Below, piece after piece: positions 1 to 64,000 of a stretch of 64,000 bases of DNA. A model generated the notes under the pieces. The model made no database searches and was not told where the DNA came from. It saw only the letters and a list, made by a program, of their open reading frames with translations. Location: contig NZ_JAUSUZ010000001.1 in assembly GCF_030813715.1 (NCBI RefSeq), forward strand, positions 5,146,001 through 5,210,000. The letters are read 5' to 3'. Origin of the DNA: Catenuloplanes indicus (lineage in GTDB: Bacteria; Actinomycetota; Actinomycetes; Mycobacteriales; Micromonosporaceae). The position numbers and the translations under genes are program-made. Position 1 is the first letter of the stretch, and each line of letters begins with the position of its first letter.

Positions 1-91
1 CCGCGCCGACGGACACGACCGCGGAGAGAGCGACGAGCGCCATGCCGGCGAGGCCGGCCCAGCGCCGGTGCTGGCTGGTGTTGCTGCGCAT
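1..91 (-). CDS. Secreted or membrane protein, N-terminal fragment (runs off the left edge)
   Basis: Reading leftward from ATG at 91-89, the first 30 residues form a typical signal peptide: MRSNTSQHRRW, then a hydrophobic stretch rich in Ala, Val and Leu ending near SVGA. A strong ribosome binding site (GGGAGG, minus strand, 101-106) sits about 9 bases upstream, which fixes the start. The mature protein lies outside the window, so no function can be given. No promoter was recognised in the region to its right. Confidence 0.6.
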   Translation of the reverse strand, partial: MRSNTSQHRRWAGLAGMALVALSAVVSVGA

Positions 92-404
92 CGTGTGTTG
101 CCTCCCGTGATCGGTGTGCCGGGATGCAACTCTGCCGTTCGATCACGCTGAGTGGCATCGGTTGCACCGGTAGCGATCAGCGCGGTCCGGTGCCCAGGAG
201 CCGCAGGTCGGCGGCTGGTTCTCGGCTTAGAGCCGAGAGGTGTACGGCGTGTCGGTTTAGCCTGTTCGTGGCTTTTATCGCCCATGCGACAGTCAGCGTC
301 GGCGTGTCCCGCCGCAGGTCCTCATTCGACGCTGGGTGCGGACGACGAGGCTGGAGGCCAGCAGTGCCGCAGTGAGCCGTCGCGCTGGACCACCCAATTC
401 CGCC
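92..404. other. Intergenic stretch without a recognisable gene
   Basis: About 310 bases between the start of the leftward secreted-protein gene and the remnant of a PIN-like gene. It holds the leader and ribosome binding site of the first gene and one short perfect inverted repeat (220-238). Open frames here have no coding signature. Part is less G/C rich than the surrounding genes (about 240-330). Confidence 0.5.
220..238. repeat. Perfect 8-bp inverted repeat with a 3-base loop
   Basis: TCTCGGCT, loop TAG, AGCCGAGA. It could be a small hairpin or a protein-binding dyad. There is no T tract on either side, so it is not a convincing terminator. Confidence 0.4.
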
Positions 405-606
405 GCTCGTGGCGGCCTCGCAGGCTGCCTGGATACGCGGCATCGCGGCCAGCAGCGCGCCGGCCATGTCGGTGAAGCCGAGGTTGGCGTTCGCCAGGGC
501 GAAGAGCAGCACGCCGTGGGTGGTCACCGCGTCACGTTCGACCGGGCGCTGACGGATGCGGGAATCCTTGGTGAGGGCCGCCCAGCCGTGACCGCCGGCC
601 GGCGCT
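405..606 (-). pseudogene. Remnant of a PIN-like (VapC-type) toxin gene, C-terminal part
   Basis: On the minus strand the frame reads GGHGWAALTKDSRIRQRP, followed by a hydrophobic alanine-rich helix region (LLFALANANLGFTDMAGALL) ending in AMPRIQAA. The GW-x-x-LTKD-x-RIR-x-RP pattern is characteristic of the C-terminal half of PIN-like toxins. An in-frame stop lies just upstream and no N-terminal half with the first acidic residues can be found, while downstream the frame runs on into unrelated sequence. No antitoxin gene is adjacent. I read this as a decayed toxin gene rather than a working one. Confidence 0.55.
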
Positions 607-618
607 ATCAGCTGTCAA

Positions 619-634
619 ACATAATCGATTATGT
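619..634. promoter_or_regulatory. 16-bp perfect palindrome ACATAATCGATTATGT
   Basis: A perfect A/T-rich palindrome in a very G/C-rich neighbourhood, between the PIN-like remnant and the serine hydrolase remnant. It contains a -10-like hexamer (GATTAT, 628-633) placed just before the lac-operator-like sequence at 642-655. Possible regulator binding site or promoter; function unproven. Confidence 0.4.
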
Positions 635-641
635 GCGCTGA

Positions 642-655
642 TGTGAGCGGATAAC
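642..655 (+). promoter_or_regulatory. Lac-operator-like 14-mer
   Basis: TGTGAGCGGATAAC is identical to the core of the E. coli lacO1 operator. It lies directly against the stop codon of the leftward serine hydrolase remnant (656-658), and an A/T-rich -10-like element precedes it. A LacI-family regulator is encoded 2.6 kb away, but its own putative sites look different. Coincidence, a decayed operator or vector-derived sequence cannot be separated by eye. Confidence 0.3.
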
Positions 656-1716
656 TCAAAGGAGTTCGTTGAGGGTGTCGACCAAGTGGTCGACTCGGTG
701 GGAGTCGGACAAGTGGTGGGTGACGTAGGCGAAGGAGTAGTTGCGGGTGGGGTCGGTGAAAGCGCAACTCCCACCTATCCCGCCCATTCCCCAGCTGCCG
801 TCCGGTTCCAGCTGCATGCCGAGGGTCCAGCTGACGTCGCGGTTCAGGACGACGTCGAAACCGGTGTAGGACGCGGTCGTCAGTGAGGTCATCAGGCTCG
901 GCGGGAGGATCTCGGGGAGGAGCGAGTAGAGGCGGGCCAGCGCGGTCGCCGTGCTGTGCAGGTTGACGGCGGGAATCTCGGTAGTGCGCCACAGTGGACC
1001 GTTGACGACCGCCGCGGAGGTCGCGCCGGCGGGGAGGAGAGGGCTCGGTGTTTCCAGCTGCCGGGCTCGCCCAGTGGATCAGCGGGCCACGCCGGGACCA
1101 GGTCGGCGCATCGCGCGATCTGCGACGGGGACAGGCCGAAGGCCAGATCCAGATCCCACGGTACGGCGATCTCCTCCCGCAGGAACGTGCCGAGCGTGCG
1201 GCCGTCGACCCGCCGCACCAGCTCGCCGAGCGGATGTCCGTAGGTCAGCGCGAACTCGCCCGCCACCGTCCCGGGCTCCCAGGCCGGTGGCGTGGCCGCC
1301 AGCGAGGACGTGAGCAGGTCCCAGTCGGCGAACGCGGTGGCGGGCAGGCCGGGCGGGAACGCGACCAGACCGGCCGTGTGGTCGAGCAGCTGGCGGACGG
1401 TGACCGACGGCACGCTGAATGACGGCCAGTGGCGGGTCACCGGGTCGTCCAGGTCCAGGCGGCCGCGCGCGACCAGTAGCAGCACGCACAGCGCGGCCAC
1501 CGGCTTGCCGACGGAGTAGACGCCGGCCAGCGTGTCCGGCGTCCACGGCTCGGAAAGGCCGGCGTCCCGCCATCCGCCGTACAGCTCGGCCACGACGGTG
1601 CCGTCGTGGATGACGGTGAGGGCCGCGCCGGTTTCCGCGCCGGAGCCGAGCAGCGCGGAGAAGGCGCTGCGCAATGGTGCGAAGGGGAGCGAAACGCGGC
1701 CGTGCAACGGGATCAC
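656..1716 (-). pseudogene. Serine hydrolase of the class C beta-lactamase/EstB esterase type, frameshifted
   Basis: The N-terminal two thirds carry the SxxK catalytic motif in YSVGKPVAALCVLLL, and a later tyrosine motif TYGHPLGELV suits this family of beta-lactamase-like esterases. After GSWKHRALS (about 1030-1045) the frame is lost; the expected continuation (TSAAVVNGPLW to PPSLMTSLTTASYTGFDVV) is in another frame and runs to the stop at 656-658. One missing base, or two extra, explains the break, so this is a pseudogene or a sequencing error. The start is uncertain: GTG at 1716 is given, while ATG codons at 1758 and 1770 would overlap the divergent oxidoreductase gene. Confidence 0.75.
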
Positions 1717-1768
1717 GGTGGGAGACGCTACAAGACGGCGGGTGAGCGCGGGTGGCATGCTGACGGTC

Positions 1769-3133
1769 ATGGGGCAGCCGGAGCAGGTCGATGTGGTCGT
1801 TGTCGGGCTCGGTGTGGGCGGTGAGGAGGCGGGTGGCCGGCTGGCCGCGGCCGGTCTCAGCGTGGTGGGCATCGAGAGCCGGCTGGTGGGCGGCGAGTGT
1901 CCGTACTACGGGTGCATCCCGACGAAGATGATGATCCGGGCGGGGAACGCGCTGGTCGAGGCACGCCGGGTGGCGCAGCTCGCGGGGCGGTCGACCGTCA
2001 CGGCGGACTGGGCGCCGGTGGCGAAGCGGATCCGTGAGGAGGCGACCGACACCTGGAACGACAAGGTGGCGGTGGACCGGTTCACGGGGAAGGGCGGGCG
2101 GTTCGAGCGCGGCACGGCGCAGATCGTCGGGCCGAACCGGGTGCGGGTCGGCACCGCCGAGTTCGTGGCGCAGCGCGGCATCGTGATCGCGACCGGGACG
2201 GCGCCGGTGGTGCCGCCGATCGACGGGCTGGCCGGCACGCCGTTCTGGACGAACCGGGACGCGGTCGAGGTCGAGCAGCTGCCGCCGTCGCTGGTGATTC
2301 TGGGTGGCGGCGCGATCGGCGTCGAGTTCGCCCAGGTGTTCGCGCGCTTCGGCGTGCAGGTGACCCTGGTGGAGGGCGCGGACCGGGTGCTGGCCGCCGA
2401 GGAGCCGGAGGCCTCCGAGGTGGTGGCGACGGCCCTGCGGGCCGACAACGTCCAGATCCACACGGGGGTACGGGCGGAGCGCGTCCGGCACGACGGGGCC
2501 CGTTTCGTGGTGGGCCTGTCCGACGGCGCCGAGGTGTCCGCGGTGAAGCTCCTGGTGGCGCTGGGCCGGAGGGCGGAGCTGGGTGAGCTGGGCCTGGACG
2601 AGGTGGGTGTGGACGCGTCCGGCCGGTTCATCGAGGTCGACGACCGGCTGCGCGCGGGTGAGAACGTGTGGGCGATCGGCGACGTGACCGGCAAGGGTGG
2701 GTTCACGCACATGGCGATGTACCAGGCGGACATCGTGGTGCGGGACATTCTGGGCCAGGGTGGGCCGGGTGCGGACTACCGGGCGCTGCCGCGGGTGACG
2801 TTCACGGACCCGGAGGTCGGCGCGGTCGGGCTGACCGAGCGTCAGGCGCGGGAGCGCGGGCTGAACGTGCGGGTCGGGATGACGGACGTGTCCGCGTCGT
2901 CGCGCGGTTTCATCCACGGGCCGGGCAACGCGGGTGTGATCAAGGTGGTCGAGGACGTGGACCGGGGTGTGCTGGTCGGTGCCACGTCCGCGGGGGTGAC
3001 CGGCGGTGAGGTGTTGAGCGGTCTGGCCGTGGCGGTGCACGGCGAGGTGCCGGTGGAGCGCCTTCGGAACATGATCTACGCGTACCCGACGTTCCACCGT
3101 GCCATCCACGAGGCCGTCAAGGCGCTTGACTGA
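1769..3133 (+). CDS. FAD-dependent pyridine nucleotide-disulfide oxidoreductase (class I-like)
   Basis: Predicted 454-residue flavoprotein. The N-terminal FAD dinucleotide fold (VVVGLGVGGEEAGG) is followed by the redox disulfide C44-PYYG-C49 in GGECPYYGCIPTK. The NAD(P) fold (LGGGAIGVEFAQVF) is central, then the second FAD motif (NVWAIGDVTGKGGF), and a C-terminal dimerisation domain. Dihydrolipoamide and mercuric reductases end with a catalytic HPT-x-x-E motif; here the matching stretch reads YPTFHR, so the His-Glu pair is absent although both cysteines remain. It may therefore reduce quinones or another acceptor rather than a disulfide. ATG at 1757 in the same frame is an alternative start. 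It is divergent from the serine hydrolase remnant. Confidence 0.85.
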   Translation: MGQPEQVDVVVVGLGVGGEEAGGRLAAAGLSVVGIESRLVGGECPYYGCIPTKMMIRAGNALVEARRVAQLAGRSTVTADWAPVAKRIREEATDTWNDKVAVDRFTGKGGRFERGTAQIVGPNRVRVGTAEFVAQRGIVIATGTAPVVPPIDGLAGTPFWTNRDAVEVEQLPPSLVILGGGAIGVEFAQVFARFGVQVTLVEGADRVLAAEEPEASEVVATALRADNVQIHTGVRAERVRHDGARFVVGLSDGAEVSAVKLLVALGRRAELGELGLDEVGVDASGRFIEVDDRLRAGENVWAIGDVTGKGGFTHMAMYQADIVVRDILGQGGPGADYRALPRVTFTDPEVGAVGLTERQARERGLNVRVGMTDVSASSRGFIHGPGNAGVIKVVEDVDRGVLVGATSAGVTGGEVLSGLAVAVHGEVPVERLRNMIYAYPTFHRAIHEAVKALD

Positions 3134-3169
3134 TCTTTCATGCAGCTGACGTCGGCTTTCAGTCAACCG

Positions 3170-3194
3170 ACGAGAAACGGTTCGGTTCTTTCGT
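3170..3194. promoter_or_regulatory. Imperfect dyad upstream of the LacI-family gene
   Basis: GACGAGAAACGGTTC followed by GGTTCTTTCG forms an imperfect palindrome about 25 bases before the GTG start. GAAAC/TTTC half sites are common in LacI-family operators, so autoregulation is plausible. This is inference only. Confidence 0.35.
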
Positions 3195-3218
3195 AACAGG
3201 GCGCGTAGGATTGCGGCC

Positions 3219-4226
3219 GTGACGAGACGACTGACCGAGGTGGCGAAGAAGGCCGGCGTCAGCGAGGCAACCGTGAGCCGGGTGCTGAACGGGCGCGAGG
3301 GAGTCTCCGAGACGACCCGCATCGCGGTACTGACCGCGCTCGACGTGCTCGGCTACGAGCGGCCGACGAAGCTTCGCGGCGAGCGAGCCCGGCTGGTCGG
3401 CCTGGTTCTGCCCGAGCTGCAGAACCCGATATTCCCCGCGCTGGCCGAGGCGGTGACCGGCGCGCTGGTGCAGCGGGGCTTCTCACCGGTGCTGTGCGCG
3501 CGCACGATCGGCGGCGTCTCCGAGGTCGAGTTCCTGGACATGCTGCTGGAGCACCAGGTCTCCGGCGTCATCTTCGCCGGTGGCAACTATGCGATGGCGG
3601 ACGCGTCGCACGAGCACTACCGGAAGCTGACCGACCGTGGCCTGCCGGCCGTGCTGGTCAACGCGGGCGTCGACGGGCTCGGCTTCCCGCTGGTGTCCAC
3701 GGACGACGCGGAGGCGGTCGAGCAAGGGCTCGCCCATCTGGTGTCGCTCGGGCACACCCGGATCGGCGCGCTGCTCGGGCCGGCCGACCACGTGCCGTCC
3801 CGGCGGAAGCTGGCCGCGGCCGAGTCCGCGGTGGCGGCGCACGACGGGCGGGTCCGGCTGGACGTGGAGCGGTCGAGCTTCTCCACCGAGGGCGGGCGGG
3901 CCGCCGCGGCGAAGCTGGTGAAGCGGGGCGTCACCGGCATCCTGTGCGCGAGCGACGTGCTGGCGCTGGGGGCGGTCCGTGCGGTGCGCCGGCTCGGGCT
4001 GCGGGTGCCGCAGGACGTTTCCGTGGTCGGGTTCGACGACTCCGCGCTGATGAACAGCGTGGACCCGCCACTGACCACGGTGCGCCAGCCGATCGAGGCG
4101 ATGGGGCAGTACGTGGTGGAGCTGCTGGTGCAGCAGATCAACGGTGCGGTGATCGCGGCGGACGAGCTGCTGTTCGAGCCGGAACTGGTGGTGCGCAGCT
4201 CGACCGCACCGGCACCGAGGAGCTAG
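3219..4226 (+). CDS. LacI-family transcriptional regulator of the sugar uptake operon
   Basis: The product has 335 residues and starts with GTG. The N-terminal helix-turn-helix is classic for LacI (LTEVAKKAGVSEATVSRVLNG, residues 4-24), followed by the hinge helix and a periplasmic-binding-protein-like sensor domain with the family signatures GLVLPELQNPIFP and GFDDSALMNSVDPPLTTV. It lies in the same direction as, and just upstream of, the sugar ABC transporter and alpha-glucosidase genes, separated by a hairpin terminator. It most probably represses that operon and releases DNA when a glucoside or related sugar binds. Imperfect dyads lie before its own gene and before the binding-protein gene. 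Confidence 0.93.
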   Translation: MTRRLTEVAKKAGVSEATVSRVLNGREGVSETTRIAVLTALDVLGYERPTKLRGERARLVGLVLPELQNPIFPALAEAVTGALVQRGFSPVLCARTIGGVSEVEFLDMLLEHQVSGVIFAGGNYAMADASHEHYRKLTDRGLPAVLVNAGVDGLGFPLVSTDDAEAVEQGLAHLVSLGHTRIGALLGPADHVPSRRKLAAAESAVAAHDGRVRLDVERSSFSTEGGRAAAAKLVKRGVTGILCASDVLALGAVRAVRRLGLRVPQDVSVVGFDDSALMNSVDPPLTTVRQPIEAMGQYVVELLVQQINGAVIAADELLFEPELVVRSSTAPAPRS

Positions 4227-4241
4227 TAACAAACCCGCACG

Positions 4242-4273
4242 AACGGCCCACGGTCTGCTGACCGTGGGCCGTT
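4242..4273 (+). terminator. Perfect 13-bp hairpin after the LacI gene
   Basis: AACGGCCCACGGT, 6-base loop, ACCGTGGGCCGTT. It separates the regulator from the transporter operon. The U tract is weak (TTTC), which is usual in high-GC actinobacteria. Confidence 0.75.
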
Positions 4274-4341
4274 TCGCGCGCCGCCGGGCCGTGTCGTCTG
4301 AAATTTTCTTGATGTTGTGCGGTTCTTGCGGTCAATGGTTG

Positions 4342-4370
4342 GTGTTTGTATCGTCATCGACACGAAACAC
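4342..4370. promoter_or_regulatory. Putative LacI-type operator in the transporter promoter
   Basis: GTGTTTGTATCG and CGACACGAAACAC form an imperfect dyad centred about 60 bases before the binding-protein start. This A/T-richer stretch is the natural promoter region of the operon, so it is the best candidate binding site of the adjacent regulator. Confidence 0.45.
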
Positions 4371-4415
4371 GGCGTGACAACGACTGAACTTCACCCCAGG
4401 AAGGGGTCCGTTCCC

Positions 4416-5774
4416 ATGGGCACACATCGGATGCGGACGACTCTCGGGCTCCTGCTGGTCGTCGGGCTCGGATTCGGCACCACCGCGTGCGGTGCCGGTA
4501 GCAGCGACGACACCGAGGACGGCGGCAAGGTCACCCTGGTGATCAACGGCCTGCCGCCGGCCACCGAGGCCGCCACCCACCAGCGCTTTCTCGACAACGT
4601 GGCCGAGTTCGAGAAGCTGAATCCGGATATCGACCTCGACCCGCGCGAGGGGAAGATGGACCCGCAGACGTTCGCCGCGAAGCTCGCCGGCGGTCAGCTC
4701 GAGGACGTCTTCTACGTCTACTTCACCGACCCGGCCACCCTGATCGCCAAGCGGCAGGTGGCGAACATCAGCGACTACCTGGGCGACTTCCCGGTCACCT
4801 CGCAGATCAAGCCGGAGGTGCTGCGCGTCTTCCAGGACGACAAGGGCGCCACCTACGGCCTGCCGTACAAGAACTATTCGATGGGTCTGCTCTACAACCG
4901 CGAGCTGTTCACCAAGGCCGGGCTCGACCCGGAGAACCCGCCGCGCACCTGGGCCGGCGTGCGGGAGGCGGCCAAGAAGATCACCGCACTCGGCGACGGG
5001 CACGTGGGCTACGGCGACTACTCGAAGAGCAACACCGGCGGCTGGCACTTCACCACGGAGATCTACTCGCTCGGCGGCGAGGTCGCGGTGAACGACGGCG
5101 GCACCTGGAAGGCCGCTTTCAACGGGCCGCCGGGCCGGCAGGTCCTGCAGCAGCTCAAGGACATGCGCTGGACCGACAACTCGATGGGTGAGCGGCAACT
5201 GCTGGAGTGGGCCGACCTGCTCCAGATGATGGGCTCCGGCAAGCTCGGCATGTACGTGGCGACCGCGGACAACATCCCGACGATCGTCAACCAGTACAAG
5301 GGCAGGTACGAGACGTACGGGCTCGGCCCGATCCCGGGCGGCGCGGGCACGCTCGGCGGCGGCGAGGGCTACATGTTCAACGCGAAGGCCTCGCCCGCGA
5401 AGATCAGGGCCGGCCTGAAGTGGCTGACGTTCTGGTTCACCAGCGCGGAGCGGTTCGATGCGGAGAACAAGTGGGCCGCGGACAACAAGAACCCGGTCGG
5501 GCTGCCGGAGCCGGCGATCTTCACGGGTGCGGCCGCACAGTTGCAGGAGACCGCGGACGCGAAGTACGCGAACGTGCCGCAGCAGAACTACGCGCCGTTC
5601 AAGGCCGCGATGCCGAGCATCCCGGTGAAGCTGGAGCCGCCGAACGCGCAGCAGATCTACGCGGTGCTGGACGTGGCGATGCAGAAGGTGCTCACCGACC
5701 GCAATGCGAACGTGGACCAGCTCCTCGCGGACGCGGAGACGCAGGTCAACCAGATCCTGGCGTCCGTCAGGTGA
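4416..5774 (+). CDS. Extracellular sugar-binding lipoprotein of an ABC transporter
   Basis: Predicted 452-residue family 1 solute-binding protein. The N-terminus is a lipoprotein signal (basic MGTHRMRTT, a Leu/Val/Gly core, then TTACG with the lipidated cysteine), so the protein should be anchored outside the membrane. The mature part has the usual layout of these proteins, for example DVFYVYFTDP near the start and YGLPYKNYSMGLLYNRELF. ATG at 4416 follows a good ribosome binding site (AGGAAGGGG). Two permeases and an intracellular alpha-glucosidase follow, which suggests uptake of an alpha-glucoside or malto-oligosaccharide. An upstream in-frame start would only add residues before the signal peptide. 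Confidence 0.92.
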   Translation: MGTHRMRTTLGLLLVVGLGFGTTACGAGSSDDTEDGGKVTLVINGLPPATEAATHQRFLDNVAEFEKLNPDIDLDPREGKMDPQTFAAKLAGGQLEDVFYVYFTDPATLIAKRQVANISDYLGDFPVTSQIKPEVLRVFQDDKGATYGLPYKNYSMGLLYNRELFTKAGLDPENPPRTWAGVREAAKKITALGDGHVGYGDYSKSNTGGWHFTTEIYSLGGEVAVNDGGTWKAAFNGPPGRQVLQQLKDMRWTDNSMGERQLLEWADLLQMMGSGKLGMYVATADNIPTIVNQYKGRYETYGLGPIPGGAGTLGGGEGYMFNAKASPAKIRAGLKWLTFWFTSAERFDAENKWAADNKNPVGLPEPAIFTGAAAQLQETADAKYANVPQQNYAPFKAAMPSIPVKLEPPNAQQIYAVLDVAMQKVLTDRNANVDQLLADAETQVNQILASVR

Positions 5775-5777
5775 CGG

Positions 5778-5811
5778 CGGTGGGGCCGTCGGAGCGCCGG
5801 CGGCCCCACCG
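5778..5811 (+). terminator. 11-bp hairpin between binding-protein and permease genes
   Basis: CGGTGGGGCCG, 12-base loop, CGGCCCCACCG, with no U tract. In transport operons such a structure often stabilises the upstream message or attenuates readthrough, giving more binding protein than permease. That role is inferred from position. Confidence 0.5.
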
Positions 5812-5888
5812 GCCGCCGCACCCGTCAGGAACGCCGCCCGGCCTCCGTCCCGTACCGCTGAATGGCTTGTGAAGGAAAGGTGACCACG

Positions 5889-6836
5889 ATGGCGGTCCTG
5901 TCGGCCGCGGAACGGACCCAGCGGCTCAGCCCGCCCGATCCGGGAAGACTGCCGCGCAGCGGGCGGCTGCGGCGGGTGATCGGCGACAATCTGCTGGCCT
6001 ATGCGTTCATGGCCGGCGGGCTCGCGTGTTTCGCGCTGTTCTCCTGGTACCCGCTGGTCCGCGGCATCGTCCTGAGCTTCCAGCAGGACAACTTCGTGAC
6101 CGATCCCTATTGGGTCGGCACCGAGAACTACGCTCTGCTGTTCACGGACCCGCTGTTCTGGACCGCGTGGCGGAACACGCTCGTCTTCACCGGCCTCGCG
6201 CTGGTCCTCGGCTATCTGGTGCCGCTGTTCCTGGCGATCCTGCTGAACGAGCTGCGGCACCTGAAAGGATTCTTCCGGGTCGCGGTCTATCTGCCGGTGA
6301 TGCTGCCGCCGATCGTGGTGGTGCTGCTCTGGCGCTATTTCTACGACCCGGGGAACGGGCTGTTCAACACGATTCTCTCCGGCGTGGGCCTGCCCACCTC
6401 GCAGTGGACACAGTCGCCGAGCACCGCGCTGTTCTCGCTGGTGCTGGTGTCGACGTGGGCGAACCTGGGCGGCGCCACGCTGATGTACCTCGCGGGGTTG
6501 CAGGGCATTCCGGGGGAGCTGTACGAGGCGGCGGAACTGGACGGCGCGTCGGTCTGGCAGCGGCTGTGGCACGTGACCGTTCCGCAGTTGCGGTTCCTGA
6601 TGCTGGTGCTGCTGCTGTTGCAGATCATCGCGACCATGCAGGTCTTCATCGAGCCCTATCAGCTGACCGGCACCACGAATCCGGACACCATCACGGTGAT
6701 GGTGCTGATCTACCGGTACGCGTTCACGGTGAACAACGACTTCGGCCTGGCCGCCGCGATGAGCGTGACGCTGTTCGTGGTGCTGGCCGCGTTCTCCGCG
6801 GTCTATCTGCGGCTCACCCGAAGCCAGGAGTCCTGA
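5889..6836 (+). CDS. Sugar ABC transporter permease (MalF type)
   Basis: The product has 315 residues with about six membrane helices after a cytoplasmic N-terminus. The cytoplasmic EAA loop that contacts the ATPase is clear: YEAAELDGASVWQRLWHVTVP. ATG at 5889 is preceded by GAAAGGTG. The second permease begins inside its stop codon (TGATG), so the two are translationally coupled and should form the membrane heterodimer. No ATP-binding subunit is encoded nearby; actinobacterial sugar porters often share one multi-sugar ATPase (MsiK), and that is the likely partner here. Confidence 0.92.
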   Translation: MAVLSAAERTQRLSPPDPGRLPRSGRLRRVIGDNLLAYAFMAGGLACFALFSWYPLVRGIVLSFQQDNFVTDPYWVGTENYALLFTDPLFWTAWRNTLVFTGLALVLGYLVPLFLAILLNELRHLKGFFRVAVYLPVMLPPIVVVLLWRYFYDPGNGLFNTILSGVGLPTSQWTQSPSTALFSLVLVSTWANLGGATLMYLAGLQGIPGELYEAAELDGASVWQRLWHVTVPQLRFLMLVLLLLQIIATMQVFIEPYQLTGTTNPDTITVMVLIYRYAFTVNNDFGLAAAMSVTLFVVLAAFSAVYLRLTRSQES

Positions 6837-7705
6837 TGCGCACGCTCATCTCGGAGACGGAGATCCGCCGGCACCGCGCGCTCTATTTCTTCGTGCTCGG
6901 CGCCGTGACGATCGCGTTCACGCTGGCGTTCCTGTTCCCGGTCTACTGGATGGTGACCGGCGCGCTGAAAACGCCGGTCGAGCTGGCCCAGCCGATTCCC
7001 ACGCTGATTCCGGAGAGCTTCCAGCCGGCGTCCTACGCGGACGCGTGGAGCCGGATGGAGATCGCCCGCTACTTCGCCAACACCGTGGTCTACGCGTTCG
7101 GCGGCTGGCTGTTCATCCTGGTCCTGGACGTGGCGGTGGCGTACGCGCTGTCCAAGCTACGGCCGGTGCTGGGCAACGTGATCCTTGGCGGCATGCTGGC
7201 CAGTCTGATGCTGCCCGCGTCCGCGCTGCTCATCCCCGCCTACCTGACCGTGACGGACGTGCCGCTGCTCGGCGTGAACCTGCTGAACACGCCGTGGGCA
7301 CTGTGGCTGCCCGCGGTGGCGAACGCGTTCAACATCTACGTGCTGAAGCGGTTCTTCGACCAGATCCCGAACGACCTGCTGGACGCGGCCGCGATCGACG
7401 GCGCGGGCCGGCTGCGGGTGCTGTGGTCGGTGGTGCTGCCGCTGTCCCGCCCGGTGCTCGGTGTGGTCTCGATCTTCGCGATCATCGGCATCTGGAAGGA
7501 CTTCCTCTGGCCGCTGCTGGTGCTGCCGGAACCGGCCGCGCAGACGCTCAGCGTGGCGCTGTCCCGGCTGTCGCTGACCAGCCAGGTGCCGTTGAACATG
7601 ATGCTCGCGGGCCTGGTGATCGCCAGCGTCCCGATGATCGTCATCTTTCTGATCTTCCAGCGCAGCATCATCGGGGGCCTCTCGGCCGGGGCAATGAAGG
7701 GTTGA
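6836..7705 (+). CDS. Sugar ABC transporter permease (MalG type)
   Basis: The product has 289 residues, about six membrane helices and the MalG-type EAA loop DAAAIDGAGRLRVLWSVVLP. Its ATG overlaps the TGA of the preceding permease. The C-terminus is typical for the family (QRSIIGGLSAGAMKG). It forms the second half of the membrane channel. The alpha-glucosidase gene starts three bases after its stop, so all four genes are probably one transcript. Confidence 0.92.
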   Translation: MRTLISETEIRRHRALYFFVLGAVTIAFTLAFLFPVYWMVTGALKTPVELAQPIPTLIPESFQPASYADAWSRMEIARYFANTVVYAFGGWLFILVLDVAVAYALSKLRPVLGNVILGGMLASLMLPASALLIPAYLTVTDVPLLGVNLLNTPWALWLPAVANAFNIYVLKRFFDQIPNDLLDAAAIDGAGRLRVLWSVVLPLSRPVLGVVSIFAIIGIWKDFLWPLLVLPEPAAQTLSVALSRLSLTSQVPLNMMLAGLVIASVPMIVIFLIFQRSIIGGLSAGAMKG

Positions 7706-7708
7706 CAC

Positions 7709-9253
7709 GTGAGCACATGGTGGCGTGACGCGGTGATCTACCAGGTTTACCCGCGCAGCTTCGCGGACGGCAACGGGGACGGGATCGGTGACCTGGCGGG
7801 CGTGCGCGCGCACCTCGACCACCTGGTCGACCTCGGCGTGGACGCGATCTGGTTCAGCCCGTGGTATCCGTCGCCGCAGGCGGACGCCGGCTACGACGTG
7901 GCCGACTACCGGGACATCGAGCCGATCTTCGGCACGCTCGCGGAGGCGGAGACGCTGATCGCCGAGGCGCATGCGCACGGCCTGAAGATCATTATCGACA
8001 TCGTGCCCAACCACGTGTCGTCCGCGCATCCGTGGTTCCAGGCCGCGTTGGCCTCCCCGGACGCGCCGGAGCGGGAACTGTTCTGGTTCCGGCCCGGCCC
8101 GTCGCGGCCCACCGACTGGGAGGGCGAGTTCGGCGGGCCGACCTGGACACAGACCGCGGACGGCGCCTGGTACCTGCACCTGTTCGACAAGGCACAGCCG
8201 GACCTCAACTGGAACCACCCGCGGGTACGCGAGGAACACCTCGACATCCTGCGCTTCTGGCTGGACCGGGGCGTGGACGGCTTCCGGGTCGACTCGGCCG
8301 CGCTGCTGGTCAAGGACCCCGCGCTGCCGCCGGTGTCACCGGGATCGCCGCACCCGTTCCACGATCTCGACGGCGTGCACGAGATCTACCGTTCGTGGCG
8401 GCGGCTGATCGACTCGTACGGCGGGGATCGGACGTTGATCGGCGAGGTGTGGCTCCCGTCACCCGAGCGATTCGCCCGGTATCTGCGGCCGGACGAGATG
8501 CACTCCGCGTTCAACCTCGAGTTTCTGTGCAGTCCGTGGGACGCGACCCGGTTGCGGGAGATCATCGACGAGACGATCCGCGTGCACGAGCCGCTCGGCG
8601 CGGTCGCCACCTGGGTGCTCTCCAACCACGACGTGACCCGGCCGGTCACCCGCTACGGGCGCGCGGAGACCGGCTTCAGCTTCGCGGCCAAGCGCGAGGG
8701 CACCCCCACCGACCTGCGCCTCGGTACGGTCCGGGCGCGCGCGGCCGCGCTGCTCAGCCTCGCGCTGCCCGGCGCCGCCTACCTCTATCAGGGCGAGGAG
8801 CTCGGGCTGGAGGAGGTCGAGGACATCCCACCGGCGCTCCGGCAGGACCCGATGTGGCACCGCTCCGGCCACCGTGACCCAGGCCGGGACGGGTGCCGGG
8901 TGCCGCTGCCCTGGTCGGGCGAGGAACCGCCGTTCGGGTTCGGCGCCGGGACGCCGTGGCTGCCGCAACCGCACGCGTGGAAGGACCGGACCGTCGCGGT
9001 ACAGCGCGCGGACCCGGCGTCGATGCTGTCGCTCTACCGGTCCGCGCTGCGGCTGCGCCGGTCTGTCCCCGCCGCTCCGCTGGTCTGGCTGGACTCCGCG
9101 CCGGACGTGCTGGCGTTCCGGCGCGGCGACTTCGCCTGCGTGGCCAACCTGTCGGCCGTGCCGGTGCCGTTCGACGGGGACGTGCGCCTGGCCAGCGGGC
9201 CGCTGGAGGACGGTCTGCTGCCGCCGGACACCACGGTCTGGCTCGCTCTTTAG
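7709..9253 (+). CDS. GH13 alpha-glucosidase (oligo-1,6/alpha-1,4-glucosidase type)
   Basis: A 514-residue cytoplasmic enzyme without a signal peptide. All GH13 regions are present: region I DIVPNHVS (98-105), region II GFRVDSAAL with nucleophile D195, region III LIGEVW with acid/base E246, and region IV SNHDVTR with D308. The N-terminus WWRDAVIYQVYPRSFAD matches the oligosaccharide alpha-glucosidase subfamily. It starts with GTG three bases after the permease and so is co-expressed with the transporter. It most likely splits imported malto- or isomalto-oligosaccharides to glucose. Trehalose synthase and amylosucrase seem less likely because of length and context. Confidence 0.92.
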   Translation: MSTWWRDAVIYQVYPRSFADGNGDGIGDLAGVRAHLDHLVDLGVDAIWFSPWYPSPQADAGYDVADYRDIEPIFGTLAEAETLIAEAHAHGLKIIIDIVPNHVSSAHPWFQAALASPDAPERELFWFRPGPSRPTDWEGEFGGPTWTQTADGAWYLHLFDKAQPDLNWNHPRVREEHLDILRFWLDRGVDGFRVDSAALLVKDPALPPVSPGSPHPFHDLDGVHEIYRSWRRLIDSYGGDRTLIGEVWLPSPERFARYLRPDEMHSAFNLEFLCSPWDATRLREIIDETIRVHEPLGAVATWVLSNHDVTRPVTRYGRAETGFSFAAKREGTPTDLRLGTVRARAAALLSLALPGAAYLYQGEELGLEEVEDIPPALRQDPMWHRSGHRDPGRDGCRVPLPWSGEEPPFGFGAGTPWLPQPHAWKDRTVAVQRADPASMLSLYRSALRLRRSVPAAPLVWLDSAPDVLAFRRGDFACVANLSAVPVPFDGDVRLASGPLEDGLLPPDTTVWLAL

Positions 9254-9300
9254 GGTGTGTAGCGAGCGCGCGGCCCAATCTGGATCTAGGCTCGGCCGAC

Positions 9301-9525
9301 ATGACGACCGACGACGTTGTGCTCGACGAGCCCACCGAGATCTACACCGCCTACTTCCACACCGTGCAGGAGTTGACCGAGGCGCTGACCGCCGCGGACA
9401 CGCTCGGGCTCGGCGTGCGAGTCGAGTCGTACACGGTGACGGCCGAGGACGATCCCGACGCGCAGACGACCGAGTTCAAGTTCACGCTGCTGGCCGAGCA
9501 GCCGGTGCAGTCGGAAGAGGCCTGA
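9301..9525 (+). CDS. Small conserved-looking hypothetical protein
   Basis: An acidic 74-residue protein (MTTDDVVLDEPTEIYTAYF to the end EQPVQSEEA) with no signal peptide, membrane segment or recognised motif. Codon use is like that of neighbouring genes, which supports real coding. No clear ribosome binding site is seen, and the region before it (TAGGCTCGGCCGAC) suggests a leaderless or weakly initiated message. The VOC-family gene follows closely. Function unknown. Confidence 0.6.
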   Translation: MTTDDVVLDEPTEIYTAYFHTVQELTEALTAADTLGLGVRVESYTVTAEDDPDAQTTEFKFTLLAEQPVQSEEA

Positions 9526-9555
9526 TTGTCGGAGGCTGTCCCTACGATCCGGGAT

Positions 9556-9978
9556 ATGGCATACGACTTCCAGGTGGCGATCGACAGCGCGAACCCGCAC
9601 GCCCAGGCGGACTGGTGGGCGGAGACGCTCGGCTGGACCGTCGAGCCGCAGGACGCGACATTCATCAAATCCATGATCGACCAGGGGTACGCGACCGAGG
9701 CCGAGACCACCACGCATCACGGCGCGCTGGTCTGGGCCTCGGGCGCGGCCATCCGGCACCCGTCGACCGACCGGCGCGTGCTGTTCCAGACCGCGCCCGA
9801 GGCGAAGACCGTGAAGAACCGCGTCCACCTCGACGTGCGCGTCGGTGACGAGAAGCGCGAGGCCGAGGTCGAGCGGCTCACCGCGCGCGGCGCCACGTTC
9901 CTCTGGCGCGGGCAGCAGGGACCGCACTCCTGGGTCACCATGGCCGACCCCGAGGGCAACGAGTTCTGCGTGGCTTGA
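9556..9978 (+). CDS. VOC (glyoxalase/bleomycin resistance-like) family protein
   Basis: 140 residues. MAYDFQVAIDSANPHAQADWW starts the first beta-alpha-beta-beta module and VTMADPEGNEFCVA ends the second; the D-P-x-G-N-E-F-C ending is a hallmark of VOC-fold proteins of the glyoxalase-like type. The family binds a metal or small molecule in a dimer; the substrate cannot be told. ATG at 9556 is chosen because an alternative TTG at 9526 lies before the nearest GGAGG. It sits between the 74-residue protein and the MerR-type regulator in the same direction. Confidence 0.8.
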   Translation: MAYDFQVAIDSANPHAQADWWAETLGWTVEPQDATFIKSMIDQGYATEAETTTHHGALVWASGAAIRHPSTDRRVLFQTAPEAKTVKNRVHLDVRVGDEKREAEVERLTARGATFLWRGQQGPHSWVTMADPEGNEFCVA

Positions 9979-10012
9979 CCCTCCACCCGGTCGAGGGATC
10001 AGAGTCCTCGCC

Positions 10013-11062
10013 ATGGAGAGCGACGACGAGCTGCGCACGATCGGCGAGATGGCGCGGGCCAGCGGGCTGACCATCAGCGCGCTGCGCTTCTACGACGGAG
10101 CCGGCGTGCTCAGCCCCGCGTTCGTCGACCCGCACAACGGCTACCGGCGGTACGCGGCCGGCCAGGTCCCGGCCGCGCGCCTGGTGGCCGGGCTGCGCCG
10201 GGTCGGCATGCCGCTGTCGCAGATCACCGCGATGCTGGACCGGCACGACGACCGGCCCGGCATGCACGCGCTCCTCGACGCGCACCTACGGCGCCTTGAG
10301 GACGGTCTGACGGACGCCCGGCGGGAGCTCTCCCGGATTCACCGGATGATCGACGGCGATCTGGATCTCGTGGAGGACCTCATGACCGAACTGACCGTCC
10401 CGGCCGACGGGTTGCGCGCCGCACTCGCGGCCGTCCGCTACGCCGCCGGGAACGACCCGGAGCTGCCCACGCTCAGCGGCGTCCTCATCGAGCTGCTGGA
10501 CGGCGCGCTGCGGCTGGTCGCCACCGACCGGTACCGGATGGCGATCGCGGACGTGCCGCTCACCGACCTGACCGGCCCGGACACCGGCGTGGTCGCGCCG
10601 CTGCCGCTGGTCGACGCGCTGGTGCCGCTGCTCGCCGCAGGCACGCCGGTACGGATGTCGCTGTCCGCGTCGGAGATCGCGTTCGCGGTCGGCGGGCACG
10701 GGTTGAGCGGGGCGCCGGCGCCCGGCGAGTTCCCGGACTACCGGCGGGCGCTCGCGGCCAGGGCGGGGGAGCCGCTGCGGGTCAGCGTGGACGCGGCGGC
10801 ACTGCGGCGGGACGTCGCGGCCGCGCCCACGGTGCGGCACGAGAACGCGACCGTGATGGTGCTGACCATCGGTGCGGACGGGTCGGTCGAGGCGGGCGCA
10901 CCGGATCGCCCGCACCGGGTCGCGGTGAATCAGGAGTTCCTGCTGGCGGCGCTGGACGCGGGCGGGCCGGGACAGCTCGTGCTGGAACTGGACGGGCCGA
11001 TCATGCCGTTGGCGCTGCGCGGCCCGGACTCGTTCGCGGTCGTGATGCCGGTCCGCCTTTGA
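10013..11062 (+). CDS. MerR-type regulator fused to a DNA polymerase III beta-clamp-like domain
   Basis: The product has 349 residues. Residues 5-75 are a MerR DNA-binding domain (LRTIGEMARASGLTISALRFY, then NGYRRYAAGQ), followed by a dimerisation helix. From about residue 125 the chain resembles DnaN: a clamp-like strand pattern ELPTLSGVLIELLDGALRL, then VATDRYRMAIADVPL, a later NQEFLLAALDA, and an ending FAVVMPVRL that matches the DnaN C-terminus (MPVRL). About two clamp domains fit, not three. A promoter-binding head on a sliding-clamp-like body could sense DNA damage or replication; this is inference. ATG at 10013 is the first start that gives a complete MerR domain. Confidence 0.85.
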   Translation: MESDDELRTIGEMARASGLTISALRFYDGAGVLSPAFVDPHNGYRRYAAGQVPAARLVAGLRRVGMPLSQITAMLDRHDDRPGMHALLDAHLRRLEDGLTDARRELSRIHRMIDGDLDLVEDLMTELTVPADGLRAALAAVRYAAGNDPELPTLSGVLIELLDGALRLVATDRYRMAIADVPLTDLTGPDTGVVAPLPLVDALVPLLAAGTPVRMSLSASEIAFAVGGHGLSGAPAPGEFPDYRRALAARAGEPLRVSVDAAALRRDVAAAPTVRHENATVMVLTIGADGSVEAGAPDRPHRVAVNQEFLLAALDAGGPGQLVLELDGPIMPLALRGPDSFAVVMPVRL

Positions 11063-11159
11063 TCTTTTGGGTTGCGTGCCGGGAGTTCTAAGGGTGACGG
11101 CTCGGGTGCCGAACTGCCGGGTGCCCGCCGTCCCCCCCCAGACGATTGTGACCAGGCGT

Positions 11160-11750
11160 ATGACGACCGAGCAGCCGCCGGGCGCTCCCCCGAATCCGTA
11201 CGAAGAGCTGACCAACGCCTACTACGCCCCCGGCCGGGTGCCGCAGGCGATGTGGGCACCCCCGCCCACCCGCTCCTGGAAGGGCCCGGTCGCGGTCACC
11301 GCGCTGGCCGTGGTGATGCTCGGCTTCGGCGCGGCGTTCGGCGTGAACGAGTTCGCCAAGCACCAGGTGTGCGGCGCGGTGGCGGCCTCCACCCCGGGGC
11401 AGACCGCCACCGGGACACCCGCGGTCGCGGCCAACCGGACCACGACGACGGCCGCCGGCACCGCGTCCACCGGTTCGGCGAGCGCGGAACAGCTTCAGGA
11501 CGAGATCGACGCCACCCGGCAGCACGCGGCGCTGCTGGTCATCGACGGCGACCTGCGGGACGCGGTCAACGGCCTGACCGACGACGCGGAGAACGCGCTG
11601 AAGCTCGGCGAGGAGATCAAAACCATCTCCGCGAGCCAGCGTACGGAATACGCGAAGCGCCTGGTCGGGATCGCGCGGGACATGGACGGCCACTGGCGGG
11701 CGGCACAGCGCGCGTGCGGCCAGGCGGAGACCGGACTGCTCCAGCTCTAG
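11160..11750 (+). CDS. Small membrane-anchored hypothetical protein
   Basis: Predicted 196 residues: a proline-rich cytoplasmic N-terminus (MTTEQPPGAPPNPYEELT), one membrane helix at about 42-62 (VAVTALAVVMLGFGAAFGV), a Thr/Ala-rich linker and an alpha-helical extracytoplasmic domain with a cysteine near each end. No known family was recognised. ATG at 11160 is chosen since the longer frame only adds low-complexity sequence. The last codons lie within a long inverted repeat that also faces the leftward sepF-like gene. Confidence 0.65.
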   Translation: MTTEQPPGAPPNPYEELTNAYYAPGRVPQAMWAPPPTRSWKGPVAVTALAVVMLGFGAAFGVNEFAKHQVCGAVAASTPGQTATGTPAVAANRTTTTAAGTASTGSASAEQLQDEIDATRQHAALLVIDGDLRDAVNGLTDDAENALKLGEEIKTISASQRTEYAKRLVGIARDMDGHWRAAQRACGQAETGLLQL

Positions 11751-11810
11751 GTCCCTGTATCGAAGTGGGCCTCGCCGCAGCCCGGCCATCCACTTCGATA
11801 CAGGACCTAG
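11747..11810. terminator. Long inverted repeat between convergent genes
   Basis: CTAGGTCCCTGTATCGAAGTGG and CCACTTCGATACAGGACCTAG pair almost perfectly (one extra C) around a 21-base loop. It spans the stop codon of the rightward gene and ends next to the stop of the leftward sepF-like gene, so it can act as a two-way terminator. The arms are less G/C rich than other hairpins here and have no T tract. Confidence 0.6.
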
Positions 11811-11811
11811 C

Positions 11812-12090
11812 TCATAGACCGCCGCGGGACATCGGCTGGGGCGCCACGATCGGGACGTCCGGCAGATCTGCCTCGGTCATGCCGGGCGGCCGCAGCAGAA
11901 AGATCTTGGTGGCGAGACGTTCCATCTCCCCACCTCGCCCGACGATGAGGCCCGCCGCGAAGTCGACCAGCGGCGTGGCCTCCTCGTCCGTCAGGCTGGT
12001 CAGGTCCATCACGACCGCGATCCCCTCGCGGAAGTAGTGCCCGACGTAGAACACCTCGTTGTAGCTCTGTGGACGCAGGGTCTTGACCAT
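11812..12090 (-). CDS. Minimal SepF-domain protein (cell division protein paralogue)
   Basis: 92 residues that match almost only the conserved SepF core: KTLRPQSYNEVFYVGHYFREG, then VVMDLTSLTDEEATPLVDFAAGLI and TKIFLLRPPG. SepF tethers FtsZ to the membrane and is usually 130-200 residues long with an N-terminal amphipathic membrane-targeting helix and a linker; both are missing. It is not in a division gene cluster, so it is probably a paralogue that pairs with the main SepF or has a new role. It starts with ATG at 12090 without a strong ribosome binding site. Confidence 0.8.
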   Translation of the reverse strand: MVKTLRPQSYNEVFYVGHYFREGIAVVMDLTSLTDEEATPLVDFAAGLIVGRGGEMERLATKIFLLRPPGMTEADLPDVPIVAPQPMSRGGL

Positions 12091-12212
12091 TTGTCCAGTC
12101 TCGCGGAGAGAATGGCCTCGTCAAGGCACCTTCCCCCGTTTTGCCCCTTGGCCTGGAGAGATCAGCGGCCGACACGGGAGAGCCGTTCGCATGCGACCGG
12201 TCGGCGGACCGC

Positions 12213-12692
12213 TCAGTAGTGCCGGACCGGGCTCAGATACCGCCGGAAGCCGGAGACGTCGGCGTTGAAGCCCAGCGAGCGGTAGAGGCCGTGTGCCTCG
12301 CGGCGCGCGTTGTTGGAGACGAGCTGGATCTTGTAGCAGCCGGCGGCCGTCGCGATCCTCGCCGCCTCCTCCATCAGCGCGCGGCCATAACCCCTGCCGC
12401 GCTCCTCCGGGCGTACCACCAGGTTCTCCACGATCGCCCACGGGCTGCGGTTCCGGGAGAGGTTGCGGGTGATGACGACGTCGACCGTCCCCGCGACCCG
12501 GCCGTCCGGGTCCTCGATGACCAGCAGCTCGCGCCCGGTCTGCGCCAGGATCTCGGCCAGCAGCGCGGCATCCTCCGGGCCGGTGTCGCGTGCGGTCGCG
12601 TTCTCGTCGTGCATCAGTTCGAGCAGGTACACGACCGACCGCACGTCGTCGAGCGTCGCCCGGCGCGGCCGGGGCGTGCTGCTGCCGTTCAC
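12213..12692 (-). CDS. GNAT-family N-acetyltransferase
   Basis: 159 residues. The acetyl-CoA motif is in VVRPEERGRGYGRALM (R/Q-x-x-G-x-G/A), followed by the GNAT end pattern AHGLYRSLGFNADVSGFRRYL. The acceptor is unknown. GTG at 12692 is chosen because it overlaps the stop of the upstream phosphoribosyltransferase-like gene in a GTGA junction, the coupling seen often in this window; a longer start at 12728 would overlap that gene by 40 bases. Confidence 0.85.
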   Translation of the reverse strand: MNGSSTPRPRRATLDDVRSVVYLLELMHDENATARDTGPEDAALLAEILAQTGRELLVIEDPDGRVAGTVDVVITRNLSRNRSPWAIVENLVVRPEERGRGYGRALMEEAARIATAAGCYKIQLVSNNARREAHGLYRSLGFNADVSGFRRYLSPVRHY

Positions 12693-13240
12693 AGGCGCCT
12701 CACTCTGTATTCCTCGCTCATCCGCCACGGCGCGCTCAGTGGCTGTTTCGTCTCGTGCCCGCAGAAGTCCGGTTTGATGCCGGTGGCCGGATGGGAGAAC
12801 AGCGAGAACGTCTTGACGGAGGCCGGTGATTGTTCCCGCACCGCCTTGACGGCGACCTTGAGATCTTCGCCGGAGTATAGCTCTCCGACGGCCACCAGAA
12901 TACGTTTCCCGGCGAGGCTCGGCATGACGTCGGGATAGCGAATGCGTGCCTCGCTGACGCCGTCGTTCTTCTCGAGCACGGTGTCTATCACGAACAGTGG
13001 CCGATGCCCCAGATTGCCGGCCAGCATGCCCGCGACGATCGCACCACCGCGTCCCACTCCGACGATCACGTCGGGGTCGAAGCCGGAGCGCCGGATCTCC
13101 GCCAGCGACTCCTTCATGGTCTGCTCCACGATGCGCCAGCTGGGCCGATTGCGTTCCCGGACGAAGCGCACCGACAGCAGCACGGTCAGCACCGCCGCGA
13201 CGCTGGAAATGATGGTGAAGACGAGATTCGCAACGGCCAC
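12689..13240 (-). CDS. Membrane-anchored phosphoribosyltransferase-like protein
   Basis: 183 residues. Residues 4-25 form an N-terminal membrane helix (NLVFTIISSVAAVLTVLLSVRF). The rest resembles a type I phosphoribosyltransferase: PDVIVGVGRGGAIVAGMLA is the early loop, but the usual PRPP-binding VLLVDDVxxTG motif is replaced by ILVAVGELYSGEDLKVAV. PRPP binding is therefore doubtful. GTG at 13240 has a good GGAGGG site upstream. It is coupled to the acetyltransferase gene. A nucleotide-sensing or salvage role near the membrane is possible but not supported directly. Confidence 0.7.
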   Translation of the reverse strand: MAVANLVFTIISSVAAVLTVLLSVRFVRERNRPSWRIVEQTMKESLAEIRRSGFDPDVIVGVGRGGAIVAGMLAGNLGHRPLFVIDTVLEKNDGVSEARIRYPDVMPSLAGKRILVAVGELYSGEDLKVAVKAVREQSPASVKTFSLFSHPATGIKPDFCGHETKQPLSAPWRMSEEYRVRRL

Positions 13241-13390
13241 GGCAGCGGCCCTCCGCTCGAAGCTCCAGGTTGCCGAGCAGCGTATACCAGCTTGTACAGC
13301 CCTCAGGCTTTGATCACCGTCGCTTCTGGATTGCTACCGAAAGGGTTCGATCAAGCCGTCTGAACGGACAAGAAGGACCGCATAAGCGTG

Positions 13391-13442
13391 CCGGTGCCGC
13401 CGTACCGGAGTCGATTTCGTTCCGGCTTGGTGGCGGCACCGG
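13391..13442 (-). terminator. Hairpin downstream of the kinase gene
   Basis: CCGGTGCCGCC (13391-13401) pairs with GGCGGCACCGG (13432-13442). It lies just after the leftward Ser/Thr kinase stop and closes the large leftward operon. No clear T run. Confidence 0.5.
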
Positions 13443-13453
13443 TGCACTTCGTG

Positions 13454-14494
13454 TCAGGAGCCCATCAGGCGGCGGAACCAGCTGCGGAAGCCCGGGTTGG
13501 GGACCGTCGGGTGCGGGTCGCCGTGAGGTGGGCGGGGCGGGGTGTACGTGTCGCCGTGGTAGACGCGGCCGGGCTGGCGTGGGGGGCGGTTCTGCGGGGT
13601 GTGGTTGGCCTCGGGGCGCGGGTTCGGATAAGCGTTGGCACCCGCACCCGGCATCCGCACCTCGTACAGCATGTCCCGCAACTGCTCCGCGCTCGGCCGG
13701 GACGCGGGGTCGTTCGTCATCCCCCGCCGCAGTACCGCCGTCAGCTCGCCCGGTACGTTCGGCAGGTCCGGGATGGGCTGGTTGAACATGTCCATGATGG
13801 TGAGCAGGCTGGGGTTCCGGTCGTTCTCCCACCGCGGCGGCTTCCCCCGCAGCATCGCGTAGAGCGTCGCGCACAGTGCGTAGACGTCCACCGCAGCCGA
13901 CGGCCGGGACGCCCGGAACATCTCCGGCGGTGCGTACGCCGGCGTCAGCACCTCCAGCGTCACGTTCGGGTCGCGCATCTCGGCCAGCACGGCGAGCCCG
14001 AAGTCGGCCAGCACCGCCTCGTTGAACTTGGAGTGCAGGATGTTCGCCGGCTTCACGTCCCGGTGCAGCACCTGTTCCGCGTGTGCGTCCGCCAGCGCGT
14101 CGGCGATCTTGATGCCCACCGAGCGCACCTGGCCGGCCGGCAGCGGGCCACGGTTGGCGTACGAGCCGTCGCACAGCTCCATGATCAGGTACGGGTGCCC
14201 GTCCGCCGTCACGCCCACGTCGAACAGGTCGACCACGTGCGGGTGGGACGACATGCGGCTGGCGGCGCGGGCCTCGCGGAGGAAGCGGGCGCGGTCGCGG
14301 TCGTCGCCTAGCGCGCGGTTCTCCACCTTGATGGCGACCTCGCGGTCGACGGAGATCTGCGTGGCCCGGTAGATCGTGGCGTAACCGCCACGGGCGAACT
14401 TCCGCAGATCGGTCATTCCGGGCACGACGGGCACGTGTTCGTTGCCGCCTGACCCGGGCGCGGGCGGCGGTGGCCGATCCGAGTCGCCGGTCAC
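13454..14494 (-). CDS. Soluble Ser/Thr protein kinase
   Basis: The product has 346 residues. Kinase motifs run in order: glycine-rich loop FARGGYATIYRA (first glycine replaced by alanine), VAIKV with K56, HRDVKPANIL with D146, DFGLA with D164 and the APPE-type motif. No membrane segment is seen, unlike PknB-type kinases, and the C-terminal tail is rich in Pro, Asn and His. GTG overlaps the stop of the upstream membrane protein (GTGA). It is the last gene of an operon with an adenylate cyclase-ATPase, so it may phosphorylate proteins of that pathway; targets unknown. Confidence 0.9.
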   Translation of the reverse strand: MTGDSDRPPPPAPGSGGNEHVPVVPGMTDLRKFARGGYATIYRATQISVDREVAIKVENRALGDDRDRARFLREARAASRMSSHPHVVDLFDVGVTADGHPYLIMELCDGSYANRGPLPAGQVRSVGIKIADALADAHAEQVLHRDVKPANILHSKFNEAVLADFGLAVLAEMRDPNVTLEVLTPAYAPPEMFRASRPSAAVDVYALCATLYAMLRGKPPRWENDRNPSLLTIMDMFNQPIPDLPNVPGELTAVLRRGMTNDPASRPSAEQLRDMLYEVRMPGAGANAYPNPRPEANHTPQNRPPRQPGRVYHGDTYTPPRPPHGDPHPTVPNPGFRSWFRRLMGS

Positions 14495-14913
14495 GGATTA
14501 GAAAATACGCGATGCCGCCGGTCGAGCCACAGGCCGATGCCGGTCGCGAGCGCGCCGACGCCCTCCCAGGCCGCGACGCCGAAGAACCGGTCGGGTGCCT
14601 CGCCGGTGAGCACCAGCGTGGTGAACACCGTGAACGTCACCAACCGGAACACGACGGTGAAGAGGTAGAACGCCCGCCACTCGGTCCAGACCGAGACCAG
14701 GTAGTAGATGCCCATGTTGAAGCTGGCCATCGACGACGCGGTGATGAACACCAGCGTGTAGTCGCCGGCGGAGCGCTCGGCGGCCGGCACGACCTCGAAG
14801 CCGAGGCTGCTCAGCATCGACTCCGGCCGGATCAGGCCGGTCGCACCCATGATGATGGCCAGAATGCCGAAGACGGCCATCGTCCACCCGGCTATCGACC
14901 TGGGCAGCCTCAT
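14491..14913 (-). CDS. Small four-helix membrane protein
   Basis: 140 residues with about four membrane helices (MAVFGILAIIMGATGLI; VFITASSMASFNMGIYYLV; AFYLFTVVFRLVTFTVFTTLVL; AAWEGVGALATGIGLWL). No catalytic motif. ATG at 14913 is supported by GGAGGG seven bases upstream; an ATG at 14928 has none. It follows the cyclase gene by 30 bases and is coupled to the kinase, so it may be a membrane partner of either. Confidence 0.7.
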   Translation of the reverse strand: MRLPRSIAGWTMAVFGILAIIMGATGLIRPESMLSSLGFEVVPAAERSAGDYTLVFITASSMASFNMGIYYLVSVWTEWRAFYLFTVVFRLVTFTVFTTLVLTGEAPDRFFGVAAWEGVGALATGIGLWLDRRHRVFSNP

Positions 14914-14943
14914 CCGATCCCTCCACAAAGGTCTATGGCCGGA

Positions 14944-17900
14944 TCAGGCTAGCGGTTGCTCCAGGGTGAAGTCATCATCCGATACGGGACGAAGACGATC
15001 GAACATCGCGTCCGCCTCGGCCCGCTCGCTGACCTGCTCGCTCGCGTACGCCAGCCGTACCGCCTCGGCCGCGGCCTCGCACGCCTCCTCCGGCGCGTCG
15101 TTGGCCAGCAGTGCGGCGGCCAGCACCCGGTGCGCGCGCACGCCGCTGCGCACGTCCTCGGCCGGCATCGCCACCGCGCGCCGCGCCCAGTCCAGCGCCT
15201 GCATCGACTGCCGCTCGGCCAGCAGCGCCTGCGCGTACGTGGCGACCGCGTCCCGGCGGGAGAACAGCAGCGACGGCGCCCGGCTGGCCGCGATCGGTGC
15301 GAGCAGGCCCACCGCGGTCAGCGCGTCGCCGGCCGTGAGCCGCACCGCGGCGAGCAGCACGCGCGGGCCGACCTGCGCCGGTGCCAGCGGGTTGTGCGGC
15401 TCCACCGCGGTCAGCACCGACCGCGCGTCCGCCTCCGCGCCGGGTACGTCGCCGAGCCGCAGCCGGACGAAGCCGCGCATGGTGCCGGCGATGCCGAGCA
15501 GCAACGGGTGGGTGGTGCGCTGGCTGTAGCCGAGCGCGTCGGTGAGCAGGTCGTGCGCGTGCTCCCACTGCCCGAGGCCGCGCGCGACCGCGCCGCGCAC
15601 GGAGAGCGCGAGCCCGCGCCCCCAGTCGTCGGAGATCTCGCTGAAGTCCCGGTACGCCACCCGCGCCTGATGGTCCGCGTCCACCAGGTCGCCCAGTTCC
15701 GCCGCCGCGAACGCGTCCACGGCCCGCAGCGTGCCGACCGCCCAGGCCTCGCCGAGCCGCTCGCCGAACGGCAGGAACGACCCGGCCAGCCGCCGTGCCT
15801 CGCCGAGCTGGCCGGCGAGCAGCCGGGAGAACGCGGTGGTGCCGCGTACCCACGCGTGCCCGACCGGGTCGCCGAGTTCCGCGAACAGCTTCGTGGCCCG
15901 GTCCAGCACCGCCTCGCTGCCGGCGAAGTCACCGCGCGCGGTGGTCACCCAGGCCAGGTCCTGCAGCGACCAGGCCTGCCCGTGCCGGTCGCCCGCGGTC
16001 TTGGTGACCTGGAACGCGGCCGCGAACCGGCTGCTGGCCTGGCTGAGCCGGCCGGTGAAGAAGTCGTTCATGCCGAGCCGGCGCATCGCCTCCGCGCGCT
16101 CGGCCGGCAGCGCCGCGTCCGTGGCCACGGCCAGCGCCTCCGCCCAGGCGCCGGCCGCGCGCTGGCCGTCGCCGAGCAGCCGGTGCGCCTGGCCCGCGAT
16201 CAGCAGCGCGCCGGACCGACAGGCCGCGTCGTCGCCCGCGTTCGCGCTGAGCTTCTCGGCCAGGTCCAGCGCCTCGGTGATCCGGCCGTTCTGCATCAGC
16301 GCGTTCGCGTGCACGAGCTGGTCGATGTCGGAGAGCGCGTCGTCGGCGAGCGCGGTGGCGCGCTCCGCGTAGTCGACCGCGAGGCCGGGCTCTCCCATCG
16401 CGTGCGCGCGGCGGGTGGCGCGGCTGAGCGCGGCCACGCCGAGCGGCACCACGTCGCGCACGTCCGAGTCGGTGCGCAGGCCGACCGCGTCCGCCAGCCG
16501 CAGCGCGGACTCCACGTGGTGCGCGATGAACAGGTCCCGCGCGTCCTCGGTCATGCCGCTCGGACCGGTGAACCCGCTGGACAGCAGCGGCTCCACCTCG
16601 TCCTCCTCGGCCGCGGCCCAGCGGGCCAGGAACGAGTGCCGCTCGGCCAGGTCGGCCTTGCCGATCCCGGCGTAGGCCGCCTCCCGCATCAGTGGCGTGC
16701 TGAACGCGAAACCCCCGCGGGTACGGGTGAGCATGCGCCGTTGCAGCAGCTCCTCCACGGCTCGCTCGAAGTCGCCCGGGTGCCGCCCGCACAGCGCGTG
16801 CAGCGTGGCCGTGGCGACCTGGTCGCCGATCACCGCGGCGTCGCGCAGCACCGCGCGCGCGTCCGCGGGCAGCGCGTCGATGCGCGCGGCGAGCACGGCC
16901 GCGAGGTCGCGGGAGAGCAGCTGCCGGTCCAGCGAACCGGCCGAGAGCCGCCACCGGCCGGCCGCGTTCGCGCCGACCGCGGCCTTCAGCGCGCCGCGCT
17001 CCATCAGCAGCGTGACCAGCTCCGCCAGGTAGAACGGGTTGCCCTGGGCGGTGGCGAGCAGCCGGTCGGTGTCCTCCGGTGGCAGCTTCCCGCCCTCCAG
17101 ATAGGACGTGAGCAGCCGGGACGCGTCCGCACCGCGCAGCGGCGGCAGCGAGTAGACCTCGGCCTCGGACATCCGGGTCATGATGCCGGCGGTCCGGACC
17201 AGTTCCGGCCGGCCGAGCAGCAGCACCAGCACCGGCCCGGTCAGCCGGCCGAGCGTCACGCCGAGCGCCTCTATCGTCTCCGGCGTGGCGTCGTGCAGGT
17301 CGTCCACCACCACGAACAGCGGCGCCTCCGCGGCGAGCCCGCTGAGCAGCACGGACACGGCGGCCGGCAGCACCTCCGCGTCCGGCGGCGCCGGGATGTC
17401 CTGGGAGGACCAGTCCGGCGTGCCGGTTGCGGTCTGCGTGTCGCCGTAGCCGAGCAGCGTCATCAGCGGGTCCACCGCGACCGGCGTGTCCGGCGACGTC
17501 CTCGCCAGGCGGGTGGCGACCCGGCGGACGCGTTCCTCGACCGCGGCCCGGGTGGCGCCGGTGAACGGCTCATGCGGCAGGCCGATCGCGGACCGCACCA
17601 GGTCGGCCAGCGGGGCCAGCCGGCGCCGTTCGCCGAACGCGGCGCACTTGACCGCGAGCACGGTGGCACCGCCGGTGCCCTCGAACGCGGCGGCCAGCCG
17701 TTCCGCCTCCGCGCCGAACCGGGTCTTACCGATCCCGGCCTCGGCCGTCATGATCAGTACGCCGGGCTCGTTGCGGTCGATCACCTCGGCGAGCCGGCTG
17801 GCGACCCGGCCCAGCTCCGCCTCGCGGCCCACGAACGGCGCCTCGTCGCCGAGACCGGACCGGGTGCCGGGCGCGTCCCGCAGGCCGAGCAGCTCGAACG

Positions 17901-18534
17901 CGGCGACCGGCTGGCGCTTGCCCTTCAGTTTGAGCGGGCGCAGCTGCCGCCAGGACGCGAGGTGCCGGGTCGCGTTCATGGTCGTCTCGCCCGCGTAGAC
18001 CGCGCCGATCGCGGACGCGTCCGCGAGCCGGGCCGCGGTGTTCACGGTGTCGCCGATGACCGTGTACTCCAGGGACGCCTGGATGCCGGCGACCACCTCG
18101 CCGGTGTTCAGGCCGACGCGCAGGCCGAGCGGGGCACCGCCGCCGCGTTCGTCGTCCAGCACCCGGCGGACCGCACGCTGCATCGAGAGCGCGGCCCGGA
18201 CCGCGCGTTCCGCGTCGTCCTCGTGCGCCACCGGCGCCCCGAAGACCGCCATGATGCCGTCACCGGTGAGCTTGTCGACGTGGCCGCCGAACGTCTTCAC
18301 GGCACCGGCCAGCGCGGCCATCACCCGGTCGGTCACCGCGCCGACTCGCTCCGGGTCGACCTCCTCGGACCAGGAGGTGAAGTCGGAGAGATCGCCGAAG
18401 AGCACGGTCACGACACGGCGTTCCGCCGCCGGCAGCGCGGCCGCGGTATCGGCGACGGCGGGTAGCGCGGCACCGCAGTTGTGGCAGAACCGCGCGTTCG
18501 GCACCGCCACCGTCCCACACACCGGACACGTCAC
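14944..18534 (-). CDS. Class III adenylate cyclase fused to an AAA ATPase and TPR-like repeats
   Basis: The product has 1196 residues. A zinc ribbon (CPVCGTVAVPNARFCHNCG, 3-21) precedes a class III cyclase domain with all key residues visible: metal Asp in LFGDLSDFT and KLTGDGIMAVFG, substrate Lys in DKLTGDG, Asp in TVIGDTVNTAARL, and transition-state Asn and Arg in the same motif. The Lys/Asp pair predicts ATP, hence cAMP. A signalling ATPase follows (Walker A AEAGIGKT, Walker B PLFVVVDDLHD), then about 600 helical TPR-like residues. The GTG start overlaps the metallo-hydrolase stop. Products of this type sense unknown ligands; cAMP could feed the Crp regulator encoded at 31.7 kb. Confidence 0.9.
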   Translation of the reverse strand: MTCPVCGTVAVPNARFCHNCGAALPAVADTAAALPAAERRVVTVLFGDLSDFTSWSEEVDPERVGAVTDRVMAALAGAVKTFGGHVDKLTGDGIMAVFGAPVAHEDDAERAVRAALSMQRAVRRVLDDERGGGAPLGLRVGLNTGEVVAGIQASLEYTVIGDTVNTAARLADASAIGAVYAGETTMNATRHLASWRQLRPLKLKGKRQPVAAFELLGLRDAPGTRSGLGDEAPFVGREAELGRVASRLAEVIDRNEPGVLIMTAEAGIGKTRFGAEAERLAAAFEGTGGATVLAVKCAAFGERRRLAPLADLVRSAIGLPHEPFTGATRAAVEERVRRVATRLARTSPDTPVAVDPLMTLLGYGDTQTATGTPDWSSQDIPAPPDAEVLPAAVSVLLSGLAAEAPLFVVVDDLHDATPETIEALGVTLGRLTGPVLVLLLGRPELVRTAGIMTRMSEAEVYSLPPLRGADASRLLTSYLEGGKLPPEDTDRLLATAQGNPFYLAELVTLLMERGALKAAVGANAAGRWRLSAGSLDRQLLSRDLAAVLAARIDALPADARAVLRDAAVIGDQVATATLHALCGRHPGDFERAVEELLQRRMLTRTRGGFAFSTPLMREAAYAGIGKADLAERHSFLARWAAAEEDEVEPLLSSGFTGPSGMTEDARDLFIAHHVESALRLADAVGLRTDSDVRDVVPLGVAALSRATRRAHAMGEPGLAVDYAERATALADDALSDIDQLVHANALMQNGRITEALDLAEKLSANAGDDAACRSGALLIAGQAHRLLGDGQRAAGAWAEALAVATDAALPAERAEAMRRLGMNDFFTGRLSQASSRFAAAFQVTKTAGDRHGQAWSLQDLAWVTTARGDFAGSEAVLDRATKLFAELGDPVGHAWVRGTTAFSRLLAGQLGEARRLAGSFLPFGERLGEAWAVGTLRAVDAFAAAELGDLVDADHQARVAYRDFSEISDDWGRGLALSVRGAVARGLGQWEHAHDLLTDALGYSQRTTHPLLLGIAGTMRGFVRLRLGDVPGAEADARSVLTAVEPHNPLAPAQVGPRVLLAAVRLTAGDALTAVGLLAPIAASRAPSLLFSRRDAVATYAQALLAERQSMQALDWARRAVAMPAEDVRSGVRAHRVLAAALLANDAPEEACEAAAEAVRLAYASEQVSERAEADAMFDRLRPVSDDDFTLEQPLA

Positions 18535-19352
18535 GGTGGGTCCAACCCGGCGGATCCGCTGGGGAATTCCCGGTCGAGTCCGTGCAGGTAGTCGAGCTGC
18601 GCGCGGACCGACCACTCGGCCGCCCACCACAGCGAGCGGTCGACGTCGGCGTAGACGCGCGCGACGACCTCCGGCGCGGTGCTCGCGCCGGCCCGCACCG
18701 CGTCCCGCACCTGATCGAGCCGGGCGATCCGGTGCGCGTGATAGAACGCGGCCGCCGCACCGGTGTCGGCGAGCGCCGGGCCATGGCCCGGAAGAGCAAC
18801 GACGCCACGGTACGCCGAGAGCCGCTCAAGACTGGCCAGGTAGTCGCCGAGATCCCCGTCCGGCCAGGCGACCACGGTCGTGCCGCGGCCCAGGATCGTG
18901 TCCCCGGTCAGCACCACGCGCTCGTCACCGGCGCTCGCCACGAAACTGACCGAGTCGTGCGTGTGCCCCGGAGTGCGCAGCACCTCAATGGTGAGACCGT
19001 CGATCGACACATCGCCGAACGGCACACCGTGCCGAGGGTCTGCGGCCAGCACCGGCGTCCCGCCGAGGAGATCGGAAAGCGCCTGCGCGCCCTCGACGTG
19101 ATCCGCATGCCCGTGGGTGATCAGGATGGCCGCGAAGGGCCGGTGCTCCGCGATCGCGGCCAGGTGCTCCGCCATGTCGGGACCCGGGTCGACGACCGTG
19201 CTTCGCTCAGCCTCCGGCGCACGCAGCACCCAGGTGTTCGTACCGTCGAGGGTCATGGGGCCGGGGTTGGGCGCTCTCAGATGAGTCACCCAACGAGGCA
19301 ACGCCCCCGCGAGTTCCCCCGCGGAGGCGGTGACGTGACCCGGCCCACTCAT
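18531..19352 (-). CDS. Metallo-beta-lactamase-fold hydrolase
   Basis: 273 residues. The HxHxDH zinc motif is present (ILITHGHADHVEGAQ), followed by the third histidine in TPGHTHDSVSF, an aspartate in VLTGDTIL and a final GHGPAL histidine. Candidate substrates are thioesters or small phosphate or glutathione derivatives. ATG at 19352 is used; the longer frame has poor coding character. It lies between ridA and the cyclase, matching the neighbourhood of the M. tuberculosis Rv3677c-like gene, and its stop overlaps the cyclase start. Confidence 0.88.
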   Translation of the reverse strand: MSGPGHVTASAGELAGALPRWVTHLRAPNPGPMTLDGTNTWVLRAPEAERSTVVDPGPDMAEHLAAIAEHRPFAAILITHGHADHVEGAQALSDLLGGTPVLAADPRHGVPFGDVSIDGLTIEVLRTPGHTHDSVSFVASAGDERVVLTGDTILGRGTTVVAWPDGDLGDYLASLERLSAYRGVVALPGHGPALADTGAAAAFYHAHRIARLDQVRDAVRAGASTAPEVVARVYADVDRSLWWAAEWSVRAQLDYLHGLDREFPSGSAGLDPP

Positions 19353-19384
19353 GACACCGATCCTAGAACCCTCGTGAGGGAAGG

Positions 19385-19867
19385 TCAGGCCGTGAGCTCG
19401 ACGATGACCTCGACCTCGACCGGCGCGCCGAGCGGCAGCTCCGCGACGCCGACCGCGCTGCGGGCGTGCCGGCCGGACTCGCCGAAAACGGCGCCGAACA
19501 GCTCGGACGCACCGTTGATCACGCCCGGCTGGCCGGTGAAACCCGGCGCGGACGCGACGAACCCGGTCAGCTTGACGATCTTGCTGACCCGGCCGAGGCC
19601 GACCAGCGCCTCGATCGCGCCGAGCGCGTTCAGCGCGCACTGGCGGGCCAGCGGCGCCGCGTCCTCCGCGGTGACCTCCGCGCCGACCTTGCCGGTCGCG
19701 GCGAGCTTGCCGTCGACGAACGGCAGCTGGCCGGAGACGTAGACGTGGTTGCCGGACTGCACGGCCGGCACGTACGCGGCGACCGGCGGCACGACCTCGG
19801 GCAGCACCAGGCCGAGCTGCGCGAGATTGGCGTACGGGTCGACCGGACCCAGGATCGGCTCGGTCAT
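19385..19867 (-). CDS. RidA-family (YjgF/YER057c) protein
   Basis: 160 residues of the Rid fold: HVYVSGQLPFVDGKLAATGK near the N-terminus, then ALNALGAIEALVGLGRVSKIVKL and a C-terminal LPLGAPVEVEVIVEL. True RidA enzymes hydrolyse 2-aminoacrylate-type enamines with a C-terminal Arg; here the matching region reads GESGRHARSAVGVAELP, consistent with the large RidA-like family whose substrate varies. ATG at 19867 has GAAGGGG upstream. It follows the DUF4177 gene by two bases and lies in the same operon. Confidence 0.88.
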   Translation of the reverse strand: MTEPILGPVDPYANLAQLGLVLPEVVPPVAAYVPAVQSGNHVYVSGQLPFVDGKLAATGKVGAEVTAEDAAPLARQCALNALGAIEALVGLGRVSKIVKLTGFVASAPGFTGQPGVINGASELFGAVFGESGRHARSAVGVAELPLGAPVEVEVIVELTA

Positions 19868-19869
19868 CG

Positions 19870-20025
19870 TCACCCCTTCGGGCGCTTCATGTAGGCGACA
19901 AGCTGCTCCGGGTTCGGGCCCGGCACGACCGCCACGAGCTCCCAGCCGTCGTCACCCCAGTTGTCGAGGATCTGCTTGGTGGCGTGGGTCAGGAGCGGCA
20001 CGGTGGAGTACTCCCACTTCTGCAT
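19870..20025 (-). CDS. DUF4177-like small protein
   Basis: Only 51 residues: MQKWEYSTVPLLTHA, then QILDNWGDDGWELVAVVPGP, ending QLVAYMKRPKG. The WEY...W...DGWELV pattern is the DUF4177 signature. It is easily missed because of its length. Its stop is two bases from the ridA start. The M. tuberculosis counterpart lies in the same place beside the Rid-like gene, which supports a real gene. Function unknown. Confidence 0.8.
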   Translation of the reverse strand: MQKWEYSTVPLLTHATKQILDNWGDDGWELVAVVPGPNPEQLVAYMKRPKG

Positions 20026-20147
20026 GGCCGACAGCCTAGAGGCTGCGTCGGCGAGCCCCGCATGACCGCTCCGGTTACGCTGGCCGACGGCGTCACTGAC
20101 GCCCGGTGAAGAGCGCCCCCCGCTGCACCCGACCCGGAGGAAGTGAG

Positions 20148-20693
20148 ATGACGACCCCGCCAGACGGTTCGTACCCTCAGGAGGGTTTCGGTCCTGCTCC
20201 CACCCCTCCGCAGGAGGGTTTCGGCCCGGCGCCGGAGAAGCCGGCGAAGAAGCGGCGCCCGGTGCTGATCGCGTCGATCGTGCTGGCCGTCGTGGTGCTG
20301 CTCTGCGGCGGCGGTGGCCTGGCCGCGTTCCTGCTGTTGCGGTCCGTGGAGTCCGGGACCGGCGCGCCGGAGCCCGCGCAGGCGGTGGACAGCTTCCTCA
20401 CCGCGGTCTACGCCGACCAGGACACCCGCGAGGTCGCGCAGTACGTCTGCTCGGACAGCCGGGACAGCGAGGACATCGACGCCAAGATCCAAGAGGTCAA
20501 GGGGTACGCGTCCGCGTACGAGGATCCCAAGTTCGACTGGACCGTGCCGCAGGTGTCCGACCAGAACGAGGAGACCGCCACCGTCACCACCACGGTGACC
20601 CTGGTCACCGCGGACGAGAAGACCGCTGACCAGGCGCTGACCTTCACGGTCGTGGAGAACAATGGGTGGTGGGTCTGCGAGGTCAAGGGGTGA
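20148..20693 (+). CDS. Membrane-anchored protein with NTF2-like extracytoplasmic domain
   Basis: 181 residues. The N-terminus has a tandem PQEGFGPAP repeat, then a basic patch and a membrane helix (VLIASIVLAVVVLLCGGGGLAAFLLL, about 40-65). The outer domain (about 75-181) ends in TFTVVENNGWWVCEVKG, a pattern common to NTF2-like lipoprotein and DUF4878-type domains. Strong ribosome binding site GGAGGAAG. It precedes the Get3-pair genes by four bases. A protein of the same layout is encoded at 57459. Confidence 0.7.
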   Translation: MTTPPDGSYPQEGFGPAPTPPQEGFGPAPEKPAKKRRPVLIASIVLAVVVLLCGGGGLAAFLLLRSVESGTGAPEPAQAVDSFLTAVYADQDTREVAQYVCSDSRDSEDIDAKIQEVKGYASAYEDPKFDWTVPQVSDQNEETATVTTTVTLVTADEKTADQALTFTVVENNGWWVCEVKG

Positions 20694-20697
20694 GCAT

Positions 20698-21639
20698 GTG
20701 ACGGGGTCCTGGTCCGCACGCCTCCACGTGGTCACCGGCAAGGGCGGCACCGGCAAGACGAGCGTGGCCGCCGCGCTGGCGCTCGCGCTCGCCCGGGACG
20801 GCAACCGCACGCTGCTGGTCGAGGTGGAGGGCCGGCAGGGCATCGCGCAGCTGTTCGGCCTGGATCCGCTGCCGTACGAGGAGCGGCGGATCGCCACCGT
20901 GCCGGGCGGCGGCGAGGTGCGCGCGCTGGCCGTGGACGCGGAGGCAGCGCTGCTGGAGTACCTCGACATGTTCTACAAGCTCGGCGCCGCGGGCCGGGCG
21001 CTGCGCAAGGTGGGCGCGATCGACTTCGCCACCACCATCGCGCCCGGCCTGCGCGACGTGCTGCTCACCGGCAAGGCCAAGGAGGCCACCACCCGGTCGG
21101 TGAACGGGCGCCGGGCGTACCACGCGGTGGTGCTGGACGCCCCGCCCACCGGCCGGATCGGCCGGTTCCTGAACGTGACCGCGGAGACCGCGCGGCTGGC
21201 CAAGATGGGCCCGATCAAGACCCAGTCGGACGGTGTGGCCGCGCTGCTGCGCTCGCCGATGACCGCGGTGCACGTGGTGACGTTGCTGGAGGAGATGCCG
21301 GTCCAGGAGACGCTGGACGCGATCGTGGAGCTGGATCAGCTCGGCATCCCGGTCGGCAAGGTGATCGTCAACAACGCGCGCCCGCCTCTGCTGGCGGACG
21401 GGAAACCCACCCAGGCCGAGTTGCGGCGCGGGCTGGCCGCGGCCGGGCTGCCCGCCGACCGGGCGACCGTGGCCGGGCTGCACGCGGAGTCCAAGGCCTA
21501 CCTGGCCCGGCGCGAGCTGGAGGATTCGCTGCGCGCGGAGCTGACCGAGCTGGACCGCCCGACGATCGAGCTGCCGCAGCTGCCGGGCGGGGTGACGCGC
21601 GACGGGCTCGACGTGCTCGCCGACACCCTGCTCCGCTGA
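20698..21639 (+). CDS. ArsA/Get3-family ATPase, subunit 1 (with signature lysine)
   Basis: 313 residues. The deviant Walker A motif VTGKGGTGKTS keeps the signature lysine that reaches across the dimer. The later switch-like segment VVLDAPPTGRIGRFLN matches D-x-P-P-T-G of ArsA/Get3 proteins. The family binds ATP and moves or inserts membrane proteins or metalloids; the actinobacterial pair corresponds to Rv3679/Rv3680. GTG at 20698 follows a GAGGTCAAGGGGTGA region. A second, unequal homologue follows at 21663, so a heterodimer is expected. Confidence 0.9.
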   Translation: MTGSWSARLHVVTGKGGTGKTSVAAALALALARDGNRTLLVEVEGRQGIAQLFGLDPLPYEERRIATVPGGGEVRALAVDAEAALLEYLDMFYKLGAAGRALRKVGAIDFATTIAPGLRDVLLTGKAKEATTRSVNGRRAYHAVVLDAPPTGRIGRFLNVTAETARLAKMGPIKTQSDGVAALLRSPMTAVHVVTLLEEMPVQETLDAIVELDQLGIPVGKVIVNNARPPLLADGKPTQAELRRGLAAAGLPADRATVAGLHAESKAYLARRELEDSLRAELTELDRPTIELPQLPGGVTRDGLDVLADTLLR

Positions 21640-21662
21640 CGTCCGGCCGTTAGGCTCGTTTC

Positions 21663-22790
21663 GTGTCAGCTGAACTCGACGTGGACGCGATTCTCGCCGA
21701 CCCGCAGTCCCGCATCATCGTGTGCTGCGGTGCCGGCGGTGTCGGCAAGACCACGACCGCGGCCGCGGTGGCGCTACGCGCGGCGGAGCGGCACGGGCGG
21801 CGCACCGTGGTGCTGACCATCGACCCGGCGAAGCGGCTGGCACAGTCGCTCGGCCTCTCCGAGCTGGACAACACACCGCGGCAGGTCAAGGGCATCGACA
21901 CCGAGGCGACCGGCGGTGAGCTGCACGCCATGATGCTGGACATGAAGCGCACGTTCGACGACGTGGTGCTCGCCCACACCGACCCGCAGCGCGCGCAGGA
22001 GATCTTCGCGAACCCGTTCTACGCGGCCATGAGCTCCACGTTCTCCGGCACCCAGGAGTACATGGCGATGGAGAAGCTGGGCCAGCTGCGCGCCCGCGAC
22101 GAGTGGGACCTGATCGTGGTGGACACGCCGCCGTCCCGGTCCGCGCTGGACTTCCTGGACGCGCCGGCCCGGCTGGCCCGGTTCCTGGACGGCAAGATGC
22201 TCCGGCTGCTGCTGGCCCCGGCCAAGACCGGCGGCAAGAGCGTGTTCAGTCTGGTCACCGCGTCGTTCGGGATCTTCTCCCGGGTGGTGCAGAAGGTGAT
22301 CGGCACGCAACTGCTGAGCGAGCTGTCCGGGTTCGTGGCCGCGCTGGACTCGATGTTCGGCGGGTTCCGGCAGCGGGCCGAGCAGACGTACCGGATCCTG
22401 CAGGCCAAGGAGACGTCGTTCCTGCTGGTCGCGGCGCCGGAGCCGGATGCGATCCGGGAGGCGGCCTACTTCGCGCAGCGGCTGCGCGACGACCGGATGC
22501 CGCTGGCCGGTCTGGTGCTCAACCGCATGCACCAGCCGGTCGCGGCCGGTATTTCCGCGGCGGACAGCCGGGCCGCGGCGGCCGCGCTGGACGCGTCCGG
22601 CGAGAGCCCGGTCACCGCGGACGCGCTGCGCATCCATGCGGCGCTGACCGAGCAGTCGGCGCGGGAGCAGCGGGTGGCGGCCCGGTTCACCGACGCGTTC
22701 CCCACCGTCCCCACGGTGGCGGTGATGGCGCAGCCCGCCGACGTGCACGACGTCGACGGGCTGCGGAGCATCGGCGAAGCTCTCGCCTAG
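21663..22790 (+). CDS. ArsA/Get3-family ATPase, subunit 2 (signature lysine absent)
   Basis: 375 residues. The P-loop reads VCCGAGGVGKTTTAA; the lysine expected at the second position of KGGVGKT is an alanine, while the catalytic lysine is kept. VVDTPPSRSALDFLDAP is the switch I-like loop. A long central helical region follows. Together with the preceding subunit it resembles the two-gene Get3-like complex next to whiB4 and ponA2 in mycobacteria, in which one partner has a normal and one an altered site. GTG start. Its end lies five bases from the end of the opposing whiB gene. Confidence 0.9.
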   Translation: MSAELDVDAILADPQSRIIVCCGAGGVGKTTTAAAVALRAAERHGRRTVVLTIDPAKRLAQSLGLSELDNTPRQVKGIDTEATGGELHAMMLDMKRTFDDVVLAHTDPQRAQEIFANPFYAAMSSTFSGTQEYMAMEKLGQLRARDEWDLIVVDTPPSRSALDFLDAPARLARFLDGKMLRLLLAPAKTGGKSVFSLVTASFGIFSRVVQKVIGTQLLSELSGFVAALDSMFGGFRQRAEQTYRILQAKETSFLLVAAPEPDAIREAAYFAQRLRDDRMPLAGLVLNRMHQPVAAGISAADSRAAAAALDASGESPVTADALRIHAALTEQSAREQRVAARFTDAFPTVPTVAVMAQPADVHDVDGLRSIGEALA

Positions 22791-22795
22791 GTTCG

Positions 22796-23104
22796 TTATC
22801 CGGCGTGCACCAGTACGTTGGTGCGGCTCTTGTCCTGTTCACGTAGGGCGGCTTCGAACATCTTCCGCCAGCTCGCCACGTGCGGGTGCCGGCGCAGCAG
22901 CGCACGCCGTTCCCGCTCGGTCATTCCTCCCCACACTCCGAACTCGATGCGGTTGTCGAGCGCGTCCGCCAGGCATTCGTTACGGACCGGGCAGCCGCGG
23001 CAGATCCTCTTCGCCACGTTCTGCTCCGCCCCCTGCACGAAGAGCGCGTCGGGATCGCCGTTCTGACACGCCGCCATGGTCGGCCAGTCGCTGATCATCC
23101 CCAT
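22796..23104 (-). CDS. WhiB-family iron-sulfur regulator (WhiB4-like)
   Basis: 102 residues. The four cluster cysteines are present (C13, then CRGCPVRNEC), followed by the WhiB turn motif FGVWGGMTERERRALLRRHP and a basic tail. It likely binds a 4Fe-4S cluster and acts with RNA polymerase sigma region 4 in redox control. The start at 23104 (MGMISDWP) follows GGGGGG; the longer frame adds six residues. It lies between the Get3 pair and a class A PBP, exactly where whiB4 lies relative to ponA2. Confidence 0.92.
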   Translation of the reverse strand: MGMISDWPTMAACQNGDPDALFVQGAEQNVAKRICRGCPVRNECLADALDNRIEFGVWGGMTERERRALLRRHPHVASWRKMFEAALREQDKSRTNVLVHAG

Positions 23105-23584
23105 CTGTGCACGTCCCCCCAAGCTGTACCACCGCCGACCCGTTTCCCCCGGTCGCGGTACATGTCCCTGCCGGTACGTCCCGACCGGCCACAGATCCCC
23201 CGGTCACTCCCCGCTTTCCTTGCCGCACGGAGGGTGACATTCGATCTCCGGAACATCATGCTCCGTAGTTAGGCGATTACGCAACGTTGTCTGTTAAATC
23301 GACCAGGTCAGACACTTCGCCCTCTTCACTCATTATCTCGATATTTATCGATGAGCTGCTTATATGGCTGGAGATGCGTCCGGGCGGGATTGGCGAAAAC
23401 GGCGTCGCCGGCGGCCGGGAGGCGGCACACTGGTCCGGGATCCGCGGCCGCGCGCCACGGGTCGTGCGTCTTGCACAACGAATGCAAGGCCCGGCGAGAC
23501 GCGTACTCGTTCGGTCATTTTTCGGCCTCGCGTGCCATACCGGACATAAGGTGCAATTATCCCTTTTCGCCGTAGCCTGGGCTT
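23105..23584. other. Divergent promoter region of whiB and the class A PBP
   Basis: About 480 bases without a credible gene. The middle (about 23270-23360) is markedly A/T richer than the surroundings and is the natural site for both promoters. It holds one near-perfect dyad (23249-23265). Short open frames here lack coding character. Confidence 0.6.
23249..23265. promoter_or_regulatory. Near-perfect 17-bp dyad in the whiB/PBP intergenic region
   Basis: CGGAACATCATGCTCCG has 7 of 8 base pairs. Its place between divergent redox-regulator and cell-wall genes makes it a candidate operator. No regulator can be assigned from sequence alone. Confidence 0.35.
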
Positions 23585-26005
23585 GTGAGCTGGATCAGGA
23601 AACGTGACCACACCGTCTTTTCCGGCGCGGCGTCATTGGGCATTTGCGGCCTGCTGGCGGGCATCGTGGTGTCCGCGGCCGCGTTCCCGGCGGTGGCCAT
23701 GTCCGGGCTGGCCGCGAAGGCCGGTGCCGAGACGTTCGACCGGCTGCCGACCGAGCTGACCGTGCGGCGCGCGCCGCAGAACACCTATCTCTACGCGTCC
23801 GACAACCGCACGCTGGTCGCGATGATCTACGACGAGAACCGGAAAGACGTCGAGATCAACGACATTCCGCCCGTCATGCGAAACGCCATCATCGCGGCCG
23901 AGGACCACAACTTCTACCGGCACAACGGCGTCGACATGAAGGGCATCGCGCGCGCGTTCGTGAACAACAAGTCCGGTGCGGCACAGCAGGGCGCCTCCAC
24001 GCTCACCATGCAGTACGTCCGGATGGCGATCTCCTACTCCGCGACCCGCCCGGCCGACGTGGTGCGCGCCACCGAGGACACCAGCGCCCGGAAACTGCGC
24101 GAGATGCGGTACGCGATGCAGGTCGAGAAGGAGATGTCCAAGGACCAGATCCTCGAGCGCTACCTGAACATCGCACCGTTCGGCAACGGCGCCTACGGTG
24201 TCTCGGCCGCCAGCCAGGTCTACTTCAGCAAGCCGCCGAAGGACCTGAGCACCGAGGAGGCCGCGATGCTGGCCGGCATGGTGAAGGCGCCCTCCGCGTT
24301 CGACCCGACCACGGAGACCGGCCGGCCGCTCGCGCTCAACCGGCGCAACTATGTGATCGACAACATGACCGAGATCGGCGCGGTCAGCCCGGCCGAGGCG
24401 GCCCGAGCCAAGGCCGCGCCACTGACCGTGAACGGCACGCGCACGCCGAACGGCTGCGTCAACTCGTCGCACAACGAGTGGGGCTACTTCTGCGACTACG
24501 TCTACCGCTGGTGGATGGAGCAGGACGAGTTCGGCGACACGCCGTACGACCGGGAGCGGCGGCTGAAGAGCGGCGGCTACCGCATCGTCACCTCGATGAG
24601 CGTGAAGACGCAGGACGCGGCGCGCAAGCACGTGCACAAGCGCGCGTCGGACGGCAACCGCAACGCCATCATGGTCGCGGCCGTGGAGCCCGGGACCGGG
24701 CGCGTGCAGGCGCTGGCCGTGAACCGGGTCTACAAGAACGACGACGCGCACAACGAGCCGAACAGCGACCCGGCCAAGCGCCGGAACGGGCTGAAGGGCA
24801 CGTACCCGAACACCACGAACCCGGTCATCACCGGCAGCGCGGACGTGCACGGCTACCAGGGCGGCTCGGTCTTCAAGATGTTCGCGCTGGTCGCGGCGCT
24901 GGAGAAGGGCTACCCGCTCAGCTACTCGATCTACGCGCCGGAGACCTACCACTCCCGGTACGTCGTCGCCGCGTCCAGCCCGGCGGCCTGCCCCGGGCGT
25001 GCGCTCTACTGCCCGAAGAACGCGGTCAAGAGCATGGCCGGGGTGCACAACATGTGGACCGCGTTCGGTGCGTCGGTGAACACGTACTTCATCCCGCTTC
25101 AGGAACGCGCCGGTGCGGAGAACGCGGTGGACGTGGCGAAGCGGCTCGGCATCAAGTTCCGCGCCGCGAACGACGCCCGGTTCGCCGACGACGAGGACGC
25201 TGCCTCGCAGTGGGGCGCGTTCGCGCTCGGCGTCTCCTCCACCACGCCGCTGGACCTGGCCAACGCGTACGCCACGCTCGCCGCGGACGGCCGGCACTGC
25301 GAGCCGATCCCGGTGATCGAGATCCGCCAGGAGGGCAAGCCGCTGCCGGCCGCCGCGCCGCGCTGCAACCAGGCCGTGGCCAAGGACGTCGCCCGTGCCG
25401 CGATCGACGCGGCCCGCTGCCCGGTCGGTGACCGCTCGGAGACGTCCCGCTGCCGGGGCGCCACGGCAGCGTACGTGCGGCGCGCGGTCGGTCACCCGGT
25501 CGCCGGTAAGTCCGGCACCACGGACGGGGAGCGCACCGCCGCGTTCGTCGCCACCACCAAGCAGCTCACCGTGGCCGGCATCGTCGCGGACACGGACAAC
25601 GCGAACACCACCATGCGCGGCGGCGGTGACGGCTGGGGCAACCCGCACACCGAGGCGGTGAACCCGGCCGTCTACCTGACGCTCGCGGACGCGATGGAGG
25701 GCATGGAGGTCGAGGACTTCACGCCGCCCAGCCAGCGGATGATCAACGGCAAGCAGGTGAACATCCCGAACGTGCGCTGCGACTCCGAACCGGATGCCCG
25801 CACCCGCCTGGTCGCACGCGGCTTCGAGGTCCAGGTCGCGGCCGGGCGCTGGGACTCGCACTGCCCGGCCGGCACGGTCGCGAGCACGGAACCGGGCGGC
25901 AGCACCATCGAGGGCGGCGTGGTCGTCCTCCGGCTCAGCACCGGCCGCTCGCCCCGGCAGGCCGCACCGTCGCCCTCGGCCTCGGTCTCGGCACGCCCGG
26001 GGTGA
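23585..26005 (+). CDS. Bifunctional class A penicillin-binding protein with PASTA domain (PonA2-like)
   Basis: 806 residues. After a membrane helix (about 13-40) the GT51 glycosyltransferase domain has catalytic E106 in IIAAEDHNFYRHNGVD. The transpeptidase domain has S428-x-x-K431 (GGSVFKMF), S497-V-N499 and K642-SGTT. One PASTA-like domain ends the chain (PNVRCDSEPDARTRLVARGFEV, about 720-785). It polymerises and cross-links peptidoglycan outside the membrane. GTG at 23585 is used, with no strong ribosome binding site. The Get3 pair, whiB and a metallophosphoesterase are the same neighbours as ponA2 in mycobacteria. Confidence 0.93.
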   Translation: MSWIRKRDHTVFSGAASLGICGLLAGIVVSAAAFPAVAMSGLAAKAGAETFDRLPTELTVRRAPQNTYLYASDNRTLVAMIYDENRKDVEINDIPPVMRNAIIAAEDHNFYRHNGVDMKGIARAFVNNKSGAAQQGASTLTMQYVRMAISYSATRPADVVRATEDTSARKLREMRYAMQVEKEMSKDQILERYLNIAPFGNGAYGVSAASQVYFSKPPKDLSTEEAAMLAGMVKAPSAFDPTTETGRPLALNRRNYVIDNMTEIGAVSPAEAARAKAAPLTVNGTRTPNGCVNSSHNEWGYFCDYVYRWWMEQDEFGDTPYDRERRLKSGGYRIVTSMSVKTQDAARKHVHKRASDGNRNAIMVAAVEPGTGRVQALAVNRVYKNDDAHNEPNSDPAKRRNGLKGTYPNTTNPVITGSADVHGYQGGSVFKMFALVAALEKGYPLSYSIYAPETYHSRYVVAASSPAACPGRALYCPKNAVKSMAGVHNMWTAFGASVNTYFIPLQERAGAENAVDVAKRLGIKFRAANDARFADDEDAASQWGAFALGVSSTTPLDLANAYATLAADGRHCEPIPVIEIRQEGKPLPAAAPRCNQAVAKDVARAAIDAARCPVGDRSETSRCRGATAAYVRRAVGHPVAGKSGTTDGERTAAFVATTKQLTVAGIVADTDNANTTMRGGGDGWGNPHTEAVNPAVYLTLADAMEGMEVEDFTPPSQRMINGKQVNIPNVRCDSEPDARTRLVARGFEVQVAAGRWDSHCPAGTVASTEPGGSTIEGGVVVLRLSTGRSPRQAAPSPSASVSARPG

Positions 26006-26020
26006 TCGACGTTCAAGATC

Positions 26021-26057
26021 AAAACGCGCCGGGGGTACGTACCCCCGGCGCGTTTTT
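26021..26057. terminator. Strong bidirectional intrinsic terminator
   Basis: AAAACGCGCCGGGGGTAC pairs perfectly with GTACCCCCGGCGCGTTTT, followed by further T. It serves the rightward PBP gene and the leftward yqeY gene. Confidence 0.92.
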
Positions 26058-26071
26058 TTGGATGTGGTTCG

Positions 26072-26521
26072 TCAGGCCGCCAGCTGGCGGCGGACCTCGG
26101 CCGCGACCCGGCCGCCCTCCGCGCGCCCCGCAACGGCCGCCTGCGCCGCCTTCATCGCCGGGCCCATGGCCGGCTTGCCACCCAGCCCCGCCAGCGCGCC
26201 GGAGACGATCTCGGCCAGTTCCTCGCCGGTCAGCTGCTTCGGCAGGTAGCGATCCAGGATCTCGTGCTCGGCCAGCTCCTTCGCCGCGGACTCGGCACGG
26301 CCCGCGTCCGCGAACGCGGTCGCCGACTCCCGGCGCTTCTTGGCCTCCTTGGTCAGCACCGCGAGCACCTCGTCGTCCGAGAGATCCCGCTTCGCCGTCC
26401 CGGCGACCTCGGCGTTACCGACGGCGGTCAGCGCCATCCGCAGCGTCGACGTGGTCAGCTCGTCGCGGGCCTTCATGGCGGTGTGCAGGTCTTCGTTGAG
26501 GCGGTCCTTGAGCGTACCCAT
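26072..26521 (-). CDS. GatB/YqeY-domain protein
   Basis: 149 residues. MGTLKDRLNEDLHTAMKAR starts the helical YqeY domain; LPKQLTGEELAEIV and GPAMKAAQAAVAGRAEGGRV are the typical C-terminal part, related to the tail domain of amidotransferase GatB. The family binds tRNA in GatB, but the role of the free-standing protein is unclear. ATG at 26521 matches the usual start of the family. It converges with the PBP gene and is divergent from the metallophosphoesterase, 25 bases apart. Confidence 0.88.
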   Translation of the reverse strand: MGTLKDRLNEDLHTAMKARDELTTSTLRMALTAVGNAEVAGTAKRDLSDDEVLAVLTKEAKKRRESATAFADAGRAESAAKELAEHEILDRYLPKQLTGEELAEIVSGALAGLGGKPAMGPAMKAAQAAVAGRAEGGRVAAEVRRQLAA

Positions 26522-26546
26522 GGGCAGTGAAACTACCCTGGGTCCC

Positions 26547-27440
26547 ATGCGGAAGCGCACCCTTTTCAGCCTGGCCGCCGGTACGGTCGCCGCCGGAGCC
26601 GCCACCCTCGCCTATGCCTCACTCATCGAGCGCAACATGTTCACGCTGCGCCGATTCGACGTGCCGGTCCTGGCTCCCGACGCCGAGCCACTGCGCATCC
26701 TGCACATCTCGGACATGCACATGATGCCGGAGCAGCGCCGCAAGCAGCGCTGGGTCGCCGCGCTCGCCGCTACCGACCCCGACCTCGTCGTGGTCACCGG
26801 CGACAACATGGCCGACCCGGCCGCCGTCCCCGGCGTCCTGCGCGCGCTCCAGCCGCTGCTCGACCTGCCCGGCGCGTTCGTATTCGGCTCCAACGACTAC
26901 CGCGGCCCGGTCTTCAAGAACCCGTTCTCCTACTTCAACCCCGACCGGGAGTACGTCCAGGGCGTCGAACTGCCCGCCGACGAGCTCCGCCAGGTCCTGG
27001 TCGACGCCGGCTGGCACGACATGAACAACACCCGCACCACGATCAAGGCGGGCGGCCGCGTGATCGAACTGGCCGGCGTCGACGACCCACACGTCGACCG
27101 CGACGACTACCCACTGGTCGCCGGCCCCGCGTCCGCCGCCGCAGACCTGCACGTGGCCCTCACCCACAGTCCCGAGCCCCCGCTGCTCGACCTGATGGCC
27201 GCCGACGGCTTCGACCTGCTGCTGGCCGGCCACACCCATGGCGGCCAGGTCTGCGTCCCGTTCTACGGCGCCCTGGTCACCAACTGCGGCATCCCCCGCA
27301 GCATGGTCAAGGGCCTGCACCGCTGGCCCGGCTCCGACTCCTGGCTCCACGTCTCCGCCGGCCTCGGCACCCACCCCACCGCCCCCGTCCGCTTCTCCTG
27401 CCCCCCGGAGGCCTCCCTGCTCACCCTCATCCCGCGCTGA
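26547..27440 (+). CDS. Membrane-anchored metallophosphoesterase
   Basis: 297 residues. A hydrophobic N-terminus (LFSLAAGTVAAGAATLAYASL) anchors it. The calcineurin-type motifs are present: LHISDMHM, VVTGDNMADP, GSNDYRGP (in place of GNHD), ALTHSPEP and LLLAGHTHGGQV. The substitution of GNHD by GSND removes the usual histidine at this position. The product may cleave a lipid or nucleotide phosphate at the membrane. ATG at 26547 is in the right place for the signal anchor. It corresponds in position to Rv3683, next to ponA2. Confidence 0.88.
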   Translation: MRKRTLFSLAAGTVAAGAATLAYASLIERNMFTLRRFDVPVLAPDAEPLRILHISDMHMMPEQRRKQRWVAALAATDPDLVVVTGDNMADPAAVPGVLRALQPLLDLPGAFVFGSNDYRGPVFKNPFSYFNPDREYVQGVELPADELRQVLVDAGWHDMNNTRTTIKAGGRVIELAGVDDPHVDRDDYPLVAGPASAAADLHVALTHSPEPPLLDLMAADGFDLLLAGHTHGGQVCVPFYGALVTNCGIPRSMVKGLHRWPGSDSWLHVSAGLGTHPTAPVRFSCPPEASLLTLIPR

Positions 27441-27494
27441 CCTGCGGAAACGCGCGAAGGGGTATACCGATTTCGCGTGGGCGGTGCGGTCGGA

Positions 27495-27500
27495 TAGTAT
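27495..27500 (+). promoter_or_regulatory. Probable -10 element of the tRNA-Pro gene
   Basis: TAGTAT, in an A/T-richer pocket 14 bases before the mature tRNA start. A matching -35 is not obvious. Confidence 0.4.
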
Positions 27501-27513
27501 TTGTACCGCACCC

Positions 27514-27587
27514 CGGGGTATGGCGCAGCTTGGTAGCGCGCCTCGTTCGGGACGAGGAGGTCGTCGGTTCAAATCCGGCTACCCCGA
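27514..27587 (+). tRNA. tRNA-Pro (anticodon CGG)
   Basis: A 74-base cloverleaf. Acceptor CGGGGTA pairs with TACCCCG; the D arm has GCGCAGCTTGGTAGCGC; the anticodon stem CCTCG/CGAGG encloses the loop TTCGGGA, anticodon CGG; the T arm has GTCGGTTCAAATCCGGC. CCA is not encoded. A strong hairpin terminator follows within 20 bases. tRNA genes are common integration sites, but no integrase or duplicated tRNA end is seen here. Confidence 0.95.
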
Positions 27588-27600
27588 CCGGTAAGTGCAG

Positions 27601-27636
27601 GTCAGGCCCGGTCTCCACAAGGAGACCGGGCCTGAC
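27601..27636 (+). terminator. Perfect 16-bp hairpin after tRNA-Pro
   Basis: GTCAGGCCCGGTCTCC, loop ACAA, GGAGACCGGGCCTGAC, then TCGTTTCC. Typical tRNA terminator in high-GC DNA. Confidence 0.9.
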
Positions 27637-27948
27637 TCGTTTCCGGCATCGCCAACGACTCACCGGTTCTCGGCGAAGGCGATCCGGCTGAGTTTGCGCC
27701 GGGGCCTCTCGCCGCACGTCGTCGGCTCGTGGGGTATCCGCCTGACGACGATGTCGCCCCGGGCGGAGGGCGCCCGTCCGCGGAGCCGGGCTCGAATCCG
27801 TTCATCGGCGCGATCGTTCGGCCCCAGGGGTGAAGCTGCCTCGGGGGTTCGGCGACCACGGCGGGACCGGCAGGGAGGAGCGCCAGCGACGACCGTGGCC
27901 CGCGGGAGCATGCGGGCCGGGCCACGCCGGAAGTGGGAAAAGCGGCCT
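27637..27948. other. Intergenic region between tRNA-Pro and the carboxylase-like pair
   Basis: About 310 bases without a credible gene. It holds one copy of a dispersed repeat (27867-27944) immediately beyond the stop of the leftward carboxylase-like gene. The open frames do not show coding character. Confidence 0.6.
27867..27944 (+). repeat. Dispersed intergenic repeat, copy A
   Basis: It begins CCGGCAGGGAGGAGCGCCAG, continues through CGACGACC and CGCGGGAGCATGCGG, and ends GAAGTGGGAAAAGCG. Copies B (53856-53934, same strand) and C (36991-37064, opposite strand) match it along their length. GCCCGC and GCGGGC around GGGAGCAT can form a small hairpin. All copies lie just downstream of genes. 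Confidence 0.85.
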
Positions 27949-29967
27949 CTAATCGGGGTTGAGCACGGCCAGCAGGGTTCCGGCGGCCACGTGGATACCG
28001 GGCTGGACCGGGACCGAAGCGACCACGCCGGCCGACGGGGCGTGGACCGGGTGCTCGACCATCGAGGATTCCAGCGTCAGCAGCAGATCACCGGCCCGCA
28101 CGCGCTGGCCCGGCACCACCATGACGCGTGCGATCGCCCCCGGCAGCGGTGCCGTGAGGGACCCGTCGGTCAGTTCGGACGGCCGCGGGAAGCGGGGGAG
28201 CTCGGTGAGGGCGACGGAGCCCTCGGGGCTGTCGACGTAGGAGACGTCGGTGACGCGGTGGACGCCGAAGGTGAGACGGATGCCGTTGACGTCGAGGACG
28301 ACGCGGTCGGGGGCGGCGGAGACGACGGCGACCGGGGGGTGGTCGTCGGTCAACGGTGGGGCACCGAGGCCGGCCAGGTCGAGTTCTTCCGGGTCGACGG
28401 CGCGGACCCACCAGCCGGCCAGCTCGCCGGTGCGCTCCAGGCGGTAGCCGACCTCGACCGGGCCGGCCGGGCCGTCGTAGACGGTGATCTGGGCGCCGGA
28501 GGGGACGTTGCGCCAGCCGGACGGGATGGTGGCGAGAACGGGACTGCACGCGCGGCGGGCGGCGGCACCGGCCAGGGCGGCGGCCAGGCAGGAGACGCGG
28601 ACCGCGTCGACCGAGGAGAGCAGCGGGGCGAAGACCTCGGGGTGGCGGTCCAGGAAGTTGATGTCGACGTTGCCGGAGCGGAACGCCGGGTGCCGCAGAA
28701 CACGTACCAACAAATCGCGGTTGGTCACGACGCCGTGTACGTGCGATCGCGTCAGCGCGGCGGCGAGCATGCGGGCGGCCTCGTGCCGGGTCGGGGCCCA
28801 GGCGACCAGCTTCGCCAGCATCGAGTCGTAGTAGACACCGACCATGGAACCGTCCGCGACGCCGGTGTCGAGGCGCAGGCCGGGCTGGAGCAGTGGCTTG
28901 AACGAGCCGGCCACGTCGGGGACGTGGAAGCGGTGCAGGCGGCCGGTGGACGGCAGCCAGGCGTACGCCGGGTCCTCGGCGCAGAGCCGCACCTCGATCG
29001 CGTGGCCGCGGACCGGTGGCGGTGCGTTCATCGGCAGCGGGGAGCCCTCCGCGACCAGCAGTTGCAGGCGCACCAGGTCGAAGCCGGAGACGCACTCGCT
29101 GGTGGCGTGCTCGACCTGGAGCGCGGTGTTCATCTCCAGGAAGAAGAAGTCGCCGGACGGCGCGAGCAGGAATTCGACGGCACCGGCGCCGACGAAGCCG
29201 GACGCGCGGACCACCGCGGTCGCGGCGGTGCAGAGCTGGGCGCGGAGGGTGGGCGAGACCGCGGGGGACGGCGTCTCCTCGATCAGCGTCTGGTAGCGGC
29301 GCTGGATCGAGCACTCGCGCTCGCCGAACGTGATCACGCCGCCGGTGGAGTCCGCGATCACCGGGATCTCGATATGCCGGGCGCGTTCCACGTACGGTTC
29401 GGCCAGCGCTGTGCCGTTGCCGAACAGGCCGGCGGCCTCGCGGCGGACCGCGGCGAACGCGTCCGCGAGTGTGTCCGGGTCGCGGACGATGCGCATCGCC
29501 CGGCCGCCGCTGCCGACGTCCGCCTTGACCAGCACCGGGAAGCCGGGCACGTGTTCCGGCTCGCCGAACGCGGGCAGCATCGGCACGCCCGCGTCGGCCA
29601 GCAGCGCACGCGACTCCAGCCGGGAGGTGAGCAGCGCGATCGCCTTCGGCGGGGCACCGACCCAGGTCAGGCCCGCGTCGATGACCGCGGCTGCGAAGTC
29701 CGCGTCGTCGGCGAGCAGACCGTAGCCGGGGTGCACCGCGTCCGCGCCGGTTTTCCGCGCGGCGCCGAGGATCAGGTCACCGCGCAGGTACGTGGCGGTC
29801 GGCGCGTTCCCCGGCAGGTGCACCGCGTAGTCGGCCTCGGCCACGTGTGGCGCGTCGGCGTCCGCGTCCGAGTAGACCGCGACCGTCTCGATGCCGATCA
29901 ACCGGCAGGTCGCGAAGATCCGCCGGGCGATCTCTCCGCGATTGGCGACCAGGAGTCGTCGGATCAT
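27949..29967 (-). CDS. Acyl-CoA carboxylase alpha-like protein lacking the biotin site
   Basis: The product has 672 residues laid out like an AccA/PccA subunit: biotin carboxylase fold (1-450; RRLLVANRGEIARRIFATCR, HPGYGLLADD, LVKADVGSGGRAM), a middle domain, and a C-terminal biotinyl domain. Key residues are missing: the biotin-accepting lysine of EAMKM is Met636 in LESSMVEHPVHAPSAG; Lys238 of E. coli BC corresponds to Thr227 (QRRYQTLIEE); Arg292 corresponds to Ala282 (EMNTALQVEH). It is probably unable to carry biotin or activate bicarbonate, yet it is intact and lies 7 bases after its partner gene. ATG at 29967 is preceded by TGAGGG. Confidence 0.85.
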   Translation of the reverse strand: MIRRLLVANRGEIARRIFATCRLIGIETVAVYSDADADAPHVAEADYAVHLPGNAPTATYLRGDLILGAARKTGADAVHPGYGLLADDADFAAAVIDAGLTWVGAPPKAIALLTSRLESRALLADAGVPMLPAFGEPEHVPGFPVLVKADVGSGGRAMRIVRDPDTLADAFAAVRREAAGLFGNGTALAEPYVERARHIEIPVIADSTGGVITFGERECSIQRRYQTLIEETPSPAVSPTLRAQLCTAATAVVRASGFVGAGAVEFLLAPSGDFFFLEMNTALQVEHATSECVSGFDLVRLQLLVAEGSPLPMNAPPPVRGHAIEVRLCAEDPAYAWLPSTGRLHRFHVPDVAGSFKPLLQPGLRLDTGVADGSMVGVYYDSMLAKLVAWAPTRHEAARMLAAALTRSHVHGVVTNRDLLVRVLRHPAFRSGNVDINFLDRHPEVFAPLLSSVDAVRVSCLAAALAGAAARRACSPVLATIPSGWRNVPSGAQITVYDGPAGPVEVGYRLERTGELAGWWVRAVDPEELDLAGLGAPPLTDDHPPVAVVSAAPDRVVLDVNGIRLTFGVHRVTDVSYVDSPEGSVALTELPRFPRPSELTDGSLTAPLPGAIARVMVVPGQRVRAGDLLLTLESSMVEHPVHAPSAGVVASVPVQPGIHVAAGTLLAVLNPD

Positions 29968-29974
29968 CAAGCCC

Positions 29975-31576
29975 TCACATCCGGAAAACGCCGAACCGGT
30001 CGGCGCCACCGACCGGGCCACTATGGATCGCGGACAGACACAGGCCGAGTACGGTCCGGGTGTCCCGCGGGTCGATCACGCCGTCGTCGTGCAGCCGGCC
30101 GGAGACGAACAGCGCGGCGGTCTGCGCCTCGACCTGCCGTTCGACGTTCACCCGCAGGTTCCGGTCGAAGTCCTCCTCGTACCGCTGGCCCTTGACCTCG
30201 GCGGCCTGCCGGGCCAGCGCGGTGAGCACGCCGGTCAGCCGCTCCGGCACGAGCGCGGCCGCGCGGGCGTTCGGCCAGCTGAACAGGAAGCGGGGGGCCA
30301 TGGCGCGGCCGGACATCGCGTACGCGGCCGGCCCGTGCGCGGCGCCCAGGTTCACGGCCAGGTGCGGTACGCCGGACGCGGCGACCGCGCTCATCATCGC
30401 GGACGCGTGCTTGACGATCCCGGCCTGCTCGAACTCGGCGCCGGTCCGCAGCCCGGGCGCGTTCTGCAGGAAGATCAGCGGCGTGCCCGACGCGTTCGCC
30501 AGCTGAATGAACTGCGCACCCTTCTGCGCCTCCGCGGAGGCCAGCGGGCCGCGCGCGTTGGCCAGCACGCCGACCGGGTAGCCGTGCACCTCGCCCCAGC
30601 CGGTGACCAGCGCGGTGCCGTAGCCGGGCTTGACCTCGTCGAAGTCGCTGGCGTCCAGGATCCGGGCCAGCACCTCGCGTGGGTCGAACGGGGTGCGCTC
30701 GTCCGCGGGCGGGATCGCCAGCAGGTCCTCGGCGTCGTACTTGGGTGGCGCGGCGAGCGCGGTGCGCGGCGGTGGGCCGAGCTTGCGCCAGTTGAGCCGG
30801 CGCATGCACTGGCGGGCCAGGCGTACCGCGTCGCGCTCGTCCTCGGCCAGGAAGTCGGCCAGGCCGGAGCGGGTGGCGTGCATGGCGGCGCCGCCGAGCG
30901 CCTCGCCGTCCGGGATCTCGCCGGTCGCCTCCTGGACCAGCCGCGGCCCGGCCACCGAGACCTTGGCCTGCCCGCGGACCAGCACCGTGTAGTCGGACAG
31001 GCCGGGCAGCCAGGCGGCCACGTCGACCGCGTCGCCGAAGACCACGCAGATGGTGGGGATCCGGCCGGCGGAGAGCCGGGCCAGGTCGCGCAGCACGCTG
31101 CCGCCGGGCACGAACGCCTCGACCTGGGCGGGCAGGTCCGCGCCCGCGGACTCGACCAGGCTGATCAACGGCAGCCGGTTGGCCAGCGCGATCTCGCCGG
31201 CCCGTTCGATCTTGCGGAGCGCGATCGGGTTCAGCACGCCGCCACGTACGGTCGGGTCGTGCGCCACGATGACGCACTCGACGCCCTCGACCACGCCCAG
31301 GCCGGTGACCACGCCGGCGCCGACCGGCTGGTCGGTGTGCCAGCCCGCGACCGGGGACAGCTCCAGGAACGGTGCGTCCTGATCGAGCAGCAGGTCGATG
31401 CGCTCGCGGGGCATCAGCCGGCCGCGGGCGTGGTGCCGGGTGACGTGCCGTTCGCCGCCGCCGGCGCGCGCCAGGTCGAGCGCGTTCACCAGCGCGCCGA
31501 GGCGCTCCAGCATCGCGTCCCGGTTCTCCTGGTACGTCGGGTTGCGCGGATCGATGGCGGTGTCGAGGACAGCCAT
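29975..31576 (-). CDS. Acyl-CoA carboxyltransferase beta-like protein with altered oxyanion loop
   Basis: 533 residues, related to methylcrotonyl-type carboxyltransferases: GRLMPRERIDLLLD near the start, then LISLVESAGADLPAQVEAF, LIFLQNAPGLRTGAEFE and APRFLFSWPNARAAAL. In normal family members the first oxyanion hole is a glycine-rich GSCTAGGAYVP loop; here the matching stretch is GDAVDVAAWLPGLSDY, without the glycine pair. With its alpha-like neighbour also lacking catalytic residues, biotin-dependent carboxylation seems lost and another acyl-CoA reaction or a binding role is more likely. ATG at 31576 with AGAGGGG upstream. The genes are read as one unit after crp, past a hairpin. Confidence 0.83.
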   Translation of the reverse strand: MAVLDTAIDPRNPTYQENRDAMLERLGALVNALDLARAGGGERHVTRHHARGRLMPRERIDLLLDQDAPFLELSPVAGWHTDQPVGAGVVTGLGVVEGVECVIVAHDPTVRGGVLNPIALRKIERAGEIALANRLPLISLVESAGADLPAQVEAFVPGGSVLRDLARLSAGRIPTICVVFGDAVDVAAWLPGLSDYTVLVRGQAKVSVAGPRLVQEATGEIPDGEALGGAAMHATRSGLADFLAEDERDAVRLARQCMRRLNWRKLGPPPRTALAAPPKYDAEDLLAIPPADERTPFDPREVLARILDASDFDEVKPGYGTALVTGWGEVHGYPVGVLANARGPLASAEAQKGAQFIQLANASGTPLIFLQNAPGLRTGAEFEQAGIVKHASAMMSAVAASGVPHLAVNLGAAHGPAAYAMSGRAMAPRFLFSWPNARAAALVPERLTGVLTALARQAAEVKGQRYEEDFDRNLRVNVERQVEAQTAALFVSGRLHDDGVIDPRDTRTVLGLCLSAIHSGPVGGADRFGVFRM

Positions 31577-31654
31577 GTGCAACCCCTCTACGTCTGTGCG
31601 GCCCGGCCCTGTTGCCACACGTCGTAACGAGCGACCCGCAGGGGCGAAACGCGC

Positions 31655-31686
31655 CGAGCCCCGGCGGGTGATCCCGCCGGGGCTCG
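31655..31686 (-). terminator. Perfect 14-bp hairpin after crp
   Basis: CGAGCCCCGGCGGG, loop TGAT, CCCGCCGGGGCTCG. It separates crp from the downstream carboxylase-like pair on the minus strand; with a weak T tract, some readthrough is possible. Confidence 0.75.
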
Positions 31687-31706
31687 AAACGATGAAGGGG
31701 CTGTGC

Positions 31707-32384
31707 CTAGACGCGGGCCCGGCGGGCCAGGCGCTCCGGGTCCAGGATGATCACGCTCTTGCCGTCCAGGCGCAGCCAGCCGCGCGACGCGAAGTCGGCG
31801 AGCGCCTTGTTGACGGTCTCCCGGGACGCGCCGACCAGCTGGGCCAGCTCCTCCTGGGTGAGGTCGTGCGTGACGCGGAGGACGCCCCCGTCACGGGTGC
31901 CGAACCGGCCTGCCATCTGCAGGAGGTTCTTCGCGACCCGGCCGGGGACGTCGGTGAATATGAGGTCGGCCAGGTTGTCGTTCGTCCGTCGTAGCCTGCG
32001 GGCGAGTACCCGGAGCAGCTGCTCCGAGATCTCCGGCCGGTTGTGCAGCCACGGGCGCAGCGCCTGCTTGCGCAGCCGGGCCAGCCGGGTGTCGGTCACC
32101 GCGGTCGCCGTCGCGGTGCGCGGGCCGGGGTCGAAGAGCGAGAGCTCACCGAGCATGTCCGACGGACCCATGATCGAAACGAGATTCTGCCGGCCGTCAG
32201 CCGCGCGCCGCCCGAGCTTGATCTTGCCGGACAGTACGATGTACAGGCTGTCCCCGGGCTCGCCCTCGTTGAAGACGACCTCGCCCTTCCGGATCTCGAG
32301 GGTCTCCATCTCCTTGGCGAGCGCCTCGGCCGCCTCAGGATCAACCCCCTGGAAGATCCCGCTGCGGGCCAACACCTCGTCCAT
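31707..32384 (-). CDS. crp: Crp/Fnr-family cAMP receptor regulator
   Basis: 225 residues, closely like the mycobacterial Crp: [14 protein letters not shown], cyclic-nucleotide domain with [24 protein letters not shown], the linker [31 protein letters not shown], and the helix-turn-helix [23 protein letters not shown]. It probably binds cAMP and controls respiration, resuscitation and starvation genes. ATG at 32384 follows GGAGGT directly; a TTG 15 bases earlier is less likely. It is transcribed away from the CapA-like gene. A predicted adenylate cyclase lies at 14.9 kb. Confidence 0.95.
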
Positions 32385-32631
32385 GCGCACCTCCGCCAAG
32401 CGCCGAGCTGTTTCTGCTACCGGTCAGAACCTGGATGGCCGGTGAAGCCTTCGCGCGCAGTCAGTCTAGGCGCACGCGGGCCGGAATCGGGCGTGCACCC
32501 CAGGAATCTTGATCCGGAAGCGTAACCAACCAGACCTCAACGGACGGTAACATCCGGCGCCCGTCAGCTCTAGAGCGAAGATCACGCTCCGCAGTTCGAC
32601 TTCCGATCTCGGCTCCGTGCGTTTGTTCAGT

Positions 32632-33516
32632 ATGGCGCGCAAACCGGTCTTTGTTGTGCTTTTCGCCCTGGCCCTCCTGCTTGCCGGTGGACTGTCCGGC
32701 GTCCACGCGATCTCGGTCGCGACCGCCGCGGGCACCCGGCCGCTCTGGCTCGGGGTGCCGCCGCTCGTGCCGGTGGCCCCCGCTCCCTCGCCCCCGCCCC
32801 GTCCGGCCGGGCTGATCTCGATCGCCGCGATCGGGTCGATCTCCGAGGCCGGCCGGCTCGACGGCGTCCGGGCGCTGCTCGGCGCGGACGTGGTGACAGC
32901 CGCGGCGCCGCGAAAGACCAACATCAAGATCATCGGCGGGTACGGCACGGCGGCGGCCGAGATCCGTGGGGTCCGGGTCGCGGTGATCGGCTTCCCGGCC
33001 GGTGCGGTCATCGACCTGACCGCGGCGAAGCGCACGGTGACCGCGGCCGCGCGGCACGCCGACCTGGTCGTGGTGCACGCCCGGCTGGGCACGCCGGGCC
33101 GCTACCGAGTGGCCGCCGGCGTCGAACGGTACCGCCGGCAGAGCCACGGCGACCCGGTCCGGTTCGCGCACGGCGTCGTGGACGCGGGCGCGGACCTGGT
33201 GCTCGGCCACGGCCCGGGGGTGCTTCGCGGCATGGAGTTCCACCGCGGGCGGCTGATCGCGTACAGCCTCGGCACGTTCACCGGCCCCGGCGGCCGGACC
33301 GGGCGGTACGCCGCCGCCGGCGTGCTCCGCGTCACGCTGCGCGCGGACGGCCGCTGGGCCGGCGGCACGTTCACCCCGACCAGGGCGGACCGCGCCGGAC
33401 ACCCGGTGCCGGACCGCACCGGTGCCGGGCTGCGGCACGTGCGTGAGCTGTCCGCGGCGGACTTTCCCGGCACCGGGCCGGTGATCAGCGAGAACGGCGC
33501 GCTGACGGCCGGATAG
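32632..33516 (+). CDS. Secreted CapA-like (poly-gamma-glutamate capsule) protein, metal site degenerate
   Basis: 294 residues with a signal peptide (MARKPVFVVLFALALLLAGGLSG) and a proline-rich linker. The last two thirds resemble the CapA/PGA_cap fold: VVVHARLGTPGRYRVAAGVE, VVDAGADLVLGHGPGVLRGMEF and GRLIAYSLGTF. In active family members a metallophosphatase-like GDxxL motif and VVxHWGxE are present; here they read AIGSISE and VVVHARLG, so catalytic metal binding is doubtful. A GTG 15 bases upstream is another possible start. It is divergent from crp and just upstream of nth. Confidence 0.7.
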   Translation: MARKPVFVVLFALALLLAGGLSGVHAISVATAAGTRPLWLGVPPLVPVAPAPSPPPRPAGLISIAAIGSISEAGRLDGVRALLGADVVTAAAPRKTNIKIIGGYGTAAAEIRGVRVAVIGFPAGAVIDLTAAKRTVTAAARHADLVVVHARLGTPGRYRVAAGVERYRRQSHGDPVRFAHGVVDAGADLVLGHGPGVLRGMEFHRGRLIAYSLGTFTGPGGRTGRYAAAGVLRVTLRADGRWAGGTFTPTRADRAGHPVPDRTGAGLRHVRELSAADFPGTGPVISENGALTAG

Positions 33517-33564
33517 ACGACCGCCGGAGGCGGCGGGCCCGGGCTTCGACGTACGCTGGCCGAT

Positions 33565-34350
33565 GTGACCCGCACGTCCGCCCCGGCCGAGTCCTCGCTC
33601 GCGTTGACCCGCCGCGCCCGCCGGATCGGCCGGTTGCTCACCGAGACCCATCCGGACGCGCACTGCGAGCTGGACCACGACGGGCCGCTGCAGCTGGCCG
33701 TCGCCACCATCCTCTCCGCCCAGTGCACGGACAAACGGGTCAACGAGGTCACGCCGAAGCTCTTCACCCGCTATCCCACGGCCGCGGACTACGCGGGCGC
33801 GAACCGGGCCGAGCTGGAGGAGCTGATCCGGCCGACCGGCTTCTTCCGCAACAAGACCAACTCGCTGATCGGCCTCGGCCAGGCGCTGGTCGAGCGGCAC
33901 GGCGGCGAGGTGCCCGGCAAGCTGGACGACCTGGTCAAGCTACCCGGCATCGGCCGGAAGACGGCGAACGTGATCCTCGGCAACGCGTTCGACGTGCCCG
34001 GCATCACGGTCGACACCCACTTCCAGCGGCTGGTCGCCCGCTGGGGGCTGACCGCGGAGACCGACCCGGTCAAGATCGAATATGCGATCGGCGCGCTCTA
34101 CCCGAAGCGCGACTGGACCATGCTGTCGCACCGGATCATCTTCCACGGCCGCCGCGTCTGCCACGCCCGCAAACCGGCCTGCGGCGCCTGCACGCTCGCG
34201 AAGGTCTGCCCGTCGTTCGGCACCGGCCCGACCGAGCCCGAGGTCGCGGTGAAGCTGCTCAAGGGCCCCCGGGCCGGTGCGCTGGCCGAGGCGGTCGGGC
34301 TCGACCCGGCGCTGGTGCCCGGGGCCGCGGCCACCGTGGACGTGCCGTGA
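33565..34350 (+). CDS. nth: Endonuclease III
   Basis: 261 residues. It has the helix-hairpin-helix [16 protein letters not shown] with the catalytic lysine, [14 protein letters not shown] with the catalytic aspartate, and the iron-sulfur loop [17 protein letters not shown]. It excises oxidised pyrimidines. GTG start. The C-terminus is somewhat longer than in E. coli. It is coupled to the thioredoxin-like lipoprotein by a GTGA overlap, the same arrangement as Rv3674c-Rv3673c. Confidence 0.95.
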
Positions 34351-34964
34351 GACGTGCGGTCCGGTCAGTCGCGGCCGCGCTCGTGCTCGCACTGGCCGGG
34401 TGTGCCGGCACCCCCGCGATCACCCCGACCGCGGGCGACGTGGTGATCGCGTCCCCGTTCGCCGACTGCGCCGCGCTCACCACGCCGATCGCGGATTCCC
34501 CCGCACCGCCCGGTGACGTGCTGCTGGACCGGCTGCCCGAGCTGGAGCTGTCCTGCCTCAACGGCGGCGACATCGTCGCGCTCACCGAGCTGCGCGGGCC
34601 TGCCGTGATCAACCTCTGGGGCTCCTGGTGCGGGCCGTGCCGGGCCGAGCTGCCGGTCGTCCAGGCCTACGCGGACCGCGCCGGCGACCGGCTGCGCGTC
34701 CTCGGCGTGGACACCGGCGACCGGCAGTCCACCGCCGAGGACCTCGGCCGCGAGCTGGGCTTCCGCTTCCCGTCCCTGTTCGACCCGAACAAGGAGCTGC
34801 TGACCGCGCTCAGCGTCGCCAAGCTCGGCGCGCCCGGCCTGCCGACCACCGTGCTGATCGACGCGGAGGGCCGGGTGCGCGGCGTGCACCAGACCACCGC
34901 GCTCGACGAGGCCGCGCTGGACCGGTTCGTCCGGGACCACCTCGGCGTGACGGTCGCCGGATGA
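34347..34964 (+). CDS. TlpA-like thioredoxin lipoprotein
   Basis: 205 residues. A short lipoprotein signal ([19 protein letters not shown]) places it outside the membrane. The thioredoxin fold has the active site WCGPC in [16 protein letters not shown] and the cis-proline region [11 protein letters not shown]. It probably reduces disulfides or delivers reductant to cytochrome c-type proteins. GTG overlaps the nth stop (GTGA), so expression is coupled. A Nudix gene and the MarP protease follow, as in Rv3673c-Rv3671c. Confidence 0.92.
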
Positions 34965-35010
34965 TTGAGCGGTTCCGGCCCGGCGGCCGTAGATCAAGCG
35001 GAGGTGAGGC

Positions 35011-35730
35011 GTGAGCGACGAGATCCCGGAGTGGCTGGCGCCGCTCGCGAAGCGGGCCGCGTCCGCGACCGCGCGCGACTTCACCCGCATGCCGACGCCC
35101 ACCGGCGAGGGCCGGGCCAGCGCCGTGCTGGTGCTGTTCGGCGAGGGCCCGGACGGGCCGGACGTGCTGATGCTGGAGCGCGCCGCGGATATGCGCAACC
35201 ACGCCGGCCAGCCCGCGTTCCCCGGCGGCGCGGCCGACCCGGACGACGCGGACGCGGTCGCCACCGCGCTGCGCGAGGCGAACGAGGAGGTCGGGCTGGA
35301 CCCGGCCAGCGTCACCGTGCTCACCGAGCTGCCGAAGCTGTGGATCCCGGTCAGCCGGTTCGTGGTCACGCCGGTGCTGGCCTGGTGGCACGCGCCGCAC
35401 CCGGTGCACCCGCGGCAGCCGGCCGAGGTCGCGCACGTGGCCCGGCTGCCGATCGCGGAGCTGTGTGATCCCGAGCACCGGCTTCAGGTGCGGCACGGCA
35501 GCGGCTGGATCGGTCCCGCGTTCGACTCACAGGGCATGGTGGTGTGGGGTTTCACCGCCGGTGTGCTCTCCGCGCTGCTCGACATGGGCGGCTGGAGCCG
35601 GCCCTGGCCGCGCACCCGCGTCGCCGAGCTGGACGACCGGTTGCGGCCGGTGCTCGTACCCCCGGAACGTTCCTCGAATGGCCCGGCGGCGCCGCCGCCG
35701 GCCGACGACGTCAGCGGTCCCCTCGCATGA
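35011..35730 (+). CDS. Nudix hydrolase (CoA diphosphatase-like)
   Basis: 239 residues. The Nudix box is GGAADPDDADAVATALREANEEVGLDP, containing REANEEVG; the usual Gx5E glutamate is replaced by Asp or shifted. MLERAADMRNHAGQPAFPGG matches the CoA pyrophosphatase subfamily (LxLxxR-x-x-x-L...HxGQ-x-x-FPGG). It likely cleaves CoA or its derivatives. GTG at 35011 follows GCGGAGGTGAGGC. It stands between the thioredoxin lipoprotein and MarP. Confidence 0.87.
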   Translation: MSDEIPEWLAPLAKRAASATARDFTRMPTPTGEGRASAVLVLFGEGPDGPDVLMLERAADMRNHAGQPAFPGGAADPDDADAVATALREANEEVGLDPASVTVLTELPKLWIPVSRFVVTPVLAWWHAPHPVHPRQPAEVAHVARLPIAELCDPEHRLQVRHGSGWIGPAFDSQGMVVWGFTAGVLSALLDMGGWSRPWPRTRVAELDDRLRPVLVPPERSSNGPAAPPPADDVSGPLA

Positions 35731-35782
35731 GGCGTCGTCGCAGCCCTCGGCGGCCCCTGGCCGGCATACCTACCCTAGGCGG

Positions 35783-36967
35783 GTGTCCGTGACCGACATC
35801 GTCCTCTTCCTGCTGGTACTGCTGTTCGCGGCGAGCGGCTACCGGCAGGGATTCGTGGTGGGGACGTTGTCCTTCGCCGGATTCTTCAGCGGGGCCCTGC
35901 TCGGCCTGCAGCTCGGCCCGCTGATCGCGGCGCAGTTCGCCGACCCCGGGCTGCGCGTCGTCGCCTCGCTGGTCGCGATCTTCCTGCTCGCGGTGGTCGC
36001 GCAGACGCTGGCCGGCTGGTTCGGCGCCCGGCTGCGGCACGGCATCGTGAACCCGACCGGCCAGCGGATCGACGAGGTCGGCGGCGCGCTGGTCTCGGTC
36101 TGCGCGGTGCTGCTCGTCGCCTGGCTGGTCGCGGTGCCGCTGGCCTCCTCGTCCGTACCGTGGCTGGCCCGCTCGATCAAGAGCAGCTACCTGCTCGGCG
36201 CGGTCGACTCGGTGATGCCGGCTCAGGCCGAGGCGCTGTCCCAGGGCCTGCGCCAGACGCTCAACACTCGCGGCTTCCCGGAGGTCTTCAGCGGCCTCGG
36301 CACCACGCGCGCGCCGCAGGTCGAGGCGCCCGACCCGGCACTGGCGCGGTCGCCGGTGGTCCAGGAGGCGCGGCAGTCGGTCGTCAAGATCCGCGGCATA
36401 GCCAACGACTGCAGCCGCCGGCTGGAGGGCTCCGGCTTCGTCTACGCGGATGACCGGGTGATGACGAACGCCCACGTGGTCGCCGGCACCGACTCGGTCA
36501 GTGTGGAGGTCGGCGAGGAGCGGCTGGAGGGCCGGGTCACGGTCTACGATCCGGAACGCGACCTCGCGGTCATCTACGTCCCCGGGATGGACGCGCCGGT
36601 CATGGAGTGGTCGCGCGAGGCCGGCAGCCGGTCGGAGAGCGCGATCGTGCTCGGCTACCCGCTCGACGGCCCGTACAACGCGCAGGCTGCCCGCCTCCGC
36701 GACGTCGGCGACATCACCGGCCCGAACATCTACAACTCCCGTCAGGTCACCCGCGAGATCTACACGATCAACGCGCTGGTCCGCAACGGCAACTCCGGCG
36801 GCCCACTGGTCGACGCGCAGGGCGACGTTCTCGGCGTCATCTTCGCGGCGGCCGCGGACGACCCGAACATCGGCTTCGCGGTCACGGCGGAGGAAGCGGC
36901 ACCGATCGCGCAGCAGGGACTGGACCGCACACGGGCGGCCGGGACCGGTGAGTGCACGGAGAGCTGA
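35783..36967 (+). CDS. Membrane serine protease of the MarP type
   Basis: 394 residues. Four N-terminal membrane helices (about 3-125) precede a trypsin-like protease domain with H231 (MTNAHVVAG), D260 (ERDLAVIYV) and S338 (NGNSGGPLV). In mycobacteria MarP protects against acid and oxidative stress by cleaving a peptidoglycan hydrolase. Two cysteines, one before the histidine motif (NDCSRRLEGSG) and one at the C-terminus (TGECTES), may form a disulfide. Start GTG at 35783 or the second GTG at 35789. Copy C of the dispersed repeat lies just after the stop. Confidence 0.92.
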   Translation: MSVTDIVLFLLVLLFAASGYRQGFVVGTLSFAGFFSGALLGLQLGPLIAAQFADPGLRVVASLVAIFLLAVVAQTLAGWFGARLRHGIVNPTGQRIDEVGGALVSVCAVLLVAWLVAVPLASSSVPWLARSIKSSYLLGAVDSVMPAQAEALSQGLRQTLNTRGFPEVFSGLGTTRAPQVEAPDPALARSPVVQEARQSVVKIRGIANDCSRRLEGSGFVYADDRVMTNAHVVAGTDSVSVEVGEERLEGRVTVYDPERDLAVIYVPGMDAPVMEWSREAGSRSESAIVLGYPLDGPYNAQAARLRDVGDITGPNIYNSRQVTREIYTINALVRNGNSGGPLVDAQGDVLGVIFAAAADDPNIGFAVTAEEAAPIAQQGLDRTRAAGTGECTES

Positions 36968-36990
36968 CCGAAAAATCAGGATCTGGAGTT

Positions 36991-37064
36991 CCCGCTTCCA
37001 GCGTGGTTGCGGTCCGCATGCTCCCGCGGGCAGCGGTCGTCGCTGGCGCTCCTCCCTTCCGGTT
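36991..37064 (-). repeat. Dispersed intergenic repeat, copy C (opposite orientation)
   Basis: Read on the minus strand it carries GGGAGGAGCGCCAGCGACGA, CCCGCGGGAGCATGCGGACC and GCTGGAAGCGGG as in copies A and B. It begins about 25 bases after the marP-like stop. Confidence 0.85.
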
Positions 37065-37070
37065 CCGCGA

Positions 37071-37260
37071 CGGTCACCAGAAACCCACCGGTGTCCATGG
37101 GTCACCGGTTGCTGCCGGCCACCGGCTGCCCGCCGCTGTTGCCGGCTTTGGTCGGTCGGCGGCCACCACCGGATTCCGTCGGTCACCGGCTTCCACCGGC
37201 TATCGGCTTCCGGCTGCTCGCCGGCTTTCAGCTTCCGCCGCTGGTCGCGGCGGGCGCCCT
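37071..37260. repeat. Irregular short tandem CACCGG/CCGGCTT repeats
   Basis: The stretch has many near copies of CACCGG(C/T)T and CCGGCTTNC, for example GTCACCGGCTTCCACCGGCT and GCTTCCGGCTGCTCGCCGGC. It looks like a decayed short tandem repeat. It is non-coding as far as can be seen. Confidence 0.5.
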
Positions 37261-37367
37261 CAGCCGGTGGGGCCGGGCGGTTCCCGGTGGCGACCCGGTA
37301 TCGCTCCTTGCCGGAAATTTCGGGTCATCGCGGGAACTGACCTGCGGATCGGCGTCGCCGCCGGTAT

Positions 37368-38690
37368 TCAGGGGTTCTGGCGGCCGGTGCGGCGGAGGCG
37401 GGGGAGGCGGTGCAGGGTGACGAAGTAGAGCAGGGCGATGAGGATCAGGGCGGCTGAGCCGCCGATCAGGCCGCCGAGCAGGCCGCGGCCGCGCTGCGTG
37501 GCGGTGGCCGGTGCGGCCTGGACGGTGGTGGCGGGCTGGGCCGCGCCGCCGGGCGCGCCCTCGATGCCCCGGCCCGGGAGCGCGGCCGCGTCGCCCGACT
37601 CGACGCGGGAGTCGTCGCCGAGGCCGGGGGCGGAGCCGAAGCCGACGTCGCCGGGTGGCTGCTCGTTGTCGAGTGGATTCTGGGCGCTTTCCGGCAGATT
37701 GTCGGCCAGTGCGGCGACCGGGTTGACCATGCCGAAGCCGTAGCGCGGGTCGCGGCCCGGTGCGCCCAGGTCGGTCGCGGTGGTGATCAGGCGGTTGACC
37801 ACGGTGGCGGCGGACATCTCCGGCCAGCGGGCGCGGATCAGGGCCGCGGTCGCGGCCACCATCGGCGCGGCGAAGCTGGTGCCCTGCACGCGCCAGTAGC
37901 CGCCGGGCCGCGCGCCGATCAGGTCGGTGGCGGGGGCGGACAGCACCGTCTGCGGGCCGGTGATCGAGCCGGACCAGAGGCTGGTGCCGTTCTCCTCCAG
38001 GCCGGTCACCGCGATCACGCCGGGTTCCCGCGCCGGGTACCACACGTCGGACGGCGCGGATGCGCTCGCGTTGCCGGTGCAGGCGATCACCACCACGTCC
38101 TTCACGAACGCGTAGTCGATCGCGGTGGCGAGCGCGGGGCTGCTGCCCAGGCCGCCGAGCGACAGGTTGATCACTTTGGCGCCGTTGTCCACGGCCAGGC
38201 GCACCGCCTTCGCCACGACCTGCGCGTCGTCGTACCGATTCTGCTTGTCCAACACCCGGATCGGGAGAATCCGGGCATCCGGCGCCATGCCCACGATGCC
38301 GGCGTCGTCCGGCACCCCGGCGATCAGCGAGGCGACCGTGGTGCCGTGCCCGACCGGGTCGTCGGTGCCGTTGCCGCCCGTGCTGACCAGGTCGAAACCG
38401 GGAAGCACACGCCCGGCCAGGTCCACGTGCGTGCCGTCCACGCCTGAGTCGATCACCGCGACCGTGACACCGGTGCCGGTCGAGCGCTGCCACGCCTCGG
38501 TCATGCCCAGCTCGGTCAGCGACCACTGCTCGTCGCGCACCACGTCGCCGGTGACCGCGCGCGGGGCCACCGCGGGAACGGTGGGCGCGGCGAGCGCCGG
38601 TGCACCGGCCGGCAGCGCGGTGGCGACGCCGACCAGCACGGTGGCGGCCAGGCGGGCCACGGCGGCCCCCGGTCTCCAACGCCTGCTCAA
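37368..38690 (-). CDS. Mycosin-type subtilisin protease (MycP) of type VII secretion
   Basis: 440 residues: signal peptide, S8 protease domain with catalytic D81 (VAVIDSGVDGTH), H115 (DPVGHGTTVAS) and S272 (VQGTSFAAP), a proline-rich linker and a C-terminal membrane helix (about 404-426, GGSAALILIALLYFVTL) with basic tail. This layout defines mycosins that sit on type VII secretion machines. The proposed TTG start at 38690 has GAGGTG upstream. It lies 82 bases downstream of eccC on the same strand. Confidence 0.93.
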   Translation of the reverse strand: MSRRWRPGAAVARLAATVLVGVATALPAGAPALAAPTVPAVAPRAVTGDVVRDEQWSLTELGMTEAWQRSTGTGVTVAVIDSGVDGTHVDLAGRVLPGFDLVSTGGNGTDDPVGHGTTVASLIAGVPDDAGIVGMAPDARILPIRVLDKQNRYDDAQVVAKAVRLAVDNGAKVINLSLGGLGSSPALATAIDYAFVKDVVVIACTGNASASAPSDVWYPAREPGVIAVTGLEENGTSLWSGSITGPQTVLSAPATDLIGARPGGYWRVQGTSFAAPMVAATAALIRARWPEMSAATVVNRLITTATDLGAPGRDPRYGFGMVNPVAALADNLPESAQNPLDNEQPPGDVGFGSAPGLGDDSRVESGDAAALPGRGIEGAPGGAAQPATTVQAAPATATQRGRGLLGGLIGGSAALILIALLYFVTLHRLPRLRRTGRQNP

Positions 38691-38772
38691 CTGGTCACCT
38701 CACTGCGGGTCTCGGCTGGGTGAAGGTTACTCCCCGCCGGGGCGCCGACGGGCCGGACAACAGGTCCGAGGA

Positions 38773-41700
38773 CTATGCGGGATCGGACGGTGGCAGATAG
38801 GCGATCTGTACCAGACGTATACCCTCCCGCCGCGTCTTCAACTGTCCCCGGCCGGGCGGCATCGCGGCCGGCCGTACGTCGCCGAGCAGCGGGCCGTCCT
38901 CACGGCTGCCGGACATCACCAGGCCCGGCACGGCCAGCTCGCGGAGCTGGGTCAGCACCGGATCGAACGCGCGCCCGGCGCCGCCGGAGCGCCGGGCCAG
39001 GACCAGGTGCAGGCCGATGTCGCGGGCCTGCGGCAGCAGCTCGGCCAGCGGCGCCAGCGGGCCGGACGGCCCACCGGCCAGCTCGTAGTCGTCGCACAGC
39101 ACGAACAGCTCCGGCCCGGTCCACCAGGAGCGGTCGCGCAGCTGCCGGGCGGTCACGTCGCCGCCGGGCAGCCGCCGGCGCAACGCGTCGACGGCCGACT
39201 CGACCATCGTGCGCACGGCCGCCGCGGTGGAGCCGTGCCCGAGCAGGTGACCGGTCTCGACCGCGCCGAGCAGCGTACGGCGGAAGTCCACGATCACCAG
39301 CCGGGCCGCCTCCGGCGCGTACCGGGTGGTAATGGTGGTGGCGAGCGCGCGCAGGAACGACGTCTTGCCGCACTCGCCGTCGCCGTACAGCAGGAAGTGC
39401 GGATCGGCCGCGAAGTCGAGCACGGCCGGGGACAGGTCGGTCTCCACCACGCCGACCGGGATCCTCAGGCCGGTCTCCCGCACGTCCCGGACGGCCGCGT
39501 AGGGCAGCTCGGCCGGCAACCGGCGCACCGGCGGCGCCGGCGGCCCGGTCCACGCCTTCGCGATCTCGTCCGGCGCGACGCCGGGCAGCGCGATCAGCAT
39601 GTGCATCGACTCCGCGGTGATGCCCCGCCCGGGCGCGTCGGCCGGCACGTTCGCGGCCGACCGGCGGGAGACCGTGGAGTCGGCCGGATCGCCGAGGCGC
39701 AGTTCCAGGCGGGCGCCGAGCAGGTCGCGCAGGGCCGGGCGCAGGTCCATCCAGCGGCCGGTGGAGACGACCACGTGCACGCCGTACGCCAGGCCGCGCG
39801 ACGCCACCTCGGTGACCAGCGGCTCCAGGTCGTCGAAGTCGGCGCGCAGCGTGGCCCAGCCGTCCACCACCAGGAACACGTCACCGTACGGGTCGTCCTC
39901 CACCTCACCGGCCGCGCGCCGGGTCCGGTAGTCGGCCATCCCGTCCACGCCCAGCGCCGCGAATCGCGCCTCCCGCTCGGTGAGCAGCGCGCGCACCTCG
40001 CCGACCGTGCGGCGCACACCCACCGGGTCCAGCCGCCCGGCCACGCCGCCGACGTGCGGGACCCGGGTCAGCTGGGCCAGCGCGCCACCGCCGAAGTCCA
40101 GGCAGTAGACCTGCGCCTCGGCCGGCGTGTGGGTCAGCGCCAGCGCCGTGATCAGCGTGCGCAGTGCGGTGGACTTGCCGCTGCGTGGGCCGCCGGCCAC
40201 CGCGACGTGCCCGGACGCGCCGGCCAGGTCCAGCCACAGCGTCTCCCGGCGCTGGTCCAGCGGCCGGTCCACCACACCGGCCGGCACCCGCAGCGCGCCG
40301 CGCAGCGCCGGGTCGGCCACGGTCAGGCCGCGCCGCGGATCAGCCTGCACCGGCCCGAGCAGCTCGCCGAGCGCCGGGGAGTCGCCGAGCGGCGGCAGCC
40401 AGACCCGGTGCGCGGCCGGTCCGGCACCCTCCAGCGCGTTCACCATCAGGTCCAGCAGGCTCGTGGTGGCCGGTTCTCGGGTGATCGCGGCGCGCGGGCG
40501 CGGCGTGCGCGGGACGGTGACCACGCCCGGCGTGTACGGCACCACCCGGGCCGCGAACGCCGGCTCGGCGACCGGCGGGCCGGTGGCCGGACGATACGGA
40601 CCGGACGCGTACGCGGCCCGGAACCGCACCAGCGGCTCCGTGCCGAACCGCAGGTAACCGTGGCCGGGCGAGCGTGGCAGCTGGAACGCGTCCGGCACGC
40701 CGAGCACCGCGCGCGACTCCAGCGACGAGAACGTGCGCAGCCCGATCCGGTACGACAGGTGTGTGTCCAGCCCGCGCAGCCGCCCCTCCTCCAGCCGCTG
40801 ACTGGCCAGCAGCAGGTGCACGCCGAGCGACCGCCCGACCCGGCCGATCTGCACGAACAGGTCGATGAAGTCCGGCTTGGCGGAGAGCAGCTCGGAGAAC
40901 TCGTCGCACACGATCAGCAGCGACGGCAGCGGCGGCAGCGTGGCACCGGCGGCGCGGGCCCGGTCGTACTCGCGCAGGCTCGGGATGTTGCCGCTGCGCC
41001 GCAGCAGCTCCTGGCGCCGCAGCAGTTCCCCGTTGATCGCGTCGACCATCCGGTCCACCAGCGGCAGCTCGTCGGCCAGGTTGGTGATCACCGCGGCGGT
41101 GTGCGGCAGCCGGTCCAGCGACGCGAACGTGGCGCCGCCCTTGAAGTCGACCAGCACGACGTTGAGCGCCTCCGACGAGTGCTCCGCGGCCAGCCCGAGC
41201 ACCAGCGTGCGCAGCAGCTCCGACTTGCCGGACCCGGTCGCGCCGATCAGCAGGCCGTGCGGGCCCATGCCGTCCTGCGCGGACTCCTTCAGGTCCAGCT
41301 CGACCGGGGTGCCGTCGACGCCCACGCCGATCGGCACGCGCAGCCGGTCGCGCGCCGCCCGCGGCCGGGCCCAGTGTCGCGCCGGGTCCCACCGTGCCGG
41401 ATCGTCGATGCCGAGCAGTTCCGCGAGCCCGGCCTCGGTGTCCCGGGCGGCCGGGTCCGGCGTCTCCGTGGCCGCGAGCCGCAGCGGCGCCAGTCGGCGC
41501 GCGACCGCCTCCGCCTCCGCCACGGTCAGCGCGTCCGGCACGCCGACGTCGGTCTCCGACTCGGTGGTGCGGCTGGTCAGGCGCTGCCCGGCGGTCAGCA
41601 CCAGCACGCGCGGGCCGGGACTGCGCGGCGGCGGTGCGTCCAGGTCCAGCACGGTCGCCGCGCTCCGGCCGGCGAACGCGGCGTCGGCACCGTCCAGCAC

Positions 41701-42594
41701 GACGACCAGGTGGGCCCGCCCGGGCTCGTCCAGCAGCGGCTCCAGCTCCGCCACGGTCCCGGCGATCAGGCGGAGTGGGCCGGCCGCGTCCGTGCGGGTG
41801 CGGTGCAGCGCGTGCGGCAGCCACTTCACCCAGTCCCAGTCCACGCGCCGGTGCCGGCCGGCGCAGACCGCGATGACCAGGTCGTCCGGCGCGTGGAAGA
41901 CCGCGAGCTGGGTCAGCATCGCGCGGGCGAGCCCGTGCCCGCCGGGCAGGTGGACGCGGCCGAACGCGCGCAGCGACACCGCCACCGGCAGCTCCGGTAC
42001 CACGGAGTACGCGTCCAGGAACCGGCGCAGCGCGCCCGCGCACATCGGCTCGAGCTCGGCCAGCGGCCGGGTGACCGGGGGCACCAGCGGCGTGGCGAGC
42101 GTCTGCGGGCCCAGCCCGGCGCGGACCACCGCGAAGTCCGGATCGGCCGCGCGCCGCTCCCACAGCCGGTGGCTGTCCACCGTGGACCACAGGCGGGCCG
42201 GGTCCGGGTGCCGGTAGCGCAGGCCGTCGCGCTGCGCCAGCGCGGTCCGCCGGGCGCGACGGCGCAGCGCGGCCAGCCGGCGCAGGTACTCCCGGCGGGC
42301 GGCCGCGACCTCGGCGCGTTTCGGCGCCCCGGAGCCGCCCCAGCTGGTCACCAGCATGGCCAGTGACGAGACGCCGAAGAGCGCGCCGACCACGTACGAG
42401 TAGGTGCCGCCGCCGCGGCCGAACATCATGGCCATCGCGACCGAGCCGCCGAGCATCGGCAGCGCGGTCATCAGCGTCTGCCACCGTCCGCCGGTCGGTT
42501 CCGGCAGCTCCGGTGGCGCGTCCACGGGCAGCTCGCCGACGGGAATCCCGGGCGCCGCACGACGCGGCGGACGTCGCACGATCACGGTGGTCAT
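38773..42594 (-). CDS. eccC: Type VII secretion ATPase EccC (fused EccCa/EccCb form)
   Basis: 1273 residues. Two N-terminal membrane helices (TALPMLGGSVAMAMMFG and VVGALFGVSSLAMLV) precede three FtsK/SpoIIIE ATPase domains. Walker A motifs are GATGSGKSELL (about 452), GGPRSGKSTAL (about 805) and GDGECGKTSFL (about 1075). Only the first pairs with a classical Walker B (LLIVCDEFSELL); the second reads FLVVDGWATL and the third FVLCDDYELA, as in other EccCs where domain 1 is the active motor. ATG at 42594 follows AGGGGG. It drives export of WXG100 proteins, but no esx gene is found nearby. Confidence 0.93.
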   Translation of the reverse strand: MTTVIVRRPPRRAAPGIPVGELPVDAPPELPEPTGGRWQTLMTALPMLGGSVAMAMMFGRGGGTYSYVVGALFGVSSLAMLVTSWGGSGAPKRAEVAAARREYLRRLAALRRRARRTALAQRDGLRYRHPDPARLWSTVDSHRLWERRAADPDFAVVRAGLGPQTLATPLVPPVTRPLAELEPMCAGALRRFLDAYSVVPELPVAVSLRAFGRVHLPGGHGLARAMLTQLAVFHAPDDLVIAVCAGRHRRVDWDWVKWLPHALHRTRTDAAGPLRLIAGTVAELEPLLDEPGRAHLVVVLDGADAAFAGRSAATVLDLDAPPPRSPGPRVLVLTAGQRLTSRTTESETDVGVPDALTVAEAEAVARRLAPLRLAATETPDPAARDTEAGLAELLGIDDPARWDPARHWARPRAARDRLRVPIGVGVDGTPVELDLKESAQDGMGPHGLLIGATGSGKSELLRTLVLGLAAEHSSEALNVVLVDFKGGATFASLDRLPHTAAVITNLADELPLVDRMVDAINGELLRRQELLRRSGNIPSLREYDRARAAGATLPPLPSLLIVCDEFSELLSAKPDFIDLFVQIGRVGRSLGVHLLLASQRLEEGRLRGLDTHLSYRIGLRTFSSLESRAVLGVPDAFQLPRSPGHGYLRFGTEPLVRFRAAYASGPYRPATGPPVAEPAFAARVVPYTPGVVTVPRTPRPRAAITREPATTSLLDLMVNALEGAGPAAHRVWLPPLGDSPALGELLGPVQADPRRGLTVADPALRGALRVPAGVVDRPLDQRRETLWLDLAGASGHVAVAGGPRSGKSTALRTLITALALTHTPAEAQVYCLDFGGGALAQLTRVPHVGGVAGRLDPVGVRRTVGEVRALLTEREARFAALGVDGMADYRTRRAAGEVEDDPYGDVFLVVDGWATLRADFDDLEPLVTEVASRGLAYGVHVVVSTGRWMDLRPALRDLLGARLELRLGDPADSTVSRRSAANVPADAPGRGITAESMHMLIALPGVAPDEIAKAWTGPPAPPVRRLPAELPYAAVRDVRETGLRIPVGVVETDLSPAVLDFAADPHFLLYGDGECGKTSFLRALATTITTRYAPEAARLVIVDFRRTLLGAVETGHLLGHGSTAAAVRTMVESAVDALRRRLPGGDVTARQLRDRSWWTGPELFVLCDDYELAGGPSGPLAPLAELLPQARDIGLHLVLARRSGGAGRAFDPVLTQLRELAVPGLVMSGSREDGPLLGDVRPAAMPPGRGQLKTRREGIRLVQIAYLPPSDPA

Positions 42595-42685
42595 CAATCC
42601 CCCTGGCGGTACGGACTGCGACAGCGCGCTCATCCTAGGTAAGGTGCGGGGCGTTCCGCAGCCCGCCGCAGGAAGGGGTTCGTCG

Positions 42686-44149
42686 ATGGGTGTCGGCCTC
42701 GCGCGCGTCACGATCGCCGCACCGCGCCGCCGCGTCGACCTGGCGCTGCCGGATCAGATCCCGCTCGCCGAGCTCCTGCCCGACCTGCTGCGGCACGCCG
42801 GTGAGTCGCTGGCCGACCAGGGCGAGCGGCACGGCGGCTGGCTGCTGCGCCGGCCGGACGGCGCCGCGCTGCTCGGCGGCCGCCCGCTGCGCGCACAGGG
42901 CGTACGGGACGGGGAGATCCTGCACCTCACGCCGGCCAGCACGTTCTGGCCGGCACCGGAGTACGACGACGTGGTCGACGTGATCGCGGGCGCGCCGCGG
43001 CGTACCGGCCCGTGGTCCCCGGCCGCCACGCGGATCGCAACCCGCGCCGCGGCCGTCGCGCTGATGCCGGCCGCACTGCCGCCGCTGCTGCTCGCGCCGT
43101 CCCCGGCCGGTGCCTACACCGCGGTCGCGCTGACGATCGCGCTGCTGCTGGCCGCGGTCACCGCGTCCCGCGCCTACGGCGACGCCGGCACGGCCGCGGT
43201 GCTCGGCGCGCTGGCGCTGCCGTTCGCTGGCGCCGGTGGCGCGCTGCTGGCCGCGGCCGGCCGTCCGGCGCCGGGGTTCCCAGCCTGGTGGGGAGCGCCG
43301 GAGACGCTGGTCGCCACGGTCGCGGTGCTCCTCGCCGCCGTGCTGGCGGCGGTGGGCACGGCCGTGCACCCGAGCGTCCCGGTGGCCTTCGCGTCCGCGG
43401 CGCTGCAGACCGTCCCGGCCGCCGCGCTGGCGCTGCTGATCCCCGCGCTGCACGCGGTGCACGCGGCCGCGTTGCTGGCCGCGGCCGCGGTCTGCACGCT
43501 GGGCCTGCTCCCGCTGCTGGCGATCCGGCTCGGCCGGCTCCCGATTCCGGCGATCGCGATGCCCGCCGGTCCGGCGGAGCCGGGCGATCCAGGGCTCGAC
43601 GGGCCGGGGGACGCACGCTGGCGGCCGTCCCGGGAGCCGGGCGATCCGGGCCTCGACGGGTTGCGTGAGGCACGCCGGCGGCCGCCGCGGGAGGCAGTGC
43701 TGGCCGCGCTGAGCCGCACGGACGAGTTCCTGACCGGTCTGCTCGCCGGCCACGCCCTGGTGATCACGGGTGCCGCGCTGGTCCTGGCGGTGCGTGGCGG
43801 CGCGGCGGCGCGCGTGCTGGCGGCCTCGGTCGCGGTGAGCGTGCTGCTGCGCACGCGCGTGCTGGTCACGACGCATCATCGCGTGCCGCTGCTGGTGGCC
43901 GGCACCGCGGTGCTGCTCGCGCTCGCGGTCGCGACCCCGATCGGGTCGGCCTCGCCGGTGGCCGCCGCACTGCCGGTGGCGGTGGCGCTGTCCGTGCTGG
44001 TGGCCGGTGCGGCCTGGTCCCGGCGGCCGCCGTCGCTCTACCTGGCGCGCGCCGCCGAGCTGCTGGACACCGCGGCGCTGGTCTCGCTCGTCCCGCTGGC
44101 CTGCGTGGTCCTCGGGCTCTACGCGAGCCTGCGGAACCTCAACGGATGA
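42686..44149 (+). CDS. eccD: Type VII secretion membrane channel component EccD
   Basis: 487 residues. A ubiquitin-like N-terminal domain (residues 1-95; VDLALPDQIPLAELLPDLL, then LRAQGVRDGEILHLTP) is followed by about ten hydrophobic helices, the EccD pattern. The linker between helix groups carries a repeated PAGPAEPGDPGLDG-like sequence. ATG at 42686 follows AGGAAGGGG. It is divergent from eccC across 91 bases that must hold both promoters. EccB and EccE are not found in the window. Confidence 0.85.
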   Translation: MGVGLARVTIAAPRRRVDLALPDQIPLAELLPDLLRHAGESLADQGERHGGWLLRRPDGAALLGGRPLRAQGVRDGEILHLTPASTFWPAPEYDDVVDVIAGAPRRTGPWSPAATRIATRAAAVALMPAALPPLLLAPSPAGAYTAVALTIALLLAAVTASRAYGDAGTAAVLGALALPFAGAGGALLAAAGRPAPGFPAWWGAPETLVATVAVLLAAVLAAVGTAVHPSVPVAFASAALQTVPAAALALLIPALHAVHAAALLAAAAVCTLGLLPLLAIRLGRLPIPAIAMPAGPAEPGDPGLDGPGDARWRPSREPGDPGLDGLREARRRPPREAVLAALSRTDEFLTGLLAGHALVITGAALVLAVRGGAAARVLAASVAVSVLLRTRVLVTTHHRVPLLVAGTAVLLALAVATPIGSASPVAAALPVAVALSVLVAGAAWSRRPPSLYLARAAELLDTAALVSLVPLACVVLGLYASLRNLNG

Positions 44150-44151
44150 CG

Positions 44152-44187
44152 AGGAAGCGCGCCGGGCGGGTGCCCGGCGCGCTTCCT
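44152..44187. terminator. Perfect 16-bp hairpin between eccD and ppa
   Basis: AGGAAGCGCGCCGGGC, loop GGGT, GCCCGGCGCGCTTCCT. It lies between convergent stops and can serve both. Confidence 0.85.
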
Positions 44188-44202
44188 GCGATGATCAGTG
44201 CC

Positions 44203-44706
44203 TCAGTGGCCTTCGCCGAGCTCCAGCGCGCGCTGGTGCCGCAGGATCGAGTTGCGGACCTCCTGCTCGGCCTCCACGCGGCCGGTCCAGGTCGCGCCCT
44301 CGACGGACTTGCCCGGCTCCAGGTCCTTGTAGACCGTGAAGAAGTGCTGGATCTCCATCCGGTCGAACTCGCCCAGGTGGTGGATGTCCCGCAGGTGCTC
44401 CTGACGCGGGTCCTCGAACGGCACGCAGAGGACCTTGTCGTCGCCGCCCATCTCGTCCTTCATCCGGTACATGCCGATGGCCCGGCACCGGATCAGACAG
44501 CCCGGGAACGTCGGCTCCTGCACCAGCACGAGCGCGTCCAGCGGGTCGCCGTCCTCGCCCAGGGTGCCCTCGATGAAGCCGTAGTCGGCCGGGTACTGGG
44601 TCGCAGTGAAGAGCGTGCGGTCCAACCGGATGCGCCCGGTCTTGTGGTCCACCTCGTACTTGTTGCGGTGACCCTTGGGGATCTCAACCGTAACGTCGAA
44701 ATCCAT
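44203..44706 (-). CDS. ppa: Inorganic pyrophosphatase
   Basis: 167 residues of the soluble family I type: [45 protein letters not shown] with the signature D-G-D-P-L-D, and [13 protein letters not shown]. It hydrolyses pyrophosphate with Mg2+ in the cytoplasm. ATG at 44706 has GAGGGAG upstream. It is divergent from dacB, as for Rv3628 and Rv3627c. Confidence 0.97.
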
Positions 44707-44841
44707 ATTCACGCTCCCTCGTTCGCCCACGTTGGCTAACGGAACTCGCACAGCTCACGCCACACCCCGGGCACGGCCAATGCAGTCTCGGACCCCGTTA
44801 GTCTCCTCTAAAGCGGCGGGACAGGACGAGGAGGGGCTGGG

Positions 44842-47841
44842 GTGGGGAGGCAAGATTCACACAACGGCAACGAAAACGGTGATCAGAGCCGTGTGGGAGC
44901 GGCGCCGGACTCGGCCGCTTCAGCGGACAAAAGCGACATAAAGCCGGACCCTGCTCCTTCCGAGGATACACAGGTGTCTGCCGCGAACACCGCGGACCAG
45001 CCCGAACGCGTCATCGCGCCGCCGGCCGCGCCGCCCGAGCCTCCGCCGTCGCCCGTCACCCCCTCCGAGCCCGCGTCCGCCGCCTCCCCTATCCCACCAT
45101 CCGGACCGGCACTCCCGCAGAACAAAACCCAAACCCCACAGACCCCACCGGCGTACGCCGAGAGGCCCCGGCCCGCGACGCTCCGCCCCCCGGCGAGCAT
45201 CCGCCCCACGCTCTCCCACCCGGGTCGCCCTACCCCGCCCACGCCACCCGCCGCCCCGCCGCCTTCGGCCGGCGAGCCGCCCCAGCCGATCCCGGCCGCG
45301 GCTGCCCCGGCCCGGGCGGAGTCGGCCTCGGTGGAGAAGAAGGCGACCGCGGCGGCGGCCACGCCCGAGCCTGTCAAGGCGACGCCGGTTGCCGAGCAGG
45401 CCGTGTCGAAGCCCGTTGCCGCCGCTGGGGAGCAGGCTCCGGCCGCAGGCAAGGGCGGGCAGCCCGCGGCTGAGCCGCGTTCGGCCGCTGAGCAGCAAGT
45501 TTCCCGGCCCGGCGCGGATGCCGAGCCGACGGTGCGCATTCCGGCGCGGCCTGCGCAGGACCGACAGCGGACCGTCGCGACTCCGACGCCGTCACGGTCC
45601 GGCGGCCCCGCTTCCGGTGCGTCGGTGGGTGGAGCTTCCGCGGCGCCGGTGGACCGTGAGTCGACGGCGGTGATTCCACGCGTCACCGCGACGCCGAAGG
45701 CATCGCGGGGCAGCGCGGCGGCCCGGGTGGCCGGAGCTCCGGCGGCGCCGGTGGACAGTGACTCGACGGCGGTGATTCCGCGGGTTGCCGAGGCGCCGAA
45801 GGAGCCGCGGGGCAGCGCGGCGGTGCCGGCAGCCGGGGCGGCCGCGGTGAACGAAGGCGCCACGACGCCGGTCGACGGTGAGTCGACGGCGGTGATTCCA
45901 CGCGTCACCGCGACGCCGAAGGCATCGCGGGGCAGTGCGGCGGCGCGGTCGGCTGAAGGCCCGGCGGCGCCGGTCGACGGTGAGTCGACGGCGGTGATTC
46001 CGCGGGTTGCCGAGGCGCCGACGGAGTCGCGGGGCAGTGCGACGGCGCCGGTGGACGGTGAGTCGACGGCGGTGATTCCGAGGGTTGTGGAGGCGCCGAC
46101 GGGGTCGCGGGGCAGTGCTGCGGTGCCGGTGGCCGGCGGAACCGCGGTGGGTCGACGTGCCGCGGCGCCGGTGGACGGTGAGTCGACGGCGGTGATTCCG
46201 CGGGTTGCCGAGGCGCCGACGGAGTCGCGGGGGAGCGCGGCGGTGCCGGTGGCCGGGCGTGCGACGGTGGGCTCGGGCGGAAGCGCGGGCACGGCGTCGC
46301 CGGCACCGGTCGTACCGGCTGATGGGGTTGACGGCGAGCGCGGAACGGAAGCGGCCGGCGGGGCCGGTGCCGCTGGGACCGCGCCGCCGTGGCGGTCGCG
46401 GAAGGTGCTGGCCGGGGCCGGAGCGACGGTCCTGGCGCTGGTGCTGGTGCTCGTGGTGGCGCTGGTCGTGCGGCCGGGCGCGGTGGACGATCCGGTGGCG
46501 GCACCGACCACGGCGGGACCCTCCGCGGAACCGCCGCCGCAGCCGGTGCTGGCGGCGAACACGGACACGGCGCCGATGCCGTCCGCGGCGGCGGTGCAGG
46601 CCGCGATCGGGCCGCTGGTGACCAGCGGTGAGCTGGGCCCGGGCATGCACGTGTCGGTGCTGGACGTGGCGACCGGTACCGAGCTGTACGGGTACCAGCA
46701 GGCCGAGCCGGCCACCCCGGCGTCGACGACGAAGCTGGTCACGGCCGCGGCGTCACTGGCGGCGCGCGGCACGGGGTACCGGATCCCGACGCGCGTGGTG
46801 GCCGGCGCCGCACCCGGTGAGGTGGTGCTGATCGGCGGCGGTGATCCGACGCTGGCGATCGGCGAGACCGCGGCGTACGAGGACGCGGCCCGGCTGGACA
46901 CGCTGGCCGAGCAGGTCAAGAAGGCGCTGAACAACGCGCAGGTGTCCCGGGTGCTGGTGGACTCGTCGCTGTTCACCGGCGCGCTGACCGGGCCGGGCTG
47001 GGACCCGGACGCGGTGTCCGCGGGCTACGGCGCACCGATCACCGCGCTGATGACGGACGGCGCCCGGGTCAACCCGAAGGCGACCGGTGGCGCACAGCGG
47101 CACGCGACGCCGGACCTGGCCGCGGGGCGCGCGTTCGCGGCGCTGCTGGGTAAGAACGTGACGGTGGCGCGCGGTACGGCCCCGGCCGCGGGCACGCCGG
47201 CCGGGACGCCCCCGGGCACGGCGTCCGGCGCCGCGGTGACCGGGCCGGCGCCCGGGACCGAGCTGGGCCGGGTGGAGTCGCCGACCATGCTGCGGCTGGT
47301 CGAGGTGATGCTGACCGAGAGCGACAACGTGGTGGCGGAGGCGCTGGCGCGGCAGGTGGCGATCGCGGGCGGCGAGCCGGCCTCGTTCCAGGGCGCGGCG
47401 GCGGCGACGCGCAACCTGATCGCCGGATTCGGGCTCCCGGTCGACGGCTTCGGGCTGACCGACGGCAGCGGGCTGTCCCGGGACAACGAGATCAGCCCCG
47501 CGCTGCTGACCGCGCTGGTCCGGCTGGCCGCGGACGGCTCGCACCCGGAGCTGGGCGCGATGTTCGCCGGGCTGCCGGTCGGCGGCTGGTCGGGCACGCT
47601 GGACACCCGCTTCCGGGACCCGGCGCCGCCGGAGTCGCGCGGCGGAGCCGGGTCGGTGCGGGCCAAGACCGGGTCGCTGGACGGCGTCAACGCGCTGGCC
47701 GGCGTGCTCACCACGGCGGACGGACGGCTGCTGGCGTTCGCGCTGCTGGCCGACGAGGTGCCGTACAAGTCGGTGAGCAAGTGGCAGGCGGAGTGGAAGC
47801 TGGACCGGATCGCGTCGGTGCTCGCCGCCTGCGGGTGCTGA
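44842..47841 (+). CDS. dacB: D-Ala-D-Ala carboxypeptidase (S13 family) with long repetitive cytoplasmic arm
   Basis: 999 residues, about twice the usual length. Residues 1-515 are a Pro/Ala-rich arm holding six copies of PVD(G/R/S)(E/D)STAVIPRV (about 268-478) and a further PTVRIPAR. A membrane helix follows (about 521-542). The outer carboxypeptidase domain has S628-TT-K631, S827-D-N829 and K942-TG. The domain trims peptidoglycan side chains; the arm, on the cytoplasmic side, is unusual and could be a phosphorylated docking platform. GTG at 44842 follows GGAGGGG. A shorter start is possible but would cut the arm. Confidence 0.9.
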   Translation: MGRQDSHNGNENGDQSRVGAAPDSAASADKSDIKPDPAPSEDTQVSAANTADQPERVIAPPAAPPEPPPSPVTPSEPASAASPIPPSGPALPQNKTQTPQTPPAYAERPRPATLRPPASIRPTLSHPGRPTPPTPPAAPPPSAGEPPQPIPAAAAPARAESASVEKKATAAAATPEPVKATPVAEQAVSKPVAAAGEQAPAAGKGGQPAAEPRSAAEQQVSRPGADAEPTVRIPARPAQDRQRTVATPTPSRSGGPASGASVGGASAAPVDRESTAVIPRVTATPKASRGSAAARVAGAPAAPVDSDSTAVIPRVAEAPKEPRGSAAVPAAGAAAVNEGATTPVDGESTAVIPRVTATPKASRGSAAARSAEGPAAPVDGESTAVIPRVAEAPTESRGSATAPVDGESTAVIPRVVEAPTGSRGSAAVPVAGGTAVGRRAAAPVDGESTAVIPRVAEAPTESRGSAAVPVAGRATVGSGGSAGTASPAPVVPADGVDGERGTEAAGGAGAAGTAPPWRSRKVLAGAGATVLALVLVLVVALVVRPGAVDDPVAAPTTAGPSAEPPPQPVLAANTDTAPMPSAAAVQAAIGPLVTSGELGPGMHVSVLDVATGTELYGYQQAEPATPASTTKLVTAAASLAARGTGYRIPTRVVAGAAPGEVVLIGGGDPTLAIGETAAYEDAARLDTLAEQVKKALNNAQVSRVLVDSSLFTGALTGPGWDPDAVSAGYGAPITALMTDGARVNPKATGGAQRHATPDLAAGRAFAALLGKNVTVARGTAPAAGTPAGTPPGTASGAAVTGPAPGTELGRVESPTMLRLVEVMLTESDNVVAEALARQVAIAGGEPASFQGAAAATRNLIAGFGLPVDGFGLTDGSGLSRDNEISPALLTALVRLAADGSHPELGAMFAGLPVGGWSGTLDTRFRDPAPPESRGGAGSVRAKTGSLDGVNALAGVLTTADGRLLAFALLADEVPYKSVSKWQAEWKLDRIASVLAACGC
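45643..46276 (+). repeat. Six-copy coding repeat in dacB
   Basis: The unit encodes APVDGESTAVIPRV plus a variable AEAPTESRGSAAVPVAG spacer; unit lengths differ because spacers are deleted or extended. DNA copies are near identical in the first 42 bases (GGTGAGTCGACGGCGGTGAT), which suggests recent duplication or gene conversion. Confidence 0.9.
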
Positions 47842-47891
47842 CTCCGGTTCCGGACGGGTCGCGGTGGTGGTGCGCGGGTACGTTGGATTTC

Positions 47892-49034
47892 ATGACGCAG
47901 TTCGTGGACTGGGATCTGGCCGCCGCCACCGCGGGAGCTCTGGGCAAGTCCGGGCCACGGGTGACCTATGACGAGGCCGCCGCGGTCGTCGCGGACCTGC
48001 GGCGGCTCACCGACGAGGCCGCGGGGCACGTCGCGGCGTACACCGGGCTGACCTCTCAGGTGGATCATCCGCCGGTGCGCGTGGTCGACCGGAGGGACTG
48101 GGCCCAGGTCAACATCGAGGGCCTGCGTTCCGTGATCGCGCCGCTGATCGGCAAGCTGACCGGTGACAAGGCGCCCAGCGCGATCGCGGACGCGCTCGGC
48201 TCACGGGTCACCGCGGTGCAGGCCGGCGGCGTGCTGGCCTACCTGTCCGGCCGGGTGCTCGGGCAGTACGAGGTGTTCTCCGGCGAGCACGGCCGGCTGC
48301 TGCTGGTCGCGCCGAACATCGTCGAGGTGGAGCGCAAGCTCGGCGCCGACCCGCGCGACTTCCGGCTCTGGGTGGCGCTGCACGAGGTCACCCACCGCAC
48401 CCAGTTCACCGCCGTGCCGTGGATGCGCGGCTACTTCCTGGAGCAGGTGCAGGCGTTCGTGGACGCGTCGCAGTCCAGCGAGGACCCGCTGGTGGAGCGG
48501 CTGCGCCGGGCGGTCACCACGCTCTCCGACGCGGTCCGCGACCCGGAGAGCCGGTCGTCCGTGCTCGATCTGGTGCAGACGCCCGCGCAGAAGGAGGTGC
48601 TGGACCGGCTGACCGCGCTGATGACGCTGCTGGAGGGCCACGCCGAGTTCGTGATGGACGGTGTCGGCCCCGAGGTGATCCCGAGCGTGGAGACGATCCG
48701 GGCCCGGTTCAACCGGCGGCGCGAGGCCGGCAACCCGTTGGAGAAGGCGGTCCGCCGGCTGCTCGGCGTGGACGTGAAGATGCGGCAGTACGCGGAGGGC
48801 CGCACGTTCGTGTACGGCGCGGTGGAGCGGGTCGGCATGGCCGGCTTCAACAAGATCTTCGAGTCGCCGGCGACGCTGCCCCGGGTGGACGAGCTGAGTG
48901 ACCCGGATGCGTGGGTGAAGCGGGTCGTCGGCCTTCAGACCGGTGACGGGGCGGGTGGACAGGGCGGCAGCGGGGGTCCGGGGACGGATGCGACCAGCGC
49001 GTCCGGCCCGGCCTCCCGGCCGGACGGCGACTGA
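47892..49034 (+). CDS. Zincin-like metalloprotease (zinc-dependent, Rv3626c-like)
   Basis: 380 residues. The zinc motif HEVTH (H164) lies in ALHEVTHRTQF, and a later GHAEFVMDGVGPEVIPSVE supplies the third ligand region typical of the actinobacterial zincin family once linked by name to coenzyme F420 biosynthesis. There is no signal peptide. The C-terminal tail is low complexity. ATG at 47892 is the first with coding character. dacB precedes it and tilS follows within 20 bases, the same order as in mycobacteria. Confidence 0.85.
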   Translation: MTQFVDWDLAAATAGALGKSGPRVTYDEAAAVVADLRRLTDEAAGHVAAYTGLTSQVDHPPVRVVDRRDWAQVNIEGLRSVIAPLIGKLTGDKAPSAIADALGSRVTAVQAGGVLAYLSGRVLGQYEVFSGEHGRLLLVAPNIVEVERKLGADPRDFRLWVALHEVTHRTQFTAVPWMRGYFLEQVQAFVDASQSSEDPLVERLRRAVTTLSDAVRDPESRSSVLDLVQTPAQKEVLDRLTALMTLLEGHAEFVMDGVGPEVIPSVETIRARFNRRREAGNPLEKAVRRLLGVDVKMRQYAEGRTFVYGAVERVGMAGFNKIFESPATLPRVDELSDPDAWVKRVVGLQTGDGAGGQGGSGGPGTDATSASGPASRPDGD

Positions 49035-49051
49035 CCGGTTAGCGTTTTTCC

Positions 49052-50077
49052 ATGGCTCGGATAGCGCCGCCGGTCGCGGAGTTGCGCGTGGCGGTGCGTC
49101 GCGCCCTGACCGGCTTCCCCCCGGACGGACTGGTGCTCACGGCGTGCTCCGGCGGCGCCGACTCGCTCGCGCTGGCCGCGGCTGTCGGGTTCGTCGCACC
49201 GCGGCTCGGCCTGCGCGCCGGCCTGGTCACGGTCGACCACCGGCTGCAGGACGGCTCCGCCGACCGGGCCGCGGCCGTGGCCCGGTGGGCGCGCGAGACC
49301 GGGCTGGCCCCGGTCGAGGTCGCGGCCGTGACGGTCGCGGGCCGGCCCGGCGGACCGGAGGCGGCCGCGCGCGAGGCCCGGTACGCCGCGCTGGCCGAGG
49401 CCGCGCGGCGGCACGATGCCGCCGCGGTGCTGGTCGGGCACACCCGCGACGATCAGGCCGAGACCGTGCTGCTCGCGCTCGCCCGCGGCGCCGGGATAAA
49501 GGGCCTGGCCGGCATGCGGGAGCGCCGGCCGCTGCCCGGCGCGGACGACGTGCTGCTGGTCCGCCCGCTGCTGGAGATCTCCCGGGAGCAGACGCACAAG
49601 GCCTGCGTGGCGCTCGGTCTGCAGCCGTGGACCGACCCGCACAACGCGGATCCGGCGTACGCGCGCAGCCGGGTCCGGGCCGACGCGCTCCCCGCGCTGG
49701 TCGCGGCGCTCGGCCCGCGCGTGGTCGGCAACCTGGCGCGCACGGCCGGGCTGCTGGCGGCGGACGCGGCCGCGCTGGACGGGCTGGCCCGGACCGCGCT
49801 GTCCGAGGCGCGGGGATCCGGCGGTGGCGGGCTGCGGGTGCGCAGCCTGTCCGGGCTGGATCCGGCGATACGCAGCCGGGTGCTGCACCTGTGGGCACGG
49901 GAGCTGGGCGCTCCGGGCACCGCGCTCTCGCAGCGGCACGTGTCCGCGCTGGACGCGCTGGTGGTGGACTGGCACGGGCAGGGTTCCGCCTACCTCCCCG
50001 GTGGGATCGCGGTACGCCGTTCCGGTGACGCACTGGCGGTCGTGACCACCGACACAGAAGTCGATCAAATCGGGTGA
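49052..50077 (+). CDS. tilS: tRNA(Ile)-lysidine synthase
   Basis: 341 residues. The N-type ATP pyrophosphatase motif is LTACSGGADSLAL, with GHTRDDQAETVLL and the LVRPLLEISREQ and the DPHNADPAYARSRVR motifs of TilS. It makes lysidine at the wobble base of tRNA-Ile(CAU) so that it reads AUA. ATG at 49052. Chain length is normal for actinobacteria without the extra C-terminal domain. It precedes hpt, the common tilS-hpt-ftsH order. Confidence 0.95.
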   Translation: MARIAPPVAELRVAVRRALTGFPPDGLVLTACSGGADSLALAAAVGFVAPRLGLRAGLVTVDHRLQDGSADRAAAVARWARETGLAPVEVAAVTVAGRPGGPEAAAREARYAALAEAARRHDAAAVLVGHTRDDQAETVLLALARGAGIKGLAGMRERRPLPGADDVLLVRPLLEISREQTHKACVALGLQPWTDPHNADPAYARSRVRADALPALVAALGPRVVGNLARTAGLLAADAAALDGLARTALSEARGSGGGGLRVRSLSGLDPAIRSRVLHLWARELGAPGTALSQRHVSALDALVVDWHGQGSAYLPGGIAVRRSGDALAVVTTDTEVDQIG

Positions 50078-50122
50078 TCTTGGGCGGGCACACCGCGTAC
50101 CGTCGGCGCGTTTTGGCTTTTT

Positions 50123-50142
50123 AGGGCCGTTTGGCCCTTTTG
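50123..50142 (+). terminator. Short terminator-like hairpin after tilS
   Basis: AGGGCC, loop GTTT, GGCCCT, followed by TTTTG. A weak intrinsic terminator before the hpt promoter. Confidence 0.55.
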
Positions 50143-50226
50143 CGGGTGGCGCGGGTGGCCCGCTCCGGGTCCGAAATCTCCCGGGGTGCGCGACGGCGCG
50201 TAACCTTCATGGGGCAGGCTAGGGCC

Positions 50227-50802
50227 ATGGCTGACGGGTCCTGGTACGACGCGGACATCGAACGCGTGATCATCTCTGAGCAGCAGATCCGTGACAAGAT
50301 CGCGGAGCTGGCCAAGCAGGTTTCCGCCGACCACGCCGACGCGGCGGACGGCGTGCTGCTGGTGTGCGTGCTGAAGGGCGCCGTGATGTTCATGGCCGAC
50401 TTCGCGCGCGAGCTTGGCCGCCTCGGCCCGCCCAGCGAGATGGAGTTCATGGCGGTCTCCTCCTACGGGCAGGGCACCACCTCCTCCGGCGTGGTCCGCA
50501 TCCTCAAGGACCTGGACCGGGACATCGCCGGCCGGCGCGTGATCGTGGTCGAGGACATCGTCGACTCCGGCCTCACGCTCTCCTGGCTGCTGAAGTACCT
50601 GGAGTCGCGCGGTGCCGCCTCGATCGAGGTGGTCGCGCTGTTCCGCAAGCCCGAGGCGATCAAGGTGCCGGTCGAGGTGCGCTACGTCGGCTTCGACATC
50701 CCGAGCGAGTTCGTGGTCGGCTACGGGCTGGACTTCGCGGAGCGCTACCGCGAGATGCCGTACGTCGGCGTGCTCAAGCCCGAGGTCTACGCACGCTCCT
50801 GA
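50227..50802 (+). CDS. hpt: Hypoxanthine phosphoribosyltransferase
   Basis: 191 residues. The PRPP motif VIVVEDIVDSGLTL is intact, as are LVCVLKGAVMFMADF and FDIPSEFVVGYGLDFAERYR. It salvages hypoxanthine (and guanine) to IMP (GMP). ATG at 50227 is chosen; an ATG at 50209 in frame is possible. It lies between tilS and ftsH. Confidence 0.95.
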   Translation: MADGSWYDADIERVIISEQQIRDKIAELAKQVSADHADAADGVLLVCVLKGAVMFMADFARELGRLGPPSEMEFMAVSSYGQGTTSSGVVRILKDLDRDIAGRRVIVVEDIVDSGLTLSWLLKYLESRGAASIEVVALFRKPEAIKVPVEVRYVGFDIPSEFVVGYGLDFAERYREMPYVGVLKPEVYARS

Positions 50803-51092
50803 TTACGCCCTGAGCTGACTCGTGTCGGCTGGGTGAAGCTTCAGCGCACTCTCAGAAAACCGGACTACCGTGCTGAACGGCGCGCGAGAGCGCGCTGCGG
50901 GGTCCGGGTATTCACGGGGCTCGCAACCTCACCCGTCGCACCTACGGTGTACCGTCGAATGACCGATGGCGCCGCCCGCCGGCGTCCGCGGTTGTCACGG
51001 CGTCTCCCTGGGAGGGAGGCCGCGGGGGCAGCGTTGGTGGTAGACAAGCCGGACGATCAGGAGGGTGCGGGCGCCAGGCGCTCGACAACAGT
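50803..51092. other. hpt-ftsH intergenic region
   Basis: About 290 bases, likely with the ftsH promoter. AGGAGGG at 51059-51065 is too far from the ATG at 51093 to serve it, and no nearer ribosome binding site is obvious. No hairpin of note and no extra gene. Confidence 0.5.
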
Positions 51093-53120
51093 ATGGAACG
51101 CACGCGTTTCTTCCGCCGCCCGGTGATCTGGATCATTCTGGTGATCGCCGCCGCGATCGCCGCCAGCTCCTTCTTCACGGGCGGCCCCAGCTATCACCGG
51201 GTCGAGACATCGGTCGCGCTCGACAAACTCAACGAGGGCAACATCAAGAATGCCGTCTACGAGGACAAGGAGCAGACGCTCCAGCTCGAGCTGAACCAGA
51301 AGGCCAGCTTCGGCGACACCTCGACCGACCGAATCGAGACCCAGGTCCCGTACGAGGTCAGTGACGACATCTGGTCCGCCGTGGTCCAGGCCAAGGCGGC
51401 CGGCAAGATCACCGGCACGATCGACGCCAAGGTCACCCGCGACAGTGTCCTGCTGACGCTGCTGCTGAACCTGCTGCCGATCCTGATCCTCGTCGTCCTC
51501 CTGCTGCTGTTCATGTCGCAGATGCAGGGCGGCGGCTCGCGGGTGCTCAACTTCGGCAAGTCCAAGGCCAAGATGATCACCAAGGACACGCCGAAGACGA
51601 CGTTCGCGGACGTCGCCGGCGCGGACGAGGCCGTCGAGGAACTGCACGAGATCAAGGACTTCCTGCAGAACCCGTCGAAGTACCAGGCTCTGGGCGCCAA
51701 GATCCCGAAGGGCGTGCTGCTCTTCGGCCCGCCCGGAACCGGTAAGACGCTGCTGGCCCGCGCGGTCGCCGGTGAGGCCGGCGTCCCGTTCTACTCGATC
51801 TCCGGCTCGGACTTCGTCGAGATGTTCGTCGGTGTCGGTGCCTCCCGCGTCCGTGACCTGTTCGAGCAGGCCAAGGCGAACGCGCCGGCCATCGTCTTCG
51901 TCGACGAGATCGACGCGGTCGGCCGGCACCGCGGCGCCGGCATGGGCGGCGGTCACGACGAGCGCGAGCAGACGCTCAACCAGCTGCTCGTCGAGATGGA
52001 CGGCTTCGACACCAAGGGCGGCGTCATCCTGATCGCGGCCACCAACCGGCCGGACATCCTGGACCCCGCGCTGCTGCGCCCCGGCCGCTTCGACCGGCAG
52101 ATCGCGGTCGACGCGCCGGACATGGAGGGCCGCAAGGCGATCCTCCGGGTGCACGCCAAGGGCAAGCCGTTCACGCCGGACGTCGACCTCGACTCCGTCG
52201 CGCGGCGCACGCCCGGCTTCTCCGGCGCGGACCTGGCCAACGTGATCAACGAGGCGGCGCTGCTGACCGCGCGGCACGAGAAGCGCGCGATCTCGAACGA
52301 GTACCTGGAAGAGTCGATCGACCGGGTGATCGCCGGGCCGGAGCGCAAGACCCGCGCGATGTCGGACAGCGAAAAGAAGATCACCGCGTACCACGAGGGT
52401 GGGCACGCGCTGGTCGCCTGGGCGCTGCCGCACTCCGCGCCGGTGCACAAGGTGACGATCCTGCCGCGCGGCCGCTCACTCGGCCACACGCTGGTGCTGC
52501 CGACCGAGGACAAGTACACCCAGACCCGCGCCGAAATGATCGACACGCTGGCGTACGCGCTGGGTGGCCGCGCCGCCGAGGAGCTCGTCTTCCACGAGCC
52601 CACCACCGGTGCCGGCAACGACATCGAGAAGGCGTCCGGCCTGGCCCGAGCCATGATCACGCAGTACGGCATGAGCTCGAAGCTGGGCGCGGTCAAGTAC
52701 GGCACCAGCGGCGACGAGCCGTTCCTGGGCCGCACCATGGGCCACGAGCGGGACTACTCCGACTCGGTCGCCGCCGAGATCGACGCCGAGGTGCGGGCGC
52801 TCATCGAGCTCGCGCACGACGAGGCGTGGGAGATCCTGGTGGAGTACCGGGACGTGCTGGACAGCATGGTGCTGGAGCTGATGGAGAAGGAGACCATCTC
52901 CCAGCAGGACATGGCCCGCATCTGCGCCCGCGTGCAGAAGCGCCCGCCGATGGCGCCGTACAACGGCTTCGGCAAGCGCCGCCCGTCCACCGACCCGCCG
53001 GTGCTCACCCCGGCGGAGAAGGACAAGCTCAAGGCGCAGGCCGCCGCGGACGGCGCCGAGGCGACCGTCGGCTCCGGCCCGGCGTCCCCGGAGTCGAACA
53101 ACTCGGACGGCACCCACTGA
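51093..53120 (+). CDS. ftsH: ATP-dependent zinc metalloprotease FtsH
   Basis: 675 residues. Two membrane helices (about 11-28 and 118-140) flank the outer domain. The AAA domain has GPPGTGKT (about 212), [10 protein letters not shown] and the second region of homology [21 protein letters not shown]. The protease has the zinc motif HEGGH (H434). It degrades membrane and regulatory proteins. The C-terminal 60 residues are a Pro/Ala/Asp-rich tail. Start ATG 51093 ([10 protein letters not shown]). It overlaps the next gene, folE. Confidence 0.97.
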
Positions 53121-53803
53121 GCTCCAACGGTTCACAGCCCAGCCCCGCCGACGAGGAGACCTCGTCGGCGGGGTTGGACTATCTCGCGGCACGGCTCGTC
53201 GACGGCAAGCTCACCGGCAGGCCCGTCGAGGACGCCGTCGACCTCCCCCGGATCGAGAACGCGGTCCGGGAGATCCTCATCGCGCTCGGCGAGGACCCGG
53301 AACGGGACGGGCTGAAGAAGACCCCGGCCCGAGTCGCCCGCGCCTACGCCGAACTGTTCGCCGGCCTTCGGGTCGACCCCGGCGCGGTGCTCACCACCAC
53401 GTTCGAGGCCAACCACGACGAGCTGGTGCTGGTCCGCGACATCGACGTGATGTCGCTCTGCGAGCACCACCTGCTGCCGTTCCGCGGCGTCGCGCACATC
53501 GGCTACATCCCCGGCACGCACGGCCGGATCACCGGGCTGTCCAAGCTGGCCCGCCTGGTCGAGGTCTTCGCCCGCCGCCCGCAGGTGCAGGAGCGGCTCA
53601 CGTCGCAGATCGCGGACCTGCTCACCGAGAAGCTGGCGCCGCGCGGCGTCATCGTGGTGATGGAGTGCGAGCACATGTGCATGGCGATGCGCGGCATCCA
53701 GAAGTCCGGATCAAAAACCATCACCTCCGCGGTACGTGGTGGGCTCCAGACGGACGCGAAGTCCCGCGCCGAGGCGATGAGCCTCATCCTGGGCCGCTCC
53801 TGA
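53117..53803 (+). CDS. folE: GTP cyclohydrolase I
   Basis: 228 residues. [41 protein letters not shown] and [14 protein letters not shown] include the zinc ligands (C and H of CEHH, and the later cysteine). It opens GTP to dihydroneopterin triphosphate for folate. No ATG or GTG exists at the proper place; the frame begins with CTG at 53117, overlapping the ftsH TGA (CTGA), and reads CTG AGC TCC AAC, or alternatively TTG at 53174. The CTG overlap mirrors the GTGA junctions found elsewhere and gives a normal N-terminus, so it is preferred but unproven. Confidence 0.93.
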
Positions 53804-53855
53804 CCGATCCCCGCCCGGGGCCGGTCAGGCGCGGTTCTTCCTGCCGCCCGCGAAA

Positions 53856-53934
53856 CCGGCAGGGAGGAGCGTCAGCGACGACCGGTGCCCGCGGGAGCAT
53901 GCGGACCGCGACCACGCCGGAAGCGGGAAAATCG
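53856..53934 (+). repeat. Dispersed intergenic repeat, copy B
   Basis: It carries the same landmarks as copy A (CCGGCAGGGAGGAGCGTCAG, CGACGACC, CCCGCGGGAGCATGCGGA, GCCGGAAGCGGGAAAATCG), with point changes. It begins about 50 bases after folE. Confidence 0.85.
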
Positions 53935-53983
53935 CCTTCATCGCTCTTGATCCTTGCTTTGTGCTGGGCCGGTGCTGCTTCTC

Positions 53984-54616
53984 CTAGGCGGCCAGGGCGA
54001 TCAGGCCGACGCCCACGCAGGTCAGCACGCTGGGGGCGGTGCAGACCAGTAGGCCCAGCAACGGGGTGCGGTCGGCACGGCCGTCGTCGCCGCGCGGGAA
54101 GGCCAGGCCGATCGCGAACCAGCCCAGGCCGAACGCCAGCGCCGGCAGCGTCACGCCGAAGAGCAGCGCGAACGCGAGGAGCGCCTCGGACCGCACGGTC
54201 ATGTACAGCGCCAGCTGGATCACCAGCACGGCCGCGGCCAGCGCGCCGTAGACCACCAGGTTGCGCACCCAGACCGGCGTCCGCGGCGCGGCCGGACGGT
54301 GCGGCGGCAGCCGCGACTCCGCCGCCTCGACCGTGTCCCGGGCCCGTTGCAGCGCGGACCGGATCGCGGCCGGCCCGTCACCCATGCCCACCGAGACCGC
54401 GGTGACCTCGTCCAACGTCGGGATCAGCGCGGACTCCTCGGCACCCAGCTCACGGAGGCGGGTGCGCTGCGTGACCAGGCGGGCGCGGACCACCGCCAGG
54501 TCGTCGTGGGCGGCCCGGACCGGCCGGTCCAGCCCCGCCGCGACGGTGGCGTCCCGGCGGGCCACGTCCAGCTCACGGGCGGCGTCCAGGTAGGCGGCCC
54601 AGGCATCGTCGGTCAC
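53984..54616 (-). CDS. Small helical membrane protein next to the FtsK-like ATPase
   Basis: 210 residues. The first about 105 are charged, helical and probably coiled-coil (AARELDVARRDATVAAGLD, then ARLVTQRTRLRELGAEE). Three membrane helices follow (VVYGALAAAVLVIQLALYM; ALLAFALLFGVTLPALAFGL; LLGLLVCTAPSVLTCVGVGLIAL). No catalytic motif. The start GTG at 54616 overlaps the stop of the ATPase gene, so the two are coupled and probably act together. Function unknown. Confidence 0.75.
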   Translation of the reverse strand: MTDDAWAAYLDAARELDVARRDATVAAGLDRPVRAAHDDLAVVRARLVTQRTRLRELGAEESALIPTLDEVTAVSVGMGDGPAAIRSALQRARDTVEAAESRLPPHRPAAPRTPVWVRNLVVYGALAAAVLVIQLALYMTVRSEALLAFALLFGVTLPALAFGLGWFAIGLAFPRGDDGRADRTPLLGLLVCTAPSVLTCVGVGLIALAA

Positions 54617-57294
54617 GTCTCCCTCGCCTCCGCCGGCCGGGCCGTGCTCCGCGGCGCCGGAAGAATGTGCTGCTTGGGCTCGGTGCGGAACGGGATGAAC
54701 GGCGTGCTGATCCCCGACCGGCGGTCGTGCAACAGCGCACCGGCGTGCTCCGCGCCACCGCCGATCAGCTGGCCGACCTCGTCGGCGGGCAGATCCAGCA
54801 GTGCCAAGCCGGCGATCTCGGCCGCCGTCGTGCTCAGGTCACCGGTGAGCCGGTGCGCGCCGCGCCACCAGGACAGCAGGTGCACGCCGTTCGCCGGTCC
54901 GGTGCGCAGCAGACGCGTCAGCCGGTCCGGTGGCAGCGTGACCCGGTCGCCGGCGTCCAGTCCGAACACCACCAGGTAGGCGGGCTCCTCCAGTTCCAGC
55001 GCCTTGGTCAGCCCGGCCGGGTCCAGGTGCTCCACCTCGTGCCGGCGGGTCAGCGCGGCGGTCAGCGCGGCCGCGTGCCGGTCCGCGTCCGGGACCAGCG
55101 TGCAGACCAGGAAACGCGCGGTGCCGGGCGCGTGATGCGCGGAGACGCTGCGGGTGGCGGCGTGCAGCAGGTCCGGAGCCTCCGGTGCGGCGCCGATGAT
55201 CGCCAGGTGCCGGCCGGGCGCCGCGTCCAGCGGGAACGCGACGGGTGGTGGCGGGGTGGCAGTGGCGCGGGTCGAGACCGGGCGGCCGAGCAGGACCTCC
55301 GCCGGTAGCTCTGCCGGTGTGCCGCGCGGACGCGGCGGGGTGGCATTGAGGCGGCTGTGGAGCTCGCTGAGCGCTCTGTGGTCGGCGTCCGGGTTGGGGA
55401 AGCGGACGAGGCGCTCGTGGCCTCTGGTGGCGTTTCTGGGCCCGCCGAGACCGCCCGCGGTGTTGACCACGGCCGTACCCGCCGGGAGGCTCTGCGCCGA
55501 CTCGTTCGTGGGCTCGAGCACGTCGCCGCCGCCGGGCAGGGCGATGCGGACCGTCCACTGCGCGAACAGACCGTCGCGCTCGTGCAGCGCCGGGATCGCG
55601 CGCGGCGACCGGCTGGTCAGGACCAGATGGATGCCGCATGACCGCGCGCCGCGGGAGATCGCGATCAGCGGTGCGAGGAGCTCTGGTCGGGCTTCGAGCA
55701 GGGGCACGAACTCGTCGATCACGCAGACGATGCGAGGGGTGGTGCTCTCCCGTGCCCCGGCCTGCGGGCCGGTCCTCAACGCGGTGCGGAGATCGGTGAA
55801 GCGGGTGGTGCCGTGGCGGGCGGCGAGCGCCGTGCGGCGGTCCAGCTCCCCGGTGAGGTGGTGCAGGATCCGCTCGGCGTCGCCGCCGTCGACCGAGCGC
55901 AGGTGGGGCGCGTTGTTGCCGGTGCCGTCGCCCGACTCGGTGATGACGAAGAGCGTCATCTCGTCCGGGGAGTAGCGGGCGGTCAGGCCGGCCAGCGCGG
56001 CGGTCAGGAACGCGGACTTGCCCGCCCCCTTCCGGCCACCGATCAGCCAGTGCGGTGCCAGGTCGGTCAGCTGCACGGTCACCGTGCGTTCCCCGTCCCG
56101 GCCGACCACGGTCACCAGACCGTCGGTGCCGTCCTCCGCCCACAGCTCGGCCGGAAGCACCTCACGCAGTGAGGGCCGCTCGAACGCGAGGAAGCCGGAC
56201 GCCAGACGGCGGCAGACGGCGGCCAGCATCTCCGCCGGGGGGTCACCGTCCAGCAGGACCGGAGAGTTCAGACCCACGTCGTTCGGCTGGGCCGCGAACG
56301 AGGCGCCGGGCGGGTCGCCGACTATGGCGTACGCCTCGCGGAGCGTGATCGGCGTGCTCAGCGGCAGTGGCTGCGCCGGCAGCCCGGTCGCGAGCGCGGG
56401 CGGCGGCCAGCCGGCCACCAGCAGGTGCAGGCCGGCCTCGGGACCGCGCGCCGCAAGTTCACGGAAGCGCAGCAGGTCGACGGGTTCGGCACCGGCCGGG
56501 AACGAGGAGACGACTATCAGGAGAAGGCGGTTGTCGTCCCGCCGCTGTTCCCGTTTCCGTGGCTCGTGTTTCCGGGAGTCGGTGCTCTGGGGGAGTTTCC
56601 GGGGGTCGGCGCTCTGGGGGAGTTTCCGGGGGTCGGTGCTCTGGGGGAGGGGAGCGGCCGGGTCCGGGTCGGGTTCGGTGGACGTGTCGGGTTTGCGGCC
56701 GGCCGGGGTGCGGGGTTCGGGGAGGCGAGGGCCGCGGAGGCGGAGCCACTGCTCGGCCTCGGCCAGGATGGCGCGCAGGCCCACCGGATCCGTCGCCGGC
56801 GGTGGCATCAGGCCCGCCTCGGCGAGTGCGGCGAACGGGGCGAAGACCGCAGCGTCCGCACCGTCGACCGCGCGGACCAGCAGCGCCCCCGGCTCGGTCG
56901 ACGCGAGCAGGCGAAGCAGGACAGCGCGCAGCAGAGCCGCCGTGCGCGGATCACGGCCGTCCGCGTCCACCGTCAAATGACCGGTACCGGCCAGCGGCAC
57001 CACGGCCGGAAAACCCGCCTCCGGCAACGGCCGCGCCGTGCCGACCCGCACGAACGCCGGCCGACCGGGCGGAGAGTCCGGCGGCACCTGACCGGTCGCC
57101 AGATTCGCCCCCAGCCACCCCGGCACCAGCATCGCCGCAGCCGAGGCCAGCCGCTCCGCCAGCCCGCGCTGCGCCCGCAGATCAGCCGGAGCCGGCGTCA
57201 ACGCGTGCAACCCCGCATCCGCCGCCGCCAACACCGCCGCCGCCTGCCGGTGCAGGGCGGCGGCCCGGCTGACGTCCGTCTCGTCGTCGGCCAC
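54613..57294 (-). CDS. FtsK/SpoIIIE-type ATPase, EccC-related, one active domain
   Basis: 893 residues. A helical N-terminal region (1-200), a linker with 9-residue tandem repeats (LPQSTDPRK, about 3 copies), then a hydrolase domain with Walker A IGGRKGAGKSAFL and Walker B IVCVIDEFVPLL, and a degenerate second domain (about 690-850). It has no membrane helix, unlike EccC, so the coupled 210-residue membrane protein may supply the anchor. It could move DNA or a protein substrate. GTG at 57294 follows GGGAGGTGAGC. Confidence 0.85.
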   Translation of the reverse strand: MADDETDVSRAAALHRQAAAVLAAADAGLHALTPAPADLRAQRGLAERLASAAAMLVPGWLGANLATGQVPPDSPPGRPAFVRVGTARPLPEAGFPAVVPLAGTGHLTVDADGRDPRTAALLRAVLLRLLASTEPGALLVRAVDGADAAVFAPFAALAEAGLMPPPATDPVGLRAILAEAEQWLRLRGPRLPEPRTPAGRKPDTSTEPDPDPAAPLPQSTDPRKLPQSADPRKLPQSTDSRKHEPRKREQRRDDNRLLLIVVSSFPAGAEPVDLLRFRELAARGPEAGLHLLVAGWPPPALATGLPAQPLPLSTPITLREAYAIVGDPPGASFAAQPNDVGLNSPVLLDGDPPAEMLAAVCRRLASGFLAFERPSLREVLPAELWAEDGTDGLVTVVGRDGERTVTVQLTDLAPHWLIGGRKGAGKSAFLTAALAGLTARYSPDEMTLFVITESGDGTGNNAPHLRSVDGGDAERILHHLTGELDRRTALAARHGTTRFTDLRTALRTGPQAGARESTTPRIVCVIDEFVPLLEARPELLAPLIAISRGARSCGIHLVLTSRSPRAIPALHERDGLFAQWTVRIALPGGGDVLEPTNESAQSLPAGTAVVNTAGGLGGPRNATRGHERLVRFPNPDADHRALSELHSRLNATPPRPRGTPAELPAEVLLGRPVSTRATATPPPPVAFPLDAAPGRHLAIIGAAPEAPDLLHAATRSVSAHHAPGTARFLVCTLVPDADRHAAALTAALTRRHEVEHLDPAGLTKALELEEPAYLVVFGLDAGDRVTLPPDRLTRLLRTGPANGVHLLSWWRGAHRLTGDLSTTAAEIAGLALLDLPADEVGQLIGGGAEHAGALLHDRRSGISTPFIPFRTEPKQHILPAPRSTARPAEARET
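56568..56648. repeat. Three tandem 27-bp units
   Basis: The units at 56568-56594, 56595-56621 and 56622-56648 share GTTTCCGGGGGTCGGTGCTC with single-base changes. On the minus strand they encode LPQS(T/A)D(P/S)RK three times in the linker of the FtsK-like ATPase. Confidence 0.9.
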
Positions 57295-57458
57295 GCGCTC
57301 ACCTCCCTACGGACACAGACCGTATCCCAGAAGAGGGAGAAATCCTGCATGTCACGGTCGGCCAGGTGGCGAACCAGCCCCGCTACGTCGCACATCACCC
57401 GATCGGCATCGGGCCCGTCCTGGTTGGAGGGTATTGCGGGGGTCGATAGGCTCAGATC

Positions 57459-58019
57459 GTGGAACAGAGCCAGCCGGACGAGCCAACCCCGCCCCCGGCC
57501 GACCGCGCCACGCCGACTGCGGAGAATCCGCCGACGTCCGGCGTTCCGGGGCCGGTGAGGAGGCGCAGGTCCTGGAAGACGGTGTTGTTGGTGGTCGCTT
57601 CGGTTATGGGAGTGCTTTGCTCCGGCACAGTCGGCTATACATTGTGGTGGTACAACCAGGAAACCAAGCCCGACCGAAGTGCCCCCGACGTAGTTGCATC
57701 AAGCTTTCTGCGTGCACTTTTGGTCGAGCGTGACGACTCTCAAGCCGTCCTTTATGTATGCGAAGACGGCGCGGCTCTGAATCACATATATGCGCTCAGA
57801 AAGGAAATAGAGTCACGCGAGCAGCGTTATCAGTCTCGGTTTCGCGTTTCTTGGGGAGAGCTAAGAGTATCTGGTGAGGGTCAAACACGGCAGGTCGAAG
57901 TCAGTCTTCGCTTGGCAACCACCGTAGACGACTTTCCACAGACAGATATCCAGACTTGGCGTCTAAGTATTCAGAATGAAGGCGGCTGGCGCGTCTGTGG
58001 GGCAAGCCGTAGCGCATAG
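57459..58019 (+). CDS. Membrane-anchored protein with NTF2-like domain; abrupt codon-use change
   Basis: 186 residues. A Pro-rich N-terminus (MEQSQPDEPTPPPADRATP), a membrane helix (about 41-62, TVLLVVASVMGVLCSGTVGY), and an outer domain ending LSIQNEGGWRVCGASRS, similar in plan to the 181-residue protein at 20148. From about 57650 the DNA becomes much richer in A/T and uses codons rare in this genome (CTA, AGA, GTA, ACA). The C-terminal half may have been acquired from another source. GTG start at 57459. It is convergent with the next gene, one base apart. Confidence 0.72.
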   Translation: MEQSQPDEPTPPPADRATPTAENPPTSGVPGPVRRRRSWKTVLLVVASVMGVLCSGTVGYTLWWYNQETKPDRSAPDVVASSFLRALLVERDDSQAVLYVCEDGAALNHIYALRKEIESREQRYQSRFRVSWGELRVSGEGQTRQVEVSLRLATTVDDFPQTDIQTWRLSIQNEGGWRVCGASRSA

Positions 58020-58020
58020 A

Positions 58021-58626
58021 CTATTCCAGCCACGCTAGATGGACTGGGGTTTCTAGGGTTTTGGGGAGTTGGCCGGTCCAGGACCAGCGGTACCAGTCAA
58101 GCTCGGCGGCCACCCGTAGGCAGATGTCGCCTTCCGCGTTGCTGTAGAGATCGGTGACCGCTCGCAGATCGCGCCGTTCGACGCCGTCCACCATCTGCAC
58201 CACCCGCCGCCCCAGCACGCTCGGCGCGTCGATCACCGGAACCGGGTCGCGGGGAGTCGGCGCGTCCAGCGACACCAGGCGGGCCAGCACGTCGCGCGGC
58301 CCGTCGGACACCGGCGTCGAGCCGATTGTCTCGATCCACACCCGCTCCTGCGGCACCAACGGCGCGAAGACCTCGATCTGCTCCGCCTCGGCCCGGTACC
58401 ACTCCTGCTCCTGCATGATCGGCACATAGGTCCGGCTGCCCTGCACCACCCGCTCGTCCGCCCGAAGGTCCGCGCGCCATCCGAGCCCGGGCAGCCCGGT
58501 GATCACCCGTCGCCCGCGCAGGTCACCACCGGCGGTGGCCGGCATCGGCACGATGGCCCGCGGCGGGCGCGGCGCCCAGTCCGGCTGCCCGGCGAACGGG
58601 TCCTCCGGCAGCGGCTCCCGGCTCAC
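58021..58626 (-). CDS. Hypothetical protein of the transfer cluster
   Basis: 201 residues starting MSREPLPEDPFAGQPDW, with GTG overlapping the stop of the upstream peptidase gene (GTGA). It contains LGWRADLRADERVVQGSRTY, then a helical C-terminal region with two WYRW/WTG clusters (ELDWYRWSWTGQLPKTLE). No signal peptide or membrane helix. No family was recognised. Coupled translation suggests a partner of the M23 peptidase. Confidence 0.65.
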   Translation of the reverse strand: MSREPLPEDPFAGQPDWAPRPPRAIVPMPATAGGDLRGRRVITGLPGLGWRADLRADERVVQGSRTYVPIMQEQEWYRAEAEQIEVFAPLVPQERVWIETIGSTPVSDGPRDVLARLVSLDAPTPRDPVPVIDAPSVLGRRVVQMVDGVERRDLRAVTDLYSNAEGDICLRVAAELDWYRWSWTGQLPKTLETPVHLAWLE

Positions 58627-59762
58627 TGGCCACCGTCCAGCGACGCACCCTGGTCCTTCATGAACGACACCGGATTGACCGCGCCGGACGGCGAGCGGTC
58701 GTTGTTCACGTGCACCTCGAAGTGCAGGTGCGGGCCGGACGAGTTGCCGCTGGAGCCGACCCGCCCGATGACCTGTCCGGCGTTGACCACGTCGCCCACC
58801 TTCGCGGACGGCCGTTCCACCATGTGGCAGTACCGGGTCATCAGGTTGCCGGCGTGCTGCACCTCGACGAACCATCCGCAGCCGAGCTTGCCCGGGTAGC
58901 CGTCCACGTTGCAGCTGCGGCCGGACGCGTCGTTGTCGCAAGCCGCGACCGTGACGATCCCGCTGGATGCGGCCCAGATCGGTGCGCCCTTGGCGACGAT
59001 CAGGTCGACGCCGTCGTGGTCCGGCCGCTCGGGCGTACGGAAGCCGGACCCGACCATCGCCTTCACCGGAATCGTCCAGCCCGACGCCGCGACCTCACCC
59101 GCGGCCGCGCACCGCAGGTCCGTGCCGCTCCCGATCGCCCGGGCGGCGCCATTCGCCAGCAGGTTGACGATCTGGGTGGCGATCGGCTCATGCTTCGCGT
59201 ACGCGTCCGGGTAGGCGCTGCGTTGCACCGCCTGTGCCGCCGCGGTGAGCGACATGTCCTCCCACCCCGCCACGGTCACCAGTTTCTCGTAGAACTTCGT
59301 GGACGCGTACGCCGGGTCCTGTAGCTGTTCCGGTGTGCCCCAGCCCATGCTGGGCCGCTGCTGGAAGAGGCCGAGCGAGTCGTGATCGTTCCGGTCGCCC
59401 AGGAACCCGAGGTTGGAGAGCCGGGACTCCTGCATGGCGGTGGCGACCGCGACGACCCACCCGCGGGGCGGCACGCCCATCGTCGACCCCACGTTGATGA
59501 TCACCGCCGCATTACGAACCTGAACCTTGCCGTACGGTCCGATCGCCGGCAGGTTGCCGTCGGCGCTCACGGGGCCGCCCTCCCCACAGCCGTACGCGCT
59601 GAGGGTCATGGTGTTGTCGTCGACGCCGCCGAGCCCACCGAGGAAGAACGCGCTTACCGTACCGCCGCAGCACAGCAGCGTGAGCGTGGCCGTGAGCGCG
59701 ATCGCCAACGCGATACGCCGTATTCGCAACCTGGGGCGAGGCGCGTCCTCGTAGTCACTCAC
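58623..59762 (-). CDS. Membrane-anchored M23 peptidase with lytic-transglycosylase-like domain
   Basis: 379 residues. After a membrane helix (about 17-42) comes a lysozyme-like region with AMQESRLSNLGFLGDRNDHD and SLGLFQQRPSMGWGTPEQL (about 112-150), where the glutamate is the expected acid. The C-terminal M23 domain has zinc ligands in HDGVDLIV and HLHFEVHVN. It can cut glycan and peptide bonds and so open the wall for a transfer channel. GTG at 59762 (MSDYEDAPRP). Its role as a cell-wall hydrolase of a conjugation-like machine is supported by the VirB4- and VirB6-like genes upstream. Confidence 0.88.
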   Translation of the reverse strand: MSDYEDAPRPRLRIRRIALAIALTATLTLLCCGGTVSAFFLGGLGGVDDNTMTLSAYGCGEGGPVSADGNLPAIGPYGKVQVRNAAVIINVGSTMGVPPRGWVVAVATAMQESRLSNLGFLGDRNDHDSLGLFQQRPSMGWGTPEQLQDPAYASTKFYEKLVTVAGWEDMSLTAAAQAVQRSAYPDAYAKHEPIATQIVNLLANGAARAIGSGTDLRCAAAGEVAASGWTIPVKAMVGSGFRTPERPDHDGVDLIVAKGAPIWAASSGIVTVAACDNDASGRSCNVDGYPGKLGCGWFVEVQHAGNLMTRYCHMVERPSAKVGDVVNAGQVIGRVGSSGNSSGPHLHFEVHVNNDRSPSGAVNPVSFMKDQGASLDGGQ

Positions 59763-59798
59763 GCCCGTCTCTCCTCAGTGCGGCGCGTCCATCCCGGC

Positions 59799-60356
59799 TC
59801 ATGCCCGTTCCCAGTCGACGCTGTCCACCAGCCAGCGGCCCTCCGGCGCGACCAGCGTGAGCCGCAGCGTGCCGGAGTCGACGGGCAGTGTCACGTCGAC
59901 CACGCTTTCCGCGTACGACGCGACGACCGGCTCGCCGGTGATCCGGTCCGCCGGAACACCCGCCGGATCGACGCCGCCCAGCTTCGCGGCCAGCGATTCC
60001 GTCGCGTGCGGCAGCATCCGGTCCAGCCACGCCTCCGCAGAGACGTTCTGATGGTCGATCCACGCCGCCGCGAACGCGTACCCGACCGCTTCCGGCTTGG
60101 CTCCGCCCGGACTGGTCGACGGCGTCGGCGGCGCCAGCGAGGAGACCGGCCCGTCGTAGTTGTAGCTCGGGTCCACCGACGGTCCGGCGGCCGTCGCCGT
60201 ACCGCCGGAGACGACGGTCGGCCCGCGATCCGTCGCGTTCCCGGAGAAGCCCCGGGCGACACCCACTATGAGCAGCACGACCGCGAACAGTACGATCGCC
60301 ACCCCGGCCCGGGATCGCAGCAGGCGCTTGACGATCAGGTCGAGGAACCGGCGCAC
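59799..60356 (-). CDS. Small single-span protein of the transfer cluster (TcpC/VirB8-like layout)
   Basis: 185 residues. An N-terminal amphipathic part, a membrane helix (about 18-36, GVAIVLFAVVLLIVGVARGF), a Ser/Thr/Pro linker, then an outer NTF2-like domain (AFAAAWIDHQNVSAEAWLD to LTLVAPEGRWLVDSVDW). This shape is like VirB8/TcpC of Gram-positive transfer systems. GTG at 60356 follows GAGGTGAGAAACGG. It follows the VirB6-like gene directly. Confidence 0.65.
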   Translation of the reverse strand: MRRFLDLIVKRLLRSRAGVAIVLFAVVLLIVGVARGFSGNATDRGPTVVSGGTATAAGPSVDPSYNYDGPVSSLAPPTPSTSPGGAKPEAVGYAFAAAWIDHQNVSAEAWLDRMLPHATESLAAKLGGVDPAGVPADRITGEPVVASYAESVVDVTLPVDSGTLRLTLVAPEGRWLVDSVDWERA

Positions 60357-60363
60357 CCGTTTC

Positions 60364-62325
60364 TCACCTCGCCTCGGCACGCACCCGCGGCGTCTGCGGC
60401 GCGGTGGTGGTCTGGCCGGTGTCCGGTCGATAGATCGCATACGACGACGGCGCGTCGGCCACGTCCGGTTCCGTCCACTGCGCGGGCTGCCGCGTCCTTC
60501 GCGGCGCGGAACTTCCGCCGCTCTGACCACCGCTGCCGCCACCGCCGGCCACGGCCGGCTCCGCGTCGGCCACGTGTTCGGCACCATCCGGACGGGTACG
60601 CACCTGCGGCGCGCTGGTGGTCTCCGCGCGCGGAGACGTGTGCACCGGATCCTCCAGACGTGCTTCCGGCCGTACGTTGATCTGCTCGACCGTCACGTCA
60701 CGCTGCTTGATGCTGCGACTGCCCCGGTCGTCACTCTCGTCGGCCCCGATCCGCGATGCCTCCCGCAGATCACGGAAGATCCGCCGCGACCACGAATCCG
60801 CCGCCGCATTGTTCTTCCCACCCATCTGCGTAATCCGCCGATACGGCCGCAACAGCATCCAGCCCACCACGCCACAGAGGAACACCAGAACGACCTGCAG
60901 CCACCCCGGCAACGTCGCCGTACTCATGATGAGGTCAACCGCAAAAAGATAGATCGCAGCCCCGGTACCGAAGATAGCGATGTTGAAGACGGCCGCAACC
61001 ACCGCGTTTGCCAGTCGCCGCAGCCCTTCCCCGGCCGGCCGCAACAGCCCCACAGTTCCGAGAATTGGGGCCGCGATAACTGCCCACCGGAAAATCAAGA
61101 AACCAAGCAATACCAGGACGGCGGCCGTGATGTCGAAGAGAGCAAACAAGACCGCCGCCAGCATCGCGATGAATCCGGCTCCGATCCGTTCCATTCCCTT
61201 GGTTCCCTGAAGGTATTCGTAGGCCTCGGGATCCTCCGTTTTAATCTGTTCTGCAACCTTCATCCATTGGCGATTTTTTGCCGCGATGGTGGCTTCGCGA
61301 TCCGCAGGCGTTGCCCGTAGGCGCTCGACGTCGTCCCAGGAGTAGGAACGAGCATCATATAGTGCTTCGCCGTACTTTTTTGCAGTCTCGGAGTCGGCTG
61401 ATCCCAGAATGCCGCGGAGCCAGTTGCGATATAGCATAGATTCCGTAACCGTGTCGCTGGCTCTTACGGCGGGCGGGCGCTTGTCGCGGCATGCCTCTGG
61501 ATTGGGCATAGCGCATTTGTCGGGCGGTACGTCCTTCTTCGAAGGCCCGATTGCATCATGAACAACGCCGAGAGTGGTTATAAGTGATGAGTCCGCAAGG
61601 TTTGCCGACTTCACTGGCCATGCTGCGATCGCGGTAACCGCAACCATAACAAGTAGTGCCCAGCCTGCTGTAGTCGTGGCATTGCTCATATCTGCTTGCT
61701 GCGACCGCCAGAGCAAATAGATACCCACGATGCACAGAGTGATTATGCCGAATACGCTGAATACCTTTTCGTATACTGCCTGGGTCGCTTGTTGGACTAG
61801 AGGGTCGGCCCAGCCCCACATGGTGCTCGGCTCCCATGCGCGCTCACGCAGGGCGTTGGAGGCGCCGATAATCGCTGTGGCGATCATGAACTCACCGTTG
61901 GCTACAGTGGTCTCAAACCTAAATTCAGGGGCGATCAAGGTCGACATGCAGCCGCCCTCGATATCATAGGTTGTATAGCTGTAGCCAGCATATCCGTAAT
62001 CGCTGTAAAGGCCGCTTGGGCCTATTTCTTTAGATGATTCGGGTCGACTTGAGAACCAACCGGCGAATCCCGAGTCGGGGGCGGTCGGATCTGGTGCCTT
62101 TAAGCACTGCGCTCGCTGAGTTCCGACGTCCGCCAGTTTGTCTACGCATGAACGAAAATCGGTTTGCCATTGTTGTGTGGTGCAGAGGTCCCCGGGGGCA
62201 AGGGCGCCCGCCGATTCAATCAGAGCTGCTTGTGCTGGTGCTGCGAATGGCCAGCTGATTGTGGCCATTGCGAGGACCAGGGCGGCCAGGACCACCGCGC
62301 CCAAACGGCTCAAAGGCTGGCTCAT
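60364..62325 (-). CDS. VirB6/TrbL-like polytopic membrane protein
   Basis: 653 residues. A signal peptide (ending PAQA) is followed by a soluble outer region with cysteines, then about six membrane helices in two groups (FSVFGIITLCIVGIYLLW; WALLVMVAVTAIAAWPV; then several from 340 to 490) and a long cytoplasmic tail rich in Arg, Gly and Ser. This matches the inner-membrane pore protein of type IV secretion in plan only. The middle (about 61180-62260) uses A/T-rich codons. ATG at 62325 is preceded by GGAGGT and lies one base after the stop of the VirB4-like gene. Confidence 0.75.
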   Translation of the reverse strand: MSQPLSRLGAVVLAALVLAMATISWPFAAPAQAALIESAGALAPGDLCTTQQWQTDFRSCVDKLADVGTQRAQCLKAPDPTAPDSGFAGWFSSRPESSKEIGPSGLYSDYGYAGYSYTTYDIEGGCMSTLIAPEFRFETTVANGEFMIATAIIGASNALRERAWEPSTMWGWADPLVQQATQAVYEKVFSVFGIITLCIVGIYLLWRSQQADMSNATTTAGWALLVMVAVTAIAAWPVKSANLADSSLITTLGVVHDAIGPSKKDVPPDKCAMPNPEACRDKRPPAVRASDTVTESMLYRNWLRGILGSADSETAKKYGEALYDARSYSWDDVERLRATPADREATIAAKNRQWMKVAEQIKTEDPEAYEYLQGTKGMERIGAGFIAMLAAVLFALFDITAAVLVLLGFLIFRWAVIAAPILGTVGLLRPAGEGLRRLANAVVAAVFNIAIFGTGAAIYLFAVDLIMSTATLPGWLQVVLVFLCGVVGWMLLRPYRRITQMGGKNNAAADSWSRRIFRDLREASRIGADESDDRGSRSIKQRDVTVEQINVRPEARLEDPVHTSPRAETTSAPQVRTRPDGAEHVADAEPAVAGGGGSGGQSGGSSAPRRTRQPAQWTEPDVADAPSSYAIYRPDTGQTTTAPQTPRVRAEAR

Positions 62326-62326
62326 G

Positions 62327-64000
62327 TCAGACCTCCACATCGCCCGCGGGATCCAGTGCCTCGAGGCCCGCCGGGGGTGGGGCCGCGGTGGGGGTGGTGT
62401 CGAGGTAGTCGAGGAGGCCGTCGACGTAACCGACGTCGACGCGGACCTTCTGGACGCGTCCGTCGACGTCTCGCATGATGAACTCGCGGAAGCCGAGCCG
62501 TGTCGCGGAGGAGCTGTCCACCTGGGACAGCGATGCGAGCGTCGCCTCGTAGCCGTCGTTGACGGGGACGCGGAGGAGCCGCAGGGCCTCGGAGGCGATC
62601 TCCTGGTCCTCGGCGATGCGGCCGACGAAGACCGTTGAGACCAGGTTCTGCACGTCCAGGCCGAGGATGTCGCGTGGGTTCTGGGACGCGACCAGCGCGG
62701 CCAGGTTCCACTTACGCGAGTCGCGGGCCAGCCGGACCAGGAACGAACGGCCGGAACGCCAGCCCTCCATGAAGTGGGCCTCGTCCAGGCCGACCAGCTT
62801 GCGCGTGGTCATCGAGCCGCCGTAGCTGCGCCGGACGGCGAGCCGGTGTGCGGTGTGCAGCATCGGCAGGGCCAGCGATTCCTCGGCGGACCAGTATTCG
62901 CGTTCGATCTTCAGGTCGGGCAGGCGCAGGCCGGCCATGGTGATCACGGTGAGCGCGGCGTCGGCGCCGAGGGCGTCCGGTGGTGGTGAGCCGAAGAAGA
63001 GCAGGGCCAGTGGCATCTCGGCGGTGTCGAGGAGCAGGTTGGCCAGTTCCTTGCCGTCGTCGTTGTCCAGCTGGGAGAGCGTCTGCACCACGTGGTCGAG
63101 CGTGGAGGTCTCCTCGGCGGGGACCTGCCGGACGGCGTGCCGCAGCAGCGTGGCGGTGGAGGCCTGGCGGGCGACCTGCGGCGGGACCAGCATCGAGCAG
63201 ATGTCCTGGACCAGCATGCGGCGCTCGGCCCGGGCGTTGGAGACGGCGATCTCGAACTCCCGGTCGCCGGCGGCGCCGGGCGCGAACTCGGTCCGTTTGG
63301 GCGTCGGGATCAACGCGTACGGCGCCAGCGTCCCCTGCTCGGAACCGGTCAGGTTCAGCACCCGGGAGTACGGCCGCAGCTCCGGCATCGCGCAGAGCCG
63401 GGCCAGCGGGCCGGACGGGTCGAGCAGCGTGACCTGCACGCCGCGCCGGGCGGCGAGGTAGCCGAGCGAGCCCATCAGCGTGGACTTGCCACCACCGGGC
63501 TCGGCGACGAAGACCGCGAGACCGGACCGCTCCCGGATCTCCATCGGGAAGTGCAGGTCGAGGAAGACCGGGCGGCGGCAGGTGCCGGCGGTGCGCCCGA
63601 TCAGGTCGCCGCGCCGGTCACCGACCGTGGACGCGGCCTGCGGGAGTGCGGCGGCGAGCAGCCGGACCGGCATGCGCCGGACGTAACCGGTGTTCGCGAT
63701 CGGCTCGCCGGGGATGAACTCGCGGGCCAGCCAGTCCTGGTTCTTCGGGTGCTGGAGCGAGATCCGCAGCTCCCGCGAGTACATCTGGATCAGGCGCCGG
63801 GCCCGCTCCAGGCACTCCTCGCGAGTGCGGCCGCTGACCGCGATCCGGTGCCAGCCGTGCGCACGCGCGGACTCGACGGGCAGGCCGGTGGTCATCTCGT
63901 CGCCGATGTGCAGCGCGCGCTTGGCCAGGCGTTCCAGCTCCGGTGGCGCGTCGATGCCGTGCTCGGCGTAGTCGAGCTGCTGGGAGCGGATCATCCGCAG
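62327..64000 (-). CDS. VirB4/TraC-like conjugation ATPase, C-terminal part (gene runs off the right edge)
   Basis: About 557 residues of the C-terminal part are visible. Walker A is FVAEPGGGKSTLMGSL and Walker B MTTRKLVGLDEAHFMEG; then LVASQNPRDI, as in VirB4/TraC-type and HerA-like motors, with VSTVFVGRIAEDQEIA near the end. The N-terminal half lies outside, so the start is unknown; an internal methionine at 63994 is not a credible start. It is the energy source of the transfer channel formed with the genes to its left. Confidence 0.85.
   Translation of the reverse strand: MRMIRSQQLDYAEHGIDAPPELERLAKRALHIGDEMTTGLPVESARAHGWHRIAVSGRTREECLERARRLIQMYSRELRISLQHPKNQDWLAREFIPGEPIANTGYVRRMPVRLLAAALPQAASTVGDRRGDLIGRTAGTCRRPVFLDLHFPMEIRERSGLAVFVAEPGGGKSTLMGSLGYLAARRGVQVTLLDPSGPLARLCAMPELRPYSRVLNLTGSEQGTLAPYALIPTPKRTEFAPGAAGDREFEIAVSNARAERRMLVQDICSMLVPPQVARQASTATLLRHAVRQVPAEETSTLDHVVQTLSQLDNDDGKELANLLLDTAEMPLALLFFGSPPPDALGADAALTVITMAGLRLPDLKIEREYWSAEESLALPMLHTAHRLAVRRSYGGSMTTRKLVGLDEAHFMEGWRSGRSFLVRLARDSRKWNLAALVASQNPRDILGLDVQNLVSTVFVGRIAEDQEIASEALRLLRVPVNDGYEATLASLSQVDSSSATRLGFREFIMRDVDGRVQKVRVDVGYVDGLLDYLDTTPTAAPPPAGLEALDPAGDVEV

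Follow-up and report, generated by a model that had tools for sequence, protein, structure and literature searches.

Biotin-dependent carboxylases are textbook enzymes. The described systems closest to the gene pair considered here are 3-methylcrotonyl-CoA carboxylase (MCC), represented by the P. aeruginosa enzyme (3u9s/3u9r) and the mycobacterial AccA1-AccD1, and geranyl-CoA carboxylase (GCC) of the AtuC/AtuF type. The accessible part of PMC4673880 gives a three-residue insertion as the mark of MCC beta, describes the role of a docking "hook" Trp in GCC and MCC, and states that GCC-MCC hybrids cannot be produced because their docking hooks differ. For the biotin carboxylase (BC) of E. coli, the accessible part of PMC8667948 reports that the substitutions R292A and N290A lower activity 200- and 250-fold, respectively. 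In the open-licence literature, neither a retained, non-catalytic biotin-dependent carboxylase nor a biotin-carboxylase pseudoenzyme was found.

The gene pair and its catalytic residues

The window, that is, the whole stretch of DNA analysed, comprises 64,000 nt of Catenuloplanes indicus (NZ_JAUSUZ010000001.1, positions 5,146,001-5,210,000), and five genomes of its genus, referred to as the window genus, were compared. The pair consists, as an earlier note on this DNA had claimed, of two intact and adjacent open reading frames, both on the minus strand. The CT (beta) subunit gene (29975..31576, minus strand, ATG start at 31576) encodes an MCC/GCC-type carboxyltransferase of 533 aa, recognized by homology, structural model and Foldseek. 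The BC-BT-BCCP (alpha) subunit gene (27949..29967, minus strand, ATG start at 29967) encodes 672 aa and was recognized by homology; its best solved relative is chain A of 3u9s, the P. aeruginosa MCC alpha. BC, BT, BCCP and CT domains are all present by homology. Judged from its sequence, the pair descends from acyl-CoA carboxylases of the MCC/GCC type. The window genome contains three further BC and three further CT matches besides it.

The pair resembles MCC in domain order, in sequence (best PDB matches) and in the predicted CT fold. Its likeness to geranyl-CoA carboxylase lies in intact relatives that adjoin atuA and, by the authors' own reading of the alignment, in a CT without the three-residue insertion. 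Mycobacterial AccD1, itself an MCC, may not follow the insertion rule. Unlike MCC, however, the window pair is without the biotinyl lysine, Arg292, both CT glycine loops and the operon partners. The same catalytic losses separate it from geranyl-CoA carboxylase, and the geranyl substrate of the intact relatives is only putative.

The lost residues listed in the earlier note are real, but the list was incomplete, as further BC and CT positions are changed too. BC residues were numbered by alignment to E. coli MG1655 AccC. The DNA contains Met636 (ATG, 28060..28062) at the biotinyl-lysine position, Ala282 (GCG, 29122..29124) aligned with E. coli Arg292, and GDAVDVAAW (31010..31036) at CT glycine loop 1, where intact relatives have GNATAGGAY; all three lie on the minus strand. 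In the homologue search and alignment that the same note had recommended, these losses were common to all five window-genus genomes, with one exception. Thr227 (ACG, 29287..29289, minus strand) is present in the DNA and aligns with E. coli Lys238, but this loss is confined to the window genome, the other four of the five retaining Lys. The lysine that is biotinylated in EAMKM/L is Met in 5/5 genomes, and it has not shifted nearby, since none of the five has a lysine in its last 75 residues; biotin carriage is consequently impossible in the window genus. The E. coli Lys116 position is Arg in all five genomes, and the His236 position is Tyr in four and Asn in one. The BC residues expected of an active carboxylase, Lys116, Lys238 and Arg292, are thus Arg, Thr and Ala in the window. 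Because R292A is the same change as Ala282, it was counted in support of lost catalysis. Both oxyanion (glycine) loops of the CT are altered in the window. The second (30302..30346, minus strand) reads GAAHGPAAYAMSGRA, as against GASYGAGNYGMCGRA in intact relatives, with GASYGAGNY changed to GAAHGPAAY, or to GAAHGAAAY in one window-genus genome. Residues kept in the window genus are Lys159, Glu201, His209, Gln233, Glu276, Glu288, Asn290, Gln294, Val295, Glu296 and Arg338.

Among 171 BC positions invariant in 51 intact loci, 21 are changed in all five window-genus genomes, and 18 of these 21 fall in the two N-terminal BC domains, whose boundaries were set by the author of the analysis. This corresponds to 18/112 N-terminal positions versus 3/59 in BC-C/BT/BCCP, a weak difference (p = 0.049). 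In Actinoplanes, the figures are 16/112 versus 0/59 (p = 0.0014). In the window-genus CT, 32/189 invariant positions are changed, including the second glycine loop.

The AlphaFold model of the CT (pLDDT 84.0, pTM 0.85) contains a helix at residues 13-37, a candidate for the long N-terminal CT helix of MCC/GCC-type alpha/beta assemblies, and its best 20 Foldseek rows are all MCC-type beta chains, with TM 0.85-0.93 on query length. For a CT eroded to 376 aa, an MCC beta fold is also predicted (pLDDT 86.9; TM 0.80-0.88 on query length in the best 25 rows). The GWRN motif of the BT domain is conserved at at least 98% across 108 loci, a list from which L059, L201 and L202 were left out. GWRN and both CT ends stay conserved in eroded lineages, and the BC-C and BT domains are conserved as well. 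By the authors' own reading of this conservation and of the accessible part of PMC4673880, the GWRN Trp (28513..28515, minus strand) is likely the equivalent of the GCC/MCC docking-hook Trp. The predicted CT fold is thus preserved, as are, probably, the parts for subunit docking.

Operon context and loss across the family

The comparison covered 102 family loci, mostly best matches among 354 genomes, plus named loci. Eight duplicates were removed before scoring, weaker or partial matches (e.g., G006, G061, G147, G182, G352 and G360) lay outside the comparison, and L201 is not reliably aligned at the scored positions. A tetR-atuA-CT-BC-dehydrogenase operon is found in 42 of the 102 loci, with catalytic residues intact in 42/42. 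The other 60 are without the operon partners, and CT glycine loop 1 is changed or missing in 60/60, in one by a single residue. In many of these loci the losses extend to BC residues, to the lysine that would carry biotin or to the BCCP domain as a whole.

The depth of loss varies. The Actinoplanes group (g29) keeps EAMKLEH in 29/29 loci. The group g16 and its kin keep the scored BC and BCCP residues with an eroded CT, so that their alpha subunit might still be catalytic on its own. In related lineages, which differ from one another at the CT loops, catalytic CT segments are partly deleted, and three loci combine an altered BC with the complete absence of BCCP. The BC gene is nevertheless retained in g29 (67/67), the window genus (5/5), g16 (11/11) and g59 (4/4), and CT adjoins BC in all loci compared (29, 5, 11 and 4, respectively). 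No match better than 1e-115 occurs in 59/354 genomes; given this and the BCCP loss in three loci, some lineages can do without whatever role the pair has. An AtuA-family match is absent from 4/5 window-genus genomes, and the fifth, G002, has one distant match. Such matches occur in 48/67 g29 genomes, some of them full length and at other places; the pathway may therefore still run in that group from genes elsewhere.

Parsimony on the BC tree, from which L201 and L202 were left out for their badly altered BC, gives four changes of operon state. AU tests did not reject uniting the two large operon-less groups in one clade (p = 0.315), uniting every operon-less row except G062 (p = 0.35), or uniting all 58 operon-less rows, that is, a single loss (p = 0.188). 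The 60 loci are therefore not 60 independent cases, and no number of independent operon losses is claimed.

Upstream of the CT lies crp (31707..32384, minus strand), named from its sequence by the authors' own reading and considered only as context outside the complex. Between the two genes is a G+C-rich hairpin (31656..31685, minus strand), its arms identical across five genomes. It is not followed by a T run and is absent from the terminator-like sites of the scan. In 74/111 loci, the 450 bases preceding CT contain a loose GTGTCG-N14-CTCGTT-like pattern. As a promoter it was rejected: where the neighbouring acyl-CoA dehydrogenase gene was found, the pattern lies in its 3' coding end (9/22 loci read). 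By protein comparison, a dehydrogenase relic stands upstream of CT in 8/60 operon-less loci, all of the Actinoplanes group (0/60 reversed controls), and none was found in the window genus. The strict pattern gives one site each in 2/4 genomes and none in the window's genome, where the variant, GTTTCG-N13, falls outside its definition. Taken together, the coding-end position, the relic and the strict counts make the pattern no good promoter evidence. Codon conservation at the pattern is not unusual (window rank 208/245).

Selection and competing explanations

Selection after the losses was estimated by pairwise NG86 only. In the window genus, dN/dS is 0.097 (95% 0.069-0.128) for BC and 0.191 (95% 0.140-0.254) for CT; the neighbours nth, nudix, marP-like and crp give 0.230, 0.204, 0.196 and 0.006. 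The earlier note had favoured selection over decay and proposed such a test, and values this far below 1 within the genus bear it out. Because dN/dS is low after the losses, the pair is no dying pseudogene, and the stops and frameshifts of one are likewise missing. Like pseudoenzymes in general, the pair combines homology to active enzymes, lost catalytic residues and purifying selection. Close relatives with the lysine and normal loops, which the earlier note would have taken as a sign of recent decay, do exist (G368 and Phytohabitans, the nearest, with BC identity of 74-76%). However, the losses are older than the five window-genus species and selection is ongoing, so recent decay is not implied. 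The BCCP had been considered as the most constrained window-genus domain and was dropped, its dN/dS of 0.060 reflecting high dS with a dN that is not unusually low.

The preferred explanation, held with somewhat more confidence than doubt, is that the pair is a former carboxylase that has persisted beyond the loss of its pathway, as a complex that binds but does not catalyse. An ancestral MCC/GCC-type carboxylase would have shared its operon with genes for a TetR regulator, AtuA and acyl-CoA dehydrogenases, and the partner genes would have been lost in ancestors of the window genus. The chemistry would have been lost at the CT glycine loops, the BC bicarbonate/biotin residues and the biotinyl lysine, an order that comes from lineage comparison. 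Both proteins have been retained by purifying selection. The two chains may still assemble as an MCC-like alpha/beta particle, and the task of this particle, or of its alpha subunit, would be to bind, as a scaffold or regulator, rather than to catalyse. The evidence for retirement under selection is good. A scaffold role is proposed more conditionally: residue loss under continued selection suggests a second job without catalysis.

A second, structural or regulatory role might have been acquired in Micromonosporaceae before the pathway was lost. It would have kept both genes while catalysis was shed later to lineage-specific depths, at the CT loops only, also in BC, or also at the biotin site. 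This order of events is possible but less likely than not, and is weakened by the single operon loss that the AU test leaves standing.

It is unlikely that alpha alone is selected, to bind or carry biotin or to serve another carboxyltransferase of the cell, with the CT on its way out. The scored residues kept in g16 and its kin, the intact Actinoplanes motif with a BCCP dN that is the lowest of five domains (0.034), and the additional BC and CT matches in the window genome fit such a role. However, the window genus cannot carry biotin, its CT is still under selection, and the hook difference that bars GCC-MCC hybrids (PMC4673880) also counts against it.

Slow decay of a functionless pair, whose frames would stay open only because stop codons seldom arise in a G+C-rich genome, is quite improbable. 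The absent operon partners, the loss of BCCP or of the gene in some relatives, the antisense strand that is likewise open over long stretches, and the relaxed CT of Actinoplanes and g16 (dN/dS ~0.33 versus 0.091-0.207 in six intact-pair groups) speak for it. Against it stand the low dN/dS intervals, constraint that varies by domain, the BC gene retained throughout the Actinoplanes group, and 111 loci in which no further BC or CT piece was found in a second ORF of at least 150 aa. Some homologue matches contain one stop, and most of these start upstream of the ATG equivalent (query residue below 19); in two, G036 and G026, BC ends before BCCP.

The earlier note's suggestion of another acyl-CoA reaction is not supported, because neither CT glycine loop is intact and related lineages have deleted parts of the catalytic segments; such a role is unlikely on sequence grounds. 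More broadly, remodelled sites catalysing some other ATP- or acyl-CoA-dependent reaction would suit the ATP/magnesium residues kept in the window genus (Lys159, Glu201, His209, Glu276, Glu288 and Asn290). This is very improbable, as the loops differ by lineage and no shared new motif was noticed in an unsystematic look. Between the scaffold and the sensor also offered in the earlier note, a scaffold fits better. That the BC domain senses a nucleotide or metabolite is scarcely credible even though ATP-site residues are partly kept: changes gather in the ATP-grasp domain, and its dN/dS in the window genus (0.147) exceeds that of the other four alpha domains.

Implications for the family

If a second, structural or regulatory role did precede the loss of the pathway, biotin-dependent carboxylases would be capable of moonlighting as protein scaffolds, and the family would show naturally, stage by stage, how a pseudoenzyme arises. 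Its members range from the intact enzyme, by way of pairs with losses in the CT only, to pairs that have lost both active sites, the biotin lysine or the complete biotin domain; the partner operon provides an external marker for this series. The window-genus and Actinoplanes genes should not be named working acetyl-CoA/propionyl-CoA carboxylase subunits. The family also makes it testable why genomes keep a multi-subunit enzyme after its chemistry and pathway are gone.

The gene pair and its missing residues

The carboxyltransferase gene (CT, positions 29975-31576, ATG start at 31576) encodes the beta subunit of 533 aa, while the adjoining BC-BT-BCCP gene (27949-29967, ATG start at 29967), below referred to as BC, encodes the alpha subunit of 672 aa. 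Pfam finds the expected domains in each. Both are real open reading frames on the minus strand, and they are unbroken and side by side, as the earlier note had stated. The nearest solved structures come from P. aeruginosa 3-methylcrotonyl-CoA carboxylase (MCC), namely its alpha and beta chains (3u9s, 3u9r).

The residue changes claimed in that note are all correct in the DNA, although Thr at Lys238 (E. coli AccC numbering) is confined to the window genome, with Lys kept in four of the five genomes of its genus. Common to all five are Lys116 to Arg, Arg292 to Ala, biotinyl lysine to Met, and alteration of both CT glycine loops. The loss of the biotinyl lysine, also claimed earlier, holds in all five: the last 75 residues contain no lysine in any of these genomes. 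According to a passage in PMC8667948, N290A lowers the activity of E. coli BC 250-fold and R292A 200-fold. Because substitutions at these positions cripple the E. coli enzyme, biotin carboxylase activity is very unlikely in BC from Actinoplanes and from the window genus.

The operon and the extent of loss in relatives

Relatives were drawn from a search of 354 family genomes and a scan of named genomes, with matches that include Phytohabitans, Actinoplanes, Dactylosporangium, Micromonospora and Spirilliplanes. The compared set comprises 111 loci, namely 102 of the family and 9 outgroups. Among the genome groups, g29 is inferred to be the Actinoplanes group, g31 Phytohabitans and g58 Dactylosporangium. 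At intact loci the pair sits among genes read as coding for a TetR regulator, for AtuA and for an acyl-CoA dehydrogenase, sometimes two, and this operon often lies within 8 kb of crp (31707-32384, minus strand, in the window). Operon partners are present in 42 of the 102 family loci. All 42 have an unaltered biotinyl lysine and unaltered CT loops (GNATAGGAY or GTATAGGAY for the first, GASYGAGNY for the second), and apart from His236 to Tyr in three g18 loci they also keep every one of the 15 BC residues scored. The other 60, including the window genus, give no match at 1e-10 to tetR, atuA or either dehydrogenase in the fetched stretch, and CT loop 1 is altered or missing in every one.

A dehydrogenase relic is detectable at the protein level upstream of CT in 8 of the 60 operon-less loci, all of the Actinoplanes group (reversed controls, 0/60). 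The same comparison finds no relic in the window genus; its descent from the operon therefore rests on orthology and the shared place beside crp. Since crp also lies near the intact operon, its position beside the pair is ancestral context and no evidence of function.

Several observations concern the surrounding DNA. A motif resembling GTGTCG-N14-CTCGTT occurs within 450 bases upstream of CT in 74 of the 111 loci, with a variant at 31626-31650 in the window. Where the neighbouring dehydrogenase gene is found, the motif sits in its 3' end, and this stretch outlives the rest of that gene. Between crp and CT, a hairpin and about 60 bases after it (about 31602-31685) are nearly unchanged in the five genomes. 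In the eroded loci L154, L155, L160, L161, L163-L169 and L177-L183, crp is inverted and flanks the pair on its opposite side, accompanied by nth where that gene was seen; in the intact loci L148, L149 and L151, crp alone is inverted. The BC and CT matches at G000:C1:2448494-2452885 are each listed with a 1877-aa open frame, which may encode a single-chain acyl-CoA carboxylase. Many g29 genomes carry an AtuA-family gene elsewhere, in G032 (C40:77792-82549) near a second BC match, and these genomes may therefore have a further copy of the pathway.

The depth of loss varies between lineages. In G011, a single Gly-to-Ala change in CT loop 1 is found. Groups g16 and g17 and genomes G370 and G022 keep the BCCP lysine and, except for Val295 to Ala in g17, the BC residues scored; their CT is eroded to 371-456 aa. 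Changed CT loops accompany Asn290 to Ser in g9 and g59. The 29 Actinoplanes-group loci combine Asn290 to Thr and Arg292 to Ser or Thr with a CT of 419-488 aa and a retained biotinyl lysine. Spirilliplanes (G031) carries Lys238 to Met, Asn290 to Thr, Arg292 to Ala and Glu296 to Gln. The biotinyl lysine is replaced by Thr in G018 (with Glu288 to Gly) and G062 (with Asn290 to Ser). In the window genus, CT is full-length. At L059, L201 and L202 (Dino_bin41, G026, G036) the alpha gene stops after BT, and no BCCP was seen in the three frames that directly follow.

Reconstructing operon state on the BC tree by parsimony takes four changes, but AU tests reject no grouping into fewer losses, a single loss included (p = 0.315, 0.188, 0.35). 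A single loss of the operon may have come first, and catalytic residues may then have disappeared to varying extents. That one position can carry several replacements (Met or Thr for the biotinyl lysine; Ala, Ser or Thr for Arg292) suggests separate loss events without proving them.

Retention and selection

No BC match better than 1e-115 was found in 59 of the 354 genomes. BC is kept in all genomes counted in that search for g29 (67/67), the window genus (5/5), g16 (11/11) and g59 (4/4), and CT was found in every locus compared in these groups (29, 5, 11 and 4, respectively). The pair is losable, yet retained without its chemistry in these lineages.

Because the losses are common to the five window-genus genomes, the differences among these genomes arose afterwards. 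Over 10 pooled pairs (NG86), dN/dS is 0.097 for BC (bootstrap 95% 0.069-0.128) and 0.191 for CT (0.140-0.254), far below 1, which bears out the earlier suggestion of selection and not decay. Neighbouring genes in the same genomes give 0.230 (nth), 0.204 (nudix hydrolase), 0.196 (marP-like protease) and 0.006 (crp), and six groups of intact orthologues give 0.108-0.396 for BC and 0.091-0.207 for CT. By these comparisons, the constraint on BC equals that on a working gene, and CT falls within the working range, at its relaxed end. With GC3 of 0.93 and 0.96 in the pair, open frames alone are weak proof, and the ratio carries the argument. Fast BT domains occur among intact orthologues, with dN/dS of 0.612 in g32 (L191, L192, L194, L196, L197) and 0.405 in Micromonospora (L061, L075, L203-L209).

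Change is unevenly distributed within the proteins. Of the BC positions that do not vary across 51 intact loci, 112 lie in the two N-terminal domains and 59 in BC-C, BT and BCCP. The window genus has changed 18 and 3 of these, respectively (p = 0.049), and Actinoplanes 16 and 0 (p = 0.0014). CT is least conserved around the glycine loops, and its N-terminal region and C-terminal DDGVIDPRDTRTVLG segment are conserved even where it is strongly eroded. In geranyl-CoA carboxylase (GCC) and MCC, a passage of PMC4673880 describes a BT 'hook' Trp that is buried between the two domains of CT, close to CT's long N-terminal helix. The Trp of the window's GWRN motif, conserved in at least 98% of 108 loci, is likely its equivalent. 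Confident AlphaFold models of the window CT (pLDDT 84.0, pTM 0.85; low confidence at 146-155, 439-441 and 485-495) and of a CT eroded to 376 aa (86.9, 0.86) both have MCC beta chains as best structural match.

Reading of the pair

By homology the pair belongs to the MCC/GCC carboxylase lineage, but it differs from an active enzyme of this type in the biotinyl lysine, the BC residues and the CT loops, and it looks like a pseudoenzyme. Searches confined to open-licence papers turned up no account of a biotin-carboxylase pseudoenzyme. The analysis establishes that the residues for chemistry have gone, that the operon partners are missing, and that both proteins stay under selection with the predicted CT fold and the probable docking parts kept. 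In the proposed account, the alpha and beta subunits would still assemble into a particle, and this particle would serve a binding role. The account as a whole is judged somewhat probable; that the pair is retired but selected is much safer than that it is a scaffold.
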